Assembly (NCBI RefSeq): GCF_039614715.1
Contig: NZ_CP154857.1
Span: 310,001 to 374,000 of the forward strand
From: Microbacterium sp. AZCO
GTDB lineage: Bacteria > Actinomycetota > Actinomycetes > Actinomycetales > Microbacteriaceae
Direction: 5' to 3'
DNA length: 64,000 nucleotides
Both the position numbers and the translations under genes were made by a program. How positions within the stretch are numbered: position 1 is the first letter of the stretch; each line of letters opens with the position of its first letter. A model generated the notes under the pieces. That model searched no databases and was not told where the DNA came from. It worked only from the letters and a program-made list of their open reading frames with translations. Below are positions 1 through 64,000 of the stretch, piece by piece.

Positions 1-436
1 CGGCGATCGCGGCCTCACGCCAGGCGCGGTTCGTCGGGGTGCCGAGGCCGGCCGTCATGGCGAAGACGCTGTCCTTCAGCTGCCCGTAGTTGGCGGCGGC
101 CTTCTGCGGGTCGTAGGCGTCGTCGAGGGCCTTGATCTCGACCTTGCGGGTCTTGCCGTCGCCGAACTTCACGCCGCCGTCGGCGTTCTTCGCGCCGAAG
201 TAGGCGGTGATGCCCGCGACGGTGCAGGTGCCCGGGCCGGCTGTCGCGCCCGACAGGGGCGTCGTGATGCCGAGGGTGATCGAGTCGTCGGTGATGCCGG
301 GGCTCGCGGCGGCGGATTCGCCGCCGCTGGCTCCGCCGTTGTCTCCGCCGCGGGTGCATCCGGCGACGAGCAGGGCGACGATGCCCAGGCCCGCGACGAC
401 CGACGCGGCCCGCATCCTCATGCGGTGTGCGCTCAT
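1..436 (-). CDS. Branched-chain-amino-acid-type ABC transporter substrate-binding lipoprotein (partial, C-terminus outside window)
   Basis: This is the extracellular solute receptor of the ABC importer encoded by the four genes upstream of it. The first 145 codons are visible. A basic start and a hydrophobic stretch end in the lipobox LLVAGC, with the lipidated cysteine at residue 27, followed by a Gly/Ser-rich linker. The mature start (ITDDSITLGITTPLSGATAG) is typical of LivJ/LivK-like Peripla_BP_6 receptors. The ATG overlaps the stop of the LivM-like gene (ATGA), so it is probably translated as part of that operon. The substrate cannot be read from the fragment. The family handles branched-chain amino acids, amides and also aromatic acids, and the adjoining aromatic-catabolism genes favour an aromatic acid (inference). 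Confidence 0.85.
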   Translation of the reverse strand, partial: MSAHRMRMRAASVVAGLGIVALLVAGCTRGGDNGGASGGESAAASPGITDDSITLGITTPLSGATAGPGTCTVAGITAYFGAKNADGGVKFGDGKTRKVEIKALDDAYDPQKAAANYGQLKDSVFAMTAGLGTPTNRAWREAAIA

Positions 437-1503
437 GTGTCTTGCCTTCTCTCTTGTGGATCGGTGGGTGGGGGATGAGGTGCGTCCGGCGGACCGGCCA
501 TGGCGGGGGTGGATGCCGCGACCCGGGCGCCGTCGTCTCGCCGACGCCGGCGCCTCCGGCGCAGCACGCGGGGGAGCGACACGAGCCCTCCCGGGAGGAT
601 GAACAGCACGAGCAGGAGGATCGCGCCCTGCAGGACCGTCGTGAGGCTCGGATCGATCTCGTTGGTGAGCTGCGGCACGAGCACGTAGTACGCGCCGCCC
701 AGGAGCGAGCCGACGATGCTGCCGGCGCCGCCGATGACCATCGACGCGACGAGCGTGATCGAGTGCCCGAAGTTGAGGGTCTCGGGCGACGTGTACTGGA
801 TGACGACCATGTACAGGAAGCCGCTGACCCCGCCGAGAAGCGACGCCACGGTGAAGGCGAGCACCTTGTAGCGGTACGGCGAGATGCCCATCGACGAGGC
901 GACGGCCTCGTTGCCCTTCACGATCGCGAAGGCGCGGCCGTACTTGCCCCGCACGAGATTGCGCGTGAGGAGGAAGGAGATGCCGCCGATCAGCAGGACG
1001 ATGTACAGCTGCCACTGGTCGTTGTAGAGGCCGGTCCACGCGGGCGCGTCGGTGAAGCGCGCGGACAGGCCCTGGGATCCGCCCGTGAAGTCCGACAGGC
1101 GCTTGGCGAGCGGCACGCCGACGATCGGCAGGGCGATCGTGACCATCGCGATGGCCAGCCCGCCGAGGCGCGCGGCCGCGAGGGCGACGAGCAGGCCGAC
1201 GACGGCGGGGATGAGGCACGTCAGGGCGAAGACGAGCACGATGTTCCAGCCCTGCTCGACGCCGTAGGCCGTCACGTACGCGCCGAGGCCCACGAAGAAG
1301 ATCTGCCCCAGGGACACCTGGCCCGTGTAGCCCATCACGACGTTGAGGCCGAGCACCGCGACGGCGAAGACGCCGATGCGGGCGATCGTGAGGTTGGCGA
1401 ACTCGGGGAGGAGGAGGGGCAGGACGACGATCGCGATCACGACGAGCGCGGCAGCGGCCCAGCGCACCCAGGGCCGGCGGAAGAAGGTCGAGGTGGCGGA
1501 CAT
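433..1503 (-). CDS. LivM-like branched-chain-type ABC transporter permease
   Basis: Inner-membrane permease of 356 residues forming half of the translocation channel of a HAAT (LivHMGF-type) importer. The N-terminus has a short basic segment and then hydrophobic helices beginning AAALVVIAIVVLPLLLPEF. The LivM-type signature region LGLNVVMGYTGQVSLGQ and the cytoplasmic coupling region around FAIVKGNEAVASSMGI are both present. The C-terminus is a long Arg-rich tail (about 40 residues) unusual for the family. The start was placed at the ATG that overlaps the stop of the LivH-like gene (TGATG). The stop overlaps the receptor gene start. It is the fourth gene of a five-gene operon read towards the window edge. 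Confidence 0.9.
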   Translation of the reverse strand: MSATSTFFRRPWVRWAAAALVVIAIVVLPLLLPEFANLTIARIGVFAVAVLGLNVVMGYTGQVSLGQIFFVGLGAYVTAYGVEQGWNIVLVFALTCLIPAVVGLLVALAAARLGGLAIAMVTIALPIVGVPLAKRLSDFTGGSQGLSARFTDAPAWTGLYNDQWQLYIVLLIGGISFLLTRNLVRGKYGRAFAIVKGNEAVASSMGISPYRYKVLAFTVASLLGGVSGFLYMVVIQYTSPETLNFGHSITLVASMVIGGAGSIVGSLLGGAYYVLVPQLTNEIDPSLTTVLQGAILLLVLFILPGGLVSLPRVLRRRRRRRRDDGARVAASTPAMAGPPDAPHPPPTDPQERRQDT

Positions 1504-2384
1504 CAGACGCGCACCACCGTCTTTCGGCCGAACAGCCCTTGGGGGCGGATGATCAGCACGACGAAGATCATGATGAAGGGCACCGCGATCTTGAGGTCGT
1601 GGCCGATGAACGGCACATAGACGGCGGCGAGGTTCTCGAGCACGCCGATGAGCCATGCCGCGATGACGACTCCGATGGGGCTCGTCAGCCCGCCGATGAT
1701 GACGGCGGCGAGGGCGTAGACGAGTGCGCCGTCCATCATGTTCGGCGTGAGCGTCAGCTGCGGCGCGACGAGCGCTCCCGCGACGGCGCCCAGCCCTGCC
1801 GCGAGGCCCCAGCCCACCATGAGCAGGCGCCCGACGGGCATGCCCGAGAAGGCGGCCGACTGCGGGTTGATCGCGACGGCGCGCAGCGCCAGGCCGAGCT
1901 TCGTGCCGAGGAACAGCACCTGCAGCAGCACCATGATCGCGACGATCACGAGGATCGTGCCGAGCGAGCGGATGCTGATGACGGCGCCCGCGATCGTGAT
2001 CGTGTCGAGCGGGAACAGCGACGGGAAGAGCCTGTTGTTGTACGTCCAGATCCACGCGCACACGCCCGTCACGAGCGTGAGGAGCCCGATCGTCACGACG
2101 ACGGCCGTGTCGGGGTCGCCGCCCTCGAACTTGCGGATGAGAAGCCGCTCGACGAGCGCGCCGATCACGAACGAGACGGCGATCGAGATCAGGATCGCGA
2201 GGATGAGCGGCACGCTCCAGGCGGTCAGCTGCCACGCGATGTAAGCCGACAGCACCGCCATGCCGCCCTGCGCGAAGTTGATGAGCCCCGTCGCCTGATT
2301 GACGAGCACGATCGCGAGAGCCAGGGCTGCGTAGATCGAGCCCGTCGAGAGGCCGTCGATGACGAGCTGGATGAAGGTCCCCAC
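1503..2384 (-). CDS. LivH-like branched-chain-type ABC transporter permease
   Basis: Inner-membrane permease of 293 residues that pairs with the LivM-like protein. The N-terminal stretch FIQLVIDGLSTGSIYAALAL and the following LINFAQGG motif are hallmarks of LivH permeases, as is the coupling-loop region GTKLGLALRAVAINPQSAAFSGM. Eight or so hydrophobic helices are visible. The start is a GTG three bases downstream of the LivF-like stop. The 3' end overlaps the livM-like ATG. The length is normal for the family. The substrate is not determined by the sequence; see the operon context for an aromatic acid inference. Confidence 0.92.
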   Translation of the reverse strand: MGTFIQLVIDGLSTGSIYAALALAIVLVNQATGLINFAQGGMAVLSAYIAWQLTAWSVPLILAILISIAVSFVIGALVERLLIRKFEGGDPDTAVVVTIGLLTLVTGVCAWIWTYNNRLFPSLFPLDTITIAGAVISIRSLGTILVIVAIMVLLQVLFLGTKLGLALRAVAINPQSAAFSGMPVGRLLMVGWGLAAGLGAVAGALVAPQLTLTPNMMDGALVYALAAVIIGGLTSPIGVVIAAWLIGVLENLAAVYVPFIGHDLKIAVPFIMIFVVLIIRPQGLFGRKTVVRV

Positions 2385-2387
2385 GCG

Positions 2388-3098
2388 TCAGCCCCCCAGG
2401 TAGGCGCGACGGATCTCGTCCATGCCCTTGAGCTCGGCGGAGGTTCCCTCAAGGACGTTGCGGCCGGTCTCGAGCACCGTCGCAGTGTCCACCAGCGTGA
2501 ACGCGAGGTTGGCGTTCTGCTCGACGACAACCATGGCGATGCCCGACTCGATCCGCAGGCGCCGGATCGCCTCGTACACGGCCTTCGCCGTCGAGGGGGC
2601 GAGACCGAGGGATGCCTCGTCGAGCAGCAGCAGGCGCGGCTTCGACATGATCGCGCGGCCCACCGCGAGCATCTGCTGCTCGCCGCCCGAGAGTGCGGAG
2701 GCGTTCGAGCGGATGCGGTCCTGCAGCTGGGGGAAGAGGTCGAGGCAGTAGTCGATGTCGGACTGGACCCCCTTGCGGTCCTTGCGCTTGTAGGCGCCGA
2801 CGCGGAGGTTCTCCCGCACGGTGAGCTCGCCGAGCGTGCCACGGCCTTCGGGGACGTGCGCGATGCCGAGGCCGGCGACCTGATCCGGCCGGAGGCCCCG
2901 GATGTCCCTGCCGTCGAACACGATGGAGCCGCCCGCCCGCACGGTGCCGCTGATGGCCCGCAGCGTCGTCGTCTTCCCCGCGCCGTTCGCACCCAGGATG
3001 CCGACCGCGCCGCCGTCCGGCACGCTGAGCGACACGCCCTCGAGCACCTGCACCGGCCCGTAGAAGGCGGTGACGTCGGTGAGCTCAAGCAGCGTCAT
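2388..3098 (-). CDS. LivF-like ABC transporter ATP-binding protein
   Basis: Cytoplasmic ATPase of 236 residues that powers the importer together with the LivG-like partner. It shows Walker A GANGAGKTT, a Q-loop region, the signature motif LSGGEQQMLAVGRAI, Walker B PRLLLLDEAS and an H-loop replaced by the VVEQN element usual in LivF. The reading frame overlaps the end of the LivG-like gene by 14 bp from ATG 3098; an in-frame ATG nine bases further upstream (3107) is an alternative start. No unusual features were seen. Confidence 0.92.
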   Translation of the reverse strand: MTLLELTDVTAFYGPVQVLEGVSLSVPDGGAVGILGANGAGKTTTLRAISGTVRAGGSIVFDGRDIRGLRPDQVAGLGIAHVPEGRGTLGELTVRENLRVGAYKRKDRKGVQSDIDYCLDLFPQLQDRIRSNASALSGGEQQMLAVGRAIMSKPRLLLLDEASLGLAPSTAKAVYEAIRRLRIESGIAMVVVEQNANLAFTLVDTATVLETGRNVLEGTSAELKGMDEIRRAYLGG

Positions 3099-3867
3099 CC
3101 GCGGCATCCTTCCCGATGTAGGCCTCGATGACGCGCGCGTCGGACTGCGCCTCGGCGGCGCTCCCCTCCATGAGCGTGCGTCCGTGGTCGAGCACGACGA
3201 CCCGGTCGGTGAGCGCCGCGATGAGGCCCATGTGGTGCTCGACGATGACGACCGTGATGTCGTCGTCGGCGCGGAGGCGCCGCACCGTTGCGATGAGCTG
3301 CTCGACCTCGGCGTGGGGCAGTCCTGCGGCGGGCTCGTCGAGCAGCAGCAGCCGAGGCTGCATGAGAAGCGCGCGACAGAGCTCGATGCCCTTGTGCAGG
3401 CCGTGCGAGAGCTCGTCGGCGGTGAGGTTCGCCGCCCAGCCGAGGCCGTGGCGCTCGAGGAGGGCGAGGGCCTCGTCGCGCAGCGCACGCTCGGACCGGC
3501 TCGTGCGGGGCAGCCGCAGCGACCATTCGCCCGGCCCGCCCGGCAGGCGCGTATGCGCGCCGAGGAGCACGTTCTCGAGGACTGTCGCGTGCAGCTGGAG
3601 CGCGGGATGCTGGAAGGTGCGCGCCAGGCCGTGCTTCGCGAGCGTCGCGGGCCGGGCCCCGCGCACTTCGGCGTCGTCGATCCGGATCGAGCCGGCGCTC
3701 GGCCGGTAGTGCCCGCTGATGCAGTTGAAGAGCGACGTCTTGCCGGCTCCGTTGGGGCCGACGAGCCCGAAGATCTGGCCCGGCGCGACGGTGAACGAGA
3801 CGTCCTGCAGCACCTTGATGCCACCGAACTGCAGACTCACGTCCTGCAGGGTCAGCTGAGCGGCCAT
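3085..3867 (-). CDS. LivG-like ABC transporter ATP-binding protein, first gene of the importer operon
   Basis: Cytoplasmic ATPase of 260 residues. It has Walker A GPNGAGKTSLFNCI, the LivG-typical insertion with the sequence LARTFQHPALQLHATVLENVL, a degenerate signature region (DELSHGLHKGIELCRAL in place of LSGGQQ), Walker B PRLLLLDEPAAGL, and an H-loop VEHHM. The degenerate signature LSHGLHKG is common in LivG proteins. The gene opens a minus-strand operon (G-F-H-M-receptor) that diverges from the DesA-like O-demethylase across a 280-bp region carrying an IclR-type palindrome. This suggests co-regulated uptake of the demethylase substrate (inference). Confidence 0.92.
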   Translation of the reverse strand: MAAQLTLQDVSLQFGGIKVLQDVSFTVAPGQIFGLVGPNGAGKTSLFNCISGHYRPSAGSIRIDDAEVRGARPATLAKHGLARTFQHPALQLHATVLENVLLGAHTRLPGGPGEWSLRLPRTSRSERALRDEALALLERHGLGWAANLTADELSHGLHKGIELCRALLMQPRLLLLDEPAAGLPHAEVEQLIATVRRLRADDDITVVIVEHHMGLIAALTDRVVVLDHGRTLMEGSAAEAQSDARVIEAYIGKDAADDAA

Positions 3868-3961
3868 CGCTCACCTCTCGCATCGTCGCGTCGTCCGGGC
3901 TCGGGCACAAGGGCCGGTCGGGCCGGTCGTCCCATGTCGGGACGCTACGGATTCGCGATCA

Positions 3962-3981
3962 GATTGTCAACGATTTTGGCG
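3962..3981 (+). promoter_or_regulatory. Conserved promoter element shared with the ligM-like promoter
   Basis: The 19-mer ATTGTCAACGATTTTGGCG, read towards the DesA-like gene, matches 16 of 19 bases with TTTGTCTACAATTTTGGCG found at 8758-8776 on the other strand, read towards the LigM-like gene. The two genes are paralogues in one catabolic module. The core resembles TTGT-N2-ACAA operators of FCD-type GntR regulators, but no such regulator is encoded in the window, so the binding protein is unknown. Confidence 0.5.
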
Positions 3982-4068
3982 CGATTACGGATGACGTAGC
4001 CGAATCGTGACCGCGGGATGCGTGAATCACCGCCAGGCTGCCGCGCTCGTCCCCGGGGCGCGGCATCC

Positions 4069-4085
4069 CTTCCGTTGAACGGAAG
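4069..4085. promoter_or_regulatory. IclR-type operator upstream of the DesA-like gene
   Basis: CTTCCGTTGAACGGAAG is a perfect palindrome with 8-bp arms and a central G. The same sequence with one symmetric change occurs before the iclR gene (5526-5546). A TAGCCT -10-like box lies at 4114-4119, so the palindrome centre would be near -49. This position suits an activator site for the demethylase gene, and it could also serve the divergent importer operon. The assignment to the adjacent IclR protein is inference from the repeated site. Confidence 0.6.
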
Positions 4086-4147
4086 CCGTCTCGTCGCCTG
4101 CCCGGCAGCTTCGTAGCCTGGGCCGCACCCGACAGGAAAGGTCGATG

Positions 4148-5518
4148 ATGACATCCGAATCTCTCGCTCAGGCGATCGCGCGCGCGGGCAGCCCGGTGGA
4201 GCTGCTGCGCAACCAGAACTGGCCGGCCTTCACGTTCCCGGTCGCGCCGGAGTTCACCAACTGGCGCGACGAGCAGCGGGCATGGAACACCTCGGTCGCC
4301 CTGATGGACCAGTCGCACCACATGACGCAGCTGTTCCTCGACGGCGCCGACCTGATCCCGCTCCTCGAGTCGATCTCGCCCAACACGTTCGCCACCTTCC
4401 GGCCGGGCGTCGCGAAGCAGCTCATCTCGGTGAATCGGGACGGCTACCTCGTCGGCGACGGCATCCTGTTCTACAACTCCGAGGGGCCCGAGGGTCTCGT
4501 GCTCATCGGGCACCACATCCTCATCGACTGGGTGCGCTTCAACGCCGAGAAGGCCGCCGCGGCGGGCAAGGACGTGCGCCACCGCCTCGAGGCGAACTCG
4601 CACATGCGCCAGGGGCCGCCCACGTTCTACCGGTACGAGCTGCAGGGGCCGAAGGCCGACGTCGTGATGGAGAAGGTCTTCGGCGGGCCGGTGCCCGAGA
4701 TCAGGTTCTTCCACATCGGCGACGTCACGATCGCGGGACGACCGGTCAAGGCGCTGCGCCACGGCATGGCCGGCCAGCCCGGATTCGAGTTCTACGGCCC
4801 GTGGGACGACAACGAGGTCGTGCTCGACGCGCTCCTCGAAGCCGGCGCCGAGCACGGCATCCGTCGCGTCGGGGCGAAGGCCTACTCGTCGTCCCCGCTC
4901 GAGTCCGGGTGGGTGCCGACGCCGTTCCCCGCCGTCTTCGACGACGACTTCGCCGAGTACCGCGAGTGGCTGCCCGCCGCCCGCATCGGCTCGGTGGGCG
5001 GGTCGCTGTACTCGGCCGACGTCCACGACTTCTACATGACGCCGTACGACATCGGCCTCGGGAAGTCGGTGCGCTTCGACCACGACTTCCACGGCCGCGC
5101 CGCGCTCGAGAAGCACGCCGAGAACCAGACGCGCCGCAAGGTCACGCTCATCTGGAACGCCGACGATGTCGCCGCGGTCGTCCGCTCCCAGCTCGAGCCC
5201 GGCACGCCGGCGAAGTACCTCGACTTCCCCAAAGCCCGCTACGGGCTCTACCAGATGGACGAGGTGCTCCGGGACGGCGCACGCGTCGGCATCTCGACGG
5301 ACGCCGGCTACGTCGCGTACGACCAGCTCTACATGTCGCTCGCGACGCTCGACACCGGCATCCCCGACGGTGCGGAGATCGAGGTCGTGTGGGGTGAGAA
5401 CCCCATCTCGAAGAAGGACGGAGTGGATGCCGATCACCGCCAGGTGCGCATCCGCGCGACCGTCGCTCCCGCGCCGTACCACGACTACGCGCGGACGGTC
5501 TATCGCGCGAACGCGTAG
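4148..5518 (+). CDS. DesA-like tetrahydrofolate-dependent aryl-O-demethylase (GcvT fold)
   Basis: Predicted cytoplasmic enzyme of 456 residues that moves a methyl group from an aryl methyl ether to tetrahydrofolate. Its whole length aligns by eye with the LigM-like protein encoded at 7271: N-terminal GSPVELLRNQ, the FTNWRDEQRAW and DQSHHM segments, the central KALRHGMAGQPGFE, LESGWVPTPFPAVF and VRFDHDFHGRAALE, and a C-terminal VVWGENP region. Such proteins have the aminomethyltransferase (T-protein) fold. It is clearly diverged from LigM, which fits the DesA (syringate) branch, but substrate choice is inference. The start is ATG 4148, with AGGAAAGG six bases upstream; ATG 4145 is only three bases from it. 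It diverges from the importer operon and precedes iclR. Confidence 0.75.
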   Translation: MTSESLAQAIARAGSPVELLRNQNWPAFTFPVAPEFTNWRDEQRAWNTSVALMDQSHHMTQLFLDGADLIPLLESISPNTFATFRPGVAKQLISVNRDGYLVGDGILFYNSEGPEGLVLIGHHILIDWVRFNAEKAAAAGKDVRHRLEANSHMRQGPPTFYRYELQGPKADVVMEKVFGGPVPEIRFFHIGDVTIAGRPVKALRHGMAGQPGFEFYGPWDDNEVVLDALLEAGAEHGIRRVGAKAYSSSPLESGWVPTPFPAVFDDDFAEYREWLPAARIGSVGGSLYSADVHDFYMTPYDIGLGKSVRFDHDFHGRAALEKHAENQTRRKVTLIWNADDVAAVVRSQLEPGTPAKYLDFPKARYGLYQMDEVLRDGARVGISTDAGYVAYDQLYMSLATLDTGIPDGAEIEVVWGENPISKKDGVDADHRQVRIRATVAPAPYHDYARTVYRANA

Positions 5519-5525
5519 CCGCAGC

Positions 5526-5546
5526 CGCTTCCGCTGAGCGGAAGCG
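5526..5546. promoter_or_regulatory. IclR-type operator upstream of iclR
   Basis: Perfect palindrome with 10-bp arms CGCTTCCGCT and AGCGGAAGCG around a central G. The inner 17 bp match the site at 4069-4085 except for one symmetric pair. A TACCAT -10-like box lies at 5552-5557, so the centre would sit near -28, overlapping the -35 region. This position suits autorepression. The single-base loop makes it a poor terminator for the preceding gene. Confidence 0.6.
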
Positions 5547-5580
5547 CGATCTACCATGGCGCGGTCGAAGGGGATCGGGA

Positions 5581-6456
5581 ATGGCGCGCGGCTCGGACGG
5601 CGAATCAGTCCTGCACAAGCATCTCCGGGTGCTGCAGGCCTTCGACGCGCTACGGCCGTTCCTCACCCTCACCGAGATCGCCGACGCGGCGGCGCTGCCG
5701 CTGTCATCGACGCACCGCCTCGTCGCGGAGCTCGAGCGCGAAGGACTGCTCGAGCGCATGCCCGACCGCACGTACCGGCTCGGCGTGCGGCTGTGGGAGT
5801 TCGCGTCGCGCACCCCCGGCGCGCTGGGGCTGCGAGAGCTTGCGCGCCCCTGGCTCGAGGCGGTGCACGCGCGCGTGCGGCAGCACACGCAGCTCGGCGT
5901 GCTGAGCGGGCGCGACGTGCTGTTCATCGAGCGGATGTCGACCCGGGATGCCGTGCTCAACCTCACCCTGATCGGCGGGCGGACGCCCCTGGCGGTCAGC
6001 TCGAGCGGGCTCGTCCTGCTCGCCCACGCGTCGGCCGGGCTCGTCGACGACGTCATCGCGGCCGGATGGCCGGCGTACACGGCCGAGACGATCCCCCCGG
6101 GCGCGCTCCGCGACAGGCTGCGGCATGTGCGCGCCGACGGGTTCGCCGTCACGGACGGACAGATCCACCCCGAGTCGCGCGGGATCGCCGTGCCCGTGCT
6201 CGGCCCGCACGGAGCCGTCTACGCAGCGATCGGGGTCGTCGTCGCGAACGACGGCACGTCGCCGCAGCCCGCGATCGAGCTCCTGACGGTCGCGGCGGCC
6301 GGCATCACGCGGGCGCTCGAAGAGGCGTACCTGCCCCACGACGGCACGCGCGACACCGCGCACGGCCTGCGCGCGCTCGTGAGCACGTCGCAGCGCTCGC
6401 TCAACTACTTCGCGTCGCTCGAGGGCGAGGCGCCGGTCGGAAGCGGTCTAGGGTGA
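5581..6456 (+). CDS. IclR-family transcriptional regulator
   Basis: Cytoplasmic DNA-binding regulator of 291 residues. The N-terminal winged helix-turn-helix covers about residues 10-75, with LTEIADAAALPLSSTHRLVAEL as the HTH and RMPDRTYRLGVRLWEF as the wing. The C-terminal IclR effector domain follows, with LARPWLEAVHARVRQHTQLGVL and the conserved IHPESRGIAVPVLGPHGAVYAAIGVVV region. IclR proteins often control aromatic acid catabolism and bind a small aromatic effector. Two matching palindromes, one 43 bp before this gene and one before the DesA-like gene, are its likely sites. The next gene begins 7 bp after its stop. The effector is unknown; syringate, gallate or a derivative is a reasonable guess. 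Confidence 0.88.
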   Translation: MARGSDGESVLHKHLRVLQAFDALRPFLTLTEIADAAALPLSSTHRLVAELEREGLLERMPDRTYRLGVRLWEFASRTPGALGLRELARPWLEAVHARVRQHTQLGVLSGRDVLFIERMSTRDAVLNLTLIGGRTPLAVSSSGLVLLAHASAGLVDDVIAAGWPAYTAETIPPGALRDRLRHVRADGFAVTDGQIHPESRGIAVPVLGPHGAVYAAIGVVVANDGTSPQPAIELLTVAAAGITRALEEAYLPHDGTRDTAHGLRALVSTSQRSLNYFASLEGEAPVGSGLG

Positions 6457-6463
6457 GCACTCG

Positions 6464-7240
6464 ATGACGACGATCGCGATCCTCGGTCTCGGCGAGGCCG
6501 GGCGCCTCTACGCCCGCGGACTCGGCGACGAGGGCGCCGTCGTGCGCGGGTTCGACCCGCACCACGTGCTCGGCGATCCCGCGATCCTCCAGGTCTCGAC
6601 GCTCGGCGAGGCGCTCGCGGGGGCCGACGTCGTCCTCAGCCTCGTCGGCGGCGCGGCCGCGGCATCCCTCGCCCGTGAAGCCCTTCCGCTCGTGCCGAGG
6701 GCCGCCGTCTACGCCGACCTCAACACGGGGTCGCCGGAGCTCAAGCAGGGCGTGGCCGCGATCGCCGCGGATGCGGGCGTGCCCATGGCCGACGTCGCAG
6801 TGCTCGCGCCCGTGTACCGGGCGGCCCATCACACCGAGCTGCTCGCGAGCGGGCCCGGTGCGCCGGTGCTCGCGGAGCGCCTCGCGCCGTTCGGCGTGCC
6901 CATCGCCGTCGTCGAGGGCGGCGCGGGGGAGGCGGCCCGGCTGCGGCTGCTGCGCAGCGTCGTCATGAAGGGACTCGCGGCGCTCGTCCTCGAAGGCCTC
7001 GGTGCGGCGCGGGCCGCAGGCGCCGAGGAGTGGCTGCACGACCAGATCGCGGCGGAGTTCGGCCCCGACGGCGCTGCGCTCGTCGACCGGCTCGTCGAGG
7101 GCACGCTTCGGCACGCCGTCCGGCGCGAGCACGAGGTGCGCGATGCGCTCGCCGCCCTCGAGGCGACGGGCGAGCCGTCCGACATGACGCGCGCGGCACT
7201 CGTCTGGTTCGAGCGGATCGTCGCGTCGCAGCACGAGTGA
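6464..7240 (+). CDS. NAD(P)-dependent dehydrogenase with DUF1932-like C-terminal domain
   Basis: Protein of 258 residues in the 6-phosphogluconate/3-hydroxyisobutyrate dehydrogenase-like superfamily. A Rossmann motif GLGEAG lies at residues 7-12. The substrate-binding region has DLNTGSPELK rather than the canonical D-x-P-V-S-G. The all-helical C-terminal part (about residues 155-258) resembles DUF1932. It is probably co-transcribed with iclR (7-bp gap). Its substrate cannot be inferred from the sequence. In this context it might oxidise a ring-cleavage aldehyde or another aromatic-derived intermediate, but this is speculation. Confidence 0.75.
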   Translation: MTTIAILGLGEAGRLYARGLGDEGAVVRGFDPHHVLGDPAILQVSTLGEALAGADVVLSLVGGAAAASLAREALPLVPRAAVYADLNTGSPELKQGVAAIAADAGVPMADVAVLAPVYRAAHHTELLASGPGAPVLAERLAPFGVPIAVVEGGAGEAARLRLLRSVVMKGLAALVLEGLGAARAAGAEEWLHDQIAAEFGPDGAALVDRLVEGTLRHAVRREHEVRDALAALEATGEPSDMTRAALVWFERIVASQHE

Positions 7241-7263
7241 CGGGATGCCACGGCATCCCGTCA
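7238..7263. terminator. Bidirectional terminator hairpin
   Basis: A 12-bp inverted repeat (TGACGGGATGCC and GGCATCCCGTCA with a 2-nt centre) lies between the convergent dehydrogenase and LigM-like genes and includes the stop codon of the former. The GGGATGCC core recurs in other hairpins of this window. Confidence 0.6.
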
Positions 7264-7270
7264 CCTTCCC

Positions 7271-9636
<2,366 letters not shown>

Positions 9637-9667
9637 ACTGGGCCCCCGATCGGGTGGGGGCGACCGG

Positions 9668-10378
9668 ATGAGGCCTCCCGTCATCGTCACCGACATCGCG
9701 CGCGCGGATGCCGCGACGATCGACGCGCTCGCCGTGCACGGCGTCGCGACCGTGCACGAGGCGCTCGGACGCACGGGACTCGTCGGCCCGGGCATCCGTC
9801 CCATCCAAGACGGCGCGCGGATCGCCGGGTCGGCCGTGACGGTGCTGTCCGCGCCCGGCGACAACCTCATGATCCACGCGGCGATCGAGCAGTGCCGCGC
9901 GGGAGACGTGCTGGTCGTCGCGACGACCTCGGCCTCGAGCGACGGGGCCTTCGGCGACCTCTTCGCGACCGCCCTCACCGCCCGCGGCGTGCGCGGACTC
10001 GTCACGACGACGGGGGTCAGGGATATCGCCGACCTCCGAGCGATGGGATTCCCCGTCTGGTCGAGCGCCGTCCACGCGCAGGGAACGGTCAAGGCGACGG
10101 CCGGGTCGGTCAACGTGCCCGTGACGGTCGCGGGAGCGACGGTGCGGCCGGGAGACGTCGTCATCGCCGACGACGACGGCGTGGTCGTCGTGCCCCGGCT
10201 CGAGGCGGGCGCCGTCCTGGCCGCGGCTGATGCGCGCGTCGCGAAGGAGACCGGCGACCGGGAGGCCTACGGCTCGGGCGCTCAGCTCAGCCTGGACCGC
10301 AAGAATCTCCGGGGCCTGCTCGCCGAGCTCGGCGTGACGTACATGACGCAGGCGGAATACGACGATGGCGAGCGCTGA
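9668..10378 (+). CDS. ligK: 4-carboxy-4-hydroxy-2-oxoadipate aldolase/oxaloacetate decarboxylase
   Basis: Protein of 236 residues in the RraA-like HMG/CHA aldolase family (LigK, GalC, ProA). It cleaves 4-carboxy-4-hydroxy-2-oxoadipate to pyruvate and oxaloacetate with a divalent metal, and often decarboxylates oxaloacetate as well. Family features seen are GDLFATALTARGVRGLVTTTG and the catalytic GVRD with R118 and D119, plus the C-terminal RPGDVVIADDDGVVVVPR. The C-terminal helix extension is typical of hexameric LigK. It starts 31 bp after the galB-like stop, and its 3' end overlaps the tautomerase start by 14 bp. Confidence 0.9.
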   Translation: MRPPVIVTDIARADAATIDALAVHGVATVHEALGRTGLVGPGIRPIQDGARIAGSAVTVLSAPGDNLMIHAAIEQCRAGDVLVVATTSASSDGAFGDLFATALTARGVRGLVTTTGVRDIADLRAMGFPVWSSAVHAQGTVKATAGSVNVPVTVAGATVRPGDVVIADDDGVVVVPRLEAGAVLAAADARVAKETGDREAYGSGAQLSLDRKNLRGLLAELGVTYMTQAEYDDGER

Positions 10379-11480
10379 GGCCGACCTCGATGCGGCGGTG
10401 CGCGACGGCATCCGCTGCATGCTCCTGCGGGGCGGCACGTCGAAGGGTGCCTACTTCCTGGCCGACGACCTCCCCGCCGATCCCGCCCTTCGCGACGACC
10501 TCCTGCTGCGCATCATGGGCAGCCCCGACCCGGCGCAGATCGACGGCATCGGCGGTGCGCATCCGCTCACGAGCAAGGTCGCGATCGTGTCGCCGTCGGC
10601 GGCGCCGGAGTTCGACGTCGACTACCTCTTCCTTCAGGTCGTCGTCGACGAGCCGGTCGTGAGCGACGCCCAGACGTGCGGCAACCTCCTCGCCGGCGTC
10701 GGACCGTTCGCCGTCGAGCGCGGACTCCTCCCGGCGGGCGGCGACGAGACGCGCGTGCGCATCAGACTCCTCAACACGGGGGATGCCGCGACCGCCGTCT
10801 TCCCGACCCCCGGAGGCCGCCCCGACTACGCGGGCGACGAGGCGATCGACGGCGTCCCCGGCACCGCCGCGCGCATCGCCCTCGAGCTGTCCCCCGGCGA
10901 CCGGCCGCTGCTGCCGACCGGTCACGTCGTCGACGAGGTCGCGGGCCACGAGGCGACGCTGATCGACAACGGGATGCCGGTGGTGCTCCTGCGCGCCGCC
11001 GAGTTCGGCGTCGCCGGCGACGAGAGTCCCGCCGAGCTCGAGGCGCGAGACGACCTGCGCGCTGCGGTCGAGGAGGTGCGGCTCGCCGCCGGACCACGCA
11101 TGGGGCTGGGCGACGTCGCGAGTGCGACCGTGCCCAAGATGTTCCTCCTCTCGGCGCCGCGCGACGGCGGTGCGGTCTCGACGCGCGCCTTCATCCCGGC
11201 CCGCGTGCACACCTCGGTGGGGGTGCTCATGGCGGCATCCGTCGCGGCGGGCATCAGCATCCCGGGCGCCGTGGGCTCCGACCTCGCGCGGGTGCCGGCA
11301 TCCGGTCCCGTGCTCATCGAGCATCCGTCGGGCTCCTTCCCGGCCCTCGTGCACGTCGGGCAGGACGACGACGGCGTCTGGCGGGGCACGTCGACCTCGA
11401 TCCGCACCGCCCGCAAGCTCTTCGACGGCACCGTCTTCCCGCGCCCCGCCGCCTCCTCGAAAGGGTCCGTCCATGACTGA
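10365..11480 (+). CDS. galD: 4-oxalomesaconate tautomerase (PrpF family, GalD-like)
   Basis: Protein of 371 residues in the PrpF family of diaminopimelate-epimerase-fold isomerases. The N-terminal motif CMLLRGGTSKGAYF (Cys18) and the middle motif QTCGNLLAG (Cys105) are the conserved family positions. PrpF relatives isomerise aconitates; GalD interconverts keto and enol forms of 4-oxalomesaconate formed by gallate ring cleavage. The position between the CHA aldolase and a ring-cleaving dioxygenase supports the GalD assignment over PrpF. The C-terminus has HVGQDDDGVWRGTSTSIRTA, close to the family pattern. The dioxygenase start overlaps its 3' end by 8 bp. Confidence 0.88.
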   Translation: MASAEADLDAAVRDGIRCMLLRGGTSKGAYFLADDLPADPALRDDLLLRIMGSPDPAQIDGIGGAHPLTSKVAIVSPSAAPEFDVDYLFLQVVVDEPVVSDAQTCGNLLAGVGPFAVERGLLPAGGDETRVRIRLLNTGDAATAVFPTPGGRPDYAGDEAIDGVPGTAARIALELSPGDRPLLPTGHVVDEVAGHEATLIDNGMPVVLLRAAEFGVAGDESPAELEARDDLRAAVEEVRLAAGPRMGLGDVASATVPKMFLLSAPRDGGAVSTRAFIPARVHTSVGVLMAASVAAGISIPGAVGSDLARVPASGPVLIEHPSGSFPALVHVGQDDDGVWRGTSTSIRTARKLFDGTVFPRPAASSKGSVHD

Positions 11481-12423
11481 TTCGACCGTGTTCGACATCG
11501 CGCATCTCGGCAATGTCGAGCTGCTGACGCCCGAGTTCGAGGGGAGCCTCTGGTTCTTCCGCGACCTGCTCGCGATGCGGGTCGTCGCCGAGCAGGGCGG
11601 CTCGGTGTTCCTGCGGACGTGGGACGAGTACGAGCTCTACACGATCAAGCTGACACGGTCGGATGTCGCGGGGGTGGGCCGCACGTCGTTCCGCGCTTCG
11701 TCGCAGGACGCGCTCGAGCGGCGGGTCGCCGCGATCGAGGCGACGGGACTGGGGGAGGGCTGGGTCGACGGCGAGGTCGGCACCGGGCCGACCTACGCGT
11801 TCCGCGACCCCGACGGGCATGCGATGGCGCTGTACTACGAGACGGAGCGCTACGTCGCCGGCGGCGAGGACCGTCCGGCCCTGAAGAACCAGGCGTCCGC
11901 GTTCCCCGGCCGCGGGGTCAACGCGCGTCGGCTCGACCACATCAACTACCTCGCGAAGGACGTCGAGGCGAACGGCGAGTTCCTCGCGACGGCGCTCGGG
12001 ATGCGGGAGTCGGAGCGGATCCGCCTCGACTCCGGGAAGTACGCCGCGTGGTGGTTCCACTTCTCACTGAAGTCGTACGACGTCGTCTACTCCGACGACT
12101 GGACGAAGCACGGCAACCGCCTGCACCACGTCGCCTTCGCGCCCGACACGCGTGAGGACATCCTGAAGGCGGCCGACATCTTCCTGGAGAACGGCATCCA
12201 TATCGAGTCCGGCCCGCACAAGCACGCCATCAACCAGACGTTCTTCCTCTACGTGTGGGAGCCCGGCGGCAACCGCATCGAGTTCGCCAACGCCGGAGCC
12301 CGCCTCCTGCTCGACCCCGACCAGCCGGTCGTGGAGTGGTCCGAGGCGGAGCGCCGCAAGGGTCAGGCGTGGGGCATGAAGACGATCGAGACCTTCCACA
12401 CCCACGGCACGCCCGTGGTGTGA
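11473..12423 (+). CDS. Type I (VOC) extradiol ring-cleavage dioxygenase, probable gallate-pathway enzyme
   Basis: Protein of 316 residues made of two vicinal-oxygen-chelate modules, the architecture of catechol 2,3-dioxygenases. The Fe(II) ligands can be placed in the second module: His156 (RLDHINYL), His218 or His219 (NRLHHVAF) and Glu270 (GGNRIEFA). Their spacing equals that of XylE (153, 214, 265). Overall length is normal. The gene is the last of the galB-ligK-galD operon, with an 8-bp overlap, so it most likely makes 4-oxalomesaconate from gallate, or cleaves 3-O-methylgallate or protocatechuate. Known gallate dioxygenases (GalA, DesB, LigAB) belong to the unrelated LigB superfamily, so substrate choice needs testing. 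AAAGGG lies before the ATG. Confidence 0.8.
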   Translation: MTDSTVFDIAHLGNVELLTPEFEGSLWFFRDLLAMRVVAEQGGSVFLRTWDEYELYTIKLTRSDVAGVGRTSFRASSQDALERRVAAIEATGLGEGWVDGEVGTGPTYAFRDPDGHAMALYYETERYVAGGEDRPALKNQASAFPGRGVNARRLDHINYLAKDVEANGEFLATALGMRESERIRLDSGKYAAWWFHFSLKSYDVVYSDDWTKHGNRLHHVAFAPDTREDILKAADIFLENGIHIESGPHKHAINQTFFLYVWEPGGNRIEFANAGARLLLDPDQPVVEWSEAERRKGQAWGMKTIETFHTHGTPVV

Positions 12424-12441
12424 CCCTCCTCTGTTCGTCCA

Positions 12442-12472
12442 TAGCCCGTGCTCTCGCCGAGAGCACCCGCTA
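12442..12472. terminator. Terminator hairpin after the gallate operon
   Basis: Stem TAGC-CC-GTGCTCTC, loop GCC, GAGAGCAC-CC-GCTA. It lies 19 bp after the dioxygenase stop and between convergent genes, so it may act in both directions. The rest of 12424-12573 shows no gene. Confidence 0.6.
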
Positions 12473-12573
12473 TGACCGGTGCACAACGTGGGCGCTCGGT
12501 CACAGCACGGGCTCCGGCCGAGGAGCGGGGGGAGAACAACGCCCCGACCCTCAGGGGGACTGACGCGAGGCGG

Positions 12574-13707
12574 CTACTTCCAGACGTCGCCGGCGATGTC
12601 GACGACGCGGCGGATCTTCGCCCACTGCTCGTCCTCGGTGAGGAGGTTGCCCTCCTCCGTCGAGGCGAATCCGCATTGGGGGCTGAGCGCGAGCTGGTCG
12701 AGCGGCGCGAACTCGGCGGCCTCGTCGATGCGGCGCTTCACGACGTCGGCGTCTTCGAGCTCGCCCGACTTCGTCGTGATGAGGCCCAGCACGACGCGCT
12801 TGTCGCCCTTCGGCAGGAAGCGCAGCGGCTCGAAGCCGCCGGCGCGCTCGCTGTCGTACTCGAGGAAGTAGCCGTCGTAGTTCGTCACGCCCAGCAGCTG
12901 CTCGGCGACCGGCTCGTAGCCGCCCGACGAGATCCACGTCGAGCGGAAGTTGCCGCGACACACGTGGGTCGTGACGGTGAGGTCGTCGGGCTTGCCGTCG
13001 AGCACGCGGTTGAGCAGCGTCGCGTAGCGCTCGGCGATGCCTTCGGTGTCGATCCCGCGCTCCCGAGCCTTCTCCAGCTCGACGTCGCTGCACAGGTAGG
13101 CCCACGCGGTGTCGTCGAACTGCAGGTACCGCGCGCCGGCGTCGTAGAAGGCCTGCACGGCGTCGCGGTATGCCTGCACGAGGTCGTCGGCGATCGCCGC
13201 GTGCCCGTCGTACGCCGACGCGGCGATGTGGCCCGGCTCGACGCGGAAGTCGAGCACGGTCGGCGCGGGGACCGTGAACTTCGGCGTCACTCCGGCCCGG
13301 TCTGCCTGCTCCTTGAGGAAGCGGAAGTGCGCGAGGAAGGGGTGCGCGTCGTTGAACCGGATGGGGCCTGACACGTGCACGCCCCGGGGCTTTGTCTGCA
13401 CGCCCTGGAACTGGATGCCGTGATCCAGCTCGACGATGTCGACGCCGTCGAGCAGCCCGAAGAAGTCGAAGTGCCACCACGATCGGCGGAACTCGCCGTC
13501 GGTGGCGAGCTGGAGTCCGGCATCCCGCTCCTTGGCGACGAGGTCCGCGATCGCGGCATCCTCGATCCCGCGGAGCTCGTCCGCCGACAGCTCGCCGTCG
13601 GCGTGGCGGCGCCGCGCCTCGGCGACGGCGGCCGGTCGCAGGAAGCTTCCCACGATGTCGGCGCGATACGGGGCGCGCTGGGTCAGGGCGGAGCTGTCGT
13701 GGGTCAC
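12574..13707 (-). CDS. Compact MetE-like (cobalamin-independent) methyltransferase
   Basis: Protein of 377 residues corresponding to the C-terminal, catalytic barrel of MetE (YxjG/YxjH-like or core-MetE group); the N-terminal half of classical MetE (about 750 residues) is absent. It has the N-terminal ADIVGSFLRP segment and the zinc-ligand regions THVCRGN and LSPQCGF. MetE-like barrels move methyl groups to a thiol such as homocysteine from methylfolate or methylcobalamin. A GTG start lies 6 nt after a TACGAT -10 box, so the mRNA is probably leaderless. It converges on the gallate operon. A role in draining methyl groups from the O-demethylases is attractive but only inferred; a free-standing methionine role is the alternative. 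Confidence 0.78.
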   Translation of the reverse strand: MTHDSSALTQRAPYRADIVGSFLRPAAVAEARRRHADGELSADELRGIEDAAIADLVAKERDAGLQLATDGEFRRSWWHFDFFGLLDGVDIVELDHGIQFQGVQTKPRGVHVSGPIRFNDAHPFLAHFRFLKEQADRAGVTPKFTVPAPTVLDFRVEPGHIAASAYDGHAAIADDLVQAYRDAVQAFYDAGARYLQFDDTAWAYLCSDVELEKARERGIDTEGIAERYATLLNRVLDGKPDDLTVTTHVCRGNFRSTWISSGGYEPVAEQLLGVTNYDGYFLEYDSERAGGFEPLRFLPKGDKRVVLGLITTKSGELEDADVVKRRIDEAAEFAPLDQLALSPQCGFASTEEGNLLTEDEQWAKIRRVVDIAGDVWK

Positions 13708-13812
13708 CCCGAGATCGTAGTCACGTCGATACCTCTGTGCCTAGTGATCCGTCACAGATGGTCACGATGGATGCCCCGCGCCGGTGTCCGAGGCCGGGGA
13801 TAGTGTGGTCCG

Positions 13813-14750
<938 letters not shown>

Positions 14751-14754
<4 letters not shown>

Positions 14755-15635
14755 GCGCCGCCGACCATCCGACCGCGATCACCCAGCCGACGCTCGACGA
14801 GCTGCGGGCCGAGGCGATGGAGTGGGGCCGCAAGCCCCGCCGTCGCGGCACGCTGTACGTCACCGAGCACTGGATCCGCGCCCTGCGGGCGTACGGCTGG
14901 ACGGCCATCGTCGGCGCGCTCGGCCAGCCGATCATCTACCTCCTCGGGCTCGCGGCAGGCCTCGCCGCGCTCATCCAGGCGCCGATCGACGACCGCGGCA
15001 TGGAGGTGCCCTACCTCCTGTTCGTCGCGCCCGCGCTGCTCATGACGGCGGCGATATCGGTCGCCTCAGAGGAGTTCTCCTACCCCGTCATGGCGGGCTT
15101 CAAGTGGCGTCGGTACTTCTTCGGCTTCAACGCATCGGCGCTGTCGTCGCCGCAGATCGCGGCGGGCGTCCTCCTAGGCGCCGCGGCCCGCATGCTCCTC
15201 ACCGTGGGCCTGTACTACCTCTTCATCTGGATCTTCTTCGCGTGGCTGCATCCCGGCGAGACCTCGCCCGGCACCGCATGGCTCATGATCCCCATCGGAG
15301 TGCTCGCGGGCATCTCGTTCGGCGCCCCGCTCATGGCCTACGCCGCCTCCCTCGAAGACGACCGCGGCCAGTTCGCACTCGTGCAGCGGTTCATCTTCAT
15401 GCCGATGTTCCTGTTCTCGGGCACGTTCTATCCGCTCGCCAACCTGCCGCTGTGGCTGCAGTGGATCGGCTGGATCTCGCCGCTGTGGCACGCGACTGAG
15501 CTCGGCCGCACCGTCACGTACGGGTCGTGGGCCGCGGAGCCGATGTCGTGGGTGCACCTGGCGTATCTGCTCGCGCTCGCTGTCGGCGGCTTCGTCGCCG
15601 CTCGGCGGGTCTTCACGAGGAGGCTCGCGAAATGA
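14751..15635 (+). CDS. ABC-2-type transporter permease (NodJ-like), first copy
   Basis: Membrane protein of 294 residues. A cytoplasmic N-terminus with TLYVTEHWIRALRAYGW precedes six predicted helices, and the C-terminal LFSGTFYPLANLPLWLQWIGWISPLWH region is the conserved ABC-2 (NodJ/DrrB) signature. The ATG overlaps the ATPase stop, so it is translationally coupled. The next gene encodes a second, related permease, so the exporter probably works as a heterodimer of permeases with a shared ATPase. Confidence 0.88.
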
Positions 15636-16459
15636 CCGCGGTCACGACGAGGATGGATGCCCCGCCCCGGCGCGGCAGCGTGCGCGCGCTCTGGGCCGGC
15701 AACCCCGGCGCAGTGGTGCAGCGCGGGCTCATCGCCGCGCGGTCGTCGAGCTGGGTGGTCGTGCTGTCGGGCTTCTTCGAGCCCGTCTTCTACCTCGCCT
15801 CGATGGGCCTGGGTCTCGGATCGCTCATCGGCGACGTGCCGACGGCCGATGGCGTCGAGGTCTCCTATGCCGCCTTCATCGCGCCCGCCCTGCTCGCGAC
15901 CTCCGCGATGAACGGCGCGCTCTACGACTCGACGTGGAACGTCTTCTTCAAGCTCAACTACGGCAAGCTCTACGAGGGCATGCTCGCGACGTCGCTCGGA
16001 CCGCTCGACGTCGCGCTGGGCGAGATCCTGTATGCGCTGCTGCGCGGCCTGCTCTACGCGACGGGCTTCATGATCGTCATGCAGATCCTCGGGCTCAACC
16101 TCGCTCCCACGGCGATCCTCGCGATCCCGGCGGTGCTGCTCATCGCCTTCGGCTTCGCGGCGCTCGGCATGGCGGTGACGAGCTACATGAAGACGTTCCA
16201 GCAGATGGACTGGATCAACTTCGTGCTGCTGCCCATGTTCCTGTTCTCGGCGACGCTCTATCCGATCACGGTGTACCCGGAGTGGGTGCAGACGATCGTG
16301 ATGGCCCTCCCGCTCTGGCACGGCGTCGAGCTCGTCCGCGGCCTCACGACCGGCGTCATGACGACCGCCATGATCTGGCACGTCATCTACTACGTCGTGA
16401 TGATCGCCGTCGGTCTCGTCTTCACGACGAAGCGGCTGCGGGCGCTCTTCCTGGACTGA
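15632..16459 (+). CDS. ABC-2-type transporter permease (NodJ-like), second copy
   Basis: Membrane protein of 275 residues paralogous to the preceding permease. It has the same arrangement of helices and the LFSATLYPITVYPEWVQTIVMALPLWHGVELVRG signature region (split here as a hydrophobic block ending in LPLWHGVELVRG). The ATG overlaps the upstream stop. The gene ends 4 bp from the convergent small membrane-protein gene, leaving no room for a separate terminator. Confidence 0.88.
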   Translation: MTAVTTRMDAPPRRGSVRALWAGNPGAVVQRGLIAARSSSWVVVLSGFFEPVFYLASMGLGLGSLIGDVPTADGVEVSYAAFIAPALLATSAMNGALYDSTWNVFFKLNYGKLYEGMLATSLGPLDVALGEILYALLRGLLYATGFMIVMQILGLNLAPTAILAIPAVLLIAFGFAALGMAVTSYMKTFQQMDWINFVLLPMFLFSATLYPITVYPEWVQTIVMALPLWHGVELVRGLTTGVMTTAMIWHVIYYVVMIAVGLVFTTKRLRALFLD

Positions 16460-16463
16460 GACG

Positions 16464-16739
16464 CTAGCGGGCGCGGCGGGCGGCGACGAGCCACCCGACG
16501 CCGAAGCCGAGGCCGAGGAGACCGACACCGGTGAGCGCGAGCCACCACACTGTCTGCGGCCAGATGCCCAGTCCCGGGACGAACACCGTCTGGCTCAGCG
16601 GCGCGTAGGCGAACCAGCCGAATGCCGCCTGCTGCTCGGCGAGCAGCGCCATCGCCATCCCGACGACGACGAGCACGGCGGATGCCGCGACGACGAGCCG
16701 CATCGCGATCCTCGTGCGATCCGCTGACGCAGAGGTCAC
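16464..16739 (-). CDS. Small membrane protein of unknown function
   Basis: A 91-residue protein with two hydrophobic helices (about residues 14-33 and 60-83) joined by an aromatic-rich loop containing FGWFAYAPLSQTVFVPG, and a basic C-terminus ARRAR. The GTG start overlaps the stop of the preceding gene (GTGA), so the two are probably made together. I do not recognise a family. Confidence 0.65.
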   Translation of the reverse strand: MTSASADRTRIAMRLVVAASAVLVVVGMAMALLAEQQAAFGWFAYAPLSQTVFVPGLGIWPQTVWWLALTGVGLLGLGFGVGWLVAARRAR

Positions 16740-17245
16740 GGCGTGACCATCGGCGTCGTCTCGAGATTCACCATCGCGAACGGGGCGGGGTAGAAGACCG
16801 TGTAGCTGCCGGATTCGACGGAGTCGAGCGGGATGAGCCAGAACCACACCTGCGCGACGACGAGCGATACTCCGGCGATGGCGATGATCAGGTAGCGGGC
16901 ACGATCGAGGGTGCGCAGGGCGCCTGCGACGGTCTCGGCCTTCAGGACCCGGCCGATCGCGAGGACGACGATGAGCGCGATCGCGATCAGATTGAGCGGG
17001 CTGGCGTGCATCGTGAGCTCGTAGCACTGCGGTGCGATGTCGGTCGCGGCTCCGCTCGCGTCGACGTAGCCGCCTGTGCCGTCCGTGCCTCCCGCGCAGT
17101 ACCCCTTCGTCGCCTGCGTGAACATGGCGTAGGCCGTGCCTGCAATGACGGCGGTGCTGGCGAGCCGCCCGATCCGCGTGATGATCGGCGCACCCGGGAG
17201 GTCCGAGTCCGTGCGCTCGTGCGGCGCGGTCTGAGTGTCTGACAC
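16736..17245 (-). CDS. Membrane protein of unknown function
   Basis: A 169-residue protein with three hydrophobic stretches. The first is near residues 30-50. A probably extracytoplasmic loop with two cysteines (KGYCAGG and APQCYEL) follows, then helices LIAIALIVVLAIGRV and YLIIAIAGVSLVVAQVWFW. The two loop cysteines could form a disulfide. The start was placed at GTG 17245 (VSDTQTAPHERTD); an upstream in-frame start at 17329 would add an unlikely Arg-rich leader. No family was recognised. Its stop overlaps the following small membrane-protein gene. Confidence 0.62.
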   Translation of the reverse strand: MSDTQTAPHERTDSDLPGAPIITRIGRLASTAVIAGTAYAMFTQATKGYCAGGTDGTGGYVDASGAATDIAPQCYELTMHASPLNLIAIALIVVLAIGRVLKAETVAGALRTLDRARYLIIAIAGVSLVVAQVWFWLIPLDSVESGSYTVFYPAPFAMVNLETTPMVTP

Positions 17246-17403
17246 CTGGCGAGGTTCCCTTCGACGTCTCCCCTCACCCTCCGGCCTCCCGCGCGCCGAT
17301 GTCAACCGAACGTCGGAGAATCGGCCCATCCTCGGATCTTTCGAGCGAAGCGCTCCGACGATGGGGGAATTCTCCGACGGGCAGACGAGGAATTCCTCCG
17401 AGA

Positions 17404-17430
17404 TGTCACATCCTGCGGGTCACCGGTGTC
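17404..17430 (+). promoter_or_regulatory. ECF41-type sigma promoter
   Basis: TGTCACA at 17404-17410, a 16-bp spacer, then TGTC at 17427-17430. The published ECF41 consensus is TGTCACA, 16 bp, CGTC. The promoter is 32 bp before the CMD-like gene, whose neighbour encodes an ECF41 sigma factor. One of four -10 bases departs from the consensus. Confidence 0.7.
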
Positions 17431-17461
17431 CTCATGTCGAACGACAGAAAAGGAGACCGAC

Positions 17462-18052
17462 ATGTCCGGCCACACCCGCATCCGCCCAATCCCCGTCACC
17501 GGCGCCTATGGCGCACTCGTCAAGATCGTGTCCCGCCGGATGGTCGGCAAGGTGCCCGAGTCGATGGGTGTCCTCTGGAACCACCGCGCCATCATGAGGG
17601 ACTCCATGGCGATCGGCCAGAAGGTCGAGCACTGGAAGGAGCTCGACCCCGCCCTCGCCGTCTATGCCGCGATGGCGTCGGCGGCGACGATCGGCTGCAG
17701 CTTCTGCCTCGACTTCAACTACTTCATGTCCCACGGCCGGGGACTCGACGAGGCGAAGGTGCGCGAAGTGCCGTGCTGGCGGGAGTCGACCCTGTTCACA
17801 CCGCTCGAGCGCCGGGTCATGCAGTACGCGGAGGACGCGAGCCAGACGCCGCCCGCCGTCACCGACGAGCTCTCCGACGCGCTGGTCGCCGATCTCGGAC
17901 CCGCCGCGGTCGTCGAACTTGCGGCCCGCGTCGCATTCATGAACATGACGGCTCGCATGAACCTCGCGCTCGGCATCCACTCCGAGCAGTTCGCGGACGC
18001 GTGCGGGCTCGCGCCGCTCGCCCAGCGGTCGGCCGTCGCCGAGCGCGCGTAG
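17462..18052 (+). CDS. Carboxymuconolactone decarboxylase/AhpD-like protein, ECF41 target
   Basis: Protein of 196 residues with the AhpD-like all-helical fold. The redox motif GCSFCLDF (CxxC) lies near residue 78 and the last third has the helical MNMTARMNLALGIHSEQF region. Such COE-class proteins (carboxymuconolactone decarboxylase, oxidoreductase or epimerase) are the standard partner of ECF41 sigma factors. The ATG has AAGGAGA seven bases upstream, unlike the leaderless genes around it. An ECF41-like promoter precedes it. Its stop TAG is also the first half of the -10 box of the sigma gene. Confidence 0.82.
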   Translation: MSGHTRIRPIPVTGAYGALVKIVSRRMVGKVPESMGVLWNHRAIMRDSMAIGQKVEHWKELDPALAVYAAMASAATIGCSFCLDFNYFMSHGRGLDEAKVREVPCWRESTLFTPLERRVMQYAEDASQTPPAVTDELSDALVADLGPAAVVELAARVAFMNMTARMNLALGIHSEQFADACGLAPLAQRSAVAERA

Positions 18053-18061
18053 GCTCCCTCC

Positions 18062-18940
18062 ATGAGCAGCGACGACCCGTTCGTCCTCCATCGGGGTCTG
18101 TTGTTCACGGTCGCGTACGAGCTGCTCGGCTCGGCGGCCGACGCGGAGGACGTACTGCAGGAGTCGTGGCTGCGCTGGGCAGCCGTCGACCAGACCGAGA
18201 TCCGCGAGCCGCGTGCGTACCTCGTGCGGATCGTGACGCGGCAGGCGCTCAATCACCTGCGGACGGTCTCGCGCCGGCGTGAGGAGTACGTCGGGGAGTG
18301 GCTCCCCGAGCCGCTCCTCACGAGCCCCGACGTGGCCGACGATGTGGAGCTCGCCGACAACGTGTCGATCGCGATGCTCACTGTCCTCGAGACGCTCGGA
18401 CCCGCGGAGCGAGCCGTCTTCGTGCTGCGCGAGGTGTTCGACCTTCCCTACGACGAGATCGCGGATGCCGTGGGCCGCAGTCCCGCGACCGTCCGGCAGA
18501 TCGCGCACCGCGCGAAGGAGCACGTCGCCGCGCGTCGGCCCCGCGTCCGGGTCGAGCGGTCGGAGTTCGAGGATGTGGTCGGCCGCATGGTCGCGGCCCT
18601 CAACACGGGCGACTTGCAGGGGCTGATGGACGTGCTCGCGCCCGACGTCGTGTCCGTCGCGGACGGCGGCGGGAAGGTGCGCGGGGCCGCGCGTCACCCG
18701 ATCGTGGGTGCGGAGCGCCTGGCCCGGTACCTCGTGGGCGGGCTGGCGAAGGCAGGGGGAGTCGTGCGGGCGAGCACGACGTGGGTCAACGGGCAGCGCG
18801 GGATCCGCATGGAGGTGGACGGGCAGCTCGTCGGGGTCGTCAGCCTCACCGTCGAGGCGGGTCGCATCACCCGCATCTACTCGATCGCCAACCCCGACAA
18901 GCTCGGTGGGCTCGCGGAGGAGGCCGCTCTCCTCCGCTGA
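18062..18940 (+). CDS. sigJ: ECF41-family RNA polymerase sigma factor (SigJ-like)
   Basis: Sigma factor of 292 residues. Sigma region 2 (about residues 8-72) includes AEDVLQESWLRW, region 4 (about 105-160) includes FDLPYDEIADAVGRSPATVRQ, and a fused SnoaL-like C-terminal domain covers 165-292. The ECF41 hallmarks WLPEP (80-84) in the linker and DGGGK (201-205) in the extension are both present. The extension replaces an anti-sigma factor in this group. The TAGGCT -10 box overlapping the upstream stop ends 6 nt before the ATG, so it can also be transcribed alone as a leaderless mRNA. The inducing signal is unknown. Confidence 0.9.
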   Translation: MSSDDPFVLHRGLLFTVAYELLGSAADAEDVLQESWLRWAAVDQTEIREPRAYLVRIVTRQALNHLRTVSRRREEYVGEWLPEPLLTSPDVADDVELADNVSIAMLTVLETLGPAERAVFVLREVFDLPYDEIADAVGRSPATVRQIAHRAKEHVAARRPRVRVERSEFEDVVGRMVAALNTGDLQGLMDVLAPDVVSVADGGGKVRGAARHPIVGAERLARYLVGGLAKAGGVVRASTTWVNGQRGIRMEVDGQLVGVVSLTVEAGRITRIYSIANPDKLGGLAEEAALLR

Positions 18941-18960
18941 GGGTCACGGTCTGCGCGGGG

Positions 18961-20076
18961 TCAGAGGAGGCCGCGCCGGGCGAGCTCGGGGCGCACGCCC
19001 TCGCCGAACCAGTACGCCTCTTCGAGGTGCGGGTATCCCGAGAGCACGAACTCCGAGAAGCCGACGGCGCGGTACTCCTCGATGAGATCGGCGACCTCGG
19101 TGTAGCTGCCGACGAGCGCCGTGCCGGCGCCGCCGCGCACGAGCGAGGCGCCCGCCCACAGGCCGGGATGGATCTCGAGCTCGGCGCGCGACGTGCCGCC
19201 GTTCGTGAGGGCGAACTGGCGCTGCTGTCCGACCGAGCCCGAGGCCGCGAAGGCCGCGCGCCGGTCCGCCACGACCGCGGGGTCCAGCCCCGCGATCAGC
19301 GCATCGGCGACCGCCCACGCCTCGTCGGAGGTCGGCCGGGCGATGGCGTGCAGACGGATGCCGTAGCGCAGTGTGCGCCCTCGGGCCGCCGCGCGCTCCG
19401 CCACGCGCGCGATCTTCTCGCCGGCCTGTGCGGGCGGCTCGCCCCACGTGAGATAGACGTCGGCGTGCTCCGCGGCGACCGCGATCGCGGCGTCCGACGA
19501 CCCGCCGAGGTAGATCTCGGGCACCGTCGAGATCGCGGGGATGTAGGCATCCTCGATGTCGAAGAAATCGCCGTGGTGCGTGACGCGCTCACCCGTCCAG
19601 AGCCGGGTGAGCACCTCGAGGTACTCGGCGGCGCGGGCGTAGCGTCCGTCGTGCCCGATGCGGTCGCCGAACCGGCGCTGCTCGGCATCCTCTCCGCCCG
19701 CGACGACGTTGATGCGCAGACGCCCGTCGCTCACGTTCTGGAAGCTCGCCGTCACCTGCGCCTGCAGCGTCGGCGAGACGAGTCCCGGCCGCACCGCGAC
19801 GAGGTACTCCAGCCGGCGTGTGTGCTGGGTGAGAGCGGTCGCGATCGTCCAGCTCTCCTCGTTGCCGCCTCCCGTCGGCACGAGCACCGACTCGAAGCCG
19901 AGGTGCTCGGACGCGCGGGCGATCTGGCTCAGGTAGTCGAGCGTCGGCCGGCGGGATGCCGCGTGCAGCCGCGCGGGGTCGTTGTCGGTCGCGCTCCCGA
20001 GCGCGAGGTTGGTGCGCGAGTCGCCCGTGAGCGGCAGGAACCAGTCGAGGACGACCCTCGATGCCGATGCCACCAT
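18961..20076 (-). CDS. LLM-class flavin-dependent monooxygenase, SsuD-like
   Basis: Luciferase-like monooxygenase of 371 residues using reduced FMN. Features are VVLDWFLPLTGDSR at the start, VPTGGGNEESWTIA (the position of the SsuD active-site loop), RPGLVSPTLQAQ, the RINVVAGGEDAEQRRFGD region and the C-terminal EFVLSGYPHLEEAYWFGEGV. These match alkanesulfonate monooxygenases, which release sulfite from alkanesulfonates; the loop lacks the cysteine of E. coli SsuD. No sulfonate transporter is next to it and no reductase is adjacent. The start is ATG 20076. The substrate remains open. Confidence 0.78.
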   Translation of the reverse strand: MVASASRVVLDWFLPLTGDSRTNLALGSATDNDPARLHAASRRPTLDYLSQIARASEHLGFESVLVPTGGGNEESWTIATALTQHTRRLEYLVAVRPGLVSPTLQAQVTASFQNVSDGRLRINVVAGGEDAEQRRFGDRIGHDGRYARAAEYLEVLTRLWTGERVTHHGDFFDIEDAYIPAISTVPEIYLGGSSDAAIAVAAEHADVYLTWGEPPAQAGEKIARVAERAAARGRTLRYGIRLHAIARPTSDEAWAVADALIAGLDPAVVADRRAAFAASGSVGQQRQFALTNGGTSRAELEIHPGLWAGASLVRGGAGTALVGSYTEVADLIEEYRAVGFSEFVLSGYPHLEEAYWFGEGVRPELARRGLL

Positions 20077-20419
20077 GACCGCTCCCGTCCGCGCCGGCCG
20101 CCGGCGCCGCCTCACTCTACGACCGGCCGCGGCCCGGTCTTCGGCCGCGTGTCGCCGTGTGACGCCCGCGCCCGGTGTCGCCGGTGACGCCCCCCGCGTG
20201 ACGCCACGTGACGCCCCGGCAGCGTGCGGAACTCCGGCTGCCTGGGGCTGCTGAGGTCGAATCGGGTCCGACACGCGGCGTGTCGTCACAGCCTGCCGTG
20301 ATCCGGCACGGTCTCGCACGCACAGAGGCGGCCTCCTCGGCACCCGCGCATGCGCGTGTCAACCGGGTTCTCCCGCCGACGCGGCCGGACGAGAGTCGGG
20401 CAGGAACGAAGGAGCACGA
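20077..20419. other. Intergenic region with GTGACGCC direct repeats
   Basis: This 343-bp gap between divergent genes holds no convincing gene. Near the SsuD-like start the 8-mer GTGACGCC occurs four times (20159, 20184, 20198 and 20208), the last two ten bases apart, or one helix turn. A GAAGGAGCACGA ribosome-binding site precedes the small gene at 20420. The repeats may be regulator sites. Confidence 0.5.
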
Positions 20420-20617
20420 ATGTCGAACGCACCGCACGCACACCACTCCGACGACGCCCGCCCCGACGGCGGCTCGCCGACCGACGCCGTCACCGACGAG
20501 GTCCGTCAGGCCGCCGCCGAGGCGGAGTCCGGCCGGGATCTCGATCCCGTGACCGGCCCGGAGTCGTCCGACGGCGCCGGCGATCCCCCTGACGACTCCG
20601 AGGCGACGAACCCCTGA
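20420..20617 (+). CDS. Small acidic hydrophilic protein of unknown function
   Basis: A 65-residue protein starting MSNAPHAHHSDDARPDGG and ending DDSEATNP. It is rich in Asp, Glu, Pro and Ala with no hydrophobic core, so it is probably intrinsically disordered. A good Shine-Dalgarno (GAAGGAG, eight bases before the ATG) and the terminator hairpin after it support a real gene. No family was recognised. Confidence 0.6.
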   Translation: MSNAPHAHHSDDARPDGGSPTDAVTDEVRQAAAEAESGRDLDPVTGPESSDGAGDPPDDSEATNP

Positions 20618-20623
20618 GACGAC

Positions 20624-20655
20624 GGATGCCGCGACCCGACCGGGCCGCGGCATCC
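20624..20655. terminator. Bidirectional terminator hairpin
   Basis: Ten-bp stem GGATGCCGCG/CGCGGCATCC with a 12-nt loop, in the gap between the convergent small acidic gene and the MHS transporter gene. Confidence 0.7.
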
Positions 20656-20671
20656 ACTCTCCTGAGTGTCG

Positions 20672-22156
20672 TCAGAGCGAGCCGGTCGCTCCGACGCCCA
20701 GGTTGTCGTCGTAGTCGACGTCCTTCGTCTCCTTCGAGAAGAGGAGCGCGATGAGCGTCAGCACCGCCATGGCCGACAGATACAGTCCGACGAGCCAGGG
20801 TGAACCGCCCGTCGCGGCCCAGAGAGCCACCGCGACGATCGGCGCGAGCGCCGCCCCGAGGATGGACGACACGTTGTACGAGATCGCCGAGCCGGAGTAG
20901 CGGACGTTCGTGGGGAACAGCTCGGGCAGCACAGCGCCCATCGGCCCGAAGGTCGATCCCATGAGCATGAACCCGAAGACGAGGAACGCCTGCACCATCG
21001 CGCCGGTGAACTTCGGGTCGGCCTGCGGCAGCAGGAACAGGTTGAACGTCAGACCGAACACGATGATGAGGCTCGTCACCCAGATGAGCAGCTTGCGGCG
21101 GCCGATCGCGTCGGCGATCGGTCCCGACAGCAGCGTGAAGATGCCGAAGAACACGACGCCGATGATCTGCATGATGACGAAGTCGGTGTAGCCGAAGCCG
21201 AGGCCGGGGTAGAACTGCGCCGCGAACGCCGTCGCGTCGAAGGTCTTGCCCGCCGCCTCCGCCTGAGCCGCCGCCGCGGCGGACGCCACATCGACACTCG
21301 CGGCCTTCGTGCCGTACGACAGCGTGAAGTTCGTCATCAGGTAGAACAGCACGTACGTCGCCAGCATGATGAACGTGCCGAGGATGAGCTCCTTCCAGTG
21401 GTGCCGGATGACGACGCCGAGCGGGAACTTGCGGATCGCACCCTTCTGCTCCGCCTTCGCGAACGTCTCGGACTCGACGAGGCGCAGCCGCACCCACAGG
21501 CCGATGATGACCATGACGGCCGAGAAGAGGAACGGCACCCGCCAGCCCCACGCGAGGAACGCCTCCGAGCGCTGGGCCGCCCCGTCGGGGTGCGGCAGCA
21601 GGAAGTTGATGCCGAGGAAGATGCCGTTGGCGATGATGAAGCCCAGCGGGGCGCCGAGCTGCGGGAAGGTGCCGTACCACGCCCGCTTGCCCGCGGGCGC
21701 GTTCTCGGTGGCGACGAGCGCCGCCCCCGACCACTCGCCGCCGAGGGCGAAGCCCTGCGCGAGGCGGAGGATGAGGAGGAGGAGTGCCGCCCACCAGCCG
21801 ATGTCGTTGTAGGTGGGGAGGCAGCCGATGAGGAACGTCGCGATCCCCATGACGAGGAGGGATGCCACGAGCGTGGCCTTGCGGCCGAACCGGTCGCCGA
21901 AGTGGCCGAACACGATGGCGCCGAGGGGTCGCGCGATCATGGCCGCGCCGAACACGCCGAACGAGGCGAGGAGCGCCGTCGTGTCGTTGCCGGTGGGGAA
22001 GAAGAGGACGGGGAAGACGAGCACGGCCGCCGTCGCGTAGACGTAGAAGTCGTAGAACTCGATCGTGGTGCCGACGAGGCTCGCGGTGATGACGCGCGAG
22101 CGCGGATTGACGGGACCGAGGGATGCGGGAGCCGATGTGGTGAGTGTGCGTGACAT
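20672..22156 (-). CDS. MFS transporter of the metabolite:H+ symporter (MHS, ProP/ShiA-like) family
   Basis: Membrane protein of 494 residues with 12 predicted helices. The MHS signature is clear: GTTIEFYDFYVYATAA in helix 1, GHFGDRFGRKATL in the loop between helices 2 and 3, and RLAQGFALGGEWSGAALVATE in helix 4. The central loop carries an Ala-rich insertion (VASAAAAAQAEAAGKTF). The family imports solutes such as shikimate, citrate, betaine or 4-methylmuconolactone with protons. The substrate is not shown and no catabolic partner is next to it. The start is ATG 22156. Confidence 0.88.
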   Translation of the reverse strand: MSRTLTTSAPASLGPVNPRSRVITASLVGTTIEFYDFYVYATAAVLVFPVLFFPTGNDTTALLASFGVFGAAMIARPLGAIVFGHFGDRFGRKATLVASLLVMGIATFLIGCLPTYNDIGWWAALLLLILRLAQGFALGGEWSGAALVATENAPAGKRAWYGTFPQLGAPLGFIIANGIFLGINFLLPHPDGAAQRSEAFLAWGWRVPFLFSAVMVIIGLWVRLRLVESETFAKAEQKGAIRKFPLGVVIRHHWKELILGTFIMLATYVLFYLMTNFTLSYGTKAASVDVASAAAAAQAEAAGKTFDATAFAAQFYPGLGFGYTDFVIMQIIGVVFFGIFTLLSGPIADAIGRRKLLIWVTSLIIVFGLTFNLFLLPQADPKFTGAMVQAFLVFGFMLMGSTFGPMGAVLPELFPTNVRYSGSAISYNVSSILGAALAPIVAVALWAATGGSPWLVGLYLSAMAVLTLIALLFSKETKDVDYDDNLGVGATGSL

Positions 22157-22317
22157 GAGGAACCTGGTGTCGTGACGGAAGTGACGGGTCCTCGTGGGAC
22201 GCACCGGTGGCGGGCGCCCGGAGCAGGGGTGACGCAGCGGGCGGCTCGACGCTGGGTCACCGGATGCCGCGGCGGAGTCGCCGGGCAGACGTTTTCCGAG
22301 TTTACCGGCGCATGAAG

Positions 22318-22343
22318 AAGGCGGGCCCGGATGGGCCCGCCTT
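22318..22343. terminator. Strong terminator hairpin
   Basis: Perfect 11-bp stem AAGGCGGGCCC/GGGCCCGCCTT with a GGAT loop, 23 bp after the stop of the small membrane-protein gene. On that strand it is followed by a short T-rich CTTCTT tract. Confidence 0.8.
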
Positions 22344-22365
22344 GTTCGTGCTGTGTGGGTCGGGG

Positions 22366-22719
22366 TCAGCGCCAGAGCACCGCGATCGCCGCGTTGGCGA
22401 AGGTGAGGATGCCGATCGACCAGAAGATCGCGGGGGGCACGGAGCCCGTCTTCTTCTGGCGGCCCATGCCGATTCCCAGCAGCGCGCCGATGACGAGCAG
22501 GATGACGAGCTTGACGCCGATCTTGACGTAGTTGAGCTCGTAGTCGATGCCCCACGGGGCGGCGAGGATGAGGCCGGCGACACCCGCGATCGCGAGGCCC
22601 CACTCCATGAGACGAGTGACCTGACGGCGTCGGCTGACGAGCTCGACGACCCATGCGCCGAACAGGATCGCGAAACCGGTGAGGTGGACGAGCAGGACGA
22701 CATGGCGCAGGATTTCCAT
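22366..22719 (-). CDS. Four-helix membrane protein of unknown function
   Basis: Protein of 117 residues with hydrophobic segments at about residues 5-27, 40-55, 65-85 and 97-115 and a basic VSRRRQVTR loop. The order of helices and the Gly-rich third helix (LVILLVIGALLGIGMGRQ) resemble small actinobacterial membrane proteins, but I cannot name the family. The ATG lies 6 nt after a TAGCCT -10 box with no Shine-Dalgarno, so the transcript is probably leaderless. A strong terminator follows. Confidence 0.75.
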   Translation of the reverse strand: MEILRHVVLLVHLTGFAILFGAWVVELVSRRRQVTRLMEWGLAIAGVAGLILAAPWGIDYELNYVKIGVKLVILLVIGALLGIGMGRQKKTGSVPPAIFWSIGILTFANAAIAVLWR

Positions 22720-22750
22720 GCGCCCAGGCTACCTTATGTAATGCTGAAGG

Positions 22751-23248
22751 TCAGAACCCCGCGGGACGCCGACGGGCCTCCCGCAGTTCCCGGAGGACCA
22801 GCGCCGTGCGGATGGCGGCATCCGCCGCCTCGGCGCCCTTGTCCTCCTTCGAGCCGGGCAGACCCGCCCGGTCGATCCCCTGCTGCTCGTCGTCGAGGGT
22901 GAGCACGCCGAAGCCGACCGGCTTGCCCGTGTCGAGCGCGACGCGCGTGAGTCCGTCGGTCGCGGCGTTGGACACGAAGTCGAAGTGCGGCGTGCCGCCG
23001 CGGATGATGACGCCGAGCGCCACGACGGCGTCGGCGCCGGCATCCAGTGCCGCCTTCGCCGCCACGGGGAGCTCGAACGACCCGGGCACGCGCACGAGCC
23101 GCCAGTCCGCTCCCGCCGCCTCGAGCGTCCGCTCGGCGCCGGCGATGAGGCCGTCGGTGATGACGTCGTGCCAGGTGCCCGCGATCACGACGATGTCGAG
23201 CCCCGTGGCATCCGTTCCGCCGACGATGGGTGCGCCTTTGCCGCTCAT
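22751..23248 (-). CDS. ribH: 6,7-dimethyl-8-ribityllumazine synthase
   Basis: Enzyme of 165 residues that joins 3,4-dihydroxy-2-butanone 4-phosphate and 5-amino-6-ribitylaminouracil, the penultimate step of riboflavin synthesis. Family landmarks are VRVPGSFELPVAAK, ALGVIIRGGTPHFDFV with the catalytic histidine, and the LDTGKPVGFGVLT strand. It is the last gene of the rib operon and its ATG overlaps the RibBA stop. No unusual feature. Confidence 0.95.
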   Translation of the reverse strand: MSGKGAPIVGGTDATGLDIVVIAGTWHDVITDGLIAGAERTLEAAGADWRLVRVPGSFELPVAAKAALDAGADAVVALGVIIRGGTPHFDFVSNAATDGLTRVALDTGKPVGFGVLTLDDEQQGIDRAGLPGSKEDKGAEAADAAIRTALVLRELREARRRPAGF

Positions 23249-24537
23249 GCGGTTGCTCCTCCGGTCAGGTGCGACTCCTTCATCTGGGCGAGAGCCTCGC
23301 TGAGCTCCTGCTCGTCGATGATGTGGCCCATGCGGTCGCGCTTGGTGGCCAGGTACTGGTGATTGTTCGGGCCGACGCCCACGAGGAGCGGCACCTGCTC
23401 GACGATGTCGAGCCCGAGCTCGCGGAGCTGGTTCACCTTGTCGGAGTTGTTCGTGAGCAGGCGCACCTTGTCCACGCCGAGATCCGCGAGGATACCGGCC
23501 GCCGCCGCGTAGTCGCGCGCGTCGGCCGGAAGGCCGAGGGCGAGGTTGGCGTCGACCGTGTCGAGGCCGCGCTCCTGCAGGCTGTACGCGCGCAGCTTGT
23601 TGATGAGGCCGATGCCGCGACCCTCGTGACCGCGCATGTAGATGACGACGCCGCCGTCCTGCTCGATCGCGTCGAGGGCGGCCTCGAGCTGGGGGCCGCA
23701 CTCGCACTTGAGCGAGCCGAACGCCTCGCCCGTCAGGCACTCGGAGTGCACGCGCACGAGCGGCGCCTCCTCGGCGAGCTCGCCCGAGACGATCGCGACG
23801 TGGTCGGTGCCGGTCATGCGGTCCTTGTAGGCGAGAAGCCGGAACTGCCCGTGCGAGGTCGGCACGTTCGCCTCGGCGCGCAGGCTGACGCGGCGCTTGT
23901 GCGCGGCATTCGCAGGGGCCTCGAGCGGCTCGTTCTCCTCGAGGTAGGCGATGAGCTGCTCGATCGTGATGACGGGCACGCCGTCACGCTTGCCGAGCTC
24001 GATCAGCCCGGGCAGGCGCATCATCGACCCGTCCTCGGCGACGATCTCGGCGATCGCGCCGACCGGCTTGAGCCCCGCCAGGCGCGTGAGCTCGACAGCG
24101 GCCTCGGTGTGGCCTCCGCGCTCGCGCACGCCGCCGTCGACGGCCCGCAGCGGAAGGATGTGGCCGGGACGGATGACGCTCGTCGGCGTGGAGTCGGGGT
24201 CGGCGAGCACGTTGAGGGTGTGCGCGCGGTCGGAGGCGCTGATCCCGGTCGACTGGCGGTCGGCGGCGTCGACGCTCACGGTGTAGGCCGTGCCGCGGGC
24301 GTCCTCGTTGACCGCGACCATCGGCGGCAGGTCGAGACGGTCGGCCCACTCGGCGGGCATGGGCGCGCAGATGAAGCCGCTCGACCAGCGGACCGTCCAG
24401 GCCACCCACTCGGGCGTCGCGAGCTCGGCCGAGAGGACGACGTCGCCCTCGTTCTCGCGGTTCTCGTCGTCGGCGACGATGACGGGGCGGCCCTGGCGCA
24501 GGGACTCCAGGGCGTCGGGGATCGTGGAAAGGCTCAT
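23245..24537 (-). CDS. ribBA: Bifunctional 3,4-dihydroxy-2-butanone 4-phosphate synthase/GTP cyclohydrolase II
   Basis: Fusion protein of 430 residues. The N-terminal DHBP synthase domain (about 1-205) has the acidic DDENRENEGD loop and HILPLRAVDGGVRERGGHTEA. The C-terminal GTP cyclohydrolase II (about 210-415) has the zinc cysteines in SECLTGEAFGSLKCECG and the RGHEGRGIGL motif. It supplies both substrates for riboflavin synthesis, from ribulose 5-phosphate and GTP. It lies between ribE and ribH with 4-bp overlaps on both sides, so the set is translated as one unit under the FMN riboswitch. Confidence 0.96.
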   Translation of the reverse strand: MSLSTIPDALESLRQGRPVIVADDENRENEGDVVLSAELATPEWVAWTVRWSSGFICAPMPAEWADRLDLPPMVAVNEDARGTAYTVSVDAADRQSTGISASDRAHTLNVLADPDSTPTSVIRPGHILPLRAVDGGVRERGGHTEAAVELTRLAGLKPVGAIAEIVAEDGSMMRLPGLIELGKRDGVPVITIEQLIAYLEENEPLEAPANAAHKRRVSLRAEANVPTSHGQFRLLAYKDRMTGTDHVAIVSGELAEEAPLVRVHSECLTGEAFGSLKCECGPQLEAALDAIEQDGGVVIYMRGHEGRGIGLINKLRAYSLQERGLDTVDANLALGLPADARDYAAAAGILADLGVDKVRLLTNNSDKVNQLRELGLDIVEQVPLLVGVGPNNHQYLATKRDRMGHIIDEQELSEALAQMKESHLTGGATA

Positions 24538-25205
24538 CGGGAGCCTCCTTCCGTTGCCGCGGCGGGTGCCACGGGGTCAGTCGATGCGGGGAGGCCGAAG
24601 GCGACCAGGCGCTGCACGTGCCGCGCGAGGATGTCGGTCTCGAGGTTGACGTCGTCGCCGGCGCCGCGGGCGCCGAGGGTCGTCGCTTCGAGGGTCTCGG
24701 GGATCAGCGACACCTCGAACCAGTGCGGAGACGCCGCCGCCGTCGAGGCCGGAGAGACGGCGCTGACGGTGAGCGAGACGCCGTCGACGGCGATCGAGCC
24801 CTTGTCGACGACGAGCGGTGCGAGGTGGGCGGGGAGGCCGATGCGGAGCACGCGCCACTCGGCGCCGCGTCGCACCTCGAGCACTTCGCCCGTGCCGTCG
24901 ATATGCCCCTGCACGATGTGCCCGCCGAGGCGACCGTGCGCCTGCGTCGCGCGTTCGACGTTGACGGCGCGGCCCGCGGCGACGCCCGCGAGCGTCGACA
25001 TGTCGAGCGTCTGCTTCATGACGTCGGCCGTGAACCAGTCGTCGCCCTGGTCGACGACCGTCAGGCAGACGCCGCTGATCGAGATGGAGTCGCCGTGCCC
25101 GGCATCCGATACGGCCTTCGGCGCGCGCACCGTCAGCCGGACGCCGTCACCCGACGGCGCCACCTCGGTCACTTCGCCGATCTCCTCGACGATGCCCGTG
25201 AACAT
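24534..25205 (-). CDS. ribE: Riboflavin synthase alpha chain
   Basis: Protein of 223 residues with two lumazine-binding repeats; the first begins MFTGIVEEIGEV and the second region has GHIVQGHIDGTGEV. It dismutates two lumazine molecules to riboflavin. The start ATG 25205 overlaps the ribD stop in TGATG; a GTG three bases upstream is a weaker choice because the family begins MFTGIVEE. The 3' end overlaps ribBA. Confidence 0.95.
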   Translation of the reverse strand: MFTGIVEEIGEVTEVAPSGDGVRLTVRAPKAVSDAGHGDSISISGVCLTVVDQGDDWFTADVMKQTLDMSTLAGVAAGRAVNVERATQAHGRLGGHIVQGHIDGTGEVLEVRRGAEWRVLRIGLPAHLAPLVVDKGSIAVDGVSLTVSAVSPASTAAASPHWFEVSLIPETLEATTLGARGAGDDVNLETDILARHVQRLVAFGLPASTDPVAPAAATEGGSR

Positions 25206-26290
25206 CACTCGTCTCCTTCTTCGTGGTGCTTCGTGCTCTGCCCGGGGGAGCCTGCCGCCGTGACGGCGTGCGCACTCCGGCTGGGCGTGGCGACGATGAG
25301 CAGGTCATCGCCGAGTCGCTCGATCGCGGCGACCTGGAGGCGCCGGCCCTCATCGATCGAGGCGACGCCGATGTCGCCGAGGGCGAGGCGGTCGCCGCCG
25401 AGCAGCACCGGTGCGACGTATGCCAGCACCTCGTCGGCGAGACCCTCGCGAACGAACGCGCTCGCGATCGTGGGGCCGCCCTCGACGAACACGCTCTGGA
25501 TGCCGCGCTCGCGCAGATCGGCGAGGGCCGCGCGCAGGTCGTCGCCCGAATACTGGAGGAAGGGGAGGGGATGCCGCCGCACGGCCGCGTCCTCGGGCAC
25601 CCCCCGCACACCGAGCACGACCGGGACAGGCTGATGAGGCAGCAGTGCGCCCTCGGCATCGCGGGCCGTCAGCGCGGGATCGTCGGCGAGCACGGTGCCG
25701 GTGCCGGCCACGATGGCGTCGGCCCGTGCGCGGCGCCGGTGCACGTCGGCGCGCGCTTCGGGTCCGGTGATCCACTGACTCGTGCCGTCGGCCGCCGCCG
25801 CCCGCCCGTCGAGGCTCTGCGCCCATTTGACGGTGACATGCGGACGGCCGAGGCTCTGCACGGTCAGCCAGGACTCGAGCAGTCGCCGCCCCTCGTCGCC
25901 GAGCAGGCCGCGCTCCACGTCGACGCCCGCCTGGCGCAGCTTGTCCCCGCCGCCCGACGAATGGTCGCCCGGGTCGTCGACGGCGTACACGACCCGCGCG
26001 ACGCCGGCGGCGATGAGCGCATCGGCGCAGGGACCGGTGCGACCGGTGTGGTTGCAGGGCTCCAGGGTCACGACCGCGGTCGCGCCGCGCGCGGCTCCCG
26101 GGGCGAGCTTCGAGAGCGCGTCGACTTCGGCGTGGGGCGTGCTCGCCCCTCGGTGCCACCCCTCGGCCAGGACGTCTCCGGCGGTCGACAGCAGCACTGC
26201 GCCCACCTGCGGGTTGATGCCGCGGGGACCGTTGCGCGCGATGGCGAGTGCGCGCCGCATGGCGCGCTCTTCCGCGTCGTTCACCGTCAT
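25205..26290 (-). CDS. ribD: Bifunctional diaminohydroxyphosphoribosylaminopyrimidine deaminase/reductase
   Basis: Enzyme of 361 residues. The N-terminal deaminase domain shows the zinc ligands HAEVDAL and PCNHTGRTGPC. The C-terminal reductase domain shows VKWAQSLDGRAAA and FVEGGPTIASAF. It carries out two early steps of riboflavin synthesis. It is the first gene of the rib operon, downstream of an FMN riboswitch. Its Shine-Dalgarno (AGGA) lies in the 3' arm of a potential hairpin, GGCAGG at 26298-26303 against CCTGCC at 26323-26328, which could mask it when FMN is bound (inference). Confidence 0.94.
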   Translation of the reverse strand: MTVNDAEERAMRRALAIARNGPRGINPQVGAVLLSTAGDVLAEGWHRGASTPHAEVDALSKLAPGAARGATAVVTLEPCNHTGRTGPCADALIAAGVARVVYAVDDPGDHSSGGGDKLRQAGVDVERGLLGDEGRRLLESWLTVQSLGRPHVTVKWAQSLDGRAAAADGTSQWITGPEARADVHRRRARADAIVAGTGTVLADDPALTARDAEGALLPHQPVPVVLGVRGVPEDAAVRRHPLPFLQYSGDDLRAALADLRERGIQSVFVEGGPTIASAFVREGLADEVLAYVAPVLLGGDRLALGDIGVASIDEGRRLQVAAIERLGDDLLIVATPSRSAHAVTAAGSPGQSTKHHEEGDE

Positions 26291-26358
26291 CCGTCTTCCT
26301 GCCTGCCTCACGAGAGAACCGGGGCAGGGGAAGCGGGTGCGCACAACGCGACGCCCGT

Positions 26359-26515
26359 GCTGCCTCCCATCCGGACTCGCAGCGCTTGCGCACTGCATCA
26401 CCGTCGGTCCCGGAATTCCACCGGATCGGCCTCGGCCCGCTCCCTGGGGGAGCGGATGCCTCGGCTCGCGGACTGTCACCGCCGGTTCGGATTCTCACCG
26501 ACCCCGGAGCACGTC
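26359..26515 (-). ncRNA. FMN riboswitch (RFN element) controlling ribD-ribE-ribBA-ribH
   Basis: On the minus strand the conserved RFN blocks appear in order: GGGGTCGGTGAGAATCCGAA, CCGGCGGTGACAGTCCGCGA, a variable arm, CCGATCCGGTGGAATTCCGG, ACCGACGGTGATGCAGTGCG and GTCCGGATGGGAGGCAGCA. These are the six-helix junction elements that bind flavin mononucleotide and shut off riboflavin genes. A TACACT -10-like box lies at 26525-26530, about ten bases before the aptamer. The leader ends 68 bp before the ribD ATG with a possible RBS-masking hairpin and no clear U-tract, so control of translation is more likely than termination. Confidence 0.96.
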
Positions 26516-26585
26516 GATGCTCTGAGTGTAGTCAACGCGGCATCCGTCGATTCATTCCTTGACATGGAACGACTCACGGTGGGGT

Positions 26586-27545
26586 TCACTCGAGGAGCGC
26601 GCGCGCTGTCGCCTCGTCGACCAGCAGGTCGGTGGCCGTGCGCGCCTCGAGCGCGCCTCGCAGGCTCGCGAGCTTCGAGACCCCCGAGACGATGCACAGA
26701 CGCCGCGGCACGCGACGCAGGAGCTCGAGGGTCGGGCCCGTCGCACGATCGTTCAGCGCGATGCCGTCGCTCGACCCGTCGGCCCGGAAGAAGACCGTCG
26801 CGATGTCGCCCACGACGCCCTCCTCGCTGAGCTCATCGAGCTCGTCGGCCTCGAGGTAGCCGCCGCTGTACACGTGACTCGGCACCCGCGACCCCGCCGA
26901 CCCCGTGCTGAAGACGACGAGGTCCATGCTCGCCTGCATGTCGAGGATCCGCCGAGTGCTGCGCTCCCGCCACATGCCCTCCTTCGTCTGCGGGTCGTCG
27001 AAGAAGGCCGGCACGGGGAACTGCTGGGCGCTCGCCTCGTAGGCGGCGGCGAAGCGGCTCAGGATCTCGCTGGCGTACAGGATGCCGGTCGTCTGGGTGT
27101 TGCCGGACCCGTTGAGCTGCACGAATGTCGTGCCACGGACGGCTTTCGGCACGAGATGCCGGCTCACGGCCTCGGTCGTCGACCCCCACGCGACCCCGAT
27201 CGTCATGTCGTCGTGCACGAGCTCGAGCAGTGCGTGGCCGGCGGCGACCGCGACGCGCTGCAGCCGATCGACCTCCGTCGTGTCGTCGGGCACCGGCACG
27301 ACCTGCGCCGTGACGCCGTAGCGGTCGGCGAGCCGCTCCTCGAGTCGCTGGGGTGCGGCGAACGGCGACCGGATGCGGATGTCGACGATCCCGGTCGACC
27401 GCGCGTAGGTGAGCAGTCGCGACACGGTGGAGCGCGACGTGTCGAGCTCGTGGGCGATCGCGTCCATGGTGCGGTCCTGCACGTAGTAGAGGTGCGCCGC
27501 CGTGAGGGCGCGACCGATCATGCGCGCGTCGTTGAGCTGGTCCAC
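26586..27545 (-). CDS. SorC-family transcriptional regulator divergent from glpD
   Basis: Regulator of 319 residues. An N-terminal HTH (about 15-55, AHLYYVQDRTMDAIAHELDT and SRSTVSRLLTYAR) is followed by a SorC/DeoR-C sugar-phosphate-binding domain with VVPVPDD, TIGVAWGSTTEAV and VFFRADG. The family senses phosphorylated sugars or polyols. GTG 27545 was chosen because farther-upstream starts (GTG 27560, TTG 27581) would overlap a 14-bp palindrome that looks like its operator. The divergent neighbours are glpD and glpK, so it may regulate glycerol use, with glycerol 3-phosphate as a possible effector (inference). Confidence 0.85.
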   Translation of the reverse strand: MDQLNDARMIGRALTAAHLYYVQDRTMDAIAHELDTSRSTVSRLLTYARSTGIVDIRIRSPFAAPQRLEERLADRYGVTAQVVPVPDDTTEVDRLQRVAVAAGHALLELVHDDMTIGVAWGSTTEAVSRHLVPKAVRGTTFVQLNGSGNTQTTGILYASEILSRFAAAYEASAQQFPVPAFFDDPQTKEGMWRERSTRRILDMQASMDLVVFSTGSAGSRVPSHVYSGGYLEADELDELSEEGVVGDIATVFFRADGSSDGIALNDRATGPTLELLRRVPRRLCIVSGVSKLASLRGALEARTATDLLVDEATARALLE

Positions 27546-27555
27546 CCACCCATCG

Positions 27556-27569
27556 TGCACGTATGTGCA
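27556..27569. promoter_or_regulatory. Probable SorC-regulator operator between the regulator gene and glpD
   Basis: TGCACGTATGTGCA has 5-bp arms TGCAC and GTGCA about a GTAT centre. It is the only clear palindrome in the 89-bp divergent gap. It lies 66 bp before glpD and 11 bp before the chosen regulator start. Confidence 0.5.
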
Positions 27570-27634
27570 GATGGCCTGCAAGTACTTCCAGCGGTGCGAT
27601 GATGGGGGCAGGCCACGAGAGAGGACAGGGATCG

Positions 27635-29368
27635 ATGACCACGTCGACTTCGCCGCGGGGGACGGATGCCCTCGCGCAGCGTCCGTACGCCGACGTCCTC
27701 ATCGTCGGGGGCGGCATCAACGGCCTCGCGACGTTCCGCGACCTCGCGCTGCAGGGCGTCGACGTCGCCCTCGTCGAGCGGGGCGACTTCGTCAGCGGCG
27801 CGTCCGCCGCGTCGTCGCACATGATCCACGGCGGCATCCGGTATCTCGAGAACGGCGAGTTCCGTCTCGTCTCCGAGGCCGTCACGGAGCGCAACGCCCT
27901 CCTGCGCATCGCCCCGCACTACGTGCGTCCGCTGCAGACAACGATCCCCATCTACACGACCTTCTCGGGCGTGCTGAGCGCGCCGCTGCGGTTCCTCCGT
28001 CACGGCGGCGGCAGGCCGCGCGAGCGCGGCGCCGCCCTCATCAAGGTCGGGCTCGTCATCTACGACTCGTTCTCGCGCGGCGGCGGGCGGGTGCCGCGGC
28101 ACGAGTTCCACGGGAGGAAGCGCTCGCTCGAAGAGCTGCCTCAGCTCAACCCGAACATCAAGTACACGGCGACCTACTGGGATGCCTCGCTCCACGACCC
28201 CGAGCGCCTCGCGCTCGACGTGCTCCGCGACGGCCTCGCGGCGGGCCGTGACCACGCCCGGGCGGTCAACTACACGGCGGCGGCGCGCGTCGAGGACGGC
28301 AAGGTCGTGCTGCGCGACCTCGAGACAGGTGCGGAGACGCCGTTCGCGGCATCCGTCGTCGTCAACGCATCGGGCCCGTGGACCGACCTCACGAACGCGG
28401 CCATCGACCACCCGACCTCGTACATGGGCGGCACGAAGGGCTCGCACATCGTGCTCGACAACCCGGAGCTGCTCGAGGCGACCGGCGGCCGCGAGCTGTT
28501 CTTCGAGCACAGCGACGGGCGCATCGTGCTGATCTACCCGCTGAAGGGCCGCGTGCTCGTCGGCACGACCGACCTCGAGCACGACATGGCCGACCCGATC
28601 GTGTGCACCGAGGAGGAGGTCGACTACTTCCTCGAGCTCATCGCCAACGTCCTCCCCGAGGTCGCCGTCGACCGCTCGCAGATCGTCTACCGGTTCTCGG
28701 GCGTGCGGCCGCTTCCGGGTCACGGCGACGTCGCTCCCGGCTTCGTGTCGCGCGACTACCGCGTCGAGTCGGCGCCGCTGAAGGGCACCGCCGACACGAC
28801 GGTGCTGAGCCTCGTCGGCGGCAAGTGGACGACGTTCCGCGCGTCGGCGGAGCACCTCGCCGACCGCGTGCTCGAGCACCTCTCCCGGCAGCGGGTGCGC
28901 TCCACCCGTGGCCTCTCGATCGGCGGCGGACGCGGCTACCCGATGACCGAGCGCACGCGCAAGCAGTGGCTCGCCACGCACGAAGGCGGCTACGGACTCG
29001 AGCGCGCGGAGGTGCTGCTCGACCGATACGGCACCGTCGCGGCCGACGTCATCGAGGCCATCGCCATCGACGACGACGACGAGCCCCTGCGCACCCTCCC
29101 CACCTATTCGACGGGCGAGCTGCGCCACCTCGCCCGCACGGAGGCCGTCGTCCATCTCGACGACATGCTGATGCGGCGGACGAGCATCGCCTTCACCGGA
29201 GCGGTCACCGCGGAGTCGGCGGCCGAGGTCGCCGAGGCGATCGCGCCCGTCCTGGGCTGGAGCGTCGAGAAGCGGCGGCTCGAGGTCGAGCGCGGGCTCG
29301 CGCGCGTGCACGCCGCCGATCCGGCGTGGCCGGCTGCGGCATCCGCATCCATCCCGACATCGCGATGA
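27635..29368 (+). CDS. glpD: Aerobic glycerol-3-phosphate dehydrogenase
   Basis: FAD-dependent, membrane-associated enzyme of 577 residues that oxidises glycerol 3-phosphate to dihydroxyacetone phosphate and passes electrons to quinone. The FAD motif VLIVGGGINGLATFRDLAL lies near residues 20-40. SHMIHGGIRYLENGEF and the RVLVGTTDLEHD segment are GlpD landmarks, and the C-terminal domain (about 400-560) carries the RTEAVVHLDDMLMRR stretch. The ATG was chosen for the GAGAGAGGACAGGG leader just before it. It is followed by glpK across a repeat-rich 183-bp gap. Confidence 0.95.
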   Translation: MTTSTSPRGTDALAQRPYADVLIVGGGINGLATFRDLALQGVDVALVERGDFVSGASAASSHMIHGGIRYLENGEFRLVSEAVTERNALLRIAPHYVRPLQTTIPIYTTFSGVLSAPLRFLRHGGGRPRERGAALIKVGLVIYDSFSRGGGRVPRHEFHGRKRSLEELPQLNPNIKYTATYWDASLHDPERLALDVLRDGLAAGRDHARAVNYTAAARVEDGKVVLRDLETGAETPFAASVVVNASGPWTDLTNAAIDHPTSYMGGTKGSHIVLDNPELLEATGGRELFFEHSDGRIVLIYPLKGRVLVGTTDLEHDMADPIVCTEEEVDYFLELIANVLPEVAVDRSQIVYRFSGVRPLPGHGDVAPGFVSRDYRVESAPLKGTADTTVLSLVGGKWTTFRASAEHLADRVLEHLSRQRVRSTRGLSIGGGRGYPMTERTRKQWLATHEGGYGLERAEVLLDRYGTVAADVIEAIAIDDDDEPLRTLPTYSTGELRHLARTEAVVHLDDMLMRRTSIAFTGAVTAESAAEVAEAIAPVLGWSVEKRRLEVERGLARVHAADPAWPAAASASIPTSR

Positions 29369-29438
29369 GGGGTCGGTCGTCCGGCCGTTCCCGGGCGTCC
29401 GCCCGCGCGTCGCGGTAGCCTGACCCGAACCGGCGCTC

Positions 29439-29520
29439 GCGCCGGACCACCGTTCCGGCGCCCACCGCCGCGACGACCGACTCCGGCGCGGCGCGCCGGA
29501 CCATCGACTCCGGCACCGCA
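29439..29520. repeat. GCCGGA/TCCGGC repeat cluster between glpD and glpK
   Basis: An 8-bp inverted repeat GCGCCGGA (29439-29446) and TCCGGCGC (29454-29461) is followed by further copies of the same short blocks, including GCCGGACCATCGACTCCGGC around 29495-29515. The motif pattern CGCCGGACCAYCG...TCCGGC recurs imperfectly. It may be a local repeat expansion that forms stem-loops in the glpD-glpK mRNA. Confidence 0.45.
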
Positions 29521-29551
29521 CCGGAAACCCGCTCGACGAAGAGGAGGCGAC

Positions 29552-31090
29552 GTGGCCGACCACGTGCTGGCGATCGATCAGGGCACGACCTCGACCCGTG
29601 CCATCGTGTTCGACGCGAAGGGGTCCGTCGTCTCGACGGCTCAGCGTGAGCACGCGCAGATCTTCCCGCGGGCCGGCTGGGTCGAGCACGATCCCGTGGA
29701 GATCTGGACCAACACGGAGTGGGTCCTGTCATCGGCGCTCTCGCAGGCGCGGATCGGCGCGGGCGACCTCGCCGGCATCGGCGTCACCAACCAGCGCGAA
29801 ACGGCGATCGTCTGGGACCGCCGCTCCGGCCGGCCTGTCGCCAACGCGATCGTCTGGCAGGACACCCGCACGCAGCAGCGCATCGACCGTCTCGCCGCCG
29901 ACGGCGGCACCGACCGCTTCGCCGCGCAGACGGGCCTGCCGCTCGCGACCTACTTCTCCGCCTCGAAGGTGCAGTGGATCCTCGAGAACGTCTCCGGCGC
30001 CCGCGAAGCGGCGGAATCCGGCGACCTCCTGTTCGGCACCCCCGACACGTGGGTCGTCTGGAACCTCACCGGCGGAATCCGGGGCGGCATCCACGTCACC
30101 GACGTCACCAACGCGAGCCGCACGCTGCTCATGGACCTCCACACCCTCGACTGGGACGACGATCTCCTCGCGCTGTGGGGCATCCCCCGCGCGATGATGC
30201 CGGAGATCCGTTCGTCGTCCGAGGTGCTCGGCGACACCCAGCTGCCCGGCTACGCGAGCGGCGCGCCCATCGCGGGCATCCTCGGCGACCAGCAGGCGGC
30301 GACGTTCGGTCAGGCCGCGTTCGACGCGGGGGAGTCGAAGAACACCTATGGCACCGGCAACTTCCTCCTCGTGGGCACCGGGACCGAGATCGTGCGCTCG
30401 CAGCACGGGCTCATCACGACGGTCGCGTACCGGTGCGGCGACGAGCCGGCCCGGTACGCTCTCGAGGGCTCGATCGCGGTGACGGGGTCGCTCGTGCAGT
30501 GGCTGCGCGACAACCTCGGCATCATCGAGCGGTCGGAGGACGTCGAGACGCTCGCGAAGACGGTCGACGACTCGGGCGGGGCATACTTCGTACCGGCGTT
30601 CTCGGGTCTGTTCGCTCCGTACTGGCGTCCGGACGCGCGGGGAGCCCTGGTCGGGATGACGCGCTTCGTCAATCGCGGGCACATCGCCCGCGCGGCTCTC
30701 GAGTCGACGGCGTTCCAGACGCGGGACGTGCTCGACGCCGTCGTGGGCGACACGGGCCGCGCCGTGACGGAGCTGCGCGTCGACGGCGGAATGACGCGCA
30801 ACGCGCTGCTCATGCAGTTCCAGGCCGACGTCCTCGGGCTGCCGGTCGTCCGCCCCGAGGTCGTCGAGACGACGGCGCTCGGCGCCGCCTACGCCGCCGG
30901 TCTCGCGACCGGAGTGTGGAGCACGACCGATGAGCTGCGCGCGCACTGGCGCGAAGACGCGCGCTTCGAGCCGGCGATGGACGAGGACGAGCGCGAGCGG
31001 CGCTACCGCATGTGGCGCAAGGCCGTGTCGAAGTCTCTCGACTGGGTCGACGACGACGCCCGCATCCTGGCCGGCACGATGGCGTCGTGA
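29552..31090 (+). CDS. glpK: Glycerol kinase
   Basis: Enzyme of 512 residues phosphorylating glycerol to glycerol 3-phosphate, the substrate of the preceding gene product. The FGGY-family features are [13 protein letters not shown] at the N-terminus, ITNQRET-like [13 protein letters not shown] near residue 80, [24 protein letters not shown] and the [19 protein letters not shown] motif near 410. Its length is standard. The start is a GTG with GAAGAGGAGG seven bases upstream. No glpF facilitator gene follows. Confidence 0.96.
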
Positions 31091-31093
31091 CCG

Positions 31094-31954
31094 CTATTTG
31101 AGCAGGCGCGACAGCCGGCGGTCGGCGAGGATCTTGCCGCCCGTCTGGCACGTCGGGCAGTACTCCAGCGAGTTGTCCGCGAAGAAGACGCTGCGCACCG
31201 TGTCGCCGCACACGGGACACGCCTCGCCGCGCCGCCCGTGCACCTGCATCCCGCGCCGTTTGGCGTCCTTCAGTTCGGCAGGAGGCTTTCCGGATGCCTC
31301 GCCCAGCGCCTCGGCGAGAGTCTCCGTCATCGCCGCGTAGAGCCGGTCGATGTCCTCGGGTGCGAGCGATGAGGCGAGCGCGTACGGCGACATCTTCGCC
31401 GCATGCAGGATCTCGTCGGAGTAGGCGTTGCCGACGCCCGCGATGATCGCCTGGTCGCGCAGCACGCCTTTGATCTGCGTGCGCCGCCCCGCGAGGAGTC
31501 CCGCGAAGGTGTCGCGGTCGAAGCCCGGATCGAGGGGGTCCGGTCCGAGCCGCGCGATGCCCGGAACGTCGCCCGGCTCCCGCGCGACGTAGACCGCCAG
31601 CGACTTCTTCGTGCCGGCCTCGGTCAGGTCGAACCCGGAGCCGTCGCTCAGACCGACGCGCAGCGCGATCGGCGTCTTGCCGGGCTTGATGATCGTCGTC
31701 GGCAGCTGGTCGTACCACCGCAGCCAGCCCGCCTTCGCGAGGTGGAACACGAGATGGGGGCCCGTTGTGGAGAGGTCGAGGAACTTGCCGTGCCGCGCGG
31801 CGCCGGTGATCTCCGCGCCCTGAAGCGCCTGGACGGGCGGGTCGTACGTCTTGAGCGCCGCGATGTTCGCGACCGAGACGCGCGTGATGGTCAGGCCCGT
31901 CACGCGGTCGCGCAGGAAGTCGACGAGCCCCTGCACCTCAGGCATCTCGGGCAT
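31094..31954 (-). CDS. Fpg/Nei-family DNA glycosylase
   Basis: Base-excision repair enzyme of 286 residues. The N-terminus MPEMPEV supplies the catalytic proline (Pro2) and Glu3 used in the Schiff-base/beta-delta elimination mechanism. The helix-two-turn-helix region IAGVGNAYSDEIL is present. The C-terminal zinc finger has cysteines in CPVCGDTV and CPTCQTGGK. The family excises oxidised purines (Fpg/MutM) or pyrimidines (Nei); several such paralogues occur in actinobacteria, and this one differs from classical MutM, which starts MPELPEVE. It converges with glpK with a 3-bp gap. A CAGGAT sequence six bases before the ATG hints at a leaderless transcript. Confidence 0.9.
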   Translation of the reverse strand: MPEMPEVQGLVDFLRDRVTGLTITRVSVANIAALKTYDPPVQALQGAEITGAARHGKFLDLSTTGPHLVFHLAKAGWLRWYDQLPTTIIKPGKTPIALRVGLSDGSGFDLTEAGTKKSLAVYVAREPGDVPGIARLGPDPLDPGFDRDTFAGLLAGRRTQIKGVLRDQAIIAGVGNAYSDEILHAAKMSPYALASSLAPEDIDRLYAAMTETLAEALGEASGKPPAELKDAKRRGMQVHGRRGEACPVCGDTVRSVFFADNSLEYCPTCQTGGKILADRRLSRLLK

Positions 31955-32000
31955 GCGCCCATCCTGGCACGGCCCGCCGACGCCGGGGCCGGGGTTGCGG

Positions 32001-32570
32001 TCAGGACTCCAGCACCGGCCAGGCCTGCGGCGAGCGGTCGTCGCGGGGGAGCAGGCCGCCGATCCAGCTGTCGGCGCGGACGCCGGCGCCGTTTCGGAGC
32101 GCGTCTCGAAGGGTGCCCTCGTACCGGAACCCGAGCGAGCGGGCGACCCGGGCCGACGGCACGTTGCCGACCGCGGCCCGCCATTCGATCCGCTGCCGAT
32201 CGAGGCCCTCGGGCGAGAAGCCCCAGTCGACGACGGCCCTCGCAGCCTCCGTCATGACGCCGCGACCGCGTGCGGCGGGCGCGGTCCAGTAGCCGAGCTC
32301 GGCCTGACCGGCGGCCGGCCGGTACAGGCCGACCATCGCCGCGAGGGTGCCCGCGTCGCGCACGACCCACGAGAACTCGACGCCCTCGGCCCAGCCCTTG
32401 GCGACCCGCACGACGAACTCCTCCGCGTGCCTCAGCTCGTACGGCGACGGGACCGTCGTGTAGCGCTGGATGCCGGCATCCTGGCACGCCGCGTAGATCG
32501 CGTCGATGTCGCCCTCGTCGGGAAGGGTCAGCTCCAGGCGCGCCGTGCGCAGCGTGACGGGCTCCATCAC
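32001..32570 (-). CDS. GNAT-family acetyltransferase (RimJ/RimL-like)
   Basis: Protein of 189 residues with a complete GNAT fold. The N-terminal [17 protein letters not shown] is typical of RimJ/RimL-type enzymes. The acetyl-CoA loop is in [18 protein letters not shown], followed by [25 protein letters not shown]. Substrates of such enzymes include ribosomal protein or amino-group acceptors; this one is undefined. Its ATG overlaps the trpS stop, so it is probably co-translated with tryptophanyl-tRNA synthetase. Confidence 0.85.
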
Positions 32571-33571
32571 GCGCGGCGGAGCAGGCCGACCTTGTCGTAC
32601 ACGTCGGAGAGCGTCGCGCGCGCGACCTCATCGGCCTTCGCCGCGTTCACGGCGAGCAGGCGGTCGAGCTCGGCGGGGTCGTCGAGCAGGTCGAGCGCGC
32701 GCTGGCGCACGGGACCGAACTCGTTCACGACGACCTCGGCGAGGCCCTTCTTGAAGTCGCCGTAGCCGCGGCCCGCGTACTCGTCCTCGATGGCCGGGAT
32801 CTGGCGTCCCGTGAGGGCGGCGTAGATGACGAGGAGGTTCGAGACCCCGGGCTTGTGCTCGCGGTCGTAGCGCACCGAGCCGTCGCTGTCGGTCACGGCG
32901 CGCATGACCTTCTTCGCCGACACCGCGGGGTCGTCGAGGAGCCACAGCACACCGGCATCCGATTCCGCCGACTTCGACATCTTCGAGGTCGGGTTCTGGA
33001 GGTCGTAGATGCGGGCCGTCTCCTGCTGGATGACCGGCATCGGGACGGTGAAGGTCGTGCCGTAGCGGCTGTTGAACCGCTCGGCGAGGTCGCGCGTCAG
33101 CTCGACGTGCTGCTTCTGGTCGTCGCCGACGGGGACGATGTCGGTCTGGTAGAGCAGGATGTCGGCCGCCATGAGCACGGGATACGTGAAGAGCCCGACC
33201 GACGTCGCGTCCGCGCCGTAGCGCTGCGACTTGTCCTTGAACTGCGTCATGCGCCCGGCCTCGCCGAAGCCCGTGACCGTCGAGAGGATCCAGGCGAGCT
33301 CGGCGTGCGCCGGCACGTGCGACTGCACGTAGAGCGTCGACTTCGACGGCTCGATGCCCGCGGCGATGTACTGCGCGGCCGTGCGGCGCGTCTTCTCGCG
33401 CAGCTCGGCGGGGTCGTTCGGCTGCGTCAGCGCGTGCAGGTCGACCACCGAGAAGAAGGCGTCGTACGTCTCCTGCAGGTCGCGCCACTGCATGAGCGCC
33501 CCGATGTAGTTGCCGATCTGGAGCGAGTCGGCGGAGGGCTGCATGCCGGAGTAGAGGCGCGGTTTCGTCAC
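32567..33571 (-). CDS. trpS: Tryptophanyl-tRNA synthetase
   Basis: Class I synthetase of 334 residues charging tRNA(Trp). The HIGH-equivalent motif is in [14 protein letters not shown] and the KMSKS motif is exact ([11 protein letters not shown], near residue 200). The tryptophan-binding region [18 protein letters not shown] is present. Start GTG 33571 lies six bases after a TAGGAT -10 box without a Shine-Dalgarno, so the mRNA is probably leaderless, which also leaves no room for a T-box leader. The GNAT gene follows with a 4-bp overlap. Confidence 0.96.
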
Positions 33572-33619
33572 CGATCAATCCTATTCACGATGGATGCCTC
33601 GCCCCGCCGCCGTCCGCCG

Positions 33620-33695
33620 GCGTGAGCGTCAGCCGACGGCGTGAGGGTCAGCCGAGGGCGTGAGCGTCAGCCGACGGCGTGAGCGTCAGCCGACG
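33620..33695. repeat. Four tandem 19-bp repeats spanning the 3' end of xthA
   Basis: Units of GCGTGAGCGTCAGCCGACG at 33620, 33639, 33658 and 33677; unit 2 has two changes (AGGGTC and GAGG), the others are identical. The last unit contains the stop codon and last codons of the exonuclease gene, so the array looks like repeated duplication of the gene's 3' end into the trpS-xthA gap. Confidence 0.8.
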
Positions 33696-34534
33696 GCGTA
33701 GTCGGCGACGACGGGCGCGTGGTCGCTCCACCGGGTGTCCCACGAGGGAGCGCGCACGACGCGGTAGTCGCTCACGAGCGCCGCGAGGTCGGGCGTCGCG
33801 AGGTGGTAGTCGATGCGCCAGCCGGTGTCGTTGTCGAAGGCCTTGCCGCGGTTGGACCACCACGTGTAGGGCCCGTCGACCTCGCCGTGGTAGCGGCGGC
33901 CGATGTCGACCCAGCCGAGTCCCGGGCCGACGGAGCCGTCGACCCCGGTCACCTCGGCGCCGTCGGCCCCGAGGAAGCGGTCGAAGTAGGCGCGCTCGCG
34001 GGGCAGGAACCCGGCCTTCTTGACGTTGCCCTTCCAGTTGCGGATGTCGAGCTCGCGGTGCCCGACGTTGAGGTCGCCCATGATGACGCTGAGCGGCCGC
34101 TCCGCGCGGAGGAGCGGCATCCGCTTCTCCATCGCGTCGAGGAAGACCCACTTGGCCTCCTGCCGCGGGGTGCCCACTTCGCCCGACGGCACGTAGGCGC
34201 TCACGGTGGTGAGCGTCGTGCCGTCGACGTCGAAGTCGGCCTCGATCCAGCGGCCCGCCGAGTCGAGCGTCTCGTCGTCGCTCAGCACGCGGCGCACCTC
34301 GACCGATCCGGCGCGCGACGCGATGGCGACGCCGGCGCGCCCCTTCGCGAGCGCCTCGTCGTTGACGAGCTCCCACCCCGGCAGCGATGCCGCGAGCTCG
34401 TCGACGGTCGCCCGCACCTCCTGCAGAGCGAGGATGTCGACGTCGGCCTGCTCGAGCCAGGGGATCATCCCCTTGCGGGTGGCGGCACGGATGCCGTTGA
34501 CGTTGACGGAGGCGATGCGGACGCGGCGTGGCAC
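33686..34534 (-). CDS. xthA: Exodeoxyribonuclease III family protein
   Basis: Nuclease of 282 residues with the exonuclease-endonuclease-phosphatase fold, acting at abasic sites in base-excision repair. Catalytic segments are SVNVNGIRAA, DILALQEVRA (catalytic Glu), VSAYVPSGE, IMGDLNVGH, YTWWSNRGKAFDNDTGWRIDYHL and RWSDHAPVVADY (catalytic Asp-His). The GTG start (VPRRVRIASVN) lies seven bases after a TAGGCT -10 box, so it is probably leaderless; a longer frame from 34564 would place the -10 inside the gene. Tandem repeats follow its stop codon. Confidence 0.93.
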   Translation of the reverse strand: MPRRVRIASVNVNGIRAATRKGMIPWLEQADVDILALQEVRATVDELAASLPGWELVNDEALAKGRAGVAIASRAGSVEVRRVLSDDETLDSAGRWIEADFDVDGTTLTTVSAYVPSGEVGTPRQEAKWVFLDAMEKRMPLLRAERPLSVIMGDLNVGHRELDIRNWKGNVKKAGFLPRERAYFDRFLGADGAEVTGVDGSVGPGLGWVDIGRRYHGEVDGPYTWWSNRGKAFDNDTGWRIDYHLATPDLAALVSDYRVVRAPSWDTRWSDHAPVVADYAVG

Positions 34535-34573
34535 GGGGGCCAGCCTAGCCGCGGCCCCCGACACCCGAGCCGG

Positions 34574-35815
34574 TCACTCCAGGATCGTCCCGCGGAGCTT
34601 GGGCAGCGGGGGAGGCGCGACCGATTCCACGTGCTGCAGCTCGTCCACGGCGTCCCGCACGGCCCGGTCGGCGGCCCACTTGCGATACCAGGGCGCCTGC
34701 TCGGCGGCGAGCTTCGCGGTGCGCAGCCGCACCTGCGCGGCGACCAGGAGCGCCTGGTGCTCCCGGATCAGTCGTTCGGCATCGGACAGCGGAAGGAGCG
34801 GCACGTCGTTGTCGTCGGCCGACACCGCGACCCACGCCGCGGCGACGAGCATGATGACGCCGATGATGCGGAACCAGAGGAGCAGGCCGACGAAGATCGC
34901 GAACGCCGCGAGCAGCGTGTTCGAGGGCGTGTACGCGAACAGCCACGCCGTGAAGAGCTGCAGGACGGTGATCGCGCTGCCGCCGAGCAGCGCCCCGGGC
35001 CAGATCCGCCGCCACGCGAGCTTCGTCCCGGTGAGGAACCTGATGAGACCGGCGAGGGCGGCGGTGTAGACGACGAAGGAGATCGCCACGGTGCTGATGC
35101 GCAGTGTCGCTTCGTACCACCCGGATGGCGGCGTGAGGTCGAGCAGTGAGACCAGGAAGTTGAGCGCGTATGTTCCGAACGAGGTGAGCGCGAACCCCAC
35201 GAGAAGGGCGAGGGCGAAGAACAGTGCCCCGACCAGGTCGCGCGCCTTGAGGAAGAAGTAGCTGCGCAGGTCGGGCGGCAGCCCGAAGATGTCCCGCATC
35301 GCTCGCCGGGCGAACGTCACGAAGCCGATGGCGGTCCAGATCAGGGTTCCGAGCGCGATGACACCCGTGACTCCGAGGGCGGCTGCGCTGCTGGTGGCGA
35401 TCTCGGTGACCTGGTCGGGTGTGAAGAGTCCGCCCTCGTCGGCGATGAGGCCCGGGATGTACGTGTTGATCAGCTGGATGAGAGCCTGGATCGCCTCGGG
35501 GCTCGCCCCGAGCCAGAGCCCGATGGTGGCGAAGCCGACGTAGATGGCGGCGAAGCTCGCGAACAGCGCCTGATAGCTGACGCCGGCGGCGAGCAGGAAC
35601 CCGTTGTGGTGGAGGAAGTGCATCCACACGCGGATGGGGAACCACCCCATCGTGCGCTGCGTGAATCCCCGTGCCTGCTCGATGCGCGGCTCGAAGCGCT
35701 CTCGAAGGGACGCCTGCGTCTGCTCCCAGCTGCGCCGGAGACCCTCCTCCTCCGCGGCCGCGGCGTCCGCGGCATCCTGCGCCCTGGGCGCGACGGAACG
35801 GGACGAGGCGGTCAC
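34574..35815 (-). CDS. YihY/BrkB-family inner membrane protein
   Basis: Membrane protein of 413 residues with six hydrophobic helices between about residues 65 and 330, and hydrophilic ends. The start of the domain is RVWMHFLHHNGFLLAAGVSYQALFA and the conserved region FRIIGVIMLVAAAW ends it. The N-terminal 60 residues are charged and may form a coiled helix; the C-terminal 80 residues are cytoplasmic and Arg/Ala-rich. The family was once thought to be ribonuclease BN but its function is unknown. The GTG start lies six bases after a TAGTCT -10 box, consistent with leaderless expression. Confidence 0.88.
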   Translation of the reverse strand: MTASSRSVAPRAQDAADAAAAEEEGLRRSWEQTQASLRERFEPRIEQARGFTQRTMGWFPIRVWMHFLHHNGFLLAAGVSYQALFASFAAIYVGFATIGLWLGASPEAIQALIQLINTYIPGLIADEGGLFTPDQVTEIATSSAAALGVTGVIALGTLIWTAIGFVTFARRAMRDIFGLPPDLRSYFFLKARDLVGALFFALALLVGFALTSFGTYALNFLVSLLDLTPPSGWYEATLRISTVAISFVVYTAALAGLIRFLTGTKLAWRRIWPGALLGGSAITVLQLFTAWLFAYTPSNTLLAAFAIFVGLLLWFRIIGVIMLVAAAWVAVSADDNDVPLLPLSDAERLIREHQALLVAAQVRLRTAKLAAEQAPWYRKWAADRAVRDAVDELQHVESVAPPPLPKLRGTILE

Positions 35816-35831
35816 GCGAAAAGACTAGCGA

Positions 35832-35858
35832 GAGTGGATGCCTGCGAGGCATCCACTC
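35832..35858. terminator. Terminator hairpin after the sdh operon
   Basis: Perfect 12-bp stem GAGTGGATGCCT/AGGCATCCACTC with a GCG loop, 8 bp beyond the sdhB stop. Confidence 0.8.
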
Positions 35859-35865
35859 CCCGTCG

Positions 35866-36666
35866 TCAGGCCTTGCCGCGCAGAACGGCCTGCTTGACCT
35901 CGGCGATCGCCTTCGTGACCTCGATGCCGCGGGGGCACGCCTCGGTGCAGTTGAAGGTCGTGCGGCAGCGCCATACGCCCTCCTTGTCGTTGAGGATGTC
36001 GAGGCGCACCTCGGCGGCGTCGTCGCGCGAGTCGAAGATGAAGCGGTGCGCGTTGACGATCGCGGCGGGGCCGAAGTACTGGCCGTCGGTCCAGAACACG
36101 GGGCACGACGACGTGCACGCGGCGCAGAGGATGCACTTCGTGGTGTCGTCGAAGACCTCGCGGTCGACGATCGACTGGATGCGCTCCTTGCCCGGTGCGG
36201 GCGTCGAGTTCGCGATCAGGAAGGGCTGCACCTCGCGGTACGAGGCGAAGAAGGGCTCCATGTCGACGATGAGGTCCTTCTCGAGCGGCAGGCCCTTGAT
36301 CGCCTCGACGTAGATCGGCTGCGAGATGTCGAGATCCTTGATGAGGGTCTTGCACGCGAGCCGGTTGCGGCCGTTGATGCGCATCGCGTCCGAGCCGCAG
36401 ATGCCGTGGGCGCACGACCGGCGGAAGGACAGCGAGCCGTCGACCTCCCACTTGATCTTGTGCAGCGCGTCGAGCACACGGTCGGTCGAGTAGAGCTCGA
36501 CGTCGTAGTCGACCCAGCGGGGCTCCTCGTCGACCTCGGGGTCGAAGCGACGGATGATGAACGTGACGAGGTAGGACTGGATGCCGGTGTCGGCGGCGGC
36601 CTCTTCGGCCTCCGCCGGGGCGTCTGCGTCGGTGCGCTCGATGATGTCGGTCGCGGACGTCGCCAT
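35866..36666 (-). CDS. sdhB: Succinate dehydrogenase iron-sulfur subunit
   Basis: Protein of 266 residues carrying the three Fe-S clusters between the flavoprotein and quinone. The [2Fe-2S] ligands are in RRSCAHGICGSDAM and RNRLAC, the [4Fe-4S] and [3Fe-4S] ligands in CILCAACTSSCP and CRTTFNCTEACPRG. It has about 35 extra N-terminal residues (ATSATDIIERTDADAPAEAE) rich in Ala and Glu that are absent from most SdhB proteins. ATG 36666 lies 2 bp after the sdhA stop. It is the last gene of the sdhCDAB operon, followed by a terminator. Confidence 0.96.
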   Translation of the reverse strand: MATSATDIIERTDADAPAEAEEAAADTGIQSYLVTFIIRRFDPEVDEEPRWVDYDVELYSTDRVLDALHKIKWEVDGSLSFRRSCAHGICGSDAMRINGRNRLACKTLIKDLDISQPIYVEAIKGLPLEKDLIVDMEPFFASYREVQPFLIANSTPAPGKERIQSIVDREVFDDTTKCILCAACTSSCPVFWTDGQYFGPAAIVNAHRFIFDSRDDAAEVRLDILNDKEGVWRCRTTFNCTEACPRGIEVTKAIAEVKQAVLRGKA

Positions 36667-36668
36667 GC

Positions 36669-38498
36669 TCAGTACTTCCTCTCCAACGGCGGGTAGCGCA
36701 ACTCGCCGTCCGCGTTCTTCGTGAAGACGACGGGCTTCCAGTCGAGCCGGATGTGGTCTTCGGCGTTCGACGAGTGCGGGTCGCCCGACAGGTAGGCCAT
36801 CGTGTGCTGCAGGTAGTTCTCGTCGTCGCGCTTGGGGAAGTCGTCGCGCATGTGGCCGCCGCGGCTCTCCTTGCGGTTCTTCGCGGTCACGACGACGACC
36901 TCGGCGAGGTCGAGCAGGAATCCGAGCTCGACGGCCTCGAGCAGGTCGGTGTTGTACCGCTTGCCCTTGTCGTCGACGTGCACGTTCTTGTAGCGGGCAC
37001 GAAGGTCCTCGATCGTGCCGAGCACGTCGGTGAGCGACTCGTCGGTGCGGAACACCTGGGCCTTGCGGTCCATCTCGTCCTGCAGCGTCTTGCGGAGCAC
37101 GGCGACGCGCTCGGTGCCCGCGTTCTCGCGGAGGCCCTCGAGCATGTCGCGGACATCCTTCGCGGGATCCTCGGGGAGGGGCACGAAGTCGGCCGTCTGG
37201 ACGTACTGGACCGCGTTGCGGCCGGCGCGCTTGCCGAAGACGTTGATGTCGAGGAGCGAGTTGGTGCCGAGGCGGTTGGAGCCGTGCACCGAGACGCACG
37301 CGCACTCGCCGGCCGCGTACAGGCCGGGGACGACCGTCGTGTTGTCGCTCAGCACCTCGGCGTTGTTGTTGGTCGGGATGCCGCCCATCGCGTAGTGCGC
37401 CGTCGGCATGACCGGCACGGGCTCGACGACGGGGTCGACGCCCAGGTACGTGCGCGCGAACTCGGTGATGTCGGGGAGCTTCGTCTCGAGCACCTCGGCG
37501 CCGAGGTGCGTGCAGTCCAGCAGCACGTAGTCGCGGTGCGGGCCGGCGCCGCGGCCCTCGGCGACCTCCTGCACCATGCAGCGGCTGACGATGTCGCGCG
37601 GCGCGAGGTCTTTGATGGTCGGCGCGTAGCGCTCCATGAAGCGCTCGCCCGTGACGTTGCGGAGGATCGCGCCCTCACCGCGGGCGCCCTCCGTGAGCAG
37701 GATGCCGAGCCCGGCGAGGCCGGTCGGGTGGAACTGGAAGAACTCCATGTCCTCGAGCGGCAGGCCCTTGCGCCACACGACGCCGACGCCGTCGCCCGTG
37801 AGCGTGTGGGCGTTGGAGGTCGTCTTGAAGATCTTGCCAAAGCCGCCGGTGGCGAAGATGACGGCCTTGGACTGGAAGACGTGCAGGTCGCCCGTCGCCA
37901 GCTCGTACGCCACGACGCCGGCGACCTGCGTGGCGCCCGCGGCATCCTGGACCGTCAGCAGGTCGAGCACGTAGAACTCGTTGAAGAAGTTGATGCCGAG
38001 CTTGACGCAGTTCTGGAAGAGCGTCTGCAGGATCATGTGGCCCGTGCGGTCGGCCGCGTAGCAGGCGCGACGGACCGGGGTCTTGCCGTGGTCGGCCGTG
38101 TGGCCGCCGAAGCGGCGCTGGTCGATCTTGCCCTCGGGCGTGCGGTTGAACGGCAGGCCCATGTTCTCGAGGTCGATGACGGCGTCGATCGCCTCCTTGG
38201 CGAGGATCTCGGCCGCGTCCTGGTCGACGAGATAGTCGCCGCCCTTGACGGTGTCGAAGGTGTGCCACTCCCAGGAGTCCTCTTCGACGTTCGCGAGGGC
38301 CGCCGCCATGCCGCCCTGCGCGGCACCCGTGTGCGAGCGCGTCGGGTACAGCTTCGTGATGACGGCCGTCCGGGCTCCGGGGCCGGCCTCGATCGCGGCG
38401 CGCATCCCGGCGCCGCCGGCGCCCACGATGACGATGTCGAACTGGTGGTAGTGGACGCCGTCCTTGACGTAGCTGTCGGCGTTGGTCTGGGTGCTCAC
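36669..38498 (-). CDS. sdhA: Succinate dehydrogenase flavoprotein subunit
   Basis: Protein of 609 residues that oxidises succinate to fumarate with covalent FAD. The FAD site starts [20 protein letters not shown] near residue 20, the flavinylation histidine is in [17 protein letters not shown], and the active-site segments [13 protein letters not shown] and [12 protein letters not shown] are intact. Its length is normal. The start is a GTG with an upstream GAG-rich leader in the 43-bp gap after sdhD. Confidence 0.97.
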
Positions 38499-38541
38499 GT
38501 GAAGGATGCTCTCGTCTCTGTCGTACTCGCGGCGGCGACGC

Positions 38542-38994
38542 TCAGCCGGCGACGCTCTGGCACATCTCCCAGAGGGAGCTGTCCTGAGTGACGCCGATGC
38601 AGGGGTCGAAGGTGAACACCACGAGGGTGCCGAGGAGGATGAGGAAGCCGGCCGCGAGCCAGAGCGCCCACACGAGGACCCGGCGGGCGCCGTTGTGCGT
38701 CACGTAGTCGTTGACGATCGTGCGCATGCCGTTCGCGCCGTGGATCAGCGCGAGCCACAGCATGATGACGTCCCACCACTGCCAGAACGGGGAGGCGTAC
38801 TTGCCCGCGACGAATGCGAAGTCGATCTGGTGGATGCCGTCACCGGTCAGCAGGTTGACGAAGAGGTGCCCGAAGATGAGGACGACCAGCAGCACGCCCG
38901 AGGCGCGCATGTAGATCCAGCCCCACTTCTCGAGGTTCGGACCCTTGCGGCGCGGAGCGGCGATGGGGGAGCGCGGAGCGGCGACGGTGCTCAT
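38542..38994 (-). CDS. sdhD: Succinate dehydrogenase hydrophobic membrane anchor subunit
   Basis: Membrane protein of 150 residues with three helices; the first ([19 protein letters not shown]) carries the histidine expected near the quinone/heme site and the second includes [22 protein letters not shown]. The N-terminus is basic. It pairs with SdhC to anchor SdhAB and reduce menaquinone. The start ATG overlaps the sdhC stop (TGATG). Confidence 0.93.
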
Positions 38995-39428
38995 CAGTGA
39001 CCCCCTCCCGTGGCTGCGAAGACGTTCATGAGGTGACGCGGCGCGAAGCCGAGCATCGTGACGGCCCACAGGCCCAGGACGCCCCACCACAGCTGCCGCT
39101 GATGACGTGTGGCCCAGGGCCAGAAGTCGACCAGGATGATGCGCAGGCCGTTGTAGGCGTGGTACGCGATGGCTGCGACGAGCACGACCTCGCCGAGACC
39201 CATGATCGGGTTCTTGTACGTGCCGATGACGGCGTTGTACGCCTCGGGCGACACCCGGACGAGCGCCGTGTCGAGCACGTGCACGAGCAGGAAGAAGAAG
39301 ATCGCCACGCCCGTGATGCGGTGGAGGACCCACGACCACATGCCTTCGCGGCCGCGGTACAGCGTGCCTCGCGGCACTCTCGACGTGGTCTCTGCGACCG
39401 ACGGTGTGACGCGTGCTGGTGCAGACAC
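38994..39428 (-). CDS. sdhC: Succinate dehydrogenase cytochrome b556 subunit
   Basis: Membrane protein of 144 residues, first gene of sdhCDAB. The helix 1 signature HRITGVAIFFFLLVHVLDTALV includes the conserved histidines of the SdhC family, and AIAYHAYNGLRIILVDF is the heme-ligand helix. The start is a GTG with GGAGG eight bases upstream. A 16-bp palindrome lies 137 bp upstream in the gap shared with manC. Confidence 0.94.
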   Translation of the reverse strand: MSAPARVTPSVAETTSRVPRGTLYRGREGMWSWVLHRITGVAIFFFLLVHVLDTALVRVSPEAYNAVIGTYKNPIMGLGEVVLVAAIAYHAYNGLRIILVDFWPWATRHQRQLWWGVLGLWAVTMLGFAPRHLMNVFAATGGGH

Positions 39429-39564
39429 GGGCCGTCCTCCCTGACTCGAACACTGTGTGGAGGGGCGGGACTCTGCCCCTCGGGGAATGCCTCCCCTGCG
39501 TCACGCGGGCGCACCAGCATCCTATTCCCGTGATTCCGCGCGGGGGGATAAGGCGGTCCTAACT

Positions 39565-39580
39565 ATCTCGACATCGAGAT
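39565..39580. promoter_or_regulatory. 16-bp palindrome between sdhC and manC
   Basis: ATCTCGACATCGAGAT, perfect 7-bp arms around CA, followed by a third TCGAGA half site at 39582-39587. It is located 137 bp before sdhC and 87 bp before manC, in a 238-bp divergent gap that otherwise has no gene. It is a strong candidate operator; the regulator is unknown. Confidence 0.5.
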
Positions 39581-39666
39581 ATCGAGAGGGCCGATGGATG
39601 CCGGACTTCACGTTCCCGACAACTCGCCGACATGCCCCCGCAACGCCCGTCGGTAGCCTGGGGAGC

Positions 39667-40779
39667 ATGCCAGAGCCGATCAAGGACTTCTACGCCGTCA
39701 TCCCCGCGGGCGGCATCGGCAGCCGGCTGTGGCCGCTGTCCCGGGCGGGCGCCCCCAAGTTCCTCCACGACCTGACGGGATCGGGGCAGACCCTCCTGCG
39801 CGACACGTGGGACCGCCTCGAGCCCATCGCGGGCCGCGACCGCATCGCGGTCGTCACCGGGCGGGCGCACCGCGCCGCCGTCGAGCGCGAGCTCCCCGGC
39901 GTGCCCGACAAGAACGTCTTCCTCGAGTCGGAGCCGCGCGACTCCGCGGCCGCGATCGGCCTCGCCGCGGCGATCCTCGCCCGCCGCGAGCCCGACGTCA
40001 TCATCGGCTCGTTCGCCGCCGACCACGTCATCCGGGGCACGCAGGTCTTCGACTGGGCCGTCCGGCAGGCGGTCGCGACGGCGCGCGAGGGCTACATCTG
40101 CACGATCGGCATCCCGCCCGTCGAGCCGTCGGTGGGCTTCGGCTACATCAAGAAGTCCGGCGAGATCGTCGTCGAGGGCGCTCCCGAGGCCGCGCTCGTG
40201 GAGCGCTTCGTCGAGAAGCCCGACCTGGAGACCGCCAAGGAGTACTACGCCGACCGCTCCTACCTGTGGAATGCGGGCATGTTCATCACGCGCGCCGACG
40301 TGCTGCTCGCCGAGCTCGAGCGCAACCAGCCCGAGCTGCACGCCGGACTCCTCGAGCTCGCCGAGGCGTGGGACGACCGCGACGCCCGCGGGCCGGTCGT
40401 CGACCGCGTGTGGCCCCGTCTGACCAAGATCGCGATCGACTACGCCGTCGCCGAGCCCGCCGCCGACCGCGGCCGCCTCGCCGTCATCCCGGGGCACTTC
40501 GACTGGGACGACGTCGGCGACTTCGCGAGCCTCGCCAAGCTCAACTCGCGCGGGCGCAACGACCTCGCGATCCTCGGCGAGAACGCGCGCATCCTCGCCG
40601 ACGCCTCGAGCGGCATCGTCGTGAGCCAGACCACCCGGGTCATCAGCGTCATCGGCGTCAAGGACATCGTGATCGTCGACACGGAGGACGCCCTCCTCGT
40701 CACGACGAGCGAGCACGCGCAGCGCGTGAAGGGCGTCGTCGACGCCCTCAAGGTCAACGGCCGGGGCGACGTGCTCTGA
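39667..40779 (+). CDS. manC: Mannose-1-phosphate guanylyltransferase
   Basis: Nucleotidyltransferase of 370 residues making GDP-mannose from mannose 1-phosphate and GTP, for mannosylated glycans and lipids. The signature loop AVIPAGGIGSRLWPLSRAGAPKFL lies at the N-terminus (key residues G-G-x-G-x-R-L-W-P), followed by SEPRDSAAAIGLAAAIL and the metal-site GSFAADHVI. FVEKPDLETAK and SYLWNAGMF are also diagnostic. The C-terminal beta-helix (about 270-370) is short, without an isomerase domain. ATG follows a TAGCCT -10 box by seven bases, so it is probably leaderless. Confidence 0.94.
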   Translation: MPEPIKDFYAVIPAGGIGSRLWPLSRAGAPKFLHDLTGSGQTLLRDTWDRLEPIAGRDRIAVVTGRAHRAAVERELPGVPDKNVFLESEPRDSAAAIGLAAAILARREPDVIIGSFAADHVIRGTQVFDWAVRQAVATAREGYICTIGIPPVEPSVGFGYIKKSGEIVVEGAPEAALVERFVEKPDLETAKEYYADRSYLWNAGMFITRADVLLAELERNQPELHAGLLELAEAWDDRDARGPVVDRVWPRLTKIAIDYAVAEPAADRGRLAVIPGHFDWDDVGDFASLAKLNSRGRNDLAILGENARILADASSGIVVSQTTRVISVIGVKDIVIVDTEDALLVTTSEHAQRVKGVVDALKVNGRGDVL

Positions 40780-40795
40780 ACCGGTCGCGGGTGAG

Positions 40796-40823
40796 CCGGA
40801 GTCGCACAAAGTGCGGCATCCGG
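40796..40823 (+). terminator. Stem-loop after manC
   Basis: Arms CCGGA-GT-CGCAC and GTGCG-GCA-TCCGG around an AAA loop, 16 bp after the manC stop and before the BMP leader. It has no T-tract; an operator role is possible. Confidence 0.5.
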
Positions 40824-40866
40824 TTCCCTGCGTGTTGCGTCTTTGTAACCATTCGCGCCCATGAGC

Positions 40867-40957
40867 GGTGCAAGGATGCAAGTCCCCGGTCACAGTAGGT
40901 AACTTCTGTTCTGCACCCGCGAGGTACGCGGGTGGGGAACCCGCGAGGTCCGCGGGT
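40867..40957 (+). ncRNA. Structured leader RNA of the nucleoside-uptake operon (candidate riboswitch or attenuator)
   Basis: The 5' region of the BMP gene can fold into three units. A closing stem GGTGCA (40867-40872) with TGCACC (40912-40917) encloses a CAGTAG-GTAA-CTTCTG hairpin with a GNRA-type loop (40893-40908) and the unpaired block CAAGTCCCCGGTCA. Two near-identical hairpins follow, ACCCGCGAGGTACGCGGGT (40915-40933) and the same with one base change (40939-40957). The first overlaps the closing stem by three bases, so the two folds are mutually exclusive, as in a switch. I cannot match it to a known riboswitch. The ligand, if any, might be a nucleoside or nucleobase. Confidence 0.45.
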
Positions 40958-40978
40958 CATCTTCCGTGGGAGGCAGAC

Positions 40979-42088
40979 TTGACCATTTCCACCCGAACGC
41001 GACTGCTCGGCGGACTCGTCGCCGCCGGCCTCGTCGTCGCCCTCGCGGGCTGCGCATCCGCGCCCGAGGAGTCGGAGTCGAGCGGTGCCGCCACCGGCGC
41101 GGCCGTCGCCGGCTTCAAGCCCTGCATGGTCTCCGACGCGGGCGGCTTCGACGACAAGTCGTTCAACCAGCTCGGCTACGAGGGCCTGCAGAAGGCCGCT
41201 GAGGAGCTGGGCGTCGACTTCAAGGCCGTCGAGTCGAACTCCGAGACCGACTTCGCGCCGAACATCGACACGCTCGTCAACCAGAACTGCACGCTCATCA
41301 TCACGGTCGGCTTCGCGCTCGCGCAGGCCGCGGGCGAGGCGGCCAAGGCCAACCCCGACATCGACTTCGTCTCGATCGACGACCCGGTCGACAACGACTT
41401 CGACGGCAAGACCGACTCGCCGAACATCAAGCCGATCATCTTCGACACCGCGCAGGCGGCGTTCATGGCCGGCTATGCGGCGTCGTCGTTCTCCGAGGCC
41501 AAGAAGGTCGGAACGTTCGGCGGCATGAACTTCCCGACGGTCTCGATCTTCATGGACGGCTTCGCCCAGGGCGTCGAGTACTGGAACAAGGAGAAGGGCG
41601 ACAACGTCCAGGTCGTCGGCTGGAACCGCGACACGCAGGACGGCTCGTTCACGGGCGGCTTCGACGCCAACCAGGACGCCATCAACACGGCGCAGGGCAT
41701 CGTCGACCAGGGCGTCGACGTGCTGCTCCCCGTCGGCGGTCCGATCTACCAGAGCGCCGCTTCGGTGATCCGCGGCTCCGGTCGTGACATCGCCCTCATC
41801 GGCGTCGACGCCGACGTGTACGAGACCGACCCGACCGTCGGCGACCTGCTGCTCACGTCGATCCGCAAGCTCATCGACGTCGGCGTCGAGGACGCCGTCA
41901 TGGCCGCGGGCAAGGGCAACTTCGACGCGACGCCGTTCGTCGGCACGCTGAAGAACGACGGCGTGGGACTCGCTCCGTTCCACGACTTCGAGAGCAAGGT
42001 CTCGCCCGACCTCCAGGGTGAGCTCGACAAGATCAAGGCCGGCATCATCGACGGCTCCATCACGGTCGAGTCCTACCTCAACAAGTGA
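40979..42088 (+). CDS. BMP-family nucleoside-binding lipoprotein
   Basis: Extracellular receptor of 369 residues for an ABC nucleoside importer (BmpA/PnrA/NupN type). The signal peptide LLGGLVAAGLVVALAGC ends in the lipobox with Cys25. The mature protein shows the family motifs DAGGFDDKSFNQLGYEGLQ near residue 50, AFMAGYAASSFSEAKKVG and TFGGMNFPTVSIFMDGFAQGV, and a C-terminal IDGSITVESY. The start is TTG 40979, placed by GTGGGAGG five bases upstream. It begins an operon with one ATPase, two permeases and three salvage enzymes. Confidence 0.9.
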   Translation: MTISTRTRLLGGLVAAGLVVALAGCASAPEESESSGAATGAAVAGFKPCMVSDAGGFDDKSFNQLGYEGLQKAAEELGVDFKAVESNSETDFAPNIDTLVNQNCTLIITVGFALAQAAGEAAKANPDIDFVSIDDPVDNDFDGKTDSPNIKPIIFDTAQAAFMAGYAASSFSEAKKVGTFGGMNFPTVSIFMDGFAQGVEYWNKEKGDNVQVVGWNRDTQDGSFTGGFDANQDAINTAQGIVDQGVDVLLPVGGPIYQSAASVIRGSGRDIALIGVDADVYETDPTVGDLLLTSIRKLIDVGVEDAVMAAGKGNFDATPFVGTLKNDGVGLAPFHDFESKVSPDLQGELDKIKAGIIDGSITVESYLNK

Positions 42089-42202
42089 TCCATCCCGTGT
42101 GGGGAGGTCGGTCCGCCGGCCTCCCCACACGCGTGTCCGAGGTTCGCCGAACCCGCGCCTGTCCGGTGCGCCGCCGCATCCCCTCTCACTAGGATCTGCC
42201 CT

Positions 42203-43723
42203 ATGAAGCTCGAACTCCGCGGCATCACCAAGCGGTTCGGCACCCTCGTCGCCAACGACCACATCGACCTCGTCGTCGAGCCGGGCGAGATCCACTGCCT
42301 GCTCGGTGAGAACGGCGCGGGCAAGTCGACGCTGATGAACGTCCTCTACGGCCTGTACACGGCCGACGAGGGCGTCATCCTCCTCGACGACCACGTGCAG
42401 AACTTCCAGGGCCCGGGCGACGCGATGCACGCGGGCATCGGCATGGTGCACCAGCACTTCATGCTCATCCCCGTCTTCACCGTGGCCGAGAACGTCATGC
42501 TCGGCAACGAGTCCACGCGCGGGGGAGGGTTCCTCGACCTCGCGGCGGCGCGCGAGCGCGTGCGCGAGATCTCCGCCCGCTTCGGCTTCCAGGTCGACCC
42601 GGACGCGCTCGTCGAAGACCTGCCCGTCGGCGTCCAGCAGCGGGTCGAGATCATCAAGGCCCTCTCGCGCGACGCGAAGGTGCTCGTGTTCGACGAGCCG
42701 ACGGCGGTGCTCACCCCCCAGGAGACCGACGAGCTCATGGAGATCATGCGCCAGCTCAAGGCGTCCGGGGCATCCATCGTCTTCATCACGCACAAGCTCC
42801 GCGAGGTGCGCGAGGTCGCCGACCGCATCACCGTCATCCGCCTCGGAAAGGTCGTCGGCGAGGCGTCGCCGACCGCGTCCAACGCCGAGCTGGCGTCGAT
42901 GATGGTCGGCCGAGCCGTCGAACTGACGGTCAAGAAGGACGCACCTCGCCCCAACGACCGCACGCTCGTCGTCGAGGGCCTCAGCGTCATCGACCCGATC
43001 GGCCAGGTCGTCGTCGACGACGTGAGCTTCGAGGTGCGCGGCGGCGAAGTGCTCGCCGTCGCGGGCGTGCAGGGCAACGGCCAGACCGAGCTGACCGAGG
43101 CGCTCATCGGGCTGCAGCCGCAGGTGCGCGGGTCGATCGTCCTCAACGGCGAGGAGCTCGTCGGCAAGAGCGTGCGGCACATCCTCGACGAGGGCGTCGG
43201 CTTCGTGCCGGAGGACCGCAACGAGGACGGGCTCGTCGGCACCTTCTCGATCGCCGAGAACCTCATGCTCGACCGCTCGAACGGCGCCCCCTTCGTGAAG
43301 GCGGGCAACCTGCAGCGCAGCACGCTCGCCGACTTCGCGAAGGACCGGTTCCGCGAGTTCGACGTGCGCGCGCAGGGCATCGAGACGCCCGTCGGCACGC
43401 TCTCCGGCGGCAATCAGCAGAAGGTCGTGCTCGCGCGCGAGCTCAGCCGCGACCTGTCGCTCCTCGTCGCGGCGCAGCCGACGCGCGGCGTCGACGTCGG
43501 CTCGATCGAGTTCATCCACAAGCGCATCATCGAGACGCGTGACGCCGGGGTGCCCGTCGTCGTGGTGTCCACCGAGCTCGACGAGGTCGCGGCGCTCGCC
43601 GATCGCATCATGGTGATGTACCGCGGGCGCATCGTGGGGATCGTGCCGGGAGACACGCCGCGCGAAGTGCTCGGGCTGATGATGGCGGGCGAGTCCGCCA
43701 CCGGGGAAGGGGCCGCCGCGTGA
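42203..43723 (+). CDS. ABC nucleoside importer ATP-binding protein with two ATPase domains (YufO/NupO-like)
   Basis: Cytoplasmic ATPase of 506 residues with two fused ABC domains. The first (about 1-240) has Walker A GENGAGKSTLMNVLYG, IGMVHQHFMLIPVFTVAENV and Walker B VLVFDEPTAVL. The second (about 255-500) has a degenerate Walker A GVQGNGQTEL and the signature LSGGNQQKVVLAREL. The degenerate second site AQPTRGVDV is the family norm. ATG follows a TAGGAT -10 box by seven bases, so an internal leaderless transcript is likely besides the operon message. It overlaps the permease by GTGA. Confidence 0.92.
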   Translation: MKLELRGITKRFGTLVANDHIDLVVEPGEIHCLLGENGAGKSTLMNVLYGLYTADEGVILLDDHVQNFQGPGDAMHAGIGMVHQHFMLIPVFTVAENVMLGNESTRGGGFLDLAAARERVREISARFGFQVDPDALVEDLPVGVQQRVEIIKALSRDAKVLVFDEPTAVLTPQETDELMEIMRQLKASGASIVFITHKLREVREVADRITVIRLGKVVGEASPTASNAELASMMVGRAVELTVKKDAPRPNDRTLVVEGLSVIDPIGQVVVDDVSFEVRGGEVLAVAGVQGNGQTELTEALIGLQPQVRGSIVLNGEELVGKSVRHILDEGVGFVPEDRNEDGLVGTFSIAENLMLDRSNGAPFVKAGNLQRSTLADFAKDRFREFDVRAQGIETPVGTLSGGNQQKVVLARELSRDLSLLVAAQPTRGVDVGSIEFIHKRIIETRDAGVPVVVVSTELDEVAALADRIMVMYRGRIVGIVPGDTPREVLGLMMAGESATGEGAAA

Positions 43724-45000
43724 CAACTCCGTCCGAGCCGAGCGAGGTCCCTCCTCCCTCGAAGTGGCATGACACATTCCGCCGCATCACGCAGGGCAAT
43801 GCGATCATCTCGGTCCTCGCCGTGCTCCTCGCGCTCATCGTGGGCGGCATCCTGATCGCCGTCACCGATGAAGACGTGCAGGCCGCGGCGAAGTACTTCT
43901 TCGCTCGCCCGGGTGACACGATCACCGCGGTCTGGAACGCCGTGTGGGGCGCCTACTCCGCCCTGTTCCAGGGAGCGGTCTACAACTTCGGCGCGCCGAC
44001 CTTCGCCCGAGCCATCCGCCCGCTGACCGAGACGCTCACGTTCGCCACCCCGCTCATCGCGGCAGGCCTCGGTGTCGCGCTCGCGTTCCGGATCGGCATG
44101 TTCAACATCGGCGGCCGCGGCCAGATGCTCATGGCCGCCGCCGCGGCCGGCTACATCGGGTTCGCGTGGGACCTGCCGTTCCCGCTGCACATGATCGTCG
44201 CCCTCCTCGCCGGTCTCATCGCCGGCGCCCTGTGGGCGGGCATCGCGGGCGTCCTCAAGGCCACGACGGGTGCGCATGAGGTCATCGTGACGATCATGCT
44301 CAACTACGTCGCGTTCTACCTCATCTCGTGGATGCTGCGCACGCCGGGCCTCCTCCAGGCACCGGGGTCGAGCAACCCCAAGACGGCGCCGATGAAGGAG
44401 ACCGCGATCTTCCCCGACCTGCTCGGGCCGCAGTTCAACCTGCACTTCGGATTCATCCTCTCGATCGCCGCGACCTTCCTCGTCGCGTGGATCATCAACC
44501 GCTCGTCACTCGGCTTCAAGTTCCGCGCCGTGGGCGTGAACCCGAACGCCGCGCGCGTCGCGGGCATCAACGTCCGCAACATGTACATCTACGGGATGCT
44601 GATCTCCGGCGCGCTGCTGGGTCTCGCCGGTGTCAACCAGGTGCTCGGCACGATCACGACGGGCTTCAGCGCCGACATCGACGCGGGCATCGGCTTCGAC
44701 GCCATCACGGTCGCGCTGCTCGGACGCTCGACGCCCTGGGGCACGTTCGCAGCCGGCATCCTGTTCGGCGCCTTCAAGGCCGGCGGATTCTCGATGCAGG
44801 CGGCAGAGCAGATCCCGATCGAGATCGTCGCGGTCGTCCAGTCGCTCATCGTCCTGTTCATCGCGGCACCGCCGCTCGTGCGGACGATCTTCTTCCTCCC
44901 CTCGCCCGAACGGGATCGCCGCCGCGCCGAGAAGGCCCGGCAGAAGGCGCTCAAGGCCGAGGTCAAGGCCGACACCGAGCTCGAGGGAGCCGCGAAGTGA
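43720..45000 (+). CDS. ABC nucleoside importer permease (YufP/NupP-like)
   Basis: Membrane protein of 426 residues. After a cytoplasmic N-terminus there are about ten helices; FRIGMFNIGGRGQMLMAAAAAG and AHEVIVTIMLNYVAFYL are hallmark segments of this BPD_transp_2 group. The RAVGVNPNAARVAGINV region is the coupling loop. The C-terminus is a charged tail (RRRAEKARQKALKAEVKAD) likely to be helical. GTG start overlaps the ATPase stop. Confidence 0.92.
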   Translation: MTTPSEPSEVPPPSKWHDTFRRITQGNAIISVLAVLLALIVGGILIAVTDEDVQAAAKYFFARPGDTITAVWNAVWGAYSALFQGAVYNFGAPTFARAIRPLTETLTFATPLIAAGLGVALAFRIGMFNIGGRGQMLMAAAAAGYIGFAWDLPFPLHMIVALLAGLIAGALWAGIAGVLKATTGAHEVIVTIMLNYVAFYLISWMLRTPGLLQAPGSSNPKTAPMKETAIFPDLLGPQFNLHFGFILSIAATFLVAWIINRSSLGFKFRAVGVNPNAARVAGINVRNMYIYGMLISGALLGLAGVNQVLGTITTGFSADIDAGIGFDAITVALLGRSTPWGTFAAGILFGAFKAGGFSMQAAEQIPIEIVAVVQSLIVLFIAAPPLVRTIFFLPSPERDRRRAEKARQKALKAEVKADTELEGAAK

Positions 45001-46286
45001 CGACTCCGATGGTCTCGACGGAAGGGCTCATGCCCGTCGAAGGCATGCAGAAGACGGTCATCCGCAGCTGGAAGGCGCCGATCGCGCTCGCGATCTTCAC
45101 CGCGCTGTACGCGCTGCTGCTCGTCGCCGCGCCGCGCGACGGCGTCACGACGTTCCGCCTGTCGACCGATGCCGACGCGATCAAGCTCCCCGACCTCGTC
45201 GTCCCCGTCATGCCGACGGCGTGGATCTGCTTCGCGTTCCTCGTGCTGCTCACGCTCGCGTCGTTCTTCCTCGTGCGCGCCGGCGGCCGATCGCCGCTGT
45301 GGATCGTCATCGCCTACATCCTCATCGCGGTGTTCGGATTCCTCACGTGGGCGGCGGCGGGCGCGGCGATCCCGGTCACGGGTCTCCTCGCCGGCTCGCT
45401 GACCCTCGCCATCCCGCTGATCTACGGCGCCCTCGGCGGCGTCATCGGCGAGCGCGCGGGCGTGGTCAACATCGCGATCGAGGGTCAGCTGCTCGCGGGC
45501 GCCTTCACGGCCGCGATCGTCGCGACGATCACAGGTCAGCCCATCCTCGGACTCGTCGCGGCGGCGTTCGCGGGTGTGCTGGTCGCGGCCGTCCTCGCGG
45601 CGTTCGCGATCCGGTACCTCGTCGACCAGGTCATCGTCGGCGTCGTGCTGAACGTCCTCGTGGCCGGCCTCACGAGCTTCCTCTACTCGCAGGTGCTGCA
45701 GCCCAACGCCGCGCAGCTGAACGCCCCGCCGCGCTTCCCGCGCATCCCGATCCCGATCCTCAGCGAGATCCCCGTCATCGGGCCCGTGTTCTTCCGGCAG
45801 ACGATCCTCGTGTACCTCATGTACATCGCCGTCGCGGTCGTCTACGTCGGGATGTTCCACACCCGGTGGGGCCTGCGCCTGCGCGCCGTCGGCGAGCACC
45901 CGCAGGCCGCCGACACGGTGGGCATCAAGGTCAACGCCACGCGCTTCTGGAACGTCATCCTCGCCGGCGCCATCGCCGGCATCGGCGGCACCGTGTTCAC
46001 GATCGGCAACGGCATCGCCTTCAACAAGGAGATGACGGCGGGCGCCGGCTTCATCGCCCTCGCGGCGGTCATCTTCGGACAGTGGGATCCGATCAAGGCG
46101 ACGCTCGCCGCACTGCTCTTCGGCTTCGCATCCAGCCTGCAGAATACGCTCAGCGTCATCGGGTCGCCCGTGCCGAGCGAGTTCATGCTGATGCTGCCGT
46201 ACCTCGTCACGATCTTCGTCGTCGCCGGCGTCGTCGGGAAGTCCAGAGCTCCCGCCGCCGACGGCAAACCGTACATCAAGGGGTGA
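44997..46286 (+). CDS. ABC nucleoside importer permease (YufQ/NupQ-like)
   Basis: Membrane protein of 429 residues, second permease of the importer. It has an extra N-terminal region of three hydrophobic segments (about 25-145) before the conserved core, which includes GGVIGERAGVVNIAIEGQLLAGAF and VDQVIVGVVLNVLVAGLTSF. The RAVGEHPQAADTVGIKV loop contacts the ATPase. GTG 44997 overlaps the preceding stop. The longer N-terminus relative to Bacillus NupQ is usual in actinobacteria. Confidence 0.9.
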   Translation: MTTPMVSTEGLMPVEGMQKTVIRSWKAPIALAIFTALYALLLVAAPRDGVTTFRLSTDADAIKLPDLVVPVMPTAWICFAFLVLLTLASFFLVRAGGRSPLWIVIAYILIAVFGFLTWAAAGAAIPVTGLLAGSLTLAIPLIYGALGGVIGERAGVVNIAIEGQLLAGAFTAAIVATITGQPILGLVAAAFAGVLVAAVLAAFAIRYLVDQVIVGVVLNVLVAGLTSFLYSQVLQPNAAQLNAPPRFPRIPIPILSEIPVIGPVFFRQTILVYLMYIAVAVVYVGMFHTRWGLRLRAVGEHPQAADTVGIKVNATRFWNVILAGAIAGIGGTVFTIGNGIAFNKEMTAGAGFIALAAVIFGQWDPIKATLAALLFGFASSLQNTLSVIGSPVPSEFMLMLPYLVTIFVVAGVVGKSRAPAADGKPYIKG

Positions 46287-46291
46287 TCCGG

Positions 46292-46693
46292 GTGACCGAC
46301 ATCGACTGGGACGAGCTGCGCTCCGCCGCGACCGAGGCGATGCAGCGCGCGTACGCGCCGTACTCGCGCTACCGCGTGGGCGCCGCGGCGCTCGTCTCCG
46401 ACGGCCGCATCGTGCAGGGCTGCAACGTCGAGAACGCGTCGTACGGCGTCACGCTGTGCGCCGAGTGCGGACTCGTGTCCGAGCTCCACATGACGGGCGG
46501 CGGACAGCTGGTCGCCTTCGTGTGCGTCAACAACGACGGCGAGACGATCATGCCGTGCGGGCGCTGCCGTCAGCTGCTCTACGAACACGCCCTCCCCGGG
46601 ATGCTGCTCGAGACGGTCTCCGGCATCCGGACGATCGACGAGGTGCTGCCCGACGCGTTCGGACCCCGCGACCTCGAGGAGGCGGCGCGCTGA
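46292..46693 (+). CDS. cdd: Cytidine deaminase
   Basis: Zinc enzyme of 133 residues that converts cytidine and deoxycytidine to uridine forms. The zinc and catalytic residues appear in NVENASYGVTLCAECG (C-A-E) and IMPCGRCRQ. The N-terminal YAPYSRYRVGAAAL motif is typical of homotetrameric Cdd. GTG 46292 was preferred over GTG 46283 because AAGGGG lies at the right distance. It sits between the importer genes and deoA with TGATG overlap to the latter. Confidence 0.94.
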   Translation: MTDIDWDELRSAATEAMQRAYAPYSRYRVGAAALVSDGRIVQGCNVENASYGVTLCAECGLVSELHMTGGGQLVAFVCVNNDGETIMPCGRCRQLLYEHALPGMLLETVSGIRTIDEVLPDAFGPRDLEEAAR

Positions 46694-48105
46694 TGGCGGC
46701 TTCGGTCCCCGAGCCCGTCGAGGGGTCGCAGGTCGAGGCTGCCTCGGTCCCCGAGCCTGTCGAGGGGTCGCAGGTCGAGCCGCCTGCGGTGAGCTCCGTC
46801 GAGGCGCCTGCGGTGAGCTCCGTCGAACCGTTCGACGCCGTCGACGTCATCCGCGCCAAACGCGATGGGGAAGCAGTTCCCGAAGACGCGCTGCGCTGGA
46901 TGGTGGACGCGTACACGCGCGGGTACGTCGCGGACTCTCAGATGGCGGCGTTCGCGATGGCGGTGCTGCTCAACGGGATGCAGCGCGACGAGATCCGCGT
47001 CATGACCGATGCGATGATCCGCTCGGGCGAGCGCATGAGCTTCGCCGGGCTCGGAAAGCCCACCGTCGACAAGCACTCCACGGGAGGCGTCGGCGACAAG
47101 ATCACCCTGCCGCTGGCTCCGCTGGTCGCCTCGTTCGGCGTCGCGGTGCCGCAGCTGTCGGGCCGGGGTCTCGGCCACACCGGCGGCACGCTCGACAAGC
47201 TCGAGTCGATCCCCGGGTGGCGTGCAGCGCTCTCCAACGACGAGCTCGTCGCGCAGCTGCGCGACGTCGGCGCGGTCATCTGCGCCGCCGGCTCGGGCCT
47301 CGCGCCCGCCGACAAGAAGCTCTACGCGCTGCGCGACGTCACGGGCACGGTCGAGGCGATCCCGCTCATCGCCTCGAGCATCATGTCGAAGAAGATCGCC
47401 GAGGGCACGGACTCGCTCGTGCTCGACGTGAAGTTCGGCTCGGGCGCCTTCATGCGCGACGTCGAGAAGGCGCGCGAGCTCGCCCGCACGATGGTCGCGC
47501 TCGGCACGGACTCCGGCGTCGCGACGACGGCGCTCCTCACCGACATGAACACCCCCCTCGGCCTCGCGATCGGCAACGCCAACGAGGTGCGCGAGTCGGT
47601 CGAGGTGCTCGCCGGGGGCGGACCCGCCGATGTCGTCGAGCTGACCCTCGCGCTCGCGCGCGAGATGCTCGCCCTCGCCGGGCAGCCCGACGCCGACGTC
47701 GAGGCCGCCCTCCGGGACGGGCGCGCGATGGATGCCTGGCGCGCCATGATCCGCGCGCAGGACGGGGATCCGGATGCCGCACTCCCGACCCCGAACGAGA
47801 CCCACACCGTGACGGCGACCGAGTCGGGACACGTCACGCGCCTCGATGCCCTGCCCTTCGGGATCGCCGCCTGGCGTCTGGGCGCCGGCCGGGCCCGTGC
47901 GCAAGACCCCGTGCTGCACGCCGCCGGCATCGACCTGCACGTCAAGCCGGGCGATCGGGTGGTCGCCGGACAGCCCCTGTTCACCTTGCTCGCGCAGAAT
48001 TCCAGCCGGTTCGAGCGCGCGCTCGAGGCGCTCGACGACGCGTGGCAGGTCGGCGCCGAGGCGCCGGAGGCCACGCCGCTCGTGCTCGAGCGCATCACGG
48101 CCTGA
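46693..48105 (+). CDS. deoA: Thymidine phosphorylase with repeat-built N-terminal extension
   Basis: Enzyme of 470 residues splitting thymidine or deoxyuridine to base and deoxyribose 1-phosphate. The core starts about residue 46 (FDAVDVIRAKRDGEAVPEDAL) and shows KHSTGGVGDKITL, the pyrimidine-phosphorylase signature LSGRGLGHTGGTLDKLES and SIMSKKIAEGTDSLVLDVK. The preceding 45 residues consist of two 14-residue repeats (ASVPEPVEGSQVEA) and two 8-residue repeats (PPAVSSVE), absent from normal enzymes. A start just before the core would be possible only with a non-ATG codon. The TGATG overlap with cdd supports the long form. Confidence 0.93.
   Translation: MAASVPEPVEGSQVEAASVPEPVEGSQVEPPAVSSVEAPAVSSVEPFDAVDVIRAKRDGEAVPEDALRWMVDAYTRGYVADSQMAAFAMAVLLNGMQRDEIRVMTDAMIRSGERMSFAGLGKPTVDKHSTGGVGDKITLPLAPLVASFGVAVPQLSGRGLGHTGGTLDKLESIPGWRAALSNDELVAQLRDVGAVICAAGSGLAPADKKLYALRDVTGTVEAIPLIASSIMSKKIAEGTDSLVLDVKFGSGAFMRDVEKARELARTMVALGTDSGVATTALLTDMNTPLGLAIGNANEVRESVEVLAGGGPADVVELTLALAREMLALAGQPDADVEAALRDGRAMDAWRAMIRAQDGDPDAALPTPNETHTVTATESGHVTRLDALPFGIAAWRLGAGRARAQDPVLHAAGIDLHVKPGDRVVAGQPLFTLLAQNSSRFERALEALDDAWQVGAEAPEATPLVLERITA
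46699..46827. repeat. In-frame tandem repeats in the 5' end of deoA
   Basis: Two copies of a 42-bp unit (46699-46740 and 46741-46782 approximately) contain the core CCCGAGCCTGTCGAGGGGTC. Two copies of a 24-bp unit follow (46780-46803, 46804-46827). The 42-bp unit resembles the GAGCCTGTCGA palindromic repeat family common in Microbacteriaceae intergenic DNA, parts of which also occur near 62489-62526 and 8807. Confidence 0.65.
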
Positions 48106-48167
48106 GCGCGCCGCGCGCCGCAGGCGCAGCATCCATTCCCCTTCCGCCGATCCGAGGAGAAGCCCAC

Positions 48168-49283
48168 ATGCCCATCGACCAGCACGGCGACGCCGTCCTC
48201 CAGGGCGTCTCCCTCCGGAGCCTCCCCAAGGTCTCGCTGCACGATCACCTCGACGGCGGCGTGCGCCCCGCGACCATCATCGAGCTCGCCGACCGCGCGG
48301 GCGTCGAGGTGCCCTCGACGGACGCCGACGACCTGGCCGACTGGTTCGCCGAGAAGAGCGACTCCGGCTCGCTCGTGGAGTACCTGAAGACGTTCGATCT
48401 CACGATCGCGGTGCTCCAGGATGCCGAGGGCCTCCGCCGCGTCGCGCGCGAATTCGTCGAGGACCTCGCCGCCGACGGCGTCGTCTACGGCGAGGTGCGC
48501 TGGGCGCCCGAGCAGCACCTGCGCGGCGGGCTGTCGCTCGAAGAGGTCGTCGAGGCCGTGCAGGAGGGCATCGAAGAGGGCGAGGATGCCGCCGACGGCG
48601 CGGGCCGGGACATCCGCGTCGGCCAGCTCATCACCGCGATGCGCCACACCGACCGCTCCCTCGAGATCGCGAAGCTCGCGGTCGACTTCCGCGGCCGCGG
48701 CGCCGTCGGCTTCGACATCGCCGGACCCGAGGACGGCTTCCCGCCGTCGCGTCACAAGGCGGCGTTCGACTACCTCGCGTCGGAGTTCTTTCCCGCGACG
48801 GTGCACGCGGGCGAAGCGGCGGGCCTGGACTCGATCCGCTCGGCCCTGCTCGACGGCCGGGCGCTGCGCCTCGGGCACGGCGTGCGCATCGCGGAGGACC
48901 TCGAGATCGTGTCGCAGGAGGGCGAGGAGGTGCTCGTCACCTTCGGCGACCTCGCGCGCTGGGTGCGCGACCGCGAGATCCCGCTCGAGCTTTCGCCCTC
49001 GTCGAACCTGCAGACGGGCGCGATCGAGCGCTGGGGCACGACGCTCGAGGACCACCCGTTCGACCTCCTGTACCAGCTGGGCTTCACCGTCACCGTGAAC
49101 GTCGACAACCGCACGATGAGCCGCACGTCGCTGACGCGCGAGCTCGCGCTGCTCGCCGAGACGTTCGACTACGACCTCGACGACCTGGAGACGTTCCAGC
49201 TCAACGCCGCGGCCGGCTCGTTCCTCCCCGTCGAGGAGCGCGAGGAGCTGATCGACATCATCAGCGAGGGCTTCGACGTCTGA
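48168..49283 (+). CDS. add: Adenosine deaminase
   Basis: Zinc hydrolase of 371 residues converting adenosine to inosine. The metal ligands are in KVSLHDHLDGGVRP (HxH) and HAGEAAG, with active-site LGHGVRI. The aspartate usually in a DDP motif is in VNVDNRTMS, a variant that still keeps one aspartate. ELSPSSNLQTGAI is conserved. The ATG is preceded by GAGGAGA. It closes the nucleoside salvage cluster 62 bp after deoA. A hairpin repeat follows 18 bp after its stop and may terminate transcription. Confidence 0.93.
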   Translation: MPIDQHGDAVLQGVSLRSLPKVSLHDHLDGGVRPATIIELADRAGVEVPSTDADDLADWFAEKSDSGSLVEYLKTFDLTIAVLQDAEGLRRVAREFVEDLAADGVVYGEVRWAPEQHLRGGLSLEEVVEAVQEGIEEGEDAADGAGRDIRVGQLITAMRHTDRSLEIAKLAVDFRGRGAVGFDIAGPEDGFPPSRHKAAFDYLASEFFPATVHAGEAAGLDSIRSALLDGRALRLGHGVRIAEDLEIVSQEGEEVLVTFGDLARWVRDREIPLELSPSSNLQTGAIERWGTTLEDHPFDLLYQLGFTVTVNVDNRTMSRTSLTRELALLAETFDYDLDDLETFQLNAAAGSFLPVEEREELIDIISEGFDV

Positions 49284-49301
49284 CGCGGCGCGGCGCGGCG
49301 C

Positions 49302-49389
49302 GTGCACCAACTCCTCAAGAGTCGCCGCGACACGCCGCGCGAACGGCTGCGGAGGCCTGTTCCGCCGGGTTCTTGCTGAGTTGGTGCAC
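49302..49389. repeat. 88-bp hairpin repeat, copy 1
   Basis: Ends GTGCACCAACTC (49302-49313) and GAGTTGGTGCAC (49378-49389) are exact inverted repeats. The interior is nearly identical to the copy at 50322-50409, differing by about one base substitution and a small rearrangement of a G/C run. It lies between add and the 3' end of the DUF559-like gene. Confidence 0.85.
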
Positions 49390-49398
49390 GGCGCGCCC

Positions 49399-50223
49399 TC
49401 ATCGGTGCGCGCCGAGGACGGCCTTGAGGTCGGCGAGCACCCGGTCCCGGTTGTACAGGATGTCCTCGGCGAGCGGACGGATGGTGGTGTAGCCGAGGCG
49501 AGCTGCGGCGATGTCTCGGCGCCGGTCACGCTTCTGCGCGTCCCAGCCCTCGTGGAACGCCTTGCTGTCGCACTCGATGATCAGCCAGCCATCGACGATG
49601 AGATCCACGCGTCCGACGCCGTCGAGATCCACCTGAACCTCGATCCGACATCCGAGCGCTCGCAGCATGAGGCGGACGATCGTCTCCGGCCCTGACTCTG
49701 CCCGCTTGTCGACGAGAGCCCGAACGGCGGCATAGCGGGCTGGAAGTCGGCGGAAGACCTCCGCGACGGCGTCCTCATCGACCAGGCCGAGATGCCATGC
49801 GCTGTCGATCGTGGCGACGGCGTCCCTCGGCGCCTGACAGCGACACGCCTGAGCCAACGCCTCGACGAGCGGCGTCGTCACGTCGTCGGGCGAGGCGGAG
49901 CTCGGGCGCCAGTGCCGCACGACATCTTCCGGCGGGGGCGGAAGGCGACTCGCACCGTTCGTCACCTGCGTGTGGAGGGTGTCGTGCGAGAGGACGTAGA
50001 CGCCGAGGGCGTGGAGTAGCGAGACGCAATCGATTCGACCCCCGAGCTTCGCCGCCCTGACGACGTCTGCAGGGGTGTCGGCGGTGAGGTATCGGCCCTT
50101 TCGCACCCGGATGAGGCGGCCCGCCGTCAGCTGCGCATCGAGATGCCGTCGGCTGAGACCACCGCTGAGCAGGGTCGACCGGCTGAGGAAGGTTCGAGGG
50201 ATGGGAGGAGCGGACGTGAGCAT
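49399..50223 (-). CDS. DUF559-like (Vsr/PD-(D/E)XK-type) endonuclease-domain protein with AbiEi-like N-terminus
   Basis: Protein of 274 residues. An N-terminal winged-helix-like region (about 10-60) has LLSGGLSRRHLDAQLTAGRLIRVRKGRYL, a pattern of AbiEi-type antitoxin domains. The C-terminal domain (about 180-274) is nuclease-like, with E at SGPETIV, then VGRVDLIVDGWLIIECDSK and HEGWDAQKRDRRRD. The D-x(n)-ECDSK arrangement is a plausible PD-(D/E)XK site. Start ATG 50223 has GAGG eight bases upstream; GTG 50229 is too close. Two 88-bp hairpin repeats flank the gene. Its biological role is unknown; phage defence or toxin-antitoxin links are possible for relatives. Confidence 0.75.
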   Translation of the reverse strand: MLTSAPPIPRTFLSRSTLLSGGLSRRHLDAQLTAGRLIRVRKGRYLTADTPADVVRAAKLGGRIDCVSLLHALGVYVLSHDTLHTQVTNGASRLPPPPEDVVRHWRPSSASPDDVTTPLVEALAQACRCQAPRDAVATIDSAWHLGLVDEDAVAEVFRRLPARYAAVRALVDKRAESGPETIVRLMLRALGCRIEVQVDLDGVGRVDLIVDGWLIIECDSKAFHEGWDAQKRDRRRDIAAARLGYTTIRPLAEDILYNRDRVLADLKAVLGAHR

Positions 50224-50321
50224 CCGCACAGCCTCGCCCGACCGACGACCTGGAGCCGGGCGTTCCTGCTGCGGCTGGGGACCGACGACGGGCGGGCCCC
50301 GTTGGGGAGGAGCGGGCTCGC

Positions 50322-50409
50322 GTGCACCAACTCCTCAAGAGTCGCCGCGACACGCCGCGCGAACGGCCGCGGAGGCCTGTTCCCGCCGGTTCTTGCTGAG
50401 TTGGTGCAC
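50322..50409. repeat. 88-bp hairpin repeat, copy 2
   Basis: Same ends GTGCACCAACTC (50322-50333) and GAGTTGGTGCAC (50398-50409), same interior as copy 1. Together the copies bracket the DUF559-like gene as direct repeats about 1.0 kb apart. Confidence 0.85.
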
Positions 50410-50417
50410 GGGAAGCG

Positions 50418-50461
50418 CCGTCATCGTGCGCGCCGAAGACGGCCGTGACGTCGGCGAGCAC
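50418..50461 (-). pseudogene. Remnant of the 3' end of a second DUF559-like gene
   Basis: Just beyond repeat copy 2, the minus strand reads VLADVTAVFGAHD, closely matching the last residues VLADLKAVLGAHR of the intact gene, which sits in the same position relative to repeat copy 1. The match stops near 50461, where the epimerase gene ends. So a second copy of the gene was here and all but about 14 codons were lost. Confidence 0.6.
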
Positions 50462-50467
50462 CTCGGG

Positions 50468-51424
50468 TCAGCGGCGGGCGACGCCGGGATGCGTTGCGAG
50501 GTAGGCCTCGAAGGCCTCCGCGCTCGTCTTGGCCGGCGTGTAGCCGAAGTCGCGCTTCAGGGCGTCGTTGGCGAGGACCGGTCGGTAGCGGAGGAACCCG
50601 ACCTGCTCGGGGCCGTGCACGGTGAGGCGCAGCGCACGGCCGACGCGCAGCGCCGCCGCCAGCACCGACGCCGGGAGGGTGAGCAGCGGCTTGCCGAGCC
50701 TCGCGGCGAGCTCGTGGATCGTCACGCGGCCGTCGCCGGCGACGTTGTAGACGCCGGGTGGGCCGTCGGTCGCAGCGCGGGCCATCGCGGCGGCGACGTC
50801 GTCGACCCAGATGAAGACGAAGGGGGAGTCGGAGCCGCGGATCCCGAGGATGCGCCGGCCGTCCCACAGCGCGGTGATCTGATTGCGGACGGTGGGCCCG
50901 AGGATGGTCCCGATGCGGAACACGACCTGCTCGAGCTCGGGGTGTGCGAGGCGGTATCCGGCGAGCATCTGCTCCACGAGCCGCTTGTGCTTCGAGTACG
51001 GGAACTCGTCGTTGCCGCGCACCGGGTCGGTCTCCCGCAGCCAGTCTGGGCTGTCGGCGTGGTAGCCGTAGGCGGCCCCCGACGAGGACACGACGATGCG
51101 GCGCACCCCGGCCTCAACGCAGGCCTCCAGCACGTGCCGCGTGCCGTCCACGTCGACGCGGTATTCGAGGTCGTGGTCGCGTCCGGGGTTGACGATCGCA
51201 GCGAGGTGCACGACGACGTCGATGCCGTGGCGCTCCATCAGCGGCACGAGGCCGTCGGGCCCGGTGACGTCGCACGCGTCGTAGACCACACCCGCGACGG
51301 GTGTCGCCGGCGGGCGCACGTCGCCCGCGACGACGAGGTCGACACCGGGATGCGCGACGAGGGATGTCGCGACGTGGGTGCCGAGGAAGCCGGAGCCGCC
51401 CGTGACGAGGACGCGCGCGCCCAT
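50468..51424 (-). CDS. NAD-dependent epimerase/dehydratase family protein
   Basis: Extended short-chain dehydrogenase-type protein of 318 residues. The Rossmann motif VTGGSGFLGTH is at residues 7-17, the catalytic tyrosine and lysine are in FPYSKHK, and the serine is within VSSSGAAYG. The C-terminal part binds the substrate. Candidates include nucleotide sugars or hydroxysteroid/terpenoid-type substrates. The start ATG overlaps the symporter stop (TGATG), so it belongs to the operon with the monooxygenase and symporter. The specific reaction is unknown. Confidence 0.82.
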   Translation of the reverse strand: MGARVLVTGGSGFLGTHVATSLVAHPGVDLVVAGDVRPPATPVAGVVYDACDVTGPDGLVPLMERHGIDVVVHLAAIVNPGRDHDLEYRVDVDGTRHVLEACVEAGVRRIVVSSSGAAYGYHADSPDWLRETDPVRGNDEFPYSKHKRLVEQMLAGYRLAHPELEQVVFRIGTILGPTVRNQITALWDGRRILGIRGSDSPFVFIWVDDVAAAMARAATDGPPGVYNVAGDGRVTIHELAARLGKPLLTLPASVLAAALRVGRALRLTVHGPEQVGFLRYRPVLANDALKRDFGYTPAKTSAEAFEAYLATHPGVARR

Positions 51425-52380
51425 CAGCCGGCGCCCTCTGCCGCCGCTGCGTGGCGCGACGCGTCGCCCTTCGCCGAACCGGTGCGCCGACGGGTGTGTC
51501 TCGCCCAGAGCGCCGCGACGATGAGCCCGGCGATGATGTCCCAGATGCCCCACCAGCCGGCCACGATCGCCATGCCGCCGAGTCCGCCGAAGAAGGTGAA
51601 GACGAGCCCGAGGCCGAGTCCCGCGTTGCGGATGCCGACCTCGAACGTCATCGCCTTGCGCTCGCGCGTCCCGAGACCGCCGACGACCGCGGTCGTGTAG
51701 CCGATCGCGAGAGCGACGGCGTCGTGGATCGCGACGACGGCGACGATGACGCCGAGGAAGGCGACGAAGTACGACCAGTTGCCGGCGAGGGCGGCCACGA
51801 TGAAGCCGACGAGCGCGAGCAGGGAGAACCACTTCACGAAGGGCTGCACGCGGGCCGCGAACGCGGGGAAGCGGGCACGGATGCTGAGACCGACGAGGAA
51901 CGGGACGCCGATGATGAGGAAGATCTCGAGGAGCATCTGCCACGGGTCGAGCCGGACGGTCTCGAGCAGGTCGCGGGCGGTGGGATGCAGCGACCCCCAG
52001 AACGCCACCGAGAGCGGCAGCACGACGATGTAGACGAGGTTCGACACCGCCGTCATCGACACGGACAGCGCGACGTTGCCGCCCGAGCGGTGCGTCAGCA
52101 CCTGCGAGATATTGCCCGGCGGACAGCACGCGACGAGGATCATGCCGAGCGCCATCGACGGCGTCACGGGGAGGATGAGCGTCAGGCAGAACGTCACGGC
52201 CGGCAGCACGATGAGCTGGGCGAGGATCGCGATGACGAAGGGCTTCGGTTTGCGCGCGACGACCCTGAAGTCCTCGGGCGACGTGTCGAGCGCGATCCCC
52301 AGCATGATGAGCGCCAGGACGACGTCGAGGAGGATGAGCGTCGACGGAGTGAAGTTGAGCGTGACGTCGTCGATGTTCAT
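51424..52380 (-). CDS. Bile acid:sodium symporter (BASS) family transporter
   Basis: Membrane protein of 318 residues with about nine helices. Recognition segments are LILLDVVLALIMLGIALDT, the MILVACCPPGNISQVLTHRSGGNVALSVS-type region (key residues CCPPGNISQVLT and GGNVALS) and EVGIRNAGLGLGLVF, which make up the two crossed sodium-binding helices of the family. The C-terminus is Arg/Ala-rich. BASS proteins import organic acids and sterol-like anions. The start overlaps the monooxygenase stop (ATGA). Substrate unknown; the adjacent flavin monooxygenase suggests it may be its substrate or product. Confidence 0.88.
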   Translation of the reverse strand: MNIDDVTLNFTPSTLILLDVVLALIMLGIALDTSPEDFRVVARKPKPFVIAILAQLIVLPAVTFCLTLILPVTPSMALGMILVACCPPGNISQVLTHRSGGNVALSVSMTAVSNLVYIVVLPLSVAFWGSLHPTARDLLETVRLDPWQMLLEIFLIIGVPFLVGLSIRARFPAFAARVQPFVKWFSLLALVGFIVAALAGNWSYFVAFLGVIVAVVAIHDAVALAIGYTTAVVGGLGTRERKAMTFEVGIRNAGLGLGLVFTFFGGLGGMAIVAGWWGIWDIIAGLIVAALWARHTRRRTGSAKGDASRHAAAAEGAG

Positions 52381-53714
52381 GCGCGCGCCGTGCGCCGGCG
52401 GCGGGGCGCAGCATCCCGATCCGTGCGGAGCGCGGCCACCTCGGAGCGCACCGCACCTCGGTACGCGTCCTTGTTGACGTAGTACGACATGCGTTCCAGG
52501 CCGAGGTACCGGTAGCCGCCGGTCAGATCGGGCCACGGCTCCGTCGTCGCCCGGCGGCGGAAGTCTGCGGCACGATCCGGATGGCGCTCGAGCGCCGCGA
52601 GGTACTCGGCGATCAACTCCGCCTGCTCGTACCGGCCCTGCCAGCCGATTCCGGATGCCTCGATCATGCCCATGACGTAGAGCCCGTTGAACGACGGCGG
52701 GAAGACGTTGAGGAAGAGCTTCGGCGACCAGCCCGTCCAGTTGAGGTCGGCGCGGTCGACGAACGGGTAGTCGAGCGTGTAGCCCGTCGCGAGGAGAACC
52801 GTGTCGTACTCGCCGCTCGTGCCGTCGCGGAAGTGGACCACGCGGCCGTCGAAGCGGTCGATGTCGGGGCGGATGCCGAGGTCGCCCTGTCCCAGGTGGT
52901 TGAGGATCAGGGTGTTGACGATCGGGTGCGATTCGTAGATGCGGTAGTCGGGCCGGGGGAACCCGAACCGCACGGGGTCGCCCGTGAAGGCGCGGAGCAC
53001 GCGGGTGTCGACGAGCTGCTTGAGACGCGCGGGCAGCGGCCTGCCCTGATTGAGGGTGTCGGATGGGCGTCCGAAGAGGTAGCGGGGCACGAAGTAGTAG
53101 CCGCGGCGCACGCTCATGTCGACGGAGGTCGCGTGGTGCACGGCGTCGACCGCGATGTCGCAGCCCGAGTTGCCCGCGCCGATGATGAGCACGCGCTTGC
53201 CGGTCAGCTGCGTCGCGCTCTTGTACGCGCTCGTGTGGAGGAGCTCGCCCGTGAACTCCCCGCGGAACGTCGGGATGTTCGGCTCGGCGAGCGTGCCGTT
53301 GGCGAGGATGACGCCGGTGTAGCGCCGTGCGACCTCGCCGTCGGGCGACGAGGCGCGCAGCATCCACTCGCCGTCGTCCGTCTTCTCCAGACGCGTGACC
53401 TTCGTGTCGAACCGGTACCGCGCGTCGAGTCCGAAGCGGGCGGAGTATGAGCGGAAGTACTCGATGAGGACGCGGTGGCTCGGGTAGTCGGCCGCCGTCT
53501 CCATCGGGAACTCCGCGAACTGCGTCGTGGTGCGCGACGAGATGAGGTGCGCCGACTCGTACATCGTCGAGCGCGGGTTCTCGATGTCCCACAGTCCGCC
53601 GACGCCACGGGATGCCTCGTACCCGTCGAACGCGATGCCCGCCTTCTGCAGCGCGCGCGCCGCCGCGAGCCCCGAGGGACCGGCGCCGATGATGGCGTAG
53701 CGGTGCTCCTGCAT
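52377..53714 (-). CDS. Flavin-containing monooxygenase (class B)
   Basis: FAD and NADPH-dependent monooxygenase of 445 residues. FAD-binding IIGAGPSGLAAARAL lies at the start and an NADPH-binding IIGAGNSGCDIAVDA near 185. The FMO identifying motif is FTGELLHTSAY (F-x-G-x3-H-x3-Y), typical of N/S-oxidising FMOs rather than the W form of Baeyer-Villiger enzymes. LATGYTLDYPF is the second conserved region. The ATG with GGAAGAC upstream was chosen; a TTG at 53753 is an alternative, following TAACAT by seven bases. A tetranucleotide repeat lies in the promoter region. It is the first gene of the operon. Confidence 0.86.
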   Translation of the reverse strand: MQEHRYAIIGAGPSGLAAARALQKAGIAFDGYEASRGVGGLWDIENPRSTMYESAHLISSRTTTQFAEFPMETAADYPSHRVLIEYFRSYSARFGLDARYRFDTKVTRLEKTDDGEWMLRASSPDGEVARRYTGVILANGTLAEPNIPTFRGEFTGELLHTSAYKSATQLTGKRVLIIGAGNSGCDIAVDAVHHATSVDMSVRRGYYFVPRYLFGRPSDTLNQGRPLPARLKQLVDTRVLRAFTGDPVRFGFPRPDYRIYESHPIVNTLILNHLGQGDLGIRPDIDRFDGRVVHFRDGTSGEYDTVLLATGYTLDYPFVDRADLNWTGWSPKLFLNVFPPSFNGLYVMGMIEASGIGWQGRYEQAELIAEYLAALERHPDRAADFRRRATTEPWPDLTGGYRYLGLERMSYYVNKDAYRGAVRSEVAALRTDRDAAPRRRRTARA

Positions 53715-53777
53715 GTCTTCCACACTCCGTCGTGCCGACCCGACGCCGGGCAACCCCTCGATGTTAGTCGTTGTTAA

Positions 53778-53804
53778 CCGACCGACCGACCGACCGACCG
53801 ACCG
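53778..53804. repeat. CCGA tetranucleotide tandem repeat upstream of the monooxygenase operon
   Basis: 6.75 units of CCGA. On the minus strand it reads (TCGG)n immediately before GGTTAACAACGACTAACAT, whose TAACAT could be a -10 box. Slipped-strand changes of its length could alter promoter spacing or activity. Confidence 0.75.
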
Positions 53805-53863
53805 GGCACGGATGCGGCGCCGACGCGGGTCGCGCGCCGGCGCTCGTCAGACGCCGGTGGCGC

Positions 53864-54682
53864 TCACTGGAGCTGCGGAGTGAAGCTCCGCACGAGCTGC
53901 GTGAGCTGGTCGATCATGTCCTCGTCGGAGATGGTCGGGGTGTTGTCGCCGTCCTGGAGCCCATAGTCGCCGAAGGACGAATGGCTCGCCCCGTCGATCT
54001 GCGCCATCTCGGCGTCGGCGGGGAGGAGGTGGCGGTTGTCGGCGATCTTCTCGGGCGTGGACAGCGCGTCGAGGCTGCCGCCGATGCTGAGCACCGGGAA
54101 GTCCTTCCACGTGGAGAGGTCGTTCGAGCAGTACGAGCCGAACAGCACCAGACCCTGCGCCTGCGATGCGAGCATGCACGAGCGCACGCCGCCGAGGGAG
54201 TGGCCGCCGACCATCCACGTGTCGATCTCGGGTGCCAGTGCCGTGAACGACCCGAGGGGGCGCAGGTCGAAGAAGGCGAGGTTGAGCCAGGGCTTGGTGA
54301 TGACGACGGTGACGTTGTCCTCCGCGACGATGCCGGACAGCTTCGACGCGTACGCCCACGCGTCGACCTTGGCGCCGGGGATGAAGACGAGCCCGACGTC
54401 CGAGCCTCCCTCGGCGGGCTGCATCAGGATGCCGGCGTCGTCGTCCGTGATGACGATCCGGTCGTCGGCCTTGACGGCGGCCAGCGGCTCGGGCTCGGCC
54501 TGGTAGACGCCGACCTGGCTCCAGATGACGATCGCGACGACGGCTGCCACGATGAGGCCGCCGATGATGCCGAGGGTCCACCAGAGGATCCGCAGGCCGC
54601 GGCGCTTGCGCTTCGGCGGAGTCTCGGCGATCGCGTCGTCGGCGGCCGTGTCGGGCGAGGTGTCGGGCGAGTCGGTCGTCAC
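53864..54682 (-). CDS. Membrane-anchored alpha/beta hydrolase
   Basis: Protein of 272 residues. A charged N-terminus with PPKRKRRG precedes one transmembrane helix ([25 protein letters not shown], about residues 30-54), so the catalytic domain is likely outside the cytoplasm. The nucleophile elbow is GGHSLGG, followed by [18 protein letters not shown]; the histidine is in [10 protein letters not shown]. The fold resembles the alpha/beta-hydrolase_5 group. The GTG overlaps the mtlD stop (GTGA), making it the last gene of the mannitol operon. A link to mannitol use is not evident. Confidence 0.8.
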
Positions 54683-55839
54683 GCCTCCGAGCCTACGTCC
54701 GCCTGCCTCTCCGCGATGACCTCCCGCACCTTCGGGAAGAGGGGATGCCCGGGCTCGAGGCCCGTGAGCGTGGCCGTCAGGGTCTCGGCATCCTGTTCCC
54801 GCAGAAGCCGCTGCAGCTCGACCGACTGCTCGTCCTCGGCGTCGCGGAAGGCGAGCGCCGCGCCCACCGCCGCGAGGAGCGCCTGCGTCGACAGCCCCCG
54901 CTCGGCCGCCTCGGCGGCCGGCCCGATGAAGCGCTCGTGCCGCGAGAGCTTGCGCAGCGGCTGGCGCCCCACCCGCCACACCGTGTCGGGGAGGACCTCG
55001 TTGCGGAAGCGGCGCAGGATCGTCGTGCGGTACTCGGTCAGCTCGGCGGGATCGAGCCCGTGCTTCGCGGCGAGCAGCGCCGACGTCTCCTCCAGCGCCG
55101 CCGCGACCATTGCGGCGATGGCGTCGTCGGCGAGCGCCTGCGCGATCGTCTCTACGCCCGCCTGCGCACCGAAGTACGCCGTCGTGGCATGACCGGTGTT
55201 GACCGTGAAGAGCTTCCGCTCGATGTAGGGCGCCAGGTCGTCGACGAAGTGCGCGCCCGGGATGCTGGGCGGGTCGTCGCCGAACGGCGGCCGCTCGATC
55301 GCCCATTCGTAGAACGGCTCGACCGTGACATCGACGCCGCCGCCCGGCGGCTGGGCCGGCACGATCCGGTCCACCGCCGTGTTGGCGAAGACCGCACGGC
55401 CCTGCAGAGCCTCCCACGCGTCGCCCGCGCGCTCGCGGATCTCGTCGCGCAGCAGGTCCGTCGCGTTGATGGCGTTCTCGCACGCCATGACCTGCAGCGG
55501 CGGCGAGTGCGGGTCGCGCAGCGCGAGCCCCGCGAGGATGTGCGGCGCGACGAACTTCAGGATCGTCGGCCCGACCGCGGTCGTCACGACGTTCGCCGTC
55601 GCGATCTCGTCGACGAGCTCGTCGGGGTGCGTCGCGCTGTTGAGCGCCCGGAAGCCCGTGACGACGGTGTCGCCGCCGCCCTCGCCGACCGCGTGCACGG
55701 TGTACGAGTCGACCGCGTTGATGGCGTCGACGAGCGGGGCGGCGACGTCGGAGAACACGAGGTCGTAGCCGCCCTCGTGCAGGAGCAGGCCGACGAAGCC
55801 GCGGCCGATGTTGCCTGCGCCGAAGTGGACGGCCTTCAT
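54679..55839 (-). CDS. mtlD: Mannitol-1-phosphate 5-dehydrogenase
   Basis: Enzyme of 386 residues oxidising mannitol 1-phosphate to fructose 6-phosphate with NAD. The N-terminal [20 protein letters not shown] is the MtlD nucleotide-binding motif. The polyol dehydrogenase catalytic region [19 protein letters not shown] lies near residue 210. ATG overlaps the mtlF stop. It works directly on the product of the PTS importer encoded in the same operon. Confidence 0.95.
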
Positions 55840-56276
55840 GACTCGTTGACGGTCGAGAGGATCGCGAAGAGCTCCTCGGGCGTCTGAGCCTGCTTGAGCC
55901 GTTCGACGTCGTCCTCGTCGGAGAAGAGGATCGCGATCTGCGACAGGATCTCGAGGTGCTCGTCGCCCTTGCCGGCGATGCCGATGACGAAGGTGACGGG
56001 CTCGCCGTCCCAGTCGACGCCGCCGTCGTAGCGGACGACCGAGAGGCCCGACGCGAGGATCGTGTTCTTCGTCTCGTTCGTGCCGTGCGGGATGGCGAGC
56101 TCGTTGCCCATATAGGTCGAGACCGTCTGCTCGCGCTGCTTCATCGCGTCGAAGTACTCGCCGGTGACGGCGCCGACCGCCTCGAGGATGTCGGCCGCCT
56201 CCTTCATCGCCTCGTCGCGGGTCGCGCCGCCGGAGTGGATGCGGACCTGTCCGATGCTGAGGACCTCACGTGCCAT
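55836..56276 (-). CDS. mtlF: Mannitol PTS enzyme IIA
   Basis: Phosphotransfer protein of 146 residues that passes phosphate from HPr to the EIIB domain of MtlA. The phosphorylated histidine is His64 in [11 protein letters not shown], matching E. coli mannitol EIIA. It is a free-standing EIIA, as in Bacillus and Staphylococcus. The ATG was chosen with AAGGCGAAGAGC in front; upstream codons of the frame give an unrelated basic leader. Its 3' end overlaps mtlD. A long hairpin separates it from mtlA. Confidence 0.93.
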
Positions 56277-56353
56277 GCTCTTCGCCTTTCTCGAAACGGG
56301 TGTCTCTTCTCGATGCACGCTCGGCCGCCGTGGAGCGGTCGCGTGCGAAGCGC

Positions 56354-56405
56354 CGAAGACTCTGGGGCCGGGGCATCTCGCACATCCGACCCCAGAGGGT
56401 CTTCG
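56354..56405 (-). promoter_or_regulatory. Intercistronic hairpin between mtlA and mtlF
   Basis: A 14-bp stem (CGAAGAC-TCTGGGG with CCCCAGA-GG-GTCTTCG) and a 22-nt loop, in the only large gap (141 bp) of the operon. It could stabilise or partly terminate the mRNA and adjust the amounts of MtlA relative to MtlF. Confidence 0.55.
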
Positions 56406-56417
56406 GGCTTCCTTTCG

Positions 56418-58028
56418 CTACGCCTGCGCGTCCTCGTGCTGCGCCTTGACAAGGTCCACGACCTCGTCGTACCGCGGCGAGTTCATGAAGTTGTCGACGG
56501 ACACGTGCACCGCGTTCGGCGACTGCGCACGTGCACGGTCGGTGAGCTGGTTCTGCGTGATGACCAGGTCGGCCGAGCCGTCGAGGCTCGCGATCGCCTT
56601 GTTGACGACCGTGACGTCCTCGATGCCGGCCTTCTTGATCTTGTTGCGCAGGACGCTGGCGCCCATCGCCGACGACCCCATGCCCGCGTCGCACGCGAAC
56701 ACGATGCTGCGGATCTCCTTATCGGTCGCCGTCGCAGCCCCGGCCATGCCACCGGCCTGCGTCGCGGCACCGGCGCGGAGGCCTTCGAGGCTTGCCGAGC
56801 TCTTGCCCTTGGCCGCCTCTGTCTGCGTGATCGCGGCGCCGAAGGCGTCGTCCGTCAGGGCGAGCTCCTCGAGGTCACGCTTGCGAGACGCCCGCAGCAG
56901 CATGGCTGCGATCAGGAACGTCACGGTCGCCGAGAGCAGCACGGAAAGCCACACCACCAGCAGGTTCGGCACCCCGCCGGCGGCGGGATTGACCGCCTGC
57001 ACCGACACGGCGATGATGCTGCCGGGAGCCGCCGGTGCGGCGAGAGAGCCGCCGAAGAGCATGTTGGTGGTCACGCCGGTCGCACCACCCGCGATGAGCG
57101 CGACGATGAGGATGGGCTTCATGAGCGCGTACGGGAAGTACACCTCGTGGATGCCGCCGACGAACTGGATGACAGCCGCGCCCGGCGCCGACGCACGTGC
57201 CGCGCCAATCCCGAAGAAGGTGAAGGCGAGGAGGAGTCCGACGCCGGGGCCGGGGTTGGCCTCCAGGAGGAAGAGGATCGACGAACCCTCGTCGGCGACC
57301 TGCTGGAGGCCGAGCGGGGTGAGCACGCCGTGGTTGATCGCGTTGTTGAGGAACAGCACCTTGGCGGGCTCGATCACGATGCTCGTGAGCGGCAGGAGGT
57401 TCATCGACACGAGCCAGTTGACCGCGTTCGACAGGATCTGCATGAGACCGTTGACGAGCCACGCGATCGGGTAGAAACCCACGATCATCATGACGAAGCC
57501 CCAGATGCCGGCCGAGAACATGTTGACGAGCATCTCGAAGCCCGCCTTGATCTTGCCCTCCCAGAGCGAGTCGAGCCACCTCATGGAATAGGCCGCGATC
57601 GGCGCCATGATCATCGCACCGATGAACATGTGCACCTGGCCGAGCGCCTTGAAGTCGGCGGCGTCCTTCCCTGCGTCCAGCCACGCTGCGAGGGCGGTCG
57701 CATTGGTCTGTGCGATGAGGTAGTCGGAGCCGGCGATCGCCCCGAAGAGGCCGATCGACGCGACGACCCCGCCCCGGATCCCGTAGACCATGCTGCCGCC
57801 CGTGTAGGCGATGAGGATCGGCAGAAGATAGTGAATGAATGGGCCGACGATGGTCGCGAGCGCGGGTACCGGGGTGAAGCCCACGTCGATGAAGAACATG
57901 GTCACGATGCCCCACGCGATGAGTGCGGGGATGTTCGGCATGATCATGCCGGACAGGAACGTTCCGAAGCGTTGGACGTGCACCTGCGCTCGTTTGGCAC
58001 CGGAAGCCGGTGCTGACGCCGTTGTCAT
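56418..58028 (-). CDS. mtlA: Mannitol PTS enzyme IICB
   Basis: Membrane protein of 536 residues. The EIIC domain (about 1-345) has VQRFGTFLSGMIMPNIPALIAWG at the N-terminus and hydrophobic helices typical of the fructose-mannitol family. The EIIB domain (about 435-530) has the phosphocysteine in IVFACDAGMGSSAMGAS. It imports mannitol and phosphorylates it to mannitol 1-phosphate. The EIIA domain is encoded by mtlF. The ATG overlaps the ptsI stop (ATGA). Confidence 0.94.
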   Translation of the reverse strand: MTTASAPASGAKRAQVHVQRFGTFLSGMIMPNIPALIAWGIVTMFFIDVGFTPVPALATIVGPFIHYLLPILIAYTGGSMVYGIRGGVVASIGLFGAIAGSDYLIAQTNATALAAWLDAGKDAADFKALGQVHMFIGAMIMAPIAAYSMRWLDSLWEGKIKAGFEMLVNMFSAGIWGFVMMIVGFYPIAWLVNGLMQILSNAVNWLVSMNLLPLTSIVIEPAKVLFLNNAINHGVLTPLGLQQVADEGSSILFLLEANPGPGVGLLLAFTFFGIGAARASAPGAAVIQFVGGIHEVYFPYALMKPILIVALIAGGATGVTTNMLFGGSLAAPAAPGSIIAVSVQAVNPAAGGVPNLLVVWLSVLLSATVTFLIAAMLLRASRKRDLEELALTDDAFGAAITQTEAAKGKSSASLEGLRAGAATQAGGMAGAATATDKEIRSIVFACDAGMGSSAMGASVLRNKIKKAGIEDVTVVNKAIASLDGSADLVITQNQLTDRARAQSPNAVHVSVDNFMNSPRYDEVVDLVKAQHEDAQA

Positions 58029-59719
58029 TGCTGTGTCTCCTTGTTTTCTCGGGAAGCGGCTTCTCGAGCCGCGGTTCGGGCGGATGCCGCGTCATTCGCG
58101 GCCAGGGCTGCCTCGGCGATACCGCGCGCCTCGGCGAGGGTGTGCTCCAGAAGCGACGCGCGGACGTCGGCGAGAGCGGTGGGGGCCATCGACAGGCTCG
58201 TGGCGCCGAGGCCCACGAGCACGACGGCGAGGAGGGGATCCGCGGCGGCCTCGCCGCAGATGCCGACGGGCTTGGAGTTCTCGCGGCCGGCCTGGCCGAC
58301 ATCGCGGATCAGCTGCAGCACGGCGGGGTGCCACGGGTCCTGGAACGACGCGACCGAGCCCAGCAGCCGGTCGGCCGCGAGCGTGTACTGGGTCAGGTCG
58401 TTCGTGCCGATCGAGGCGAAGTCGGCGACGGCCAGGATGCGGTCCGCGAGGAGCGCCGAAGAGGGCACCTCGACCATGACGCCGGCGGTCTTGATGCCGT
58501 ATTCGCGTGCGAGCGCCGTGAAGTACTCGGTCTCCTCGACGGTCGCGATCATGGGCGCCATGACCCAGAGGTCGGCCGGGCCGTCGGGCAGGTGCCGGGT
58601 CGCGGCATCCGCCTCCGCGAGGGCCGTGAGCTGCTCGCGCAGGATGTCCTCGCTCGCCCGGAGCGCGCGGATGCCGCGGAGTCCGAGCGCTGGGTTCTCC
58701 TCGTGCGCGTCGTTGAGGAACGCGAGCGGCTTGTCGGCGCCGGCGTCGAGCACGCGCACGACGACCTTCTTGCCGGGGAAGGCCGCGAGGAGCTTCGTGT
58801 AGGACTCGCGCTGCTGCTCCACGGTCGGGGCCTGGCTCGAGGAGAGGAACAGGAACTCGGTGCGGAACAGGCCGACGCCCTCCGCGCCGAGCGCGACCGC
58901 CTCCGCCGCACCCTCGGGCTTTCCGAGGTTGGCCAGGAGCGGGATCGCGGTTCCGTCCGCGAGCGCGCCGGGGGTGAGGGGAGCGGATGCCTGCGCGGCC
59001 CGCGCCGCGGCGCGGTTCTGGGCCCGCTCGAGCTCGTCGGCGGTCGGGTCGGTCGTGACGACGCCGGCGGCGGCATCCACGATCACCGTCTGCCCGTCGG
59101 CGAGGTCTTTCGCGGCGCCGGCGCCGACGACCGCCACGATCGACTTCTCCCGGGCGAGGATCGCCGTGTGCGACGTGGGTCCGCCCTCGGTCGTGACGAG
59201 CGCGAGCACCTTGTCGAGGTCGAGGAGGGCCGTGTCGGCGGGGGCGAGGTCCTTGGCGACGAGGACGAAGGGATGCCCCGGGTCGGGCACGCCCGGCGCC
59301 GGGACGCCGCGCAGCCGGGCGATGACGCGCTGAGCGACGTCGTCGAGGTCCGCCGCGCGCTCGCCGAGGTATCCGCCGAGAGCAGTGAGCTGGTCGCGGA
59401 ACGAGGCGAATGCGTCGAACACGGCGAACTCGGCCGTCTTGCCCTGCGCGATGCGGTCGTCGACCTCCTGCTCGAGCGTGGGGTCCTCGGCCATCATCGC
59501 CTGCGCCTCGAGCACATCCTGTGCCGCTCCGCCCGCCTGCGTCCCGCGCTGCTCGAGCTCGCGGGCGACCGCGCCCACGGCCTCGCGCACGCGCGCCGTC
59601 TCCTCGCCGATGCTCAGGGTGCTGGGTCCGTCGCCGGGTGCCGGAAGGGGCTCCGCCATGCGGGCCACGGGGCCCTGTGCGACGCCCAGTCCGATTCCGA
59701 CTCCTCGCAGTTCCGCCAT
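58025..59719 (-). CDS. ptsI: Phosphoenolpyruvate-protein phosphotransferase (PTS enzyme I)
   Basis: Enzyme of 564 residues that takes phosphate from phosphoenolpyruvate and gives it to HPr. The catalytic histidine is His184 in TEGGPTSHTAILAR. The PEP-binding domain has GVGLFRTEFLFL, GLRGIRALRA and the C-terminal SIGTNDLTQYTLAADR and GICGEAAADP. The length is normal. It lies between ptsH and mtlA, an unusual place for a general PTS gene, so this operon can supply all PTS proteins needed for mannitol. Confidence 0.95.
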   Translation of the reverse strand: MAELRGVGIGLGVAQGPVARMAEPLPAPGDGPSTLSIGEETARVREAVGAVARELEQRGTQAGGAAQDVLEAQAMMAEDPTLEQEVDDRIAQGKTAEFAVFDAFASFRDQLTALGGYLGERAADLDDVAQRVIARLRGVPAPGVPDPGHPFVLVAKDLAPADTALLDLDKVLALVTTEGGPTSHTAILAREKSIVAVVGAGAAKDLADGQTVIVDAAAGVVTTDPTADELERAQNRAAARAAQASAPLTPGALADGTAIPLLANLGKPEGAAEAVALGAEGVGLFRTEFLFLSSSQAPTVEQQRESYTKLLAAFPGKKVVVRVLDAGADKPLAFLNDAHEENPALGLRGIRALRASEDILREQLTALAEADAATRHLPDGPADLWVMAPMIATVEETEYFTALAREYGIKTAGVMVEVPSSALLADRILAVADFASIGTNDLTQYTLAADRLLGSVASFQDPWHPAVLQLIRDVGQAGRENSKPVGICGEAAADPLLAVVLVGLGATSLSMAPTALADVRASLLEHTLAEARGIAEAALAANDAASARTAAREAASRENKETQQ

Positions 59720-59722
59720 GGT

Positions 59723-59998
59723 CTACTCCGCGTCGTGATCGGTCGTGAGGAGCTCGGCGAGGGTGTCGAGCGTGGACTCGGCGCCGTCGCCGTCGGCCGT
59801 GAGCGTGACGTAGTCGCCCTGCTCGACGCCGAGGGCGATGACGCCCAGGATGCTCGCCGCGTTGACGGGCGATCCCGAGTCCTTCGCGATCGTCACCGGG
59901 ATGCCGGAGTCCTTCGCCGCCTGCGCGAAGAGCTTCGCGGGCCGGGCGTGCAGGCCGTGCGACGATCCGATCCGCACCGTGCGGGAGATGGGTGGCAT
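59723..59998 (-). CDS. ptsH: Phosphocarrier protein HPr
   Basis: Protein of 91 residues with His17 in SSHGLHARPAKL as the phosphorylated residue. The region NAASILGVIALG contains the serine at the usual HPr regulatory position, though no HPr kinase is expected in this group. The ATG was placed at MPPISRTVRIG. It lies 3 bp before ptsI. It carries phosphate between EI and the EIIA of the sugar permeases. Confidence 0.93.
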   Translation of the reverse strand: MPPISRTVRIGSSHGLHARPAKLFAQAAKDSGIPVTIAKDSGSPVNAASILGVIALGVEQGDYVTLTADGDGAESTLDTLAELLTTDHDAE

Positions 59999-60050
59999 GT
60001 CATGTCCTCTCAGTCGGTCCAGCGTGTTCGTCGTGTGAGTCTGCGGGCAG

Positions 60051-60395
60051 TCAGGCGGTGGCGCCGCCCGCGGCCGGAAGGGTCCCCCCGGAGCCCCCGA
60101 CCGCGTCGCGGACGAGCTGAAGCGTCCGCGTCCCGTCCAGATCGTTGAAGATGTCGGACGGCAGCAGCACCACCGTCGTCCCGCGGATCGCGGCATCCCG
60201 CTCGATGCGCTCGAGCGCATGCGCGAGATGCGGACCCACGAGGACGACGTCGGCGGCATCGAGGTCGATGGGAAGCGACAGCTCGGTGCCGGCGAAGGCG
60301 GAATAGGCGAGTCCCCGCTCGTGGGCCGCGTGCCGCACACGCTGCGCGACGAAGGTGCTGGATGCACCTGCGCCGCAGACCACGAGGATCCTCAT
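60051..60395 (-). CDS. Orphan PTS lactose/cellobiose-type EIIB protein
   Basis: Protein of 114 residues starting MRILVVCGAGASSTFVAQRV, with the phosphocysteine Cys7 of CelA/LacE-type EIIB proteins, and VVLVGPHLAH. No cognate EIIC or EIIA gene is nearby; MtlA carries its own mannitol-type EIIB domain. It is the first gene of the mannitol operon, with GGAGGC before the ATG. It might act as a phospho-signal to the divergent MtlR-type regulator or serve a permease elsewhere (inference). Confidence 0.8.
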   Translation of the reverse strand: MRILVVCGAGASSTFVAQRVRHAAHERGLAYSAFAGTELSLPIDLDAADVVLVGPHLAHALERIERDAAIRGTTVVLLPSDIFNDLDGTRTLQLVRDAVGGSGGTLPAAGGATA

Positions 60396-60562
60396 CGATC
60401 CGCCTCCTTACGTGATGGCCATTCTTGTGAAAACGCTGGGAGCGGACAACCATGTCTGTTTCCGCCCCCGCGGAAGGTCTGCGGGTCTCGGGCCGGAGGC
60501 CGCCGGGGGCGTGGTTGACTGGATCCGCGCGGCCGACGGCGGCGCGCGACGCGGAGGATCCG

Positions 60563-62494
60563 GTGACGAGAGCGAGACAGGACCGCCTGATCGGCCTGCT
60601 CGCGCGCGACGGGGAGTGGGCGACCGCGGCCACCCTCGCCGACGCTCTGGGCGTCACGCCCCGCAGCATCCGCTCCTACGTCACGGCCGTCAACGGGCGG
60701 GTCGCCTCGGGTCTCGCGATCGAGTCCGGTCCGCAGGGGTATCGAGCGGGCCCCGACGCGTCGGCGGCCCTGCGTTCGAACGGGTCGATGGATGCCTCGA
60801 CCCCCCGCGACCGGCTGCACACCCTCGTGCGGGCCCTCCTGGATTCGCCCGAGGGCATCGACGTCTTCGAGACGGCCGACCGCCTGCATGTCTCGTCGGC
60901 GACGCTCGACGCCGACCTCGCCCGCGTGCGGGGGCTCCTGGGCGGCACGGAACTCGCACTCGAGCGCTCCGCTTCGCGGGCGCGGCTGCGGGGCACCGAG
61001 ATGGCGCAGCGACGCCTGCTCTCGAAGCTCGCCCACGACGAGATGGATGCCGGGTCCTTCGACCTCGAGGCACTCCGTCGCACGCTCGGCGACGCGTCCG
61101 TCGGCGCGCGCGCGTTCGGGCCGTTCAAGACCGAGCTCGTCGCCGAGCTCGGCGCCCTCGGCTACTTCGTCAATGAGTACGGCATCGCCGACGTCGTCAT
61201 GCACATCGCGATCGCGGCGGACCGCGTCGCGCAGCATCGCGCGCTCGACGGCGAGGCCGCGGAGGCGTCGCCCGCGAACGCCGAGGTCGCCGCGATCCTC
61301 GGCCGGCTCGTGGAGCGCGACCTCGGGGTCGAGCTCGGCGCGGGCGACCTGCAGCACCTCGCCTCGCTCGTGCTGACGCGGGTGGTCGCGCCCGGCGCGA
61401 CGGCGCCCAAGATGCACGTGCGGGAGCGCCTCGACCCCGAGGTCGAGGCGGCCGTCCGCGAGATCGTCGAGGAGGCGGCATCCGAGTTCCTCGTCGACGT
61501 CGTGCACGACGACTTCATTCTGCGGCTCGCGCTGCACGTGCAGAACCTGCGGCTGCGCGCCAAGGAGCAGGCCTGGTCGCGCAATCCGCTCACGCGCTCG
61601 CTCAAGTCGACGTATCCGATGATCTTCGAGGTCGCCGTCTTCATCGCGAACGGTCTCCACGAGCGGCTCGGCATCCCCCTCCTCGACGACGAGATCGCCT
61701 ACATCGCGATGCACGTCGGCGGTCGCCTCGAGCGCAGCCGCCGTGCCGACCAGCTGCTCACGGCGACGATCGTCTGCCCCGGCTACTACGAGCTGCACGA
61801 GCTGCTCCGCTCGTCGGTCGACCGCTCGCTCGGCCAGGCGATCGAGGTGACGGGCGTCGAGACGCGCGTCGACCCCGACTGGGCCTCGATCGACACCGAC
61901 CTCGTCCTCACGACGATCGACCCGGGGCCGGCGGTGTCGGGCGACCGCGTGGTCCGCATCCAGCCGTTCCTCACCGAGGGCGACGTCGAGCGCGTGCAGG
62001 CGGCGGCCGGACGCATCCGCCGCGCGCGACGCCTCGCCCGGCTGCGCGCCGAGCTCGAGCGCTACTTCGAGCCGACCGCGTTCGTGCGGGGGCTCGACGC
62101 GACGGGCGAGGACGACGTCATCCGCCGTCTCGGCTCGCTGCTCGTCGCGCGGGGCGTCATCGACGACGACTACGTCGAGCGCGCCATCCAGCGGGAGCAC
62201 CTCTCCTCGACCGCCTTCACCGACGCGCTCGCCGTGCCGCACGCCCTCGGCATGACGGCGACGCGCACGGCGATCGCCGTCGGCATCGCCGACCCCTCGA
62301 TCCCCTGGGGCGAGGGGAGGGTGCAGGTGGTCGCCCTCGTCGCCTTCAGCGAGACCGACCGCGAGGCCTTCCAGACGGTGTTCGAGCAGCTCGTGGAGGT
62401 CTTCTCCGAGCGCGAGTCCGTGCAGCGCATCGTGCGCCGCGGCACCGACTTCGCGTCGTTCCTCGACGAGCTCGTCGCCGTCGTCGACGGCTGA
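60563..62494 (+). CDS. mtlR: MtlR-type PRD-containing transcriptional regulator (BglG/LevR-like)
   Basis: Regulator of 643 residues. An N-terminal HTH (about 5-60, LADALGVTPRSIRSYV) and a second HTH (about 95-135) are followed by two PRD domains with histidines in GIADVVMHIAIAAD and LDDEIAYIAMHVGG. An EIIB-like domain has Cys in ATIVCPGYYELHELL, and a C-terminal EIIA-like domain has His in DALAVPHALGM. Such proteins activate mannitol operons according to phosphorylation by PTS proteins. The GTG start at 60563 has GGAGG six bases upstream; ATG 60452 would add a leader containing a TTGACT promoter-like box. It diverges from the mtl operon. Confidence 0.88.
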   Translation: MTRARQDRLIGLLARDGEWATAATLADALGVTPRSIRSYVTAVNGRVASGLAIESGPQGYRAGPDASAALRSNGSMDASTPRDRLHTLVRALLDSPEGIDVFETADRLHVSSATLDADLARVRGLLGGTELALERSASRARLRGTEMAQRRLLSKLAHDEMDAGSFDLEALRRTLGDASVGARAFGPFKTELVAELGALGYFVNEYGIADVVMHIAIAADRVAQHRALDGEAAEASPANAEVAAILGRLVERDLGVELGAGDLQHLASLVLTRVVAPGATAPKMHVRERLDPEVEAAVREIVEEAASEFLVDVVHDDFILRLALHVQNLRLRAKEQAWSRNPLTRSLKSTYPMIFEVAVFIANGLHERLGIPLLDDEIAYIAMHVGGRLERSRRADQLLTATIVCPGYYELHELLRSSVDRSLGQAIEVTGVETRVDPDWASIDTDLVLTTIDPGPAVSGDRVVRIQPFLTEGDVERVQAAAGRIRRARRLARLRAELERYFEPTAFVRGLDATGEDDVIRRLGSLLVARGVIDDDYVERAIQREHLSSTAFTDALAVPHALGMTATRTAIAVGIADPSIPWGEGRVQVVALVAFSETDREAFQTVFEQLVEVFSERESVQRIVRRGTDFASFLDELVAVVDG

Positions 62495-62626
62495 GCCTGT
62501 CGAAGCCTGCGCCTGTCGAAGCCTGACCCTGCGGCATCCCGACCCCGGAGCGCGAGCCCCCGTGAGGGCTGGGTCCGCTCGCGGGCGGGGCCAGCTCGAC
62601 TGCTGAGCGCGCCGATGGCTGGAGGC

Positions 62627-62684
62627 GCTGCAGTTTCCTGCGACCGCTGCGTCGCGCGACGTCGCGCTGGCAGGAAAGTGCAGC
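62627..62684. repeat. Imperfect inverted repeat in the mtlR downstream gap
   Basis: GCTGCAGTTTCCTGC (62627-62641) and GCAGGAAAGTGCAGC (62670-62684), 14 of 15 bases paired, with a 28-nt GC-rich loop that has its own GTCGCGCGACGTCGCGC self-complementarity. It lies in a 256-bp gap with no gene. It could terminate mtlR or be an interspersed repeat. Partial GCCTGTCGAAG repeats lie just before it (62489-62526). Confidence 0.6.
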
Positions 62685-62750
62685 ACTCGCGGGCAGCAGC
62701 GTGCGAGGGCGGTGGCGTGGGAGGGGAGGAGGGATGCCGCGGCGCGGCGC

Positions 62751-63335
62751 TCAGTGCCGGGCGAGGCGCTCCTGCAGGCCAAGCCGCACGGCTGGCCACT
62801 CGTGCGGGAGGATCGAGAACACGACGGTGTCGCGGAGCGTGCCGTCGGGGCCGAGGCGGTGGTTGCGCAGGACGCCGTCCTGCTTCGCACCGAGGCGCGC
62901 GATCGCCTCGCGTGACTGGCGGTTGTGCCAGTGCGTGCGCAGCTCGACGGCGATCGCGTCGCAGGCCTCGAACGCGTGCCCGAGGAGCAGCAGCTTCGCG
63001 GCCGTGTTGACCTCGGTCCGCTGCGCCGATCGACCGAGCCAGGTGTGGCCGATCTCGACGTGGCGGTTGGCCTGGTCGATGTTGCAGAACGTCGTCATGC
63101 CGACGGCGCGCCCGGTCGCCAGGCGCCGCACGACCCACGCGTTCATGTGCCCCTCGGTCTGCCACGTCAGGCGCCGGCCGATCTCGTCCGGGATCTGCTC
63201 GCGCGTCGGCGCCGACGTGTACCAGGCGTACTCGAGGCCCTCCGTCGCGTCGCCGAGGTCGTCGGCGTGATCGGGCGAGAGGGGCTCCAGTCGCACCCAG
63301 TCGTTCTCGAGCGTGATCGGTTCGGTCAGCAGCAC
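62751..63335 (-). CDS. GNAT-family acetyltransferase
   Basis: Protein of 194 residues with a RimJ/RimL-like GNAT fold. The N-terminal ITLENDWVRLEPLSPDHADDL, IGHTWLGRSAQRTEVNTAAKLLLLGHAFE (acetyl-CoA-binding area) and LRTHWHNRQSREAIARLGAKQDGVLRNH are conserved. Acceptors of this subgroup are mostly unknown. The GTG start lies six bases after a TAGGCT -10 box and has no Shine-Dalgarno, so the message is likely leaderless; the TAG of that box is also the stop of the mutase gene upstream. Confidence 0.85.
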   Translation of the reverse strand: MLLTEPITLENDWVRLEPLSPDHADDLGDATEGLEYAWYTSAPTREQIPDEIGRRLTWQTEGHMNAWVVRRLATGRAVGMTTFCNIDQANRHVEIGHTWLGRSAQRTEVNTAAKLLLLGHAFEACDAIAVELRTHWHNRQSREAIARLGAKQDGVLRNHRLGPDGTLRDTVVFSILPHEWPAVRLGLQERLARH

Positions 63336-63344
63336 CCGTCGAGC

Positions 63345-64000
63345 CTATTGCTCGGCGAGCAGGGCCCGTGCGCCGGCCGCGAGGCTCTCGATGCGGTGCC
63401 GGGCGTCGTCCGCCGAGTCGCCGCGCACGTCGAGGTAGAGCTTGAGCTTGGGCTCGGTGCCGCTCGGACGCACGATGACCCGCGACCCGTCGACGAGCCA
63501 CAGCCGCAGCACATCTCCCGGCGGGAGGTCCTCGACGCCCTCCAGCAGATCGTCGACCCGCTCGACCTCGACATCGCCGATGCGCTCGGGATGCTGCGCC
63601 CGCAGCGCCGCCATGATGCGCGCGATGACCGACACCTGCTCGACGCGCACCGAGATCTGGTCGCTCGCGAAGAACCCGAAGGTCTCATCGAACTCCCGCA
63701 GCACGTCGGCGAGCGATTGCCCGCGCCCGCGCGCCTCGGAGACCAGACCCAGCATCGCGACGGCGGCGGAGATGCCGTCCTTGTCGCGGACGGTTCCCGG
63801 GTTCACGAGGTAGCCGAGCGCCTCCTCGAAGCCGAACACGATTCCGGGGGCGCGCGAGATCCACTTGAACCCCGTGAGCGTCGAGTGGAAGTCGAGCCCG
63901 TAGTGCTCGGCGACCGTCTGCAGGCCGGGCGAGGAGACGAGCGAGCAGGCCAGTGAGGCGCCGGGAGCAGCATCCGCTTCCCGTGCCGATCGTGCCGCCC
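63345..64000 (-). CDS. Phosphohexomutase (phosphomannomutase/phosphoglucomutase family), C-terminal part
   Basis: The last 218 codons or so of an alpha-D-phosphohexomutase. The visible part has domain III with ALGYLVNPGTVRDKDGISAA, the sugar-binding loop GFEEALG just before it, and domain IV with the phosphate-binding loop VIVRPSGTEPKLKLYLDVRG. The segment LVSSPGLQTVAEHYGLDF and the following LTGFKWI region match PgcA/ManB proteins. The active-site serine lies outside the window. Its role with manC in GDP-mannose formation is possible but the two genes are 23 kb apart. Confidence 0.9.
   Translation of the reverse strand, partial: AARSAREADAAPGASLACSLVSSPGLQTVAEHYGLDFHSTLTGFKWISRAPGIVFGFEEALGYLVNPGTVRDKDGISAAVAMLGLVSEARGRGQSLADVLREFDETFGFFASDQISVRVEQVSVIARIMAALRAQHPERIGDVEVERVDDLLEGVEDLPPGDVLRLWLVDGSRVIVRPSGTEPKLKLYLDVRGDSADDARHRIESLAAGARALLAEQ

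Follow-up and report, generated by a model that had tools for sequence, protein, structure and literature searches.

At the left end of a 64,000-nucleotide stretch of DNA from Microbacterium sp. AZCO (the window), genes for an importer, O-demethylases and aromatic ring cleavage lie together, which raises the questions of which acid they serve and by what kind of enzyme its ring is opened. Judging by the gene content, the block most likely allows this soil bacterium to import methoxylated plant acids, demethylate them to gallate and open the ring. The sequence-only reading had listed an importer, GcvT-type demethylases, an IclR regulator, galB-ligK-galD and an extradiol dioxygenase as contiguous, and we found all of these genes adjacent and in the order named (Table 1); the gene content also supports its proposal of a catabolic module that feeds 4-oxalomesaconate and has an importer in the same cluster. 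The importer genes together span positions 1–3867 on the minus strand, and the binding protein is cut by the window edge; its end at position 436 was calculated from its length, which was read across that edge. The cluster extends leftwards beyond the window, where the remaining part of the binding protein, a GntR regulator and an aldehyde dehydrogenase are encoded. The IclR protein was nearest to the PcaR/PcaU/PobR subfamily (TIGR02431, 114.8 bits, below the cut-off of 284.75). A DUF1932 protein and a MetE-like methyltransferase, both absent from the earlier gene list, are also encoded here.

Table 1. Genes of the cluster within the window, with the matches on which each assignment is based.
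Feature	Position	Strand	Evidence
liv-type periplasmic binding protein, 5' part	1..436	-	PF13458 above cut-off, both halves; 421 aa in all
LivM-type permease	433..1503	-	PF02653 104 bits, cut-off 26.8
LivH-type permease	1503..2384	-	PF02653 114.5 bits
LivF-type ATPase	2388..3098	-	PF00005 92.4 bits
LivG-type ATPase	3085..3867	-	PF00005 and PF12399 above cut-off
DesA-like GcvT-fold (tetrahydrofolate-type) O-demethylase, own clade	4145..5518	+	PF01571; tree; residues
IclR-family regulator	5581..6456	+	PF01614, PF09339
NAD-binding (NAD_binding_2) DUF1932 protein	6464..7240	+	PF09130 48.8 bits (cut-off 25); PF03446 24.2 bits (cut-off 21)
LigM, vanillate/3-O-methylgallate O-demethylase	7271..8674	-	NF047885 899 bits, cut-off 580
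GalB-type (PIG-L family) 4-oxalomesaconate hydratase	8881..9636	+	PF02585 86.7 bits, cut-off 28.2
LigK/GalC, 4-carboxy-4-hydroxy-2-oxoadipate aldolase	9668..10378	+	NF006731, TIGR02798 (scores in text)
GalD, 4-oxalomesaconate tautomerase	10365..11480	+	NF033377 442.9 bits, cut-off 440
type I (VOC-fold) extradiol dioxygenase, candidate gallate dioxygenase	11473..12423	+	PF00903 65.2 bits; fold; residues
MetE-like (PRK06520) methyltransferase, candidate methyl-acceptor step	12574..13707	-	PF01717; NF005085 563 bits, cut-off 313

The two GcvT-type proteins had been described as LigM-like and DesA-like demethylases, and the first of these assignments held. The LigM protein grouped with LigM of SYK-6 in the tree (support 100/100, clade of 8 rows). 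The DesA-like protein stayed below the cut-offs of both curated demethylase models, scoring 477.7 of 800 bits with the DesA model (NF047633) and 440 of 580 bits with the LigM model (NF047885), and formed a clade of its own, a group of 16 rows outside of which falls a Novosphingobium pentaromativorans protein reaching 849.9 bits with NF047633. Model and tree thus led us to reject its identity as DesA. The GCV_T domain is present, and the methyl-transferring Tyr (Tyr247 in LigM) is kept in all 26 rows aligned. In LigM and DesA, Tyr and Arg occupy two substrate-pocket positions, with a role towards the carboxylate, at which this protein carries Phe31 and His122. From its sequence, a function as syringate demethylase is plausible. 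It is possible, if rather unlikely, that the enzyme acts instead on an aldehyde, an ester or another methoxyphenol rather than a free benzoic acid, the module then being a wider methoxyphenol funnel. The two deviating residues and the low model scores would fit this, as would the aldehyde dehydrogenase of the cluster, the stretches of three loci (L042, L050 and L052) that contain the DesA-like gene and no gal genes, and the fact that GcvT relatives take other substrates, an example being a Sinomonas SesA that acts on lignans (PMC5547118, in excerpt). Against it, a homologue with 54–56% identity shares Phe31/His122 and is found in a Rhodococcus opacus cluster together with LigM, LigK, GalB and a LigB-type dioxygenase.

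The enzymes expected downstream of ring cleavage were recognised with different degrees of support. Curated cut-offs were passed by LigM, by GalD, which lies barely above its threshold, and by LigK with one of two models (NF006731, 312.2 bits, cut-off 179; TIGR02798, 285.6 bits, below its cut-off of 304.5). The profile search against NCBIfam returned no model above cut-off for GalB, which was assigned by its PIG-L fold and gal-operon context and is 55% identical to a protein annotated as galB in Pantoea.

The dioxygenase is a type I (VOC-fold) enzyme and not of the GalA/DesB/LigAB kind. Its domain matches were confined to PF00903/PF13669, without the LigB domain PF02900 of the type II enzymes, to which GalA of Pseudomonas putida belongs; we therefore rejected a type II assignment. 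No match to the LigB family was found anywhere in the genome. The best Foldseek matches were the type I enzymes 3lm4 and 7q2a, and the nearest folds those of AphC and 2,3-dihydroxybiphenyl dioxygenase. With AphC, catechol 2,3-dioxygenase and HPCD it shares the fold and the 2-His-1-Glu metal site, for which His156, His219 and Glu270 are the predicted ligands. It differs from them in its gal-gene neighbours, in Lys200, Lys138 and Arg294, and above all in Tyr202, which occupies the position of HPCD His200, the catalytic His of the aligned type I enzymes. This Tyr is shared by the window protein, the remaining 13 sequences in the set and the PDB entry 9wgj, and was present in 120/120 homologues among the matches listed. 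The entry 9wgj is a solved structure with 51% identity and the same Tyr202/Lys200/Lys138; a search for its function and publication found neither. Its deposited name, "Catechol 1,2-dioxygenase", does not fit its fold.

Recurrence of the cluster was analysed in 62 loci from other genomes, collected with the DesA-like protein as query and with genes called by tblastn at no less than 40% identity and 30% coverage. LigM, GalB, LigK and GalD occurred together in 20 of the 62, 17 of which also contained the dioxygenase, and 16 held the four Liv genes, a DesA-like gene (at least 60% identity) and all five others. An aldehyde dehydrogenase was present in 23/62, the MetE-like gene in 13/62 and a tannase-family gene in 6/62 (2 of the 6 were checked with Pfam). 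The genus was represented by 99 genomes; the dioxygenase, GalB and a GcvT-type demethylase were each found in 25 of them and all three, with LigM as the demethylase, in 24 (Fisher p ~1e-20 per gene pair, indicative only because these genomes are related). LigM adjoined GalB, and the gap from GalB to the dioxygenase measured 1770–1933 bp, in 24/24 genus genomes with both genes in question. In five of the 25 dioxygenase-bearing genus genomes, no DesA-like gene belonging to the same clade as that of the window was present. The gene-order search proposed earlier thus shows that the grouping is not due to chance. The cluster occurs widely among Microbacterium and its relatives, so the view of it as a rarity did not stand; moreover, a syringate-consuming actinobacterium was reportedly described by Ravi et al. 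in 2019.

Relatives of the dioxygenase lie beside GalB, LigK and GalD in Actinomycetota, Alpha- and Gammaproteobacteria, including A. vitis, Roseibium, Thioclava, Pantoea and Nonomuraea, with Tyr at the catalytic-His position in all examined. An Agrobacterium plasmid carries an operon GalB-VOC-LigK-GalD-tannase with a liv importer and no demethylase in the stretch. The linkage is not universal: 8 of the 25 loci holding the dioxygenase had no GalB in the stretch, three of these 8 (L023, L027 and L057) showed none of GalB, LigK and GalD, and no gal gene lay near the dioxygenase in G225, G135 and Chimaeribacter. Relatives with 40–42% identity occur in other settings, in Thermus with other meta-cleavage genes and in Rhodococcus NJ-530 without a gal gene. 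Among 11 dioxygenase-bearing genomes tested, 5 had some LigB-family match and 6 had none; in G148 and Roseomonas, the cluster with the VOC enzyme also encodes a type II enzyme. That the protein is an ordinary catechol or alkylcatechol 2,3-dioxygenase placed beside gal genes by chance appears very improbable: although the catechol 2,3-dioxygenase model TIGR03211 was the nearest curated model (305.2 bits, below the cut-off of 320.2) and its nearest fold matches point the same way, identity to AphC is only 36%, the invariant residues differ, including Tyr202 and Lys200, and linkage to gal genes is conserved in three bacterial groups. That unrelated bacteria also have the core of the block points to a second route for the use of tannin and lignin acids, one that has been overlooked. 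On balance, we lean towards gallate dioxygenases having a second family without homology to the first, made up of type I enzymes with Tyr for the catalytic His and Lys two residues before it, which would substitute for GalA/DesB in gal operons of these three groups and which in Microbacterium would be joined to demethylases and an importer in an island leading from syringate to central metabolism.

Gallate is the likely ring-cleavage substrate because the genome, which has no LigB-family dioxygenase, encodes protocatechuate 3,4-dioxygenase and another LigM at a separate site, and because relatives have tannase neighbours. The earlier proposal of gallate is upheld by this evidence. Its own argument, the absence of LigC/LigI, which we also did not recognise among the cluster genes named, is weak because the cluster's aldehyde dehydrogenase could take their place. 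Protocatechuate, formed from vanillate by LigM, would then be cleaved to 4-carboxy-2-hydroxymuconate semialdehyde and oxidised by the aldehyde dehydrogenase to the enol of 4-oxalomesaconate, leaving the rest to GalD, GalB and LigK. We regard this as improbable, even though LigM is the constant demethylase and the dehydrogenase, besides its presence in the cluster and many of the loci, directly follows the dioxygenase gene in six of them (L020, L027, L028, L032, L048 and L057). The genome's own protocatechuate 3,4-dioxygenase alpha and beta genes at 3.31 Mb (174 of 126.25 and 335.9 of 296.4 bits, both above the equivalog cut-offs) are 15.8 kb from the second LigM gene, and vanillate and protocatechuate therefore have another route. 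The tannase neighbours also speak against protocatechuate, and the aldehyde dehydrogenase was above cut-off for none of the best 25 of 40 models. In G232 and G174, moreover, the five-gene block LigM-GalB-LigK-GalD-dioxygenase has neither a DUF1932 nor an aldehyde dehydrogenase gene inside or adjoining. These genomes are not thereby dehydrogenase-free, because the translations revealed an alcohol-dehydrogenase-like gene beyond the importer in G232 and in G174 an aldehyde-dehydrogenase-like fragment lying at the outer margin of the stretch, roughly 7 kb away from LigM.

Even less probable is cleavage of 3-O-methylgallate rather than gallate, with LigM serving vanillate. It has a precedent in SYK-6, which also cleaves 3-O-methylgallate (PMC12314914, in excerpt). 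In the Rhodococcus opacus cluster, moreover, the DesA-like gene is accompanied by a LigB-type dioxygenase, an alpha/beta hydrolase and an isomerase-like gene, a layout that fits a 3-O-methylgallate branch, and in G244 the dioxygenase is the neighbour of PurU, MetF and the DesA-like gene, with LigM not in the stretch. However, the constant pairing of LigM with GalB in the genus argues for gallate, the Rhodococcus cluster contains LigM too (899.8 bits, cut-off 580), and in Agrobacterium the tannase travels with the VOC enzyme and no demethylase is in the stretch.

Taken with gallate as substrate, the locus is probably a catabolic island for methoxylated gallate-type acids, in which a VOC-fold enzyme with Tyr202 would act as non-homologous replacement of GalA/DesB. 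The aromatic acid would enter via the liv-type importer, and the DesA-like enzyme may transfer the first methyl group of syringate to tetrahydrofolate, yielding 3-O-methylgallate. By its family function, LigM would pass the second methyl group to tetrahydrofolate and release gallate. The genomic context suggests that the dioxygenase cleaves gallate between C4 and C5 to 4-oxalomesaconate, which GalD, GalB and LigK, going by their families, would convert to pyruvate and oxaloacetate. Methyl-folate may be recycled by the MetE-like protein and by MetF and PurU, whose genes lie beside the second LigM gene, and control would be exerted by IclR and, from outside the window, GntR.

This scheme resembles the syringate pathway of SYK-6 and Novosphingobium (DesA, LigM, DesB, LigU, LigJ, LigK), which, as far as the excerpts of PMC6888825 and PMC12314914 describe it, also has two GcvT-fold demethylases, gallate as intermediate and a tautomerase-hydratase-aldolase sequence to pyruvate and oxaloacetate. 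Here, in contrast, the dioxygenase has another fold, the hydratase is of the GalB and not the LigJ type, the DesA-like protein falls outside the DesA model and the importer is part of the cluster. With the gal operons of Pseudomonas putida (galTAP, galBCD; PMC12314914, in part) it shares the GalB-GalC-GalD block for 4-oxalomesaconate, but a VOC-fold enzyme follows galD, a liv-type importer replaces GalT and demethylases are added. Because the dioxygenase does not belong to the family used by SYK-6 and Pseudomonas, the cluster does not represent a transplant of that pathway. PcaA of Pseudarthrobacter, likewise actinobacterial, converts gallate to 4-oxalomesaconate, but is described in the excerpt of PMC8431788 as a type II protocatechuate 4,5-dioxygenase of the protocatechuate pathway. 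The gene content of the Rhodococcus opacus plasmid cluster comprises LigM, LigK and GalB as well as a DesA-like demethylase that falls into the same wider group; unlike the locus studied here, this cluster contains a LigB-type dioxygenase in place of the VOC enzyme and includes folate-synthesis genes. Counting against the proposed scheme, G242 combines LigM, the DesA-like gene and importer with LigB genes, and its best match to the dioxygenase (30%) is no close relative.

If the proposed function is correct, gallate and syringate breakdown would be under-counted in genome surveys seeking LigB-type gallate dioxygenases, because the homologues carry labels such as catechol 2,3-dioxygenase or VOC family protein. 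The enzymes would also represent natural type I dioxygenases that have Tyr where HPCD has His200, which according to the structure titles is altered in many of the solved HPCD variants, and could provide a handle on the choice of cleavage site in a trihydroxy ring. Gram-positive hosts in which importer, two demethylases and ring-cleavage block share one island would be practical starting points for lignin use. The DUF1932 protein has no step in the proposed scheme; its gene adjoins gal genes in many clusters.

The host genome is complete and consists of a single contig of 4.23 Mb, of which the window covers bases 310001-374000. The sequence-only reading had described contiguous genes for a liv-type importer, two demethylases, an IclR regulator, galB-ligK-galD and an extradiol dioxygenase, and all of these were found in an uninterrupted row. 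It had not mentioned a NAD_binding_2/DUF1932 protein and a MetE-like protein of the same stretch, nor what lies to the left of the window: the remainder of the importer's binding protein, a regulator of the GntR family and an aldehyde dehydrogenase (ALDH). Taking all evidence together, we consider it likely that the block represents an island for methoxylated gallate-type acids in which a type I enzyme opens the gallate ring. A frame at 5556-6467, which is longer than the IclR gene and overlaps it, had no family match and was discarded.

Features of the gene block in window coordinates
Feature	Position	Strand	Remark
DesA-like GcvT-fold demethylase	4145-5518		
IclR regulator	5581-6456		true gene of this stretch
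NAD_binding_2/DUF1932 protein	6464-7240		not mentioned by the sequence-only reading
LigM	7271-8674		
GalB	8881-9636		
LigK	9668-10378		
GalD	10365-11480		
Type I (VOC-fold) dioxygenase	11473-12423		candidate gallate dioxygenase
MetE-like protein	12574-13707	-	not mentioned by the sequence-only reading

Both demethylases (DEMETHYLASES) were compared with curated models. LigM scored 899 bits against an equivalog cut-off of 580 and clustered with LigM of SYK-6. The DesA-like protein reached 477.7 of 800 bits on the DesA model, whose cut-off was exceeded by a Novosphingobium plasmid protein (849.9 bits), and 440 of 580 bits on the LigM model. In a tree of 26 rows, it belongs to a clade of 6 rows (100/100) with sequences from Sinomonas, Tersicoccus, Naasia and two other Microbacterium sequences, nested in a group of 16 rows (96/96) that contains neither LigM rows nor the Novosphingobium DesA. 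Lying below the model cut-off and outside DesA in the tree, it was rejected as a DesA. The catalytic Tyr is retained, and positions 31 and 122 (LigM numbering), which presumably bind the substrate carboxylate, are occupied by Phe and His versus Tyr and Arg in SYK-6 LigM, the LigM of the window and DesA. A homologue of the DesA-like protein with 54-56% identity on a Rhodococcus opacus plasmid shares its cluster with LigM (899.8 bits, cut-off 580), LigK, GalB, MetF, PurU, a FolD-like and a LigB-type gene, which ties this type of enzyme to the same downstream pathway. According to one report, LigM of N. aromaticivorans accepts 3-methylgallate and vanillate, but not syringate, and its DesA accepts syringate, vanillate more slowly and 3-methylgallate not at all (PMC8091115), so that syringate use is expected to need two enzymes. 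Although the DesA-like protein fails the DesA model and forms its own clade, the association of its homologue with LigM, LigK and GalB makes syringate a plausible, though putative, substrate.

The dioxygenase carries a Glyoxalase/VOC domain and no LigB domain, which excludes a type II dioxygenase in the window. A LigB-family match was not found in the entire host genome; 4 of 14 genomes gave a positive result in the control search. Among curated models, catechol 2,3-dioxygenase came nearest, with 305.2 bits and thus below the cut-off of 320.2. The AlphaFold model (mean pLDDT 83.3, below 50 for residues 298-316) matched type I extradiol dioxygenases, the best listed being 3lm4 and AphC 7q2a (36% identity). 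By sequence, the closest solved chain was PDB entry 9wgj, titled 'Catechol 1,2-dioxygenase' (358 bits), which was absent among the best 50 fold matches listed from a structure library reaching to April 2026. The metal ligands His156, His219 and Glu270 are retained, as is Tyr260. Without any gap nearby, Tyr202 aligns with His200 of homoprotocatechuate dioxygenase (HPCD), and this Tyr is shared by the window protein, the 13 others of our 14-sequence alignment set and 9wgj; AphC, the Thermus and Rhodococcus NJ-530 proteins, HPCD and both host-genome paralogues have a His at the equivalent position. The best 120 of 7031 scored homologues all carry Lys at positions 138 and 200 and Tyr at 202; at position 296, 110 of them have Lys, 7 have Arg and 1 has Gln. 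The equivalent of HPCD Arg243 is Ser or Thr in the set, Tyr in genome G225 and Leu in 9wgj, and that of Arg292 is Lys or Arg in the set. The tree does not separate the deep branches around 9wgj, the Roseomonas/Methylobacterium proteins and the AphC group, and so does not demonstrate a single Tyr202 clade. On balance, we lean towards a second, non-homologous gallate dioxygenase family of type I, with Tyr in place of the catalytic His. Because 9wgj is a relative already solved by others, such a finding may already be known. The literature searched, which covered subscription journals little and is weak evidence of absence, yielded neither a type I gallate dioxygenase nor a paper naming 9wgj. Syringate use by an actinobacterium is, by its title, the subject of work of Ravi et al. 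from 2019 (Bioresour Technol 285:121327). The strain of that work is reportedly Microbacterium sp. RG1. Another study looked for genes resembling LigM and DesA in metagenome-assembled genomes, including actinobacterial ones (PMC9296663).

With the DesA-like protein as a query, a scan limited to a single genome for each species yielded 62 loci, mostly from Microbacterium and also from Sinomonas, Naasia, Tersicoccus, Agromyces and others. Their genes were counted by tblastn; gene prediction missed genes in several loci (few or none in L041, L047 and L062). All four Liv genes were present in 39 of the 62 loci. LigM, GalB, LigK and GalD occurred together in 20 loci, 17 of which also contained the dioxygenase, and in 16 of the 62 these five genes were joined by the Liv genes and a DesA-like gene of at least 60% identity. 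Where GalB occurred without dioxygenase (L021, L026, L049), the fetched stretch stops inside or just past GalD. GalB was missing from the stretch in 8 of 25 dioxygenase-bearing loci, three with LigK and GalD (L037, L038, L061), two with GalD only (L020, L048) and three without any of the gal genes (L023, L027, L057). Surveying 99 genomes of the genus (E ≤ 1e-60 for dioxygenase and GcvT-type demethylases, E ≤ 1e-30 for GalB), we found each of the three in 25 genomes and all three in 24, a co-occurrence whose Fisher p-values take no account of phylogeny; the odd ones out had only the dioxygenase (G225), GalB (G240) or a demethylase (G165). The gap between GalB and dioxygenase was 1770-1933 bp in all 24 genomes with both, enough space for LigK and GalD. 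LigM and GalB have lower coordinates 0.9-1.7 kb apart, indicating that LigM adjoins GalB in all 24. The DesA-like gene of the window's clade was less constant: it occurred in 20 of the 25 genomes with the dioxygenase, and 18 of them have both on one contig. Therefore, we regard LigM-GalB-LigK-GalD-dioxygenase as the core, and the importer and DesA-like gene as frequent additions.

Another neighbour survey was anchored on the dioxygenase instead of the demethylase. At the order level, 8 of 149 genomes had a match (E ≤ 1e-60), including the host and G069, where GalB lies 1.9 kb away. In five of six fetched from other genera, LigK and GalD occurred in a block beside the dioxygenase, G135 being the exception; the G139 block includes GalB, and that of G028 an amidohydrolase-family gene (PF04909) read as LigJ. 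Plasmids contributed 80 records with a match, 11 of which were examined as a hand-picked, non-random sample. GalB, LigK and GalD were near the dioxygenase in 6 of 9 plasmids at 54-61% identity. A. tumefaciens pAt has the order GalB-VOC-LigK-GalD-tannase, with a liv importer and DUF1932, and the three gal genes were also nearby in A. vitis, Roseibium, Thioclava, Pantoea and Nonomuraea (unannotated; tblastn). Roseomonas and Methylobacterium have LigK 7-9 kb off and DUF1932, with no GalB or GalD match; none of the three genes was found near the dioxygenase of Chimaeribacter or near the relatives of 40-42% identity from Thermus and Rhodococcus NJ-530 (0 of 2). Four Sinomonas/Tersicoccus genomes whose loci have demethylases and no dioxygenase were searched whole: G243, G244 and G245 have the dioxygenase elsewhere (84-85% identity), next to PurU, MetF and a DesA-like gene in G244, LigK and GalD in G245 and none of these in G243, and G242 has no close relative of the dioxygenase and four LigB-family matches. 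Some LigB match occurred in 5 of 11 dioxygenase-bearing genomes (G225, G135, G244, G246, G247) and none in the other 6 (G243, G245, G158, G174, G232, G194); G148 and Roseomonas carry a type II enzyme within the same cluster as the VOC enzyme. An importer of another kind, read as consisting of a binding protein, a permease and an ATPase, lies beside the dioxygenase relatives of L086 (G139), L088 (G135) and L085 (G225); that of G225 also adjoins two FAD monooxygenases, one PobA-like and one phenol-hydroxylase-like.

The preference for gallate as the ring-cleavage substrate had been based on the absence of LigC and LigI. GalD, GalB and LigK act on 4-oxalomesaconate, which gallate cleavage yields in one step, while protocatechuate 4,5-cleavage needs an oxidation to reach it. 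This favours gallate, as do the five-gene blocks of G232 and G174, which lack the DUF1932 and ALDH genes; they fall short of proof because an alcohol-dehydrogenase-like gene lies beyond the importer in G232 and an ALDH-like fragment lies at the far edge of the G174 stretch (both read from translation). Further arguments for gallate are the constant neighbour LigM (3-O-methylgallate to gallate) within the genus and genes of the tannase family, encoding enzymes that liberate gallate or ferulate, in the Agrobacterium operon and inside the demethylase-gal cluster of 6 of the 62 loci (L009, L010, L014, L015, L028, L055; Pfam-confirmed in L009 and L028). The absence of LigC and LigI itself weighs less, since the ALDH of the cluster could replace them and open the way to protocatechuate, and dioxygenase loci without gal genes as well as genomes with both dioxygenase types also count against gallate. 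Yet we regard protocatechuate as an improbable substrate, because the host has its own 3,4-dioxygenase for it. Both alpha and beta genes exceed their equivalog cut-offs and lie 15.8 kb from a second LigM at 3.33 Mb (870 bits, cut-off 580), which is preceded by MetF and PurU and followed by a PadR-like regulator. Beside the alpha and beta genes are PcaC above its cut-off (172.7/155.7), PcaB-like (339.8/355.75) and PcaF-like proteins below theirs, and a 4-hydroxybenzoate 3-monooxygenase that passes a subfamily cut-off (491.6/351). This locus indicates a separate route for vanillate.

For the favoured gallate route, uptake would be mediated by the liv-type importer, as its position suggests, followed by demethylations putatively catalysed by the DesA-like enzyme and, by family, by LigM. 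The gallate ring would be opened by the type I enzyme, judging from context, residues and the absence of a type II enzyme. For C4-C5 cleavage, the ring would sit differently than homoprotocatechuate in HPCD; speculatively, the loss of Arg243 and the gain of Lys200 are compatible with such a placement. The tautomerase, hydratase and aldolase steps are predicted by family, and methyl groups may be recycled via the MetE-like protein, MetF and PurU, considering the neighbourhood. Novosphingobium pLA3 has the same methyl-recycling gene neighbourhood.

Widely differing bacteria carry a DUF1932/NAD_binding_2 protein alongside their gal genes (L084, L099, L100, L101, L107, L108, L109), although we know of no redox step in the gallate pathway. 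A role as a LigC substitute is not supported, because the protein is missing from the G232 and G174 stretches and occurs with GalB-LigK-GalD in G240, a genome in which searches for the VOC dioxygenase and for LigB gave no match. There, GalB-LigK-GalD-DUF1932 adjoins an ABC importer (L084; G240:C3:1223001-1243000), and a tricarboxylate without an aromatic ring may be the substrate.

Two DesA-like matches (G222:C16:62675-64039 and G182:C1:235691-237055) contain one internal TGA each and are possibly broken. On the Rhodococcus opacus plasmid pRop44186_a (L103, 477592-496947), LigM is annotated as hypothetical, and the folate-synthesis genes pabB and folP, an alpha/beta hydrolase and an isomerase-like gene are also present; this locus may encode a folate-dependent route for syringate that is complete in itself and relies on a type II enzyme. 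A probable GTP cyclohydrolase I of folate synthesis, named from translation, is encoded near the demethylases in L034 (3476-4063), L045 (3450-3986), L051 (3471-4058) and L026 (15201-15821).
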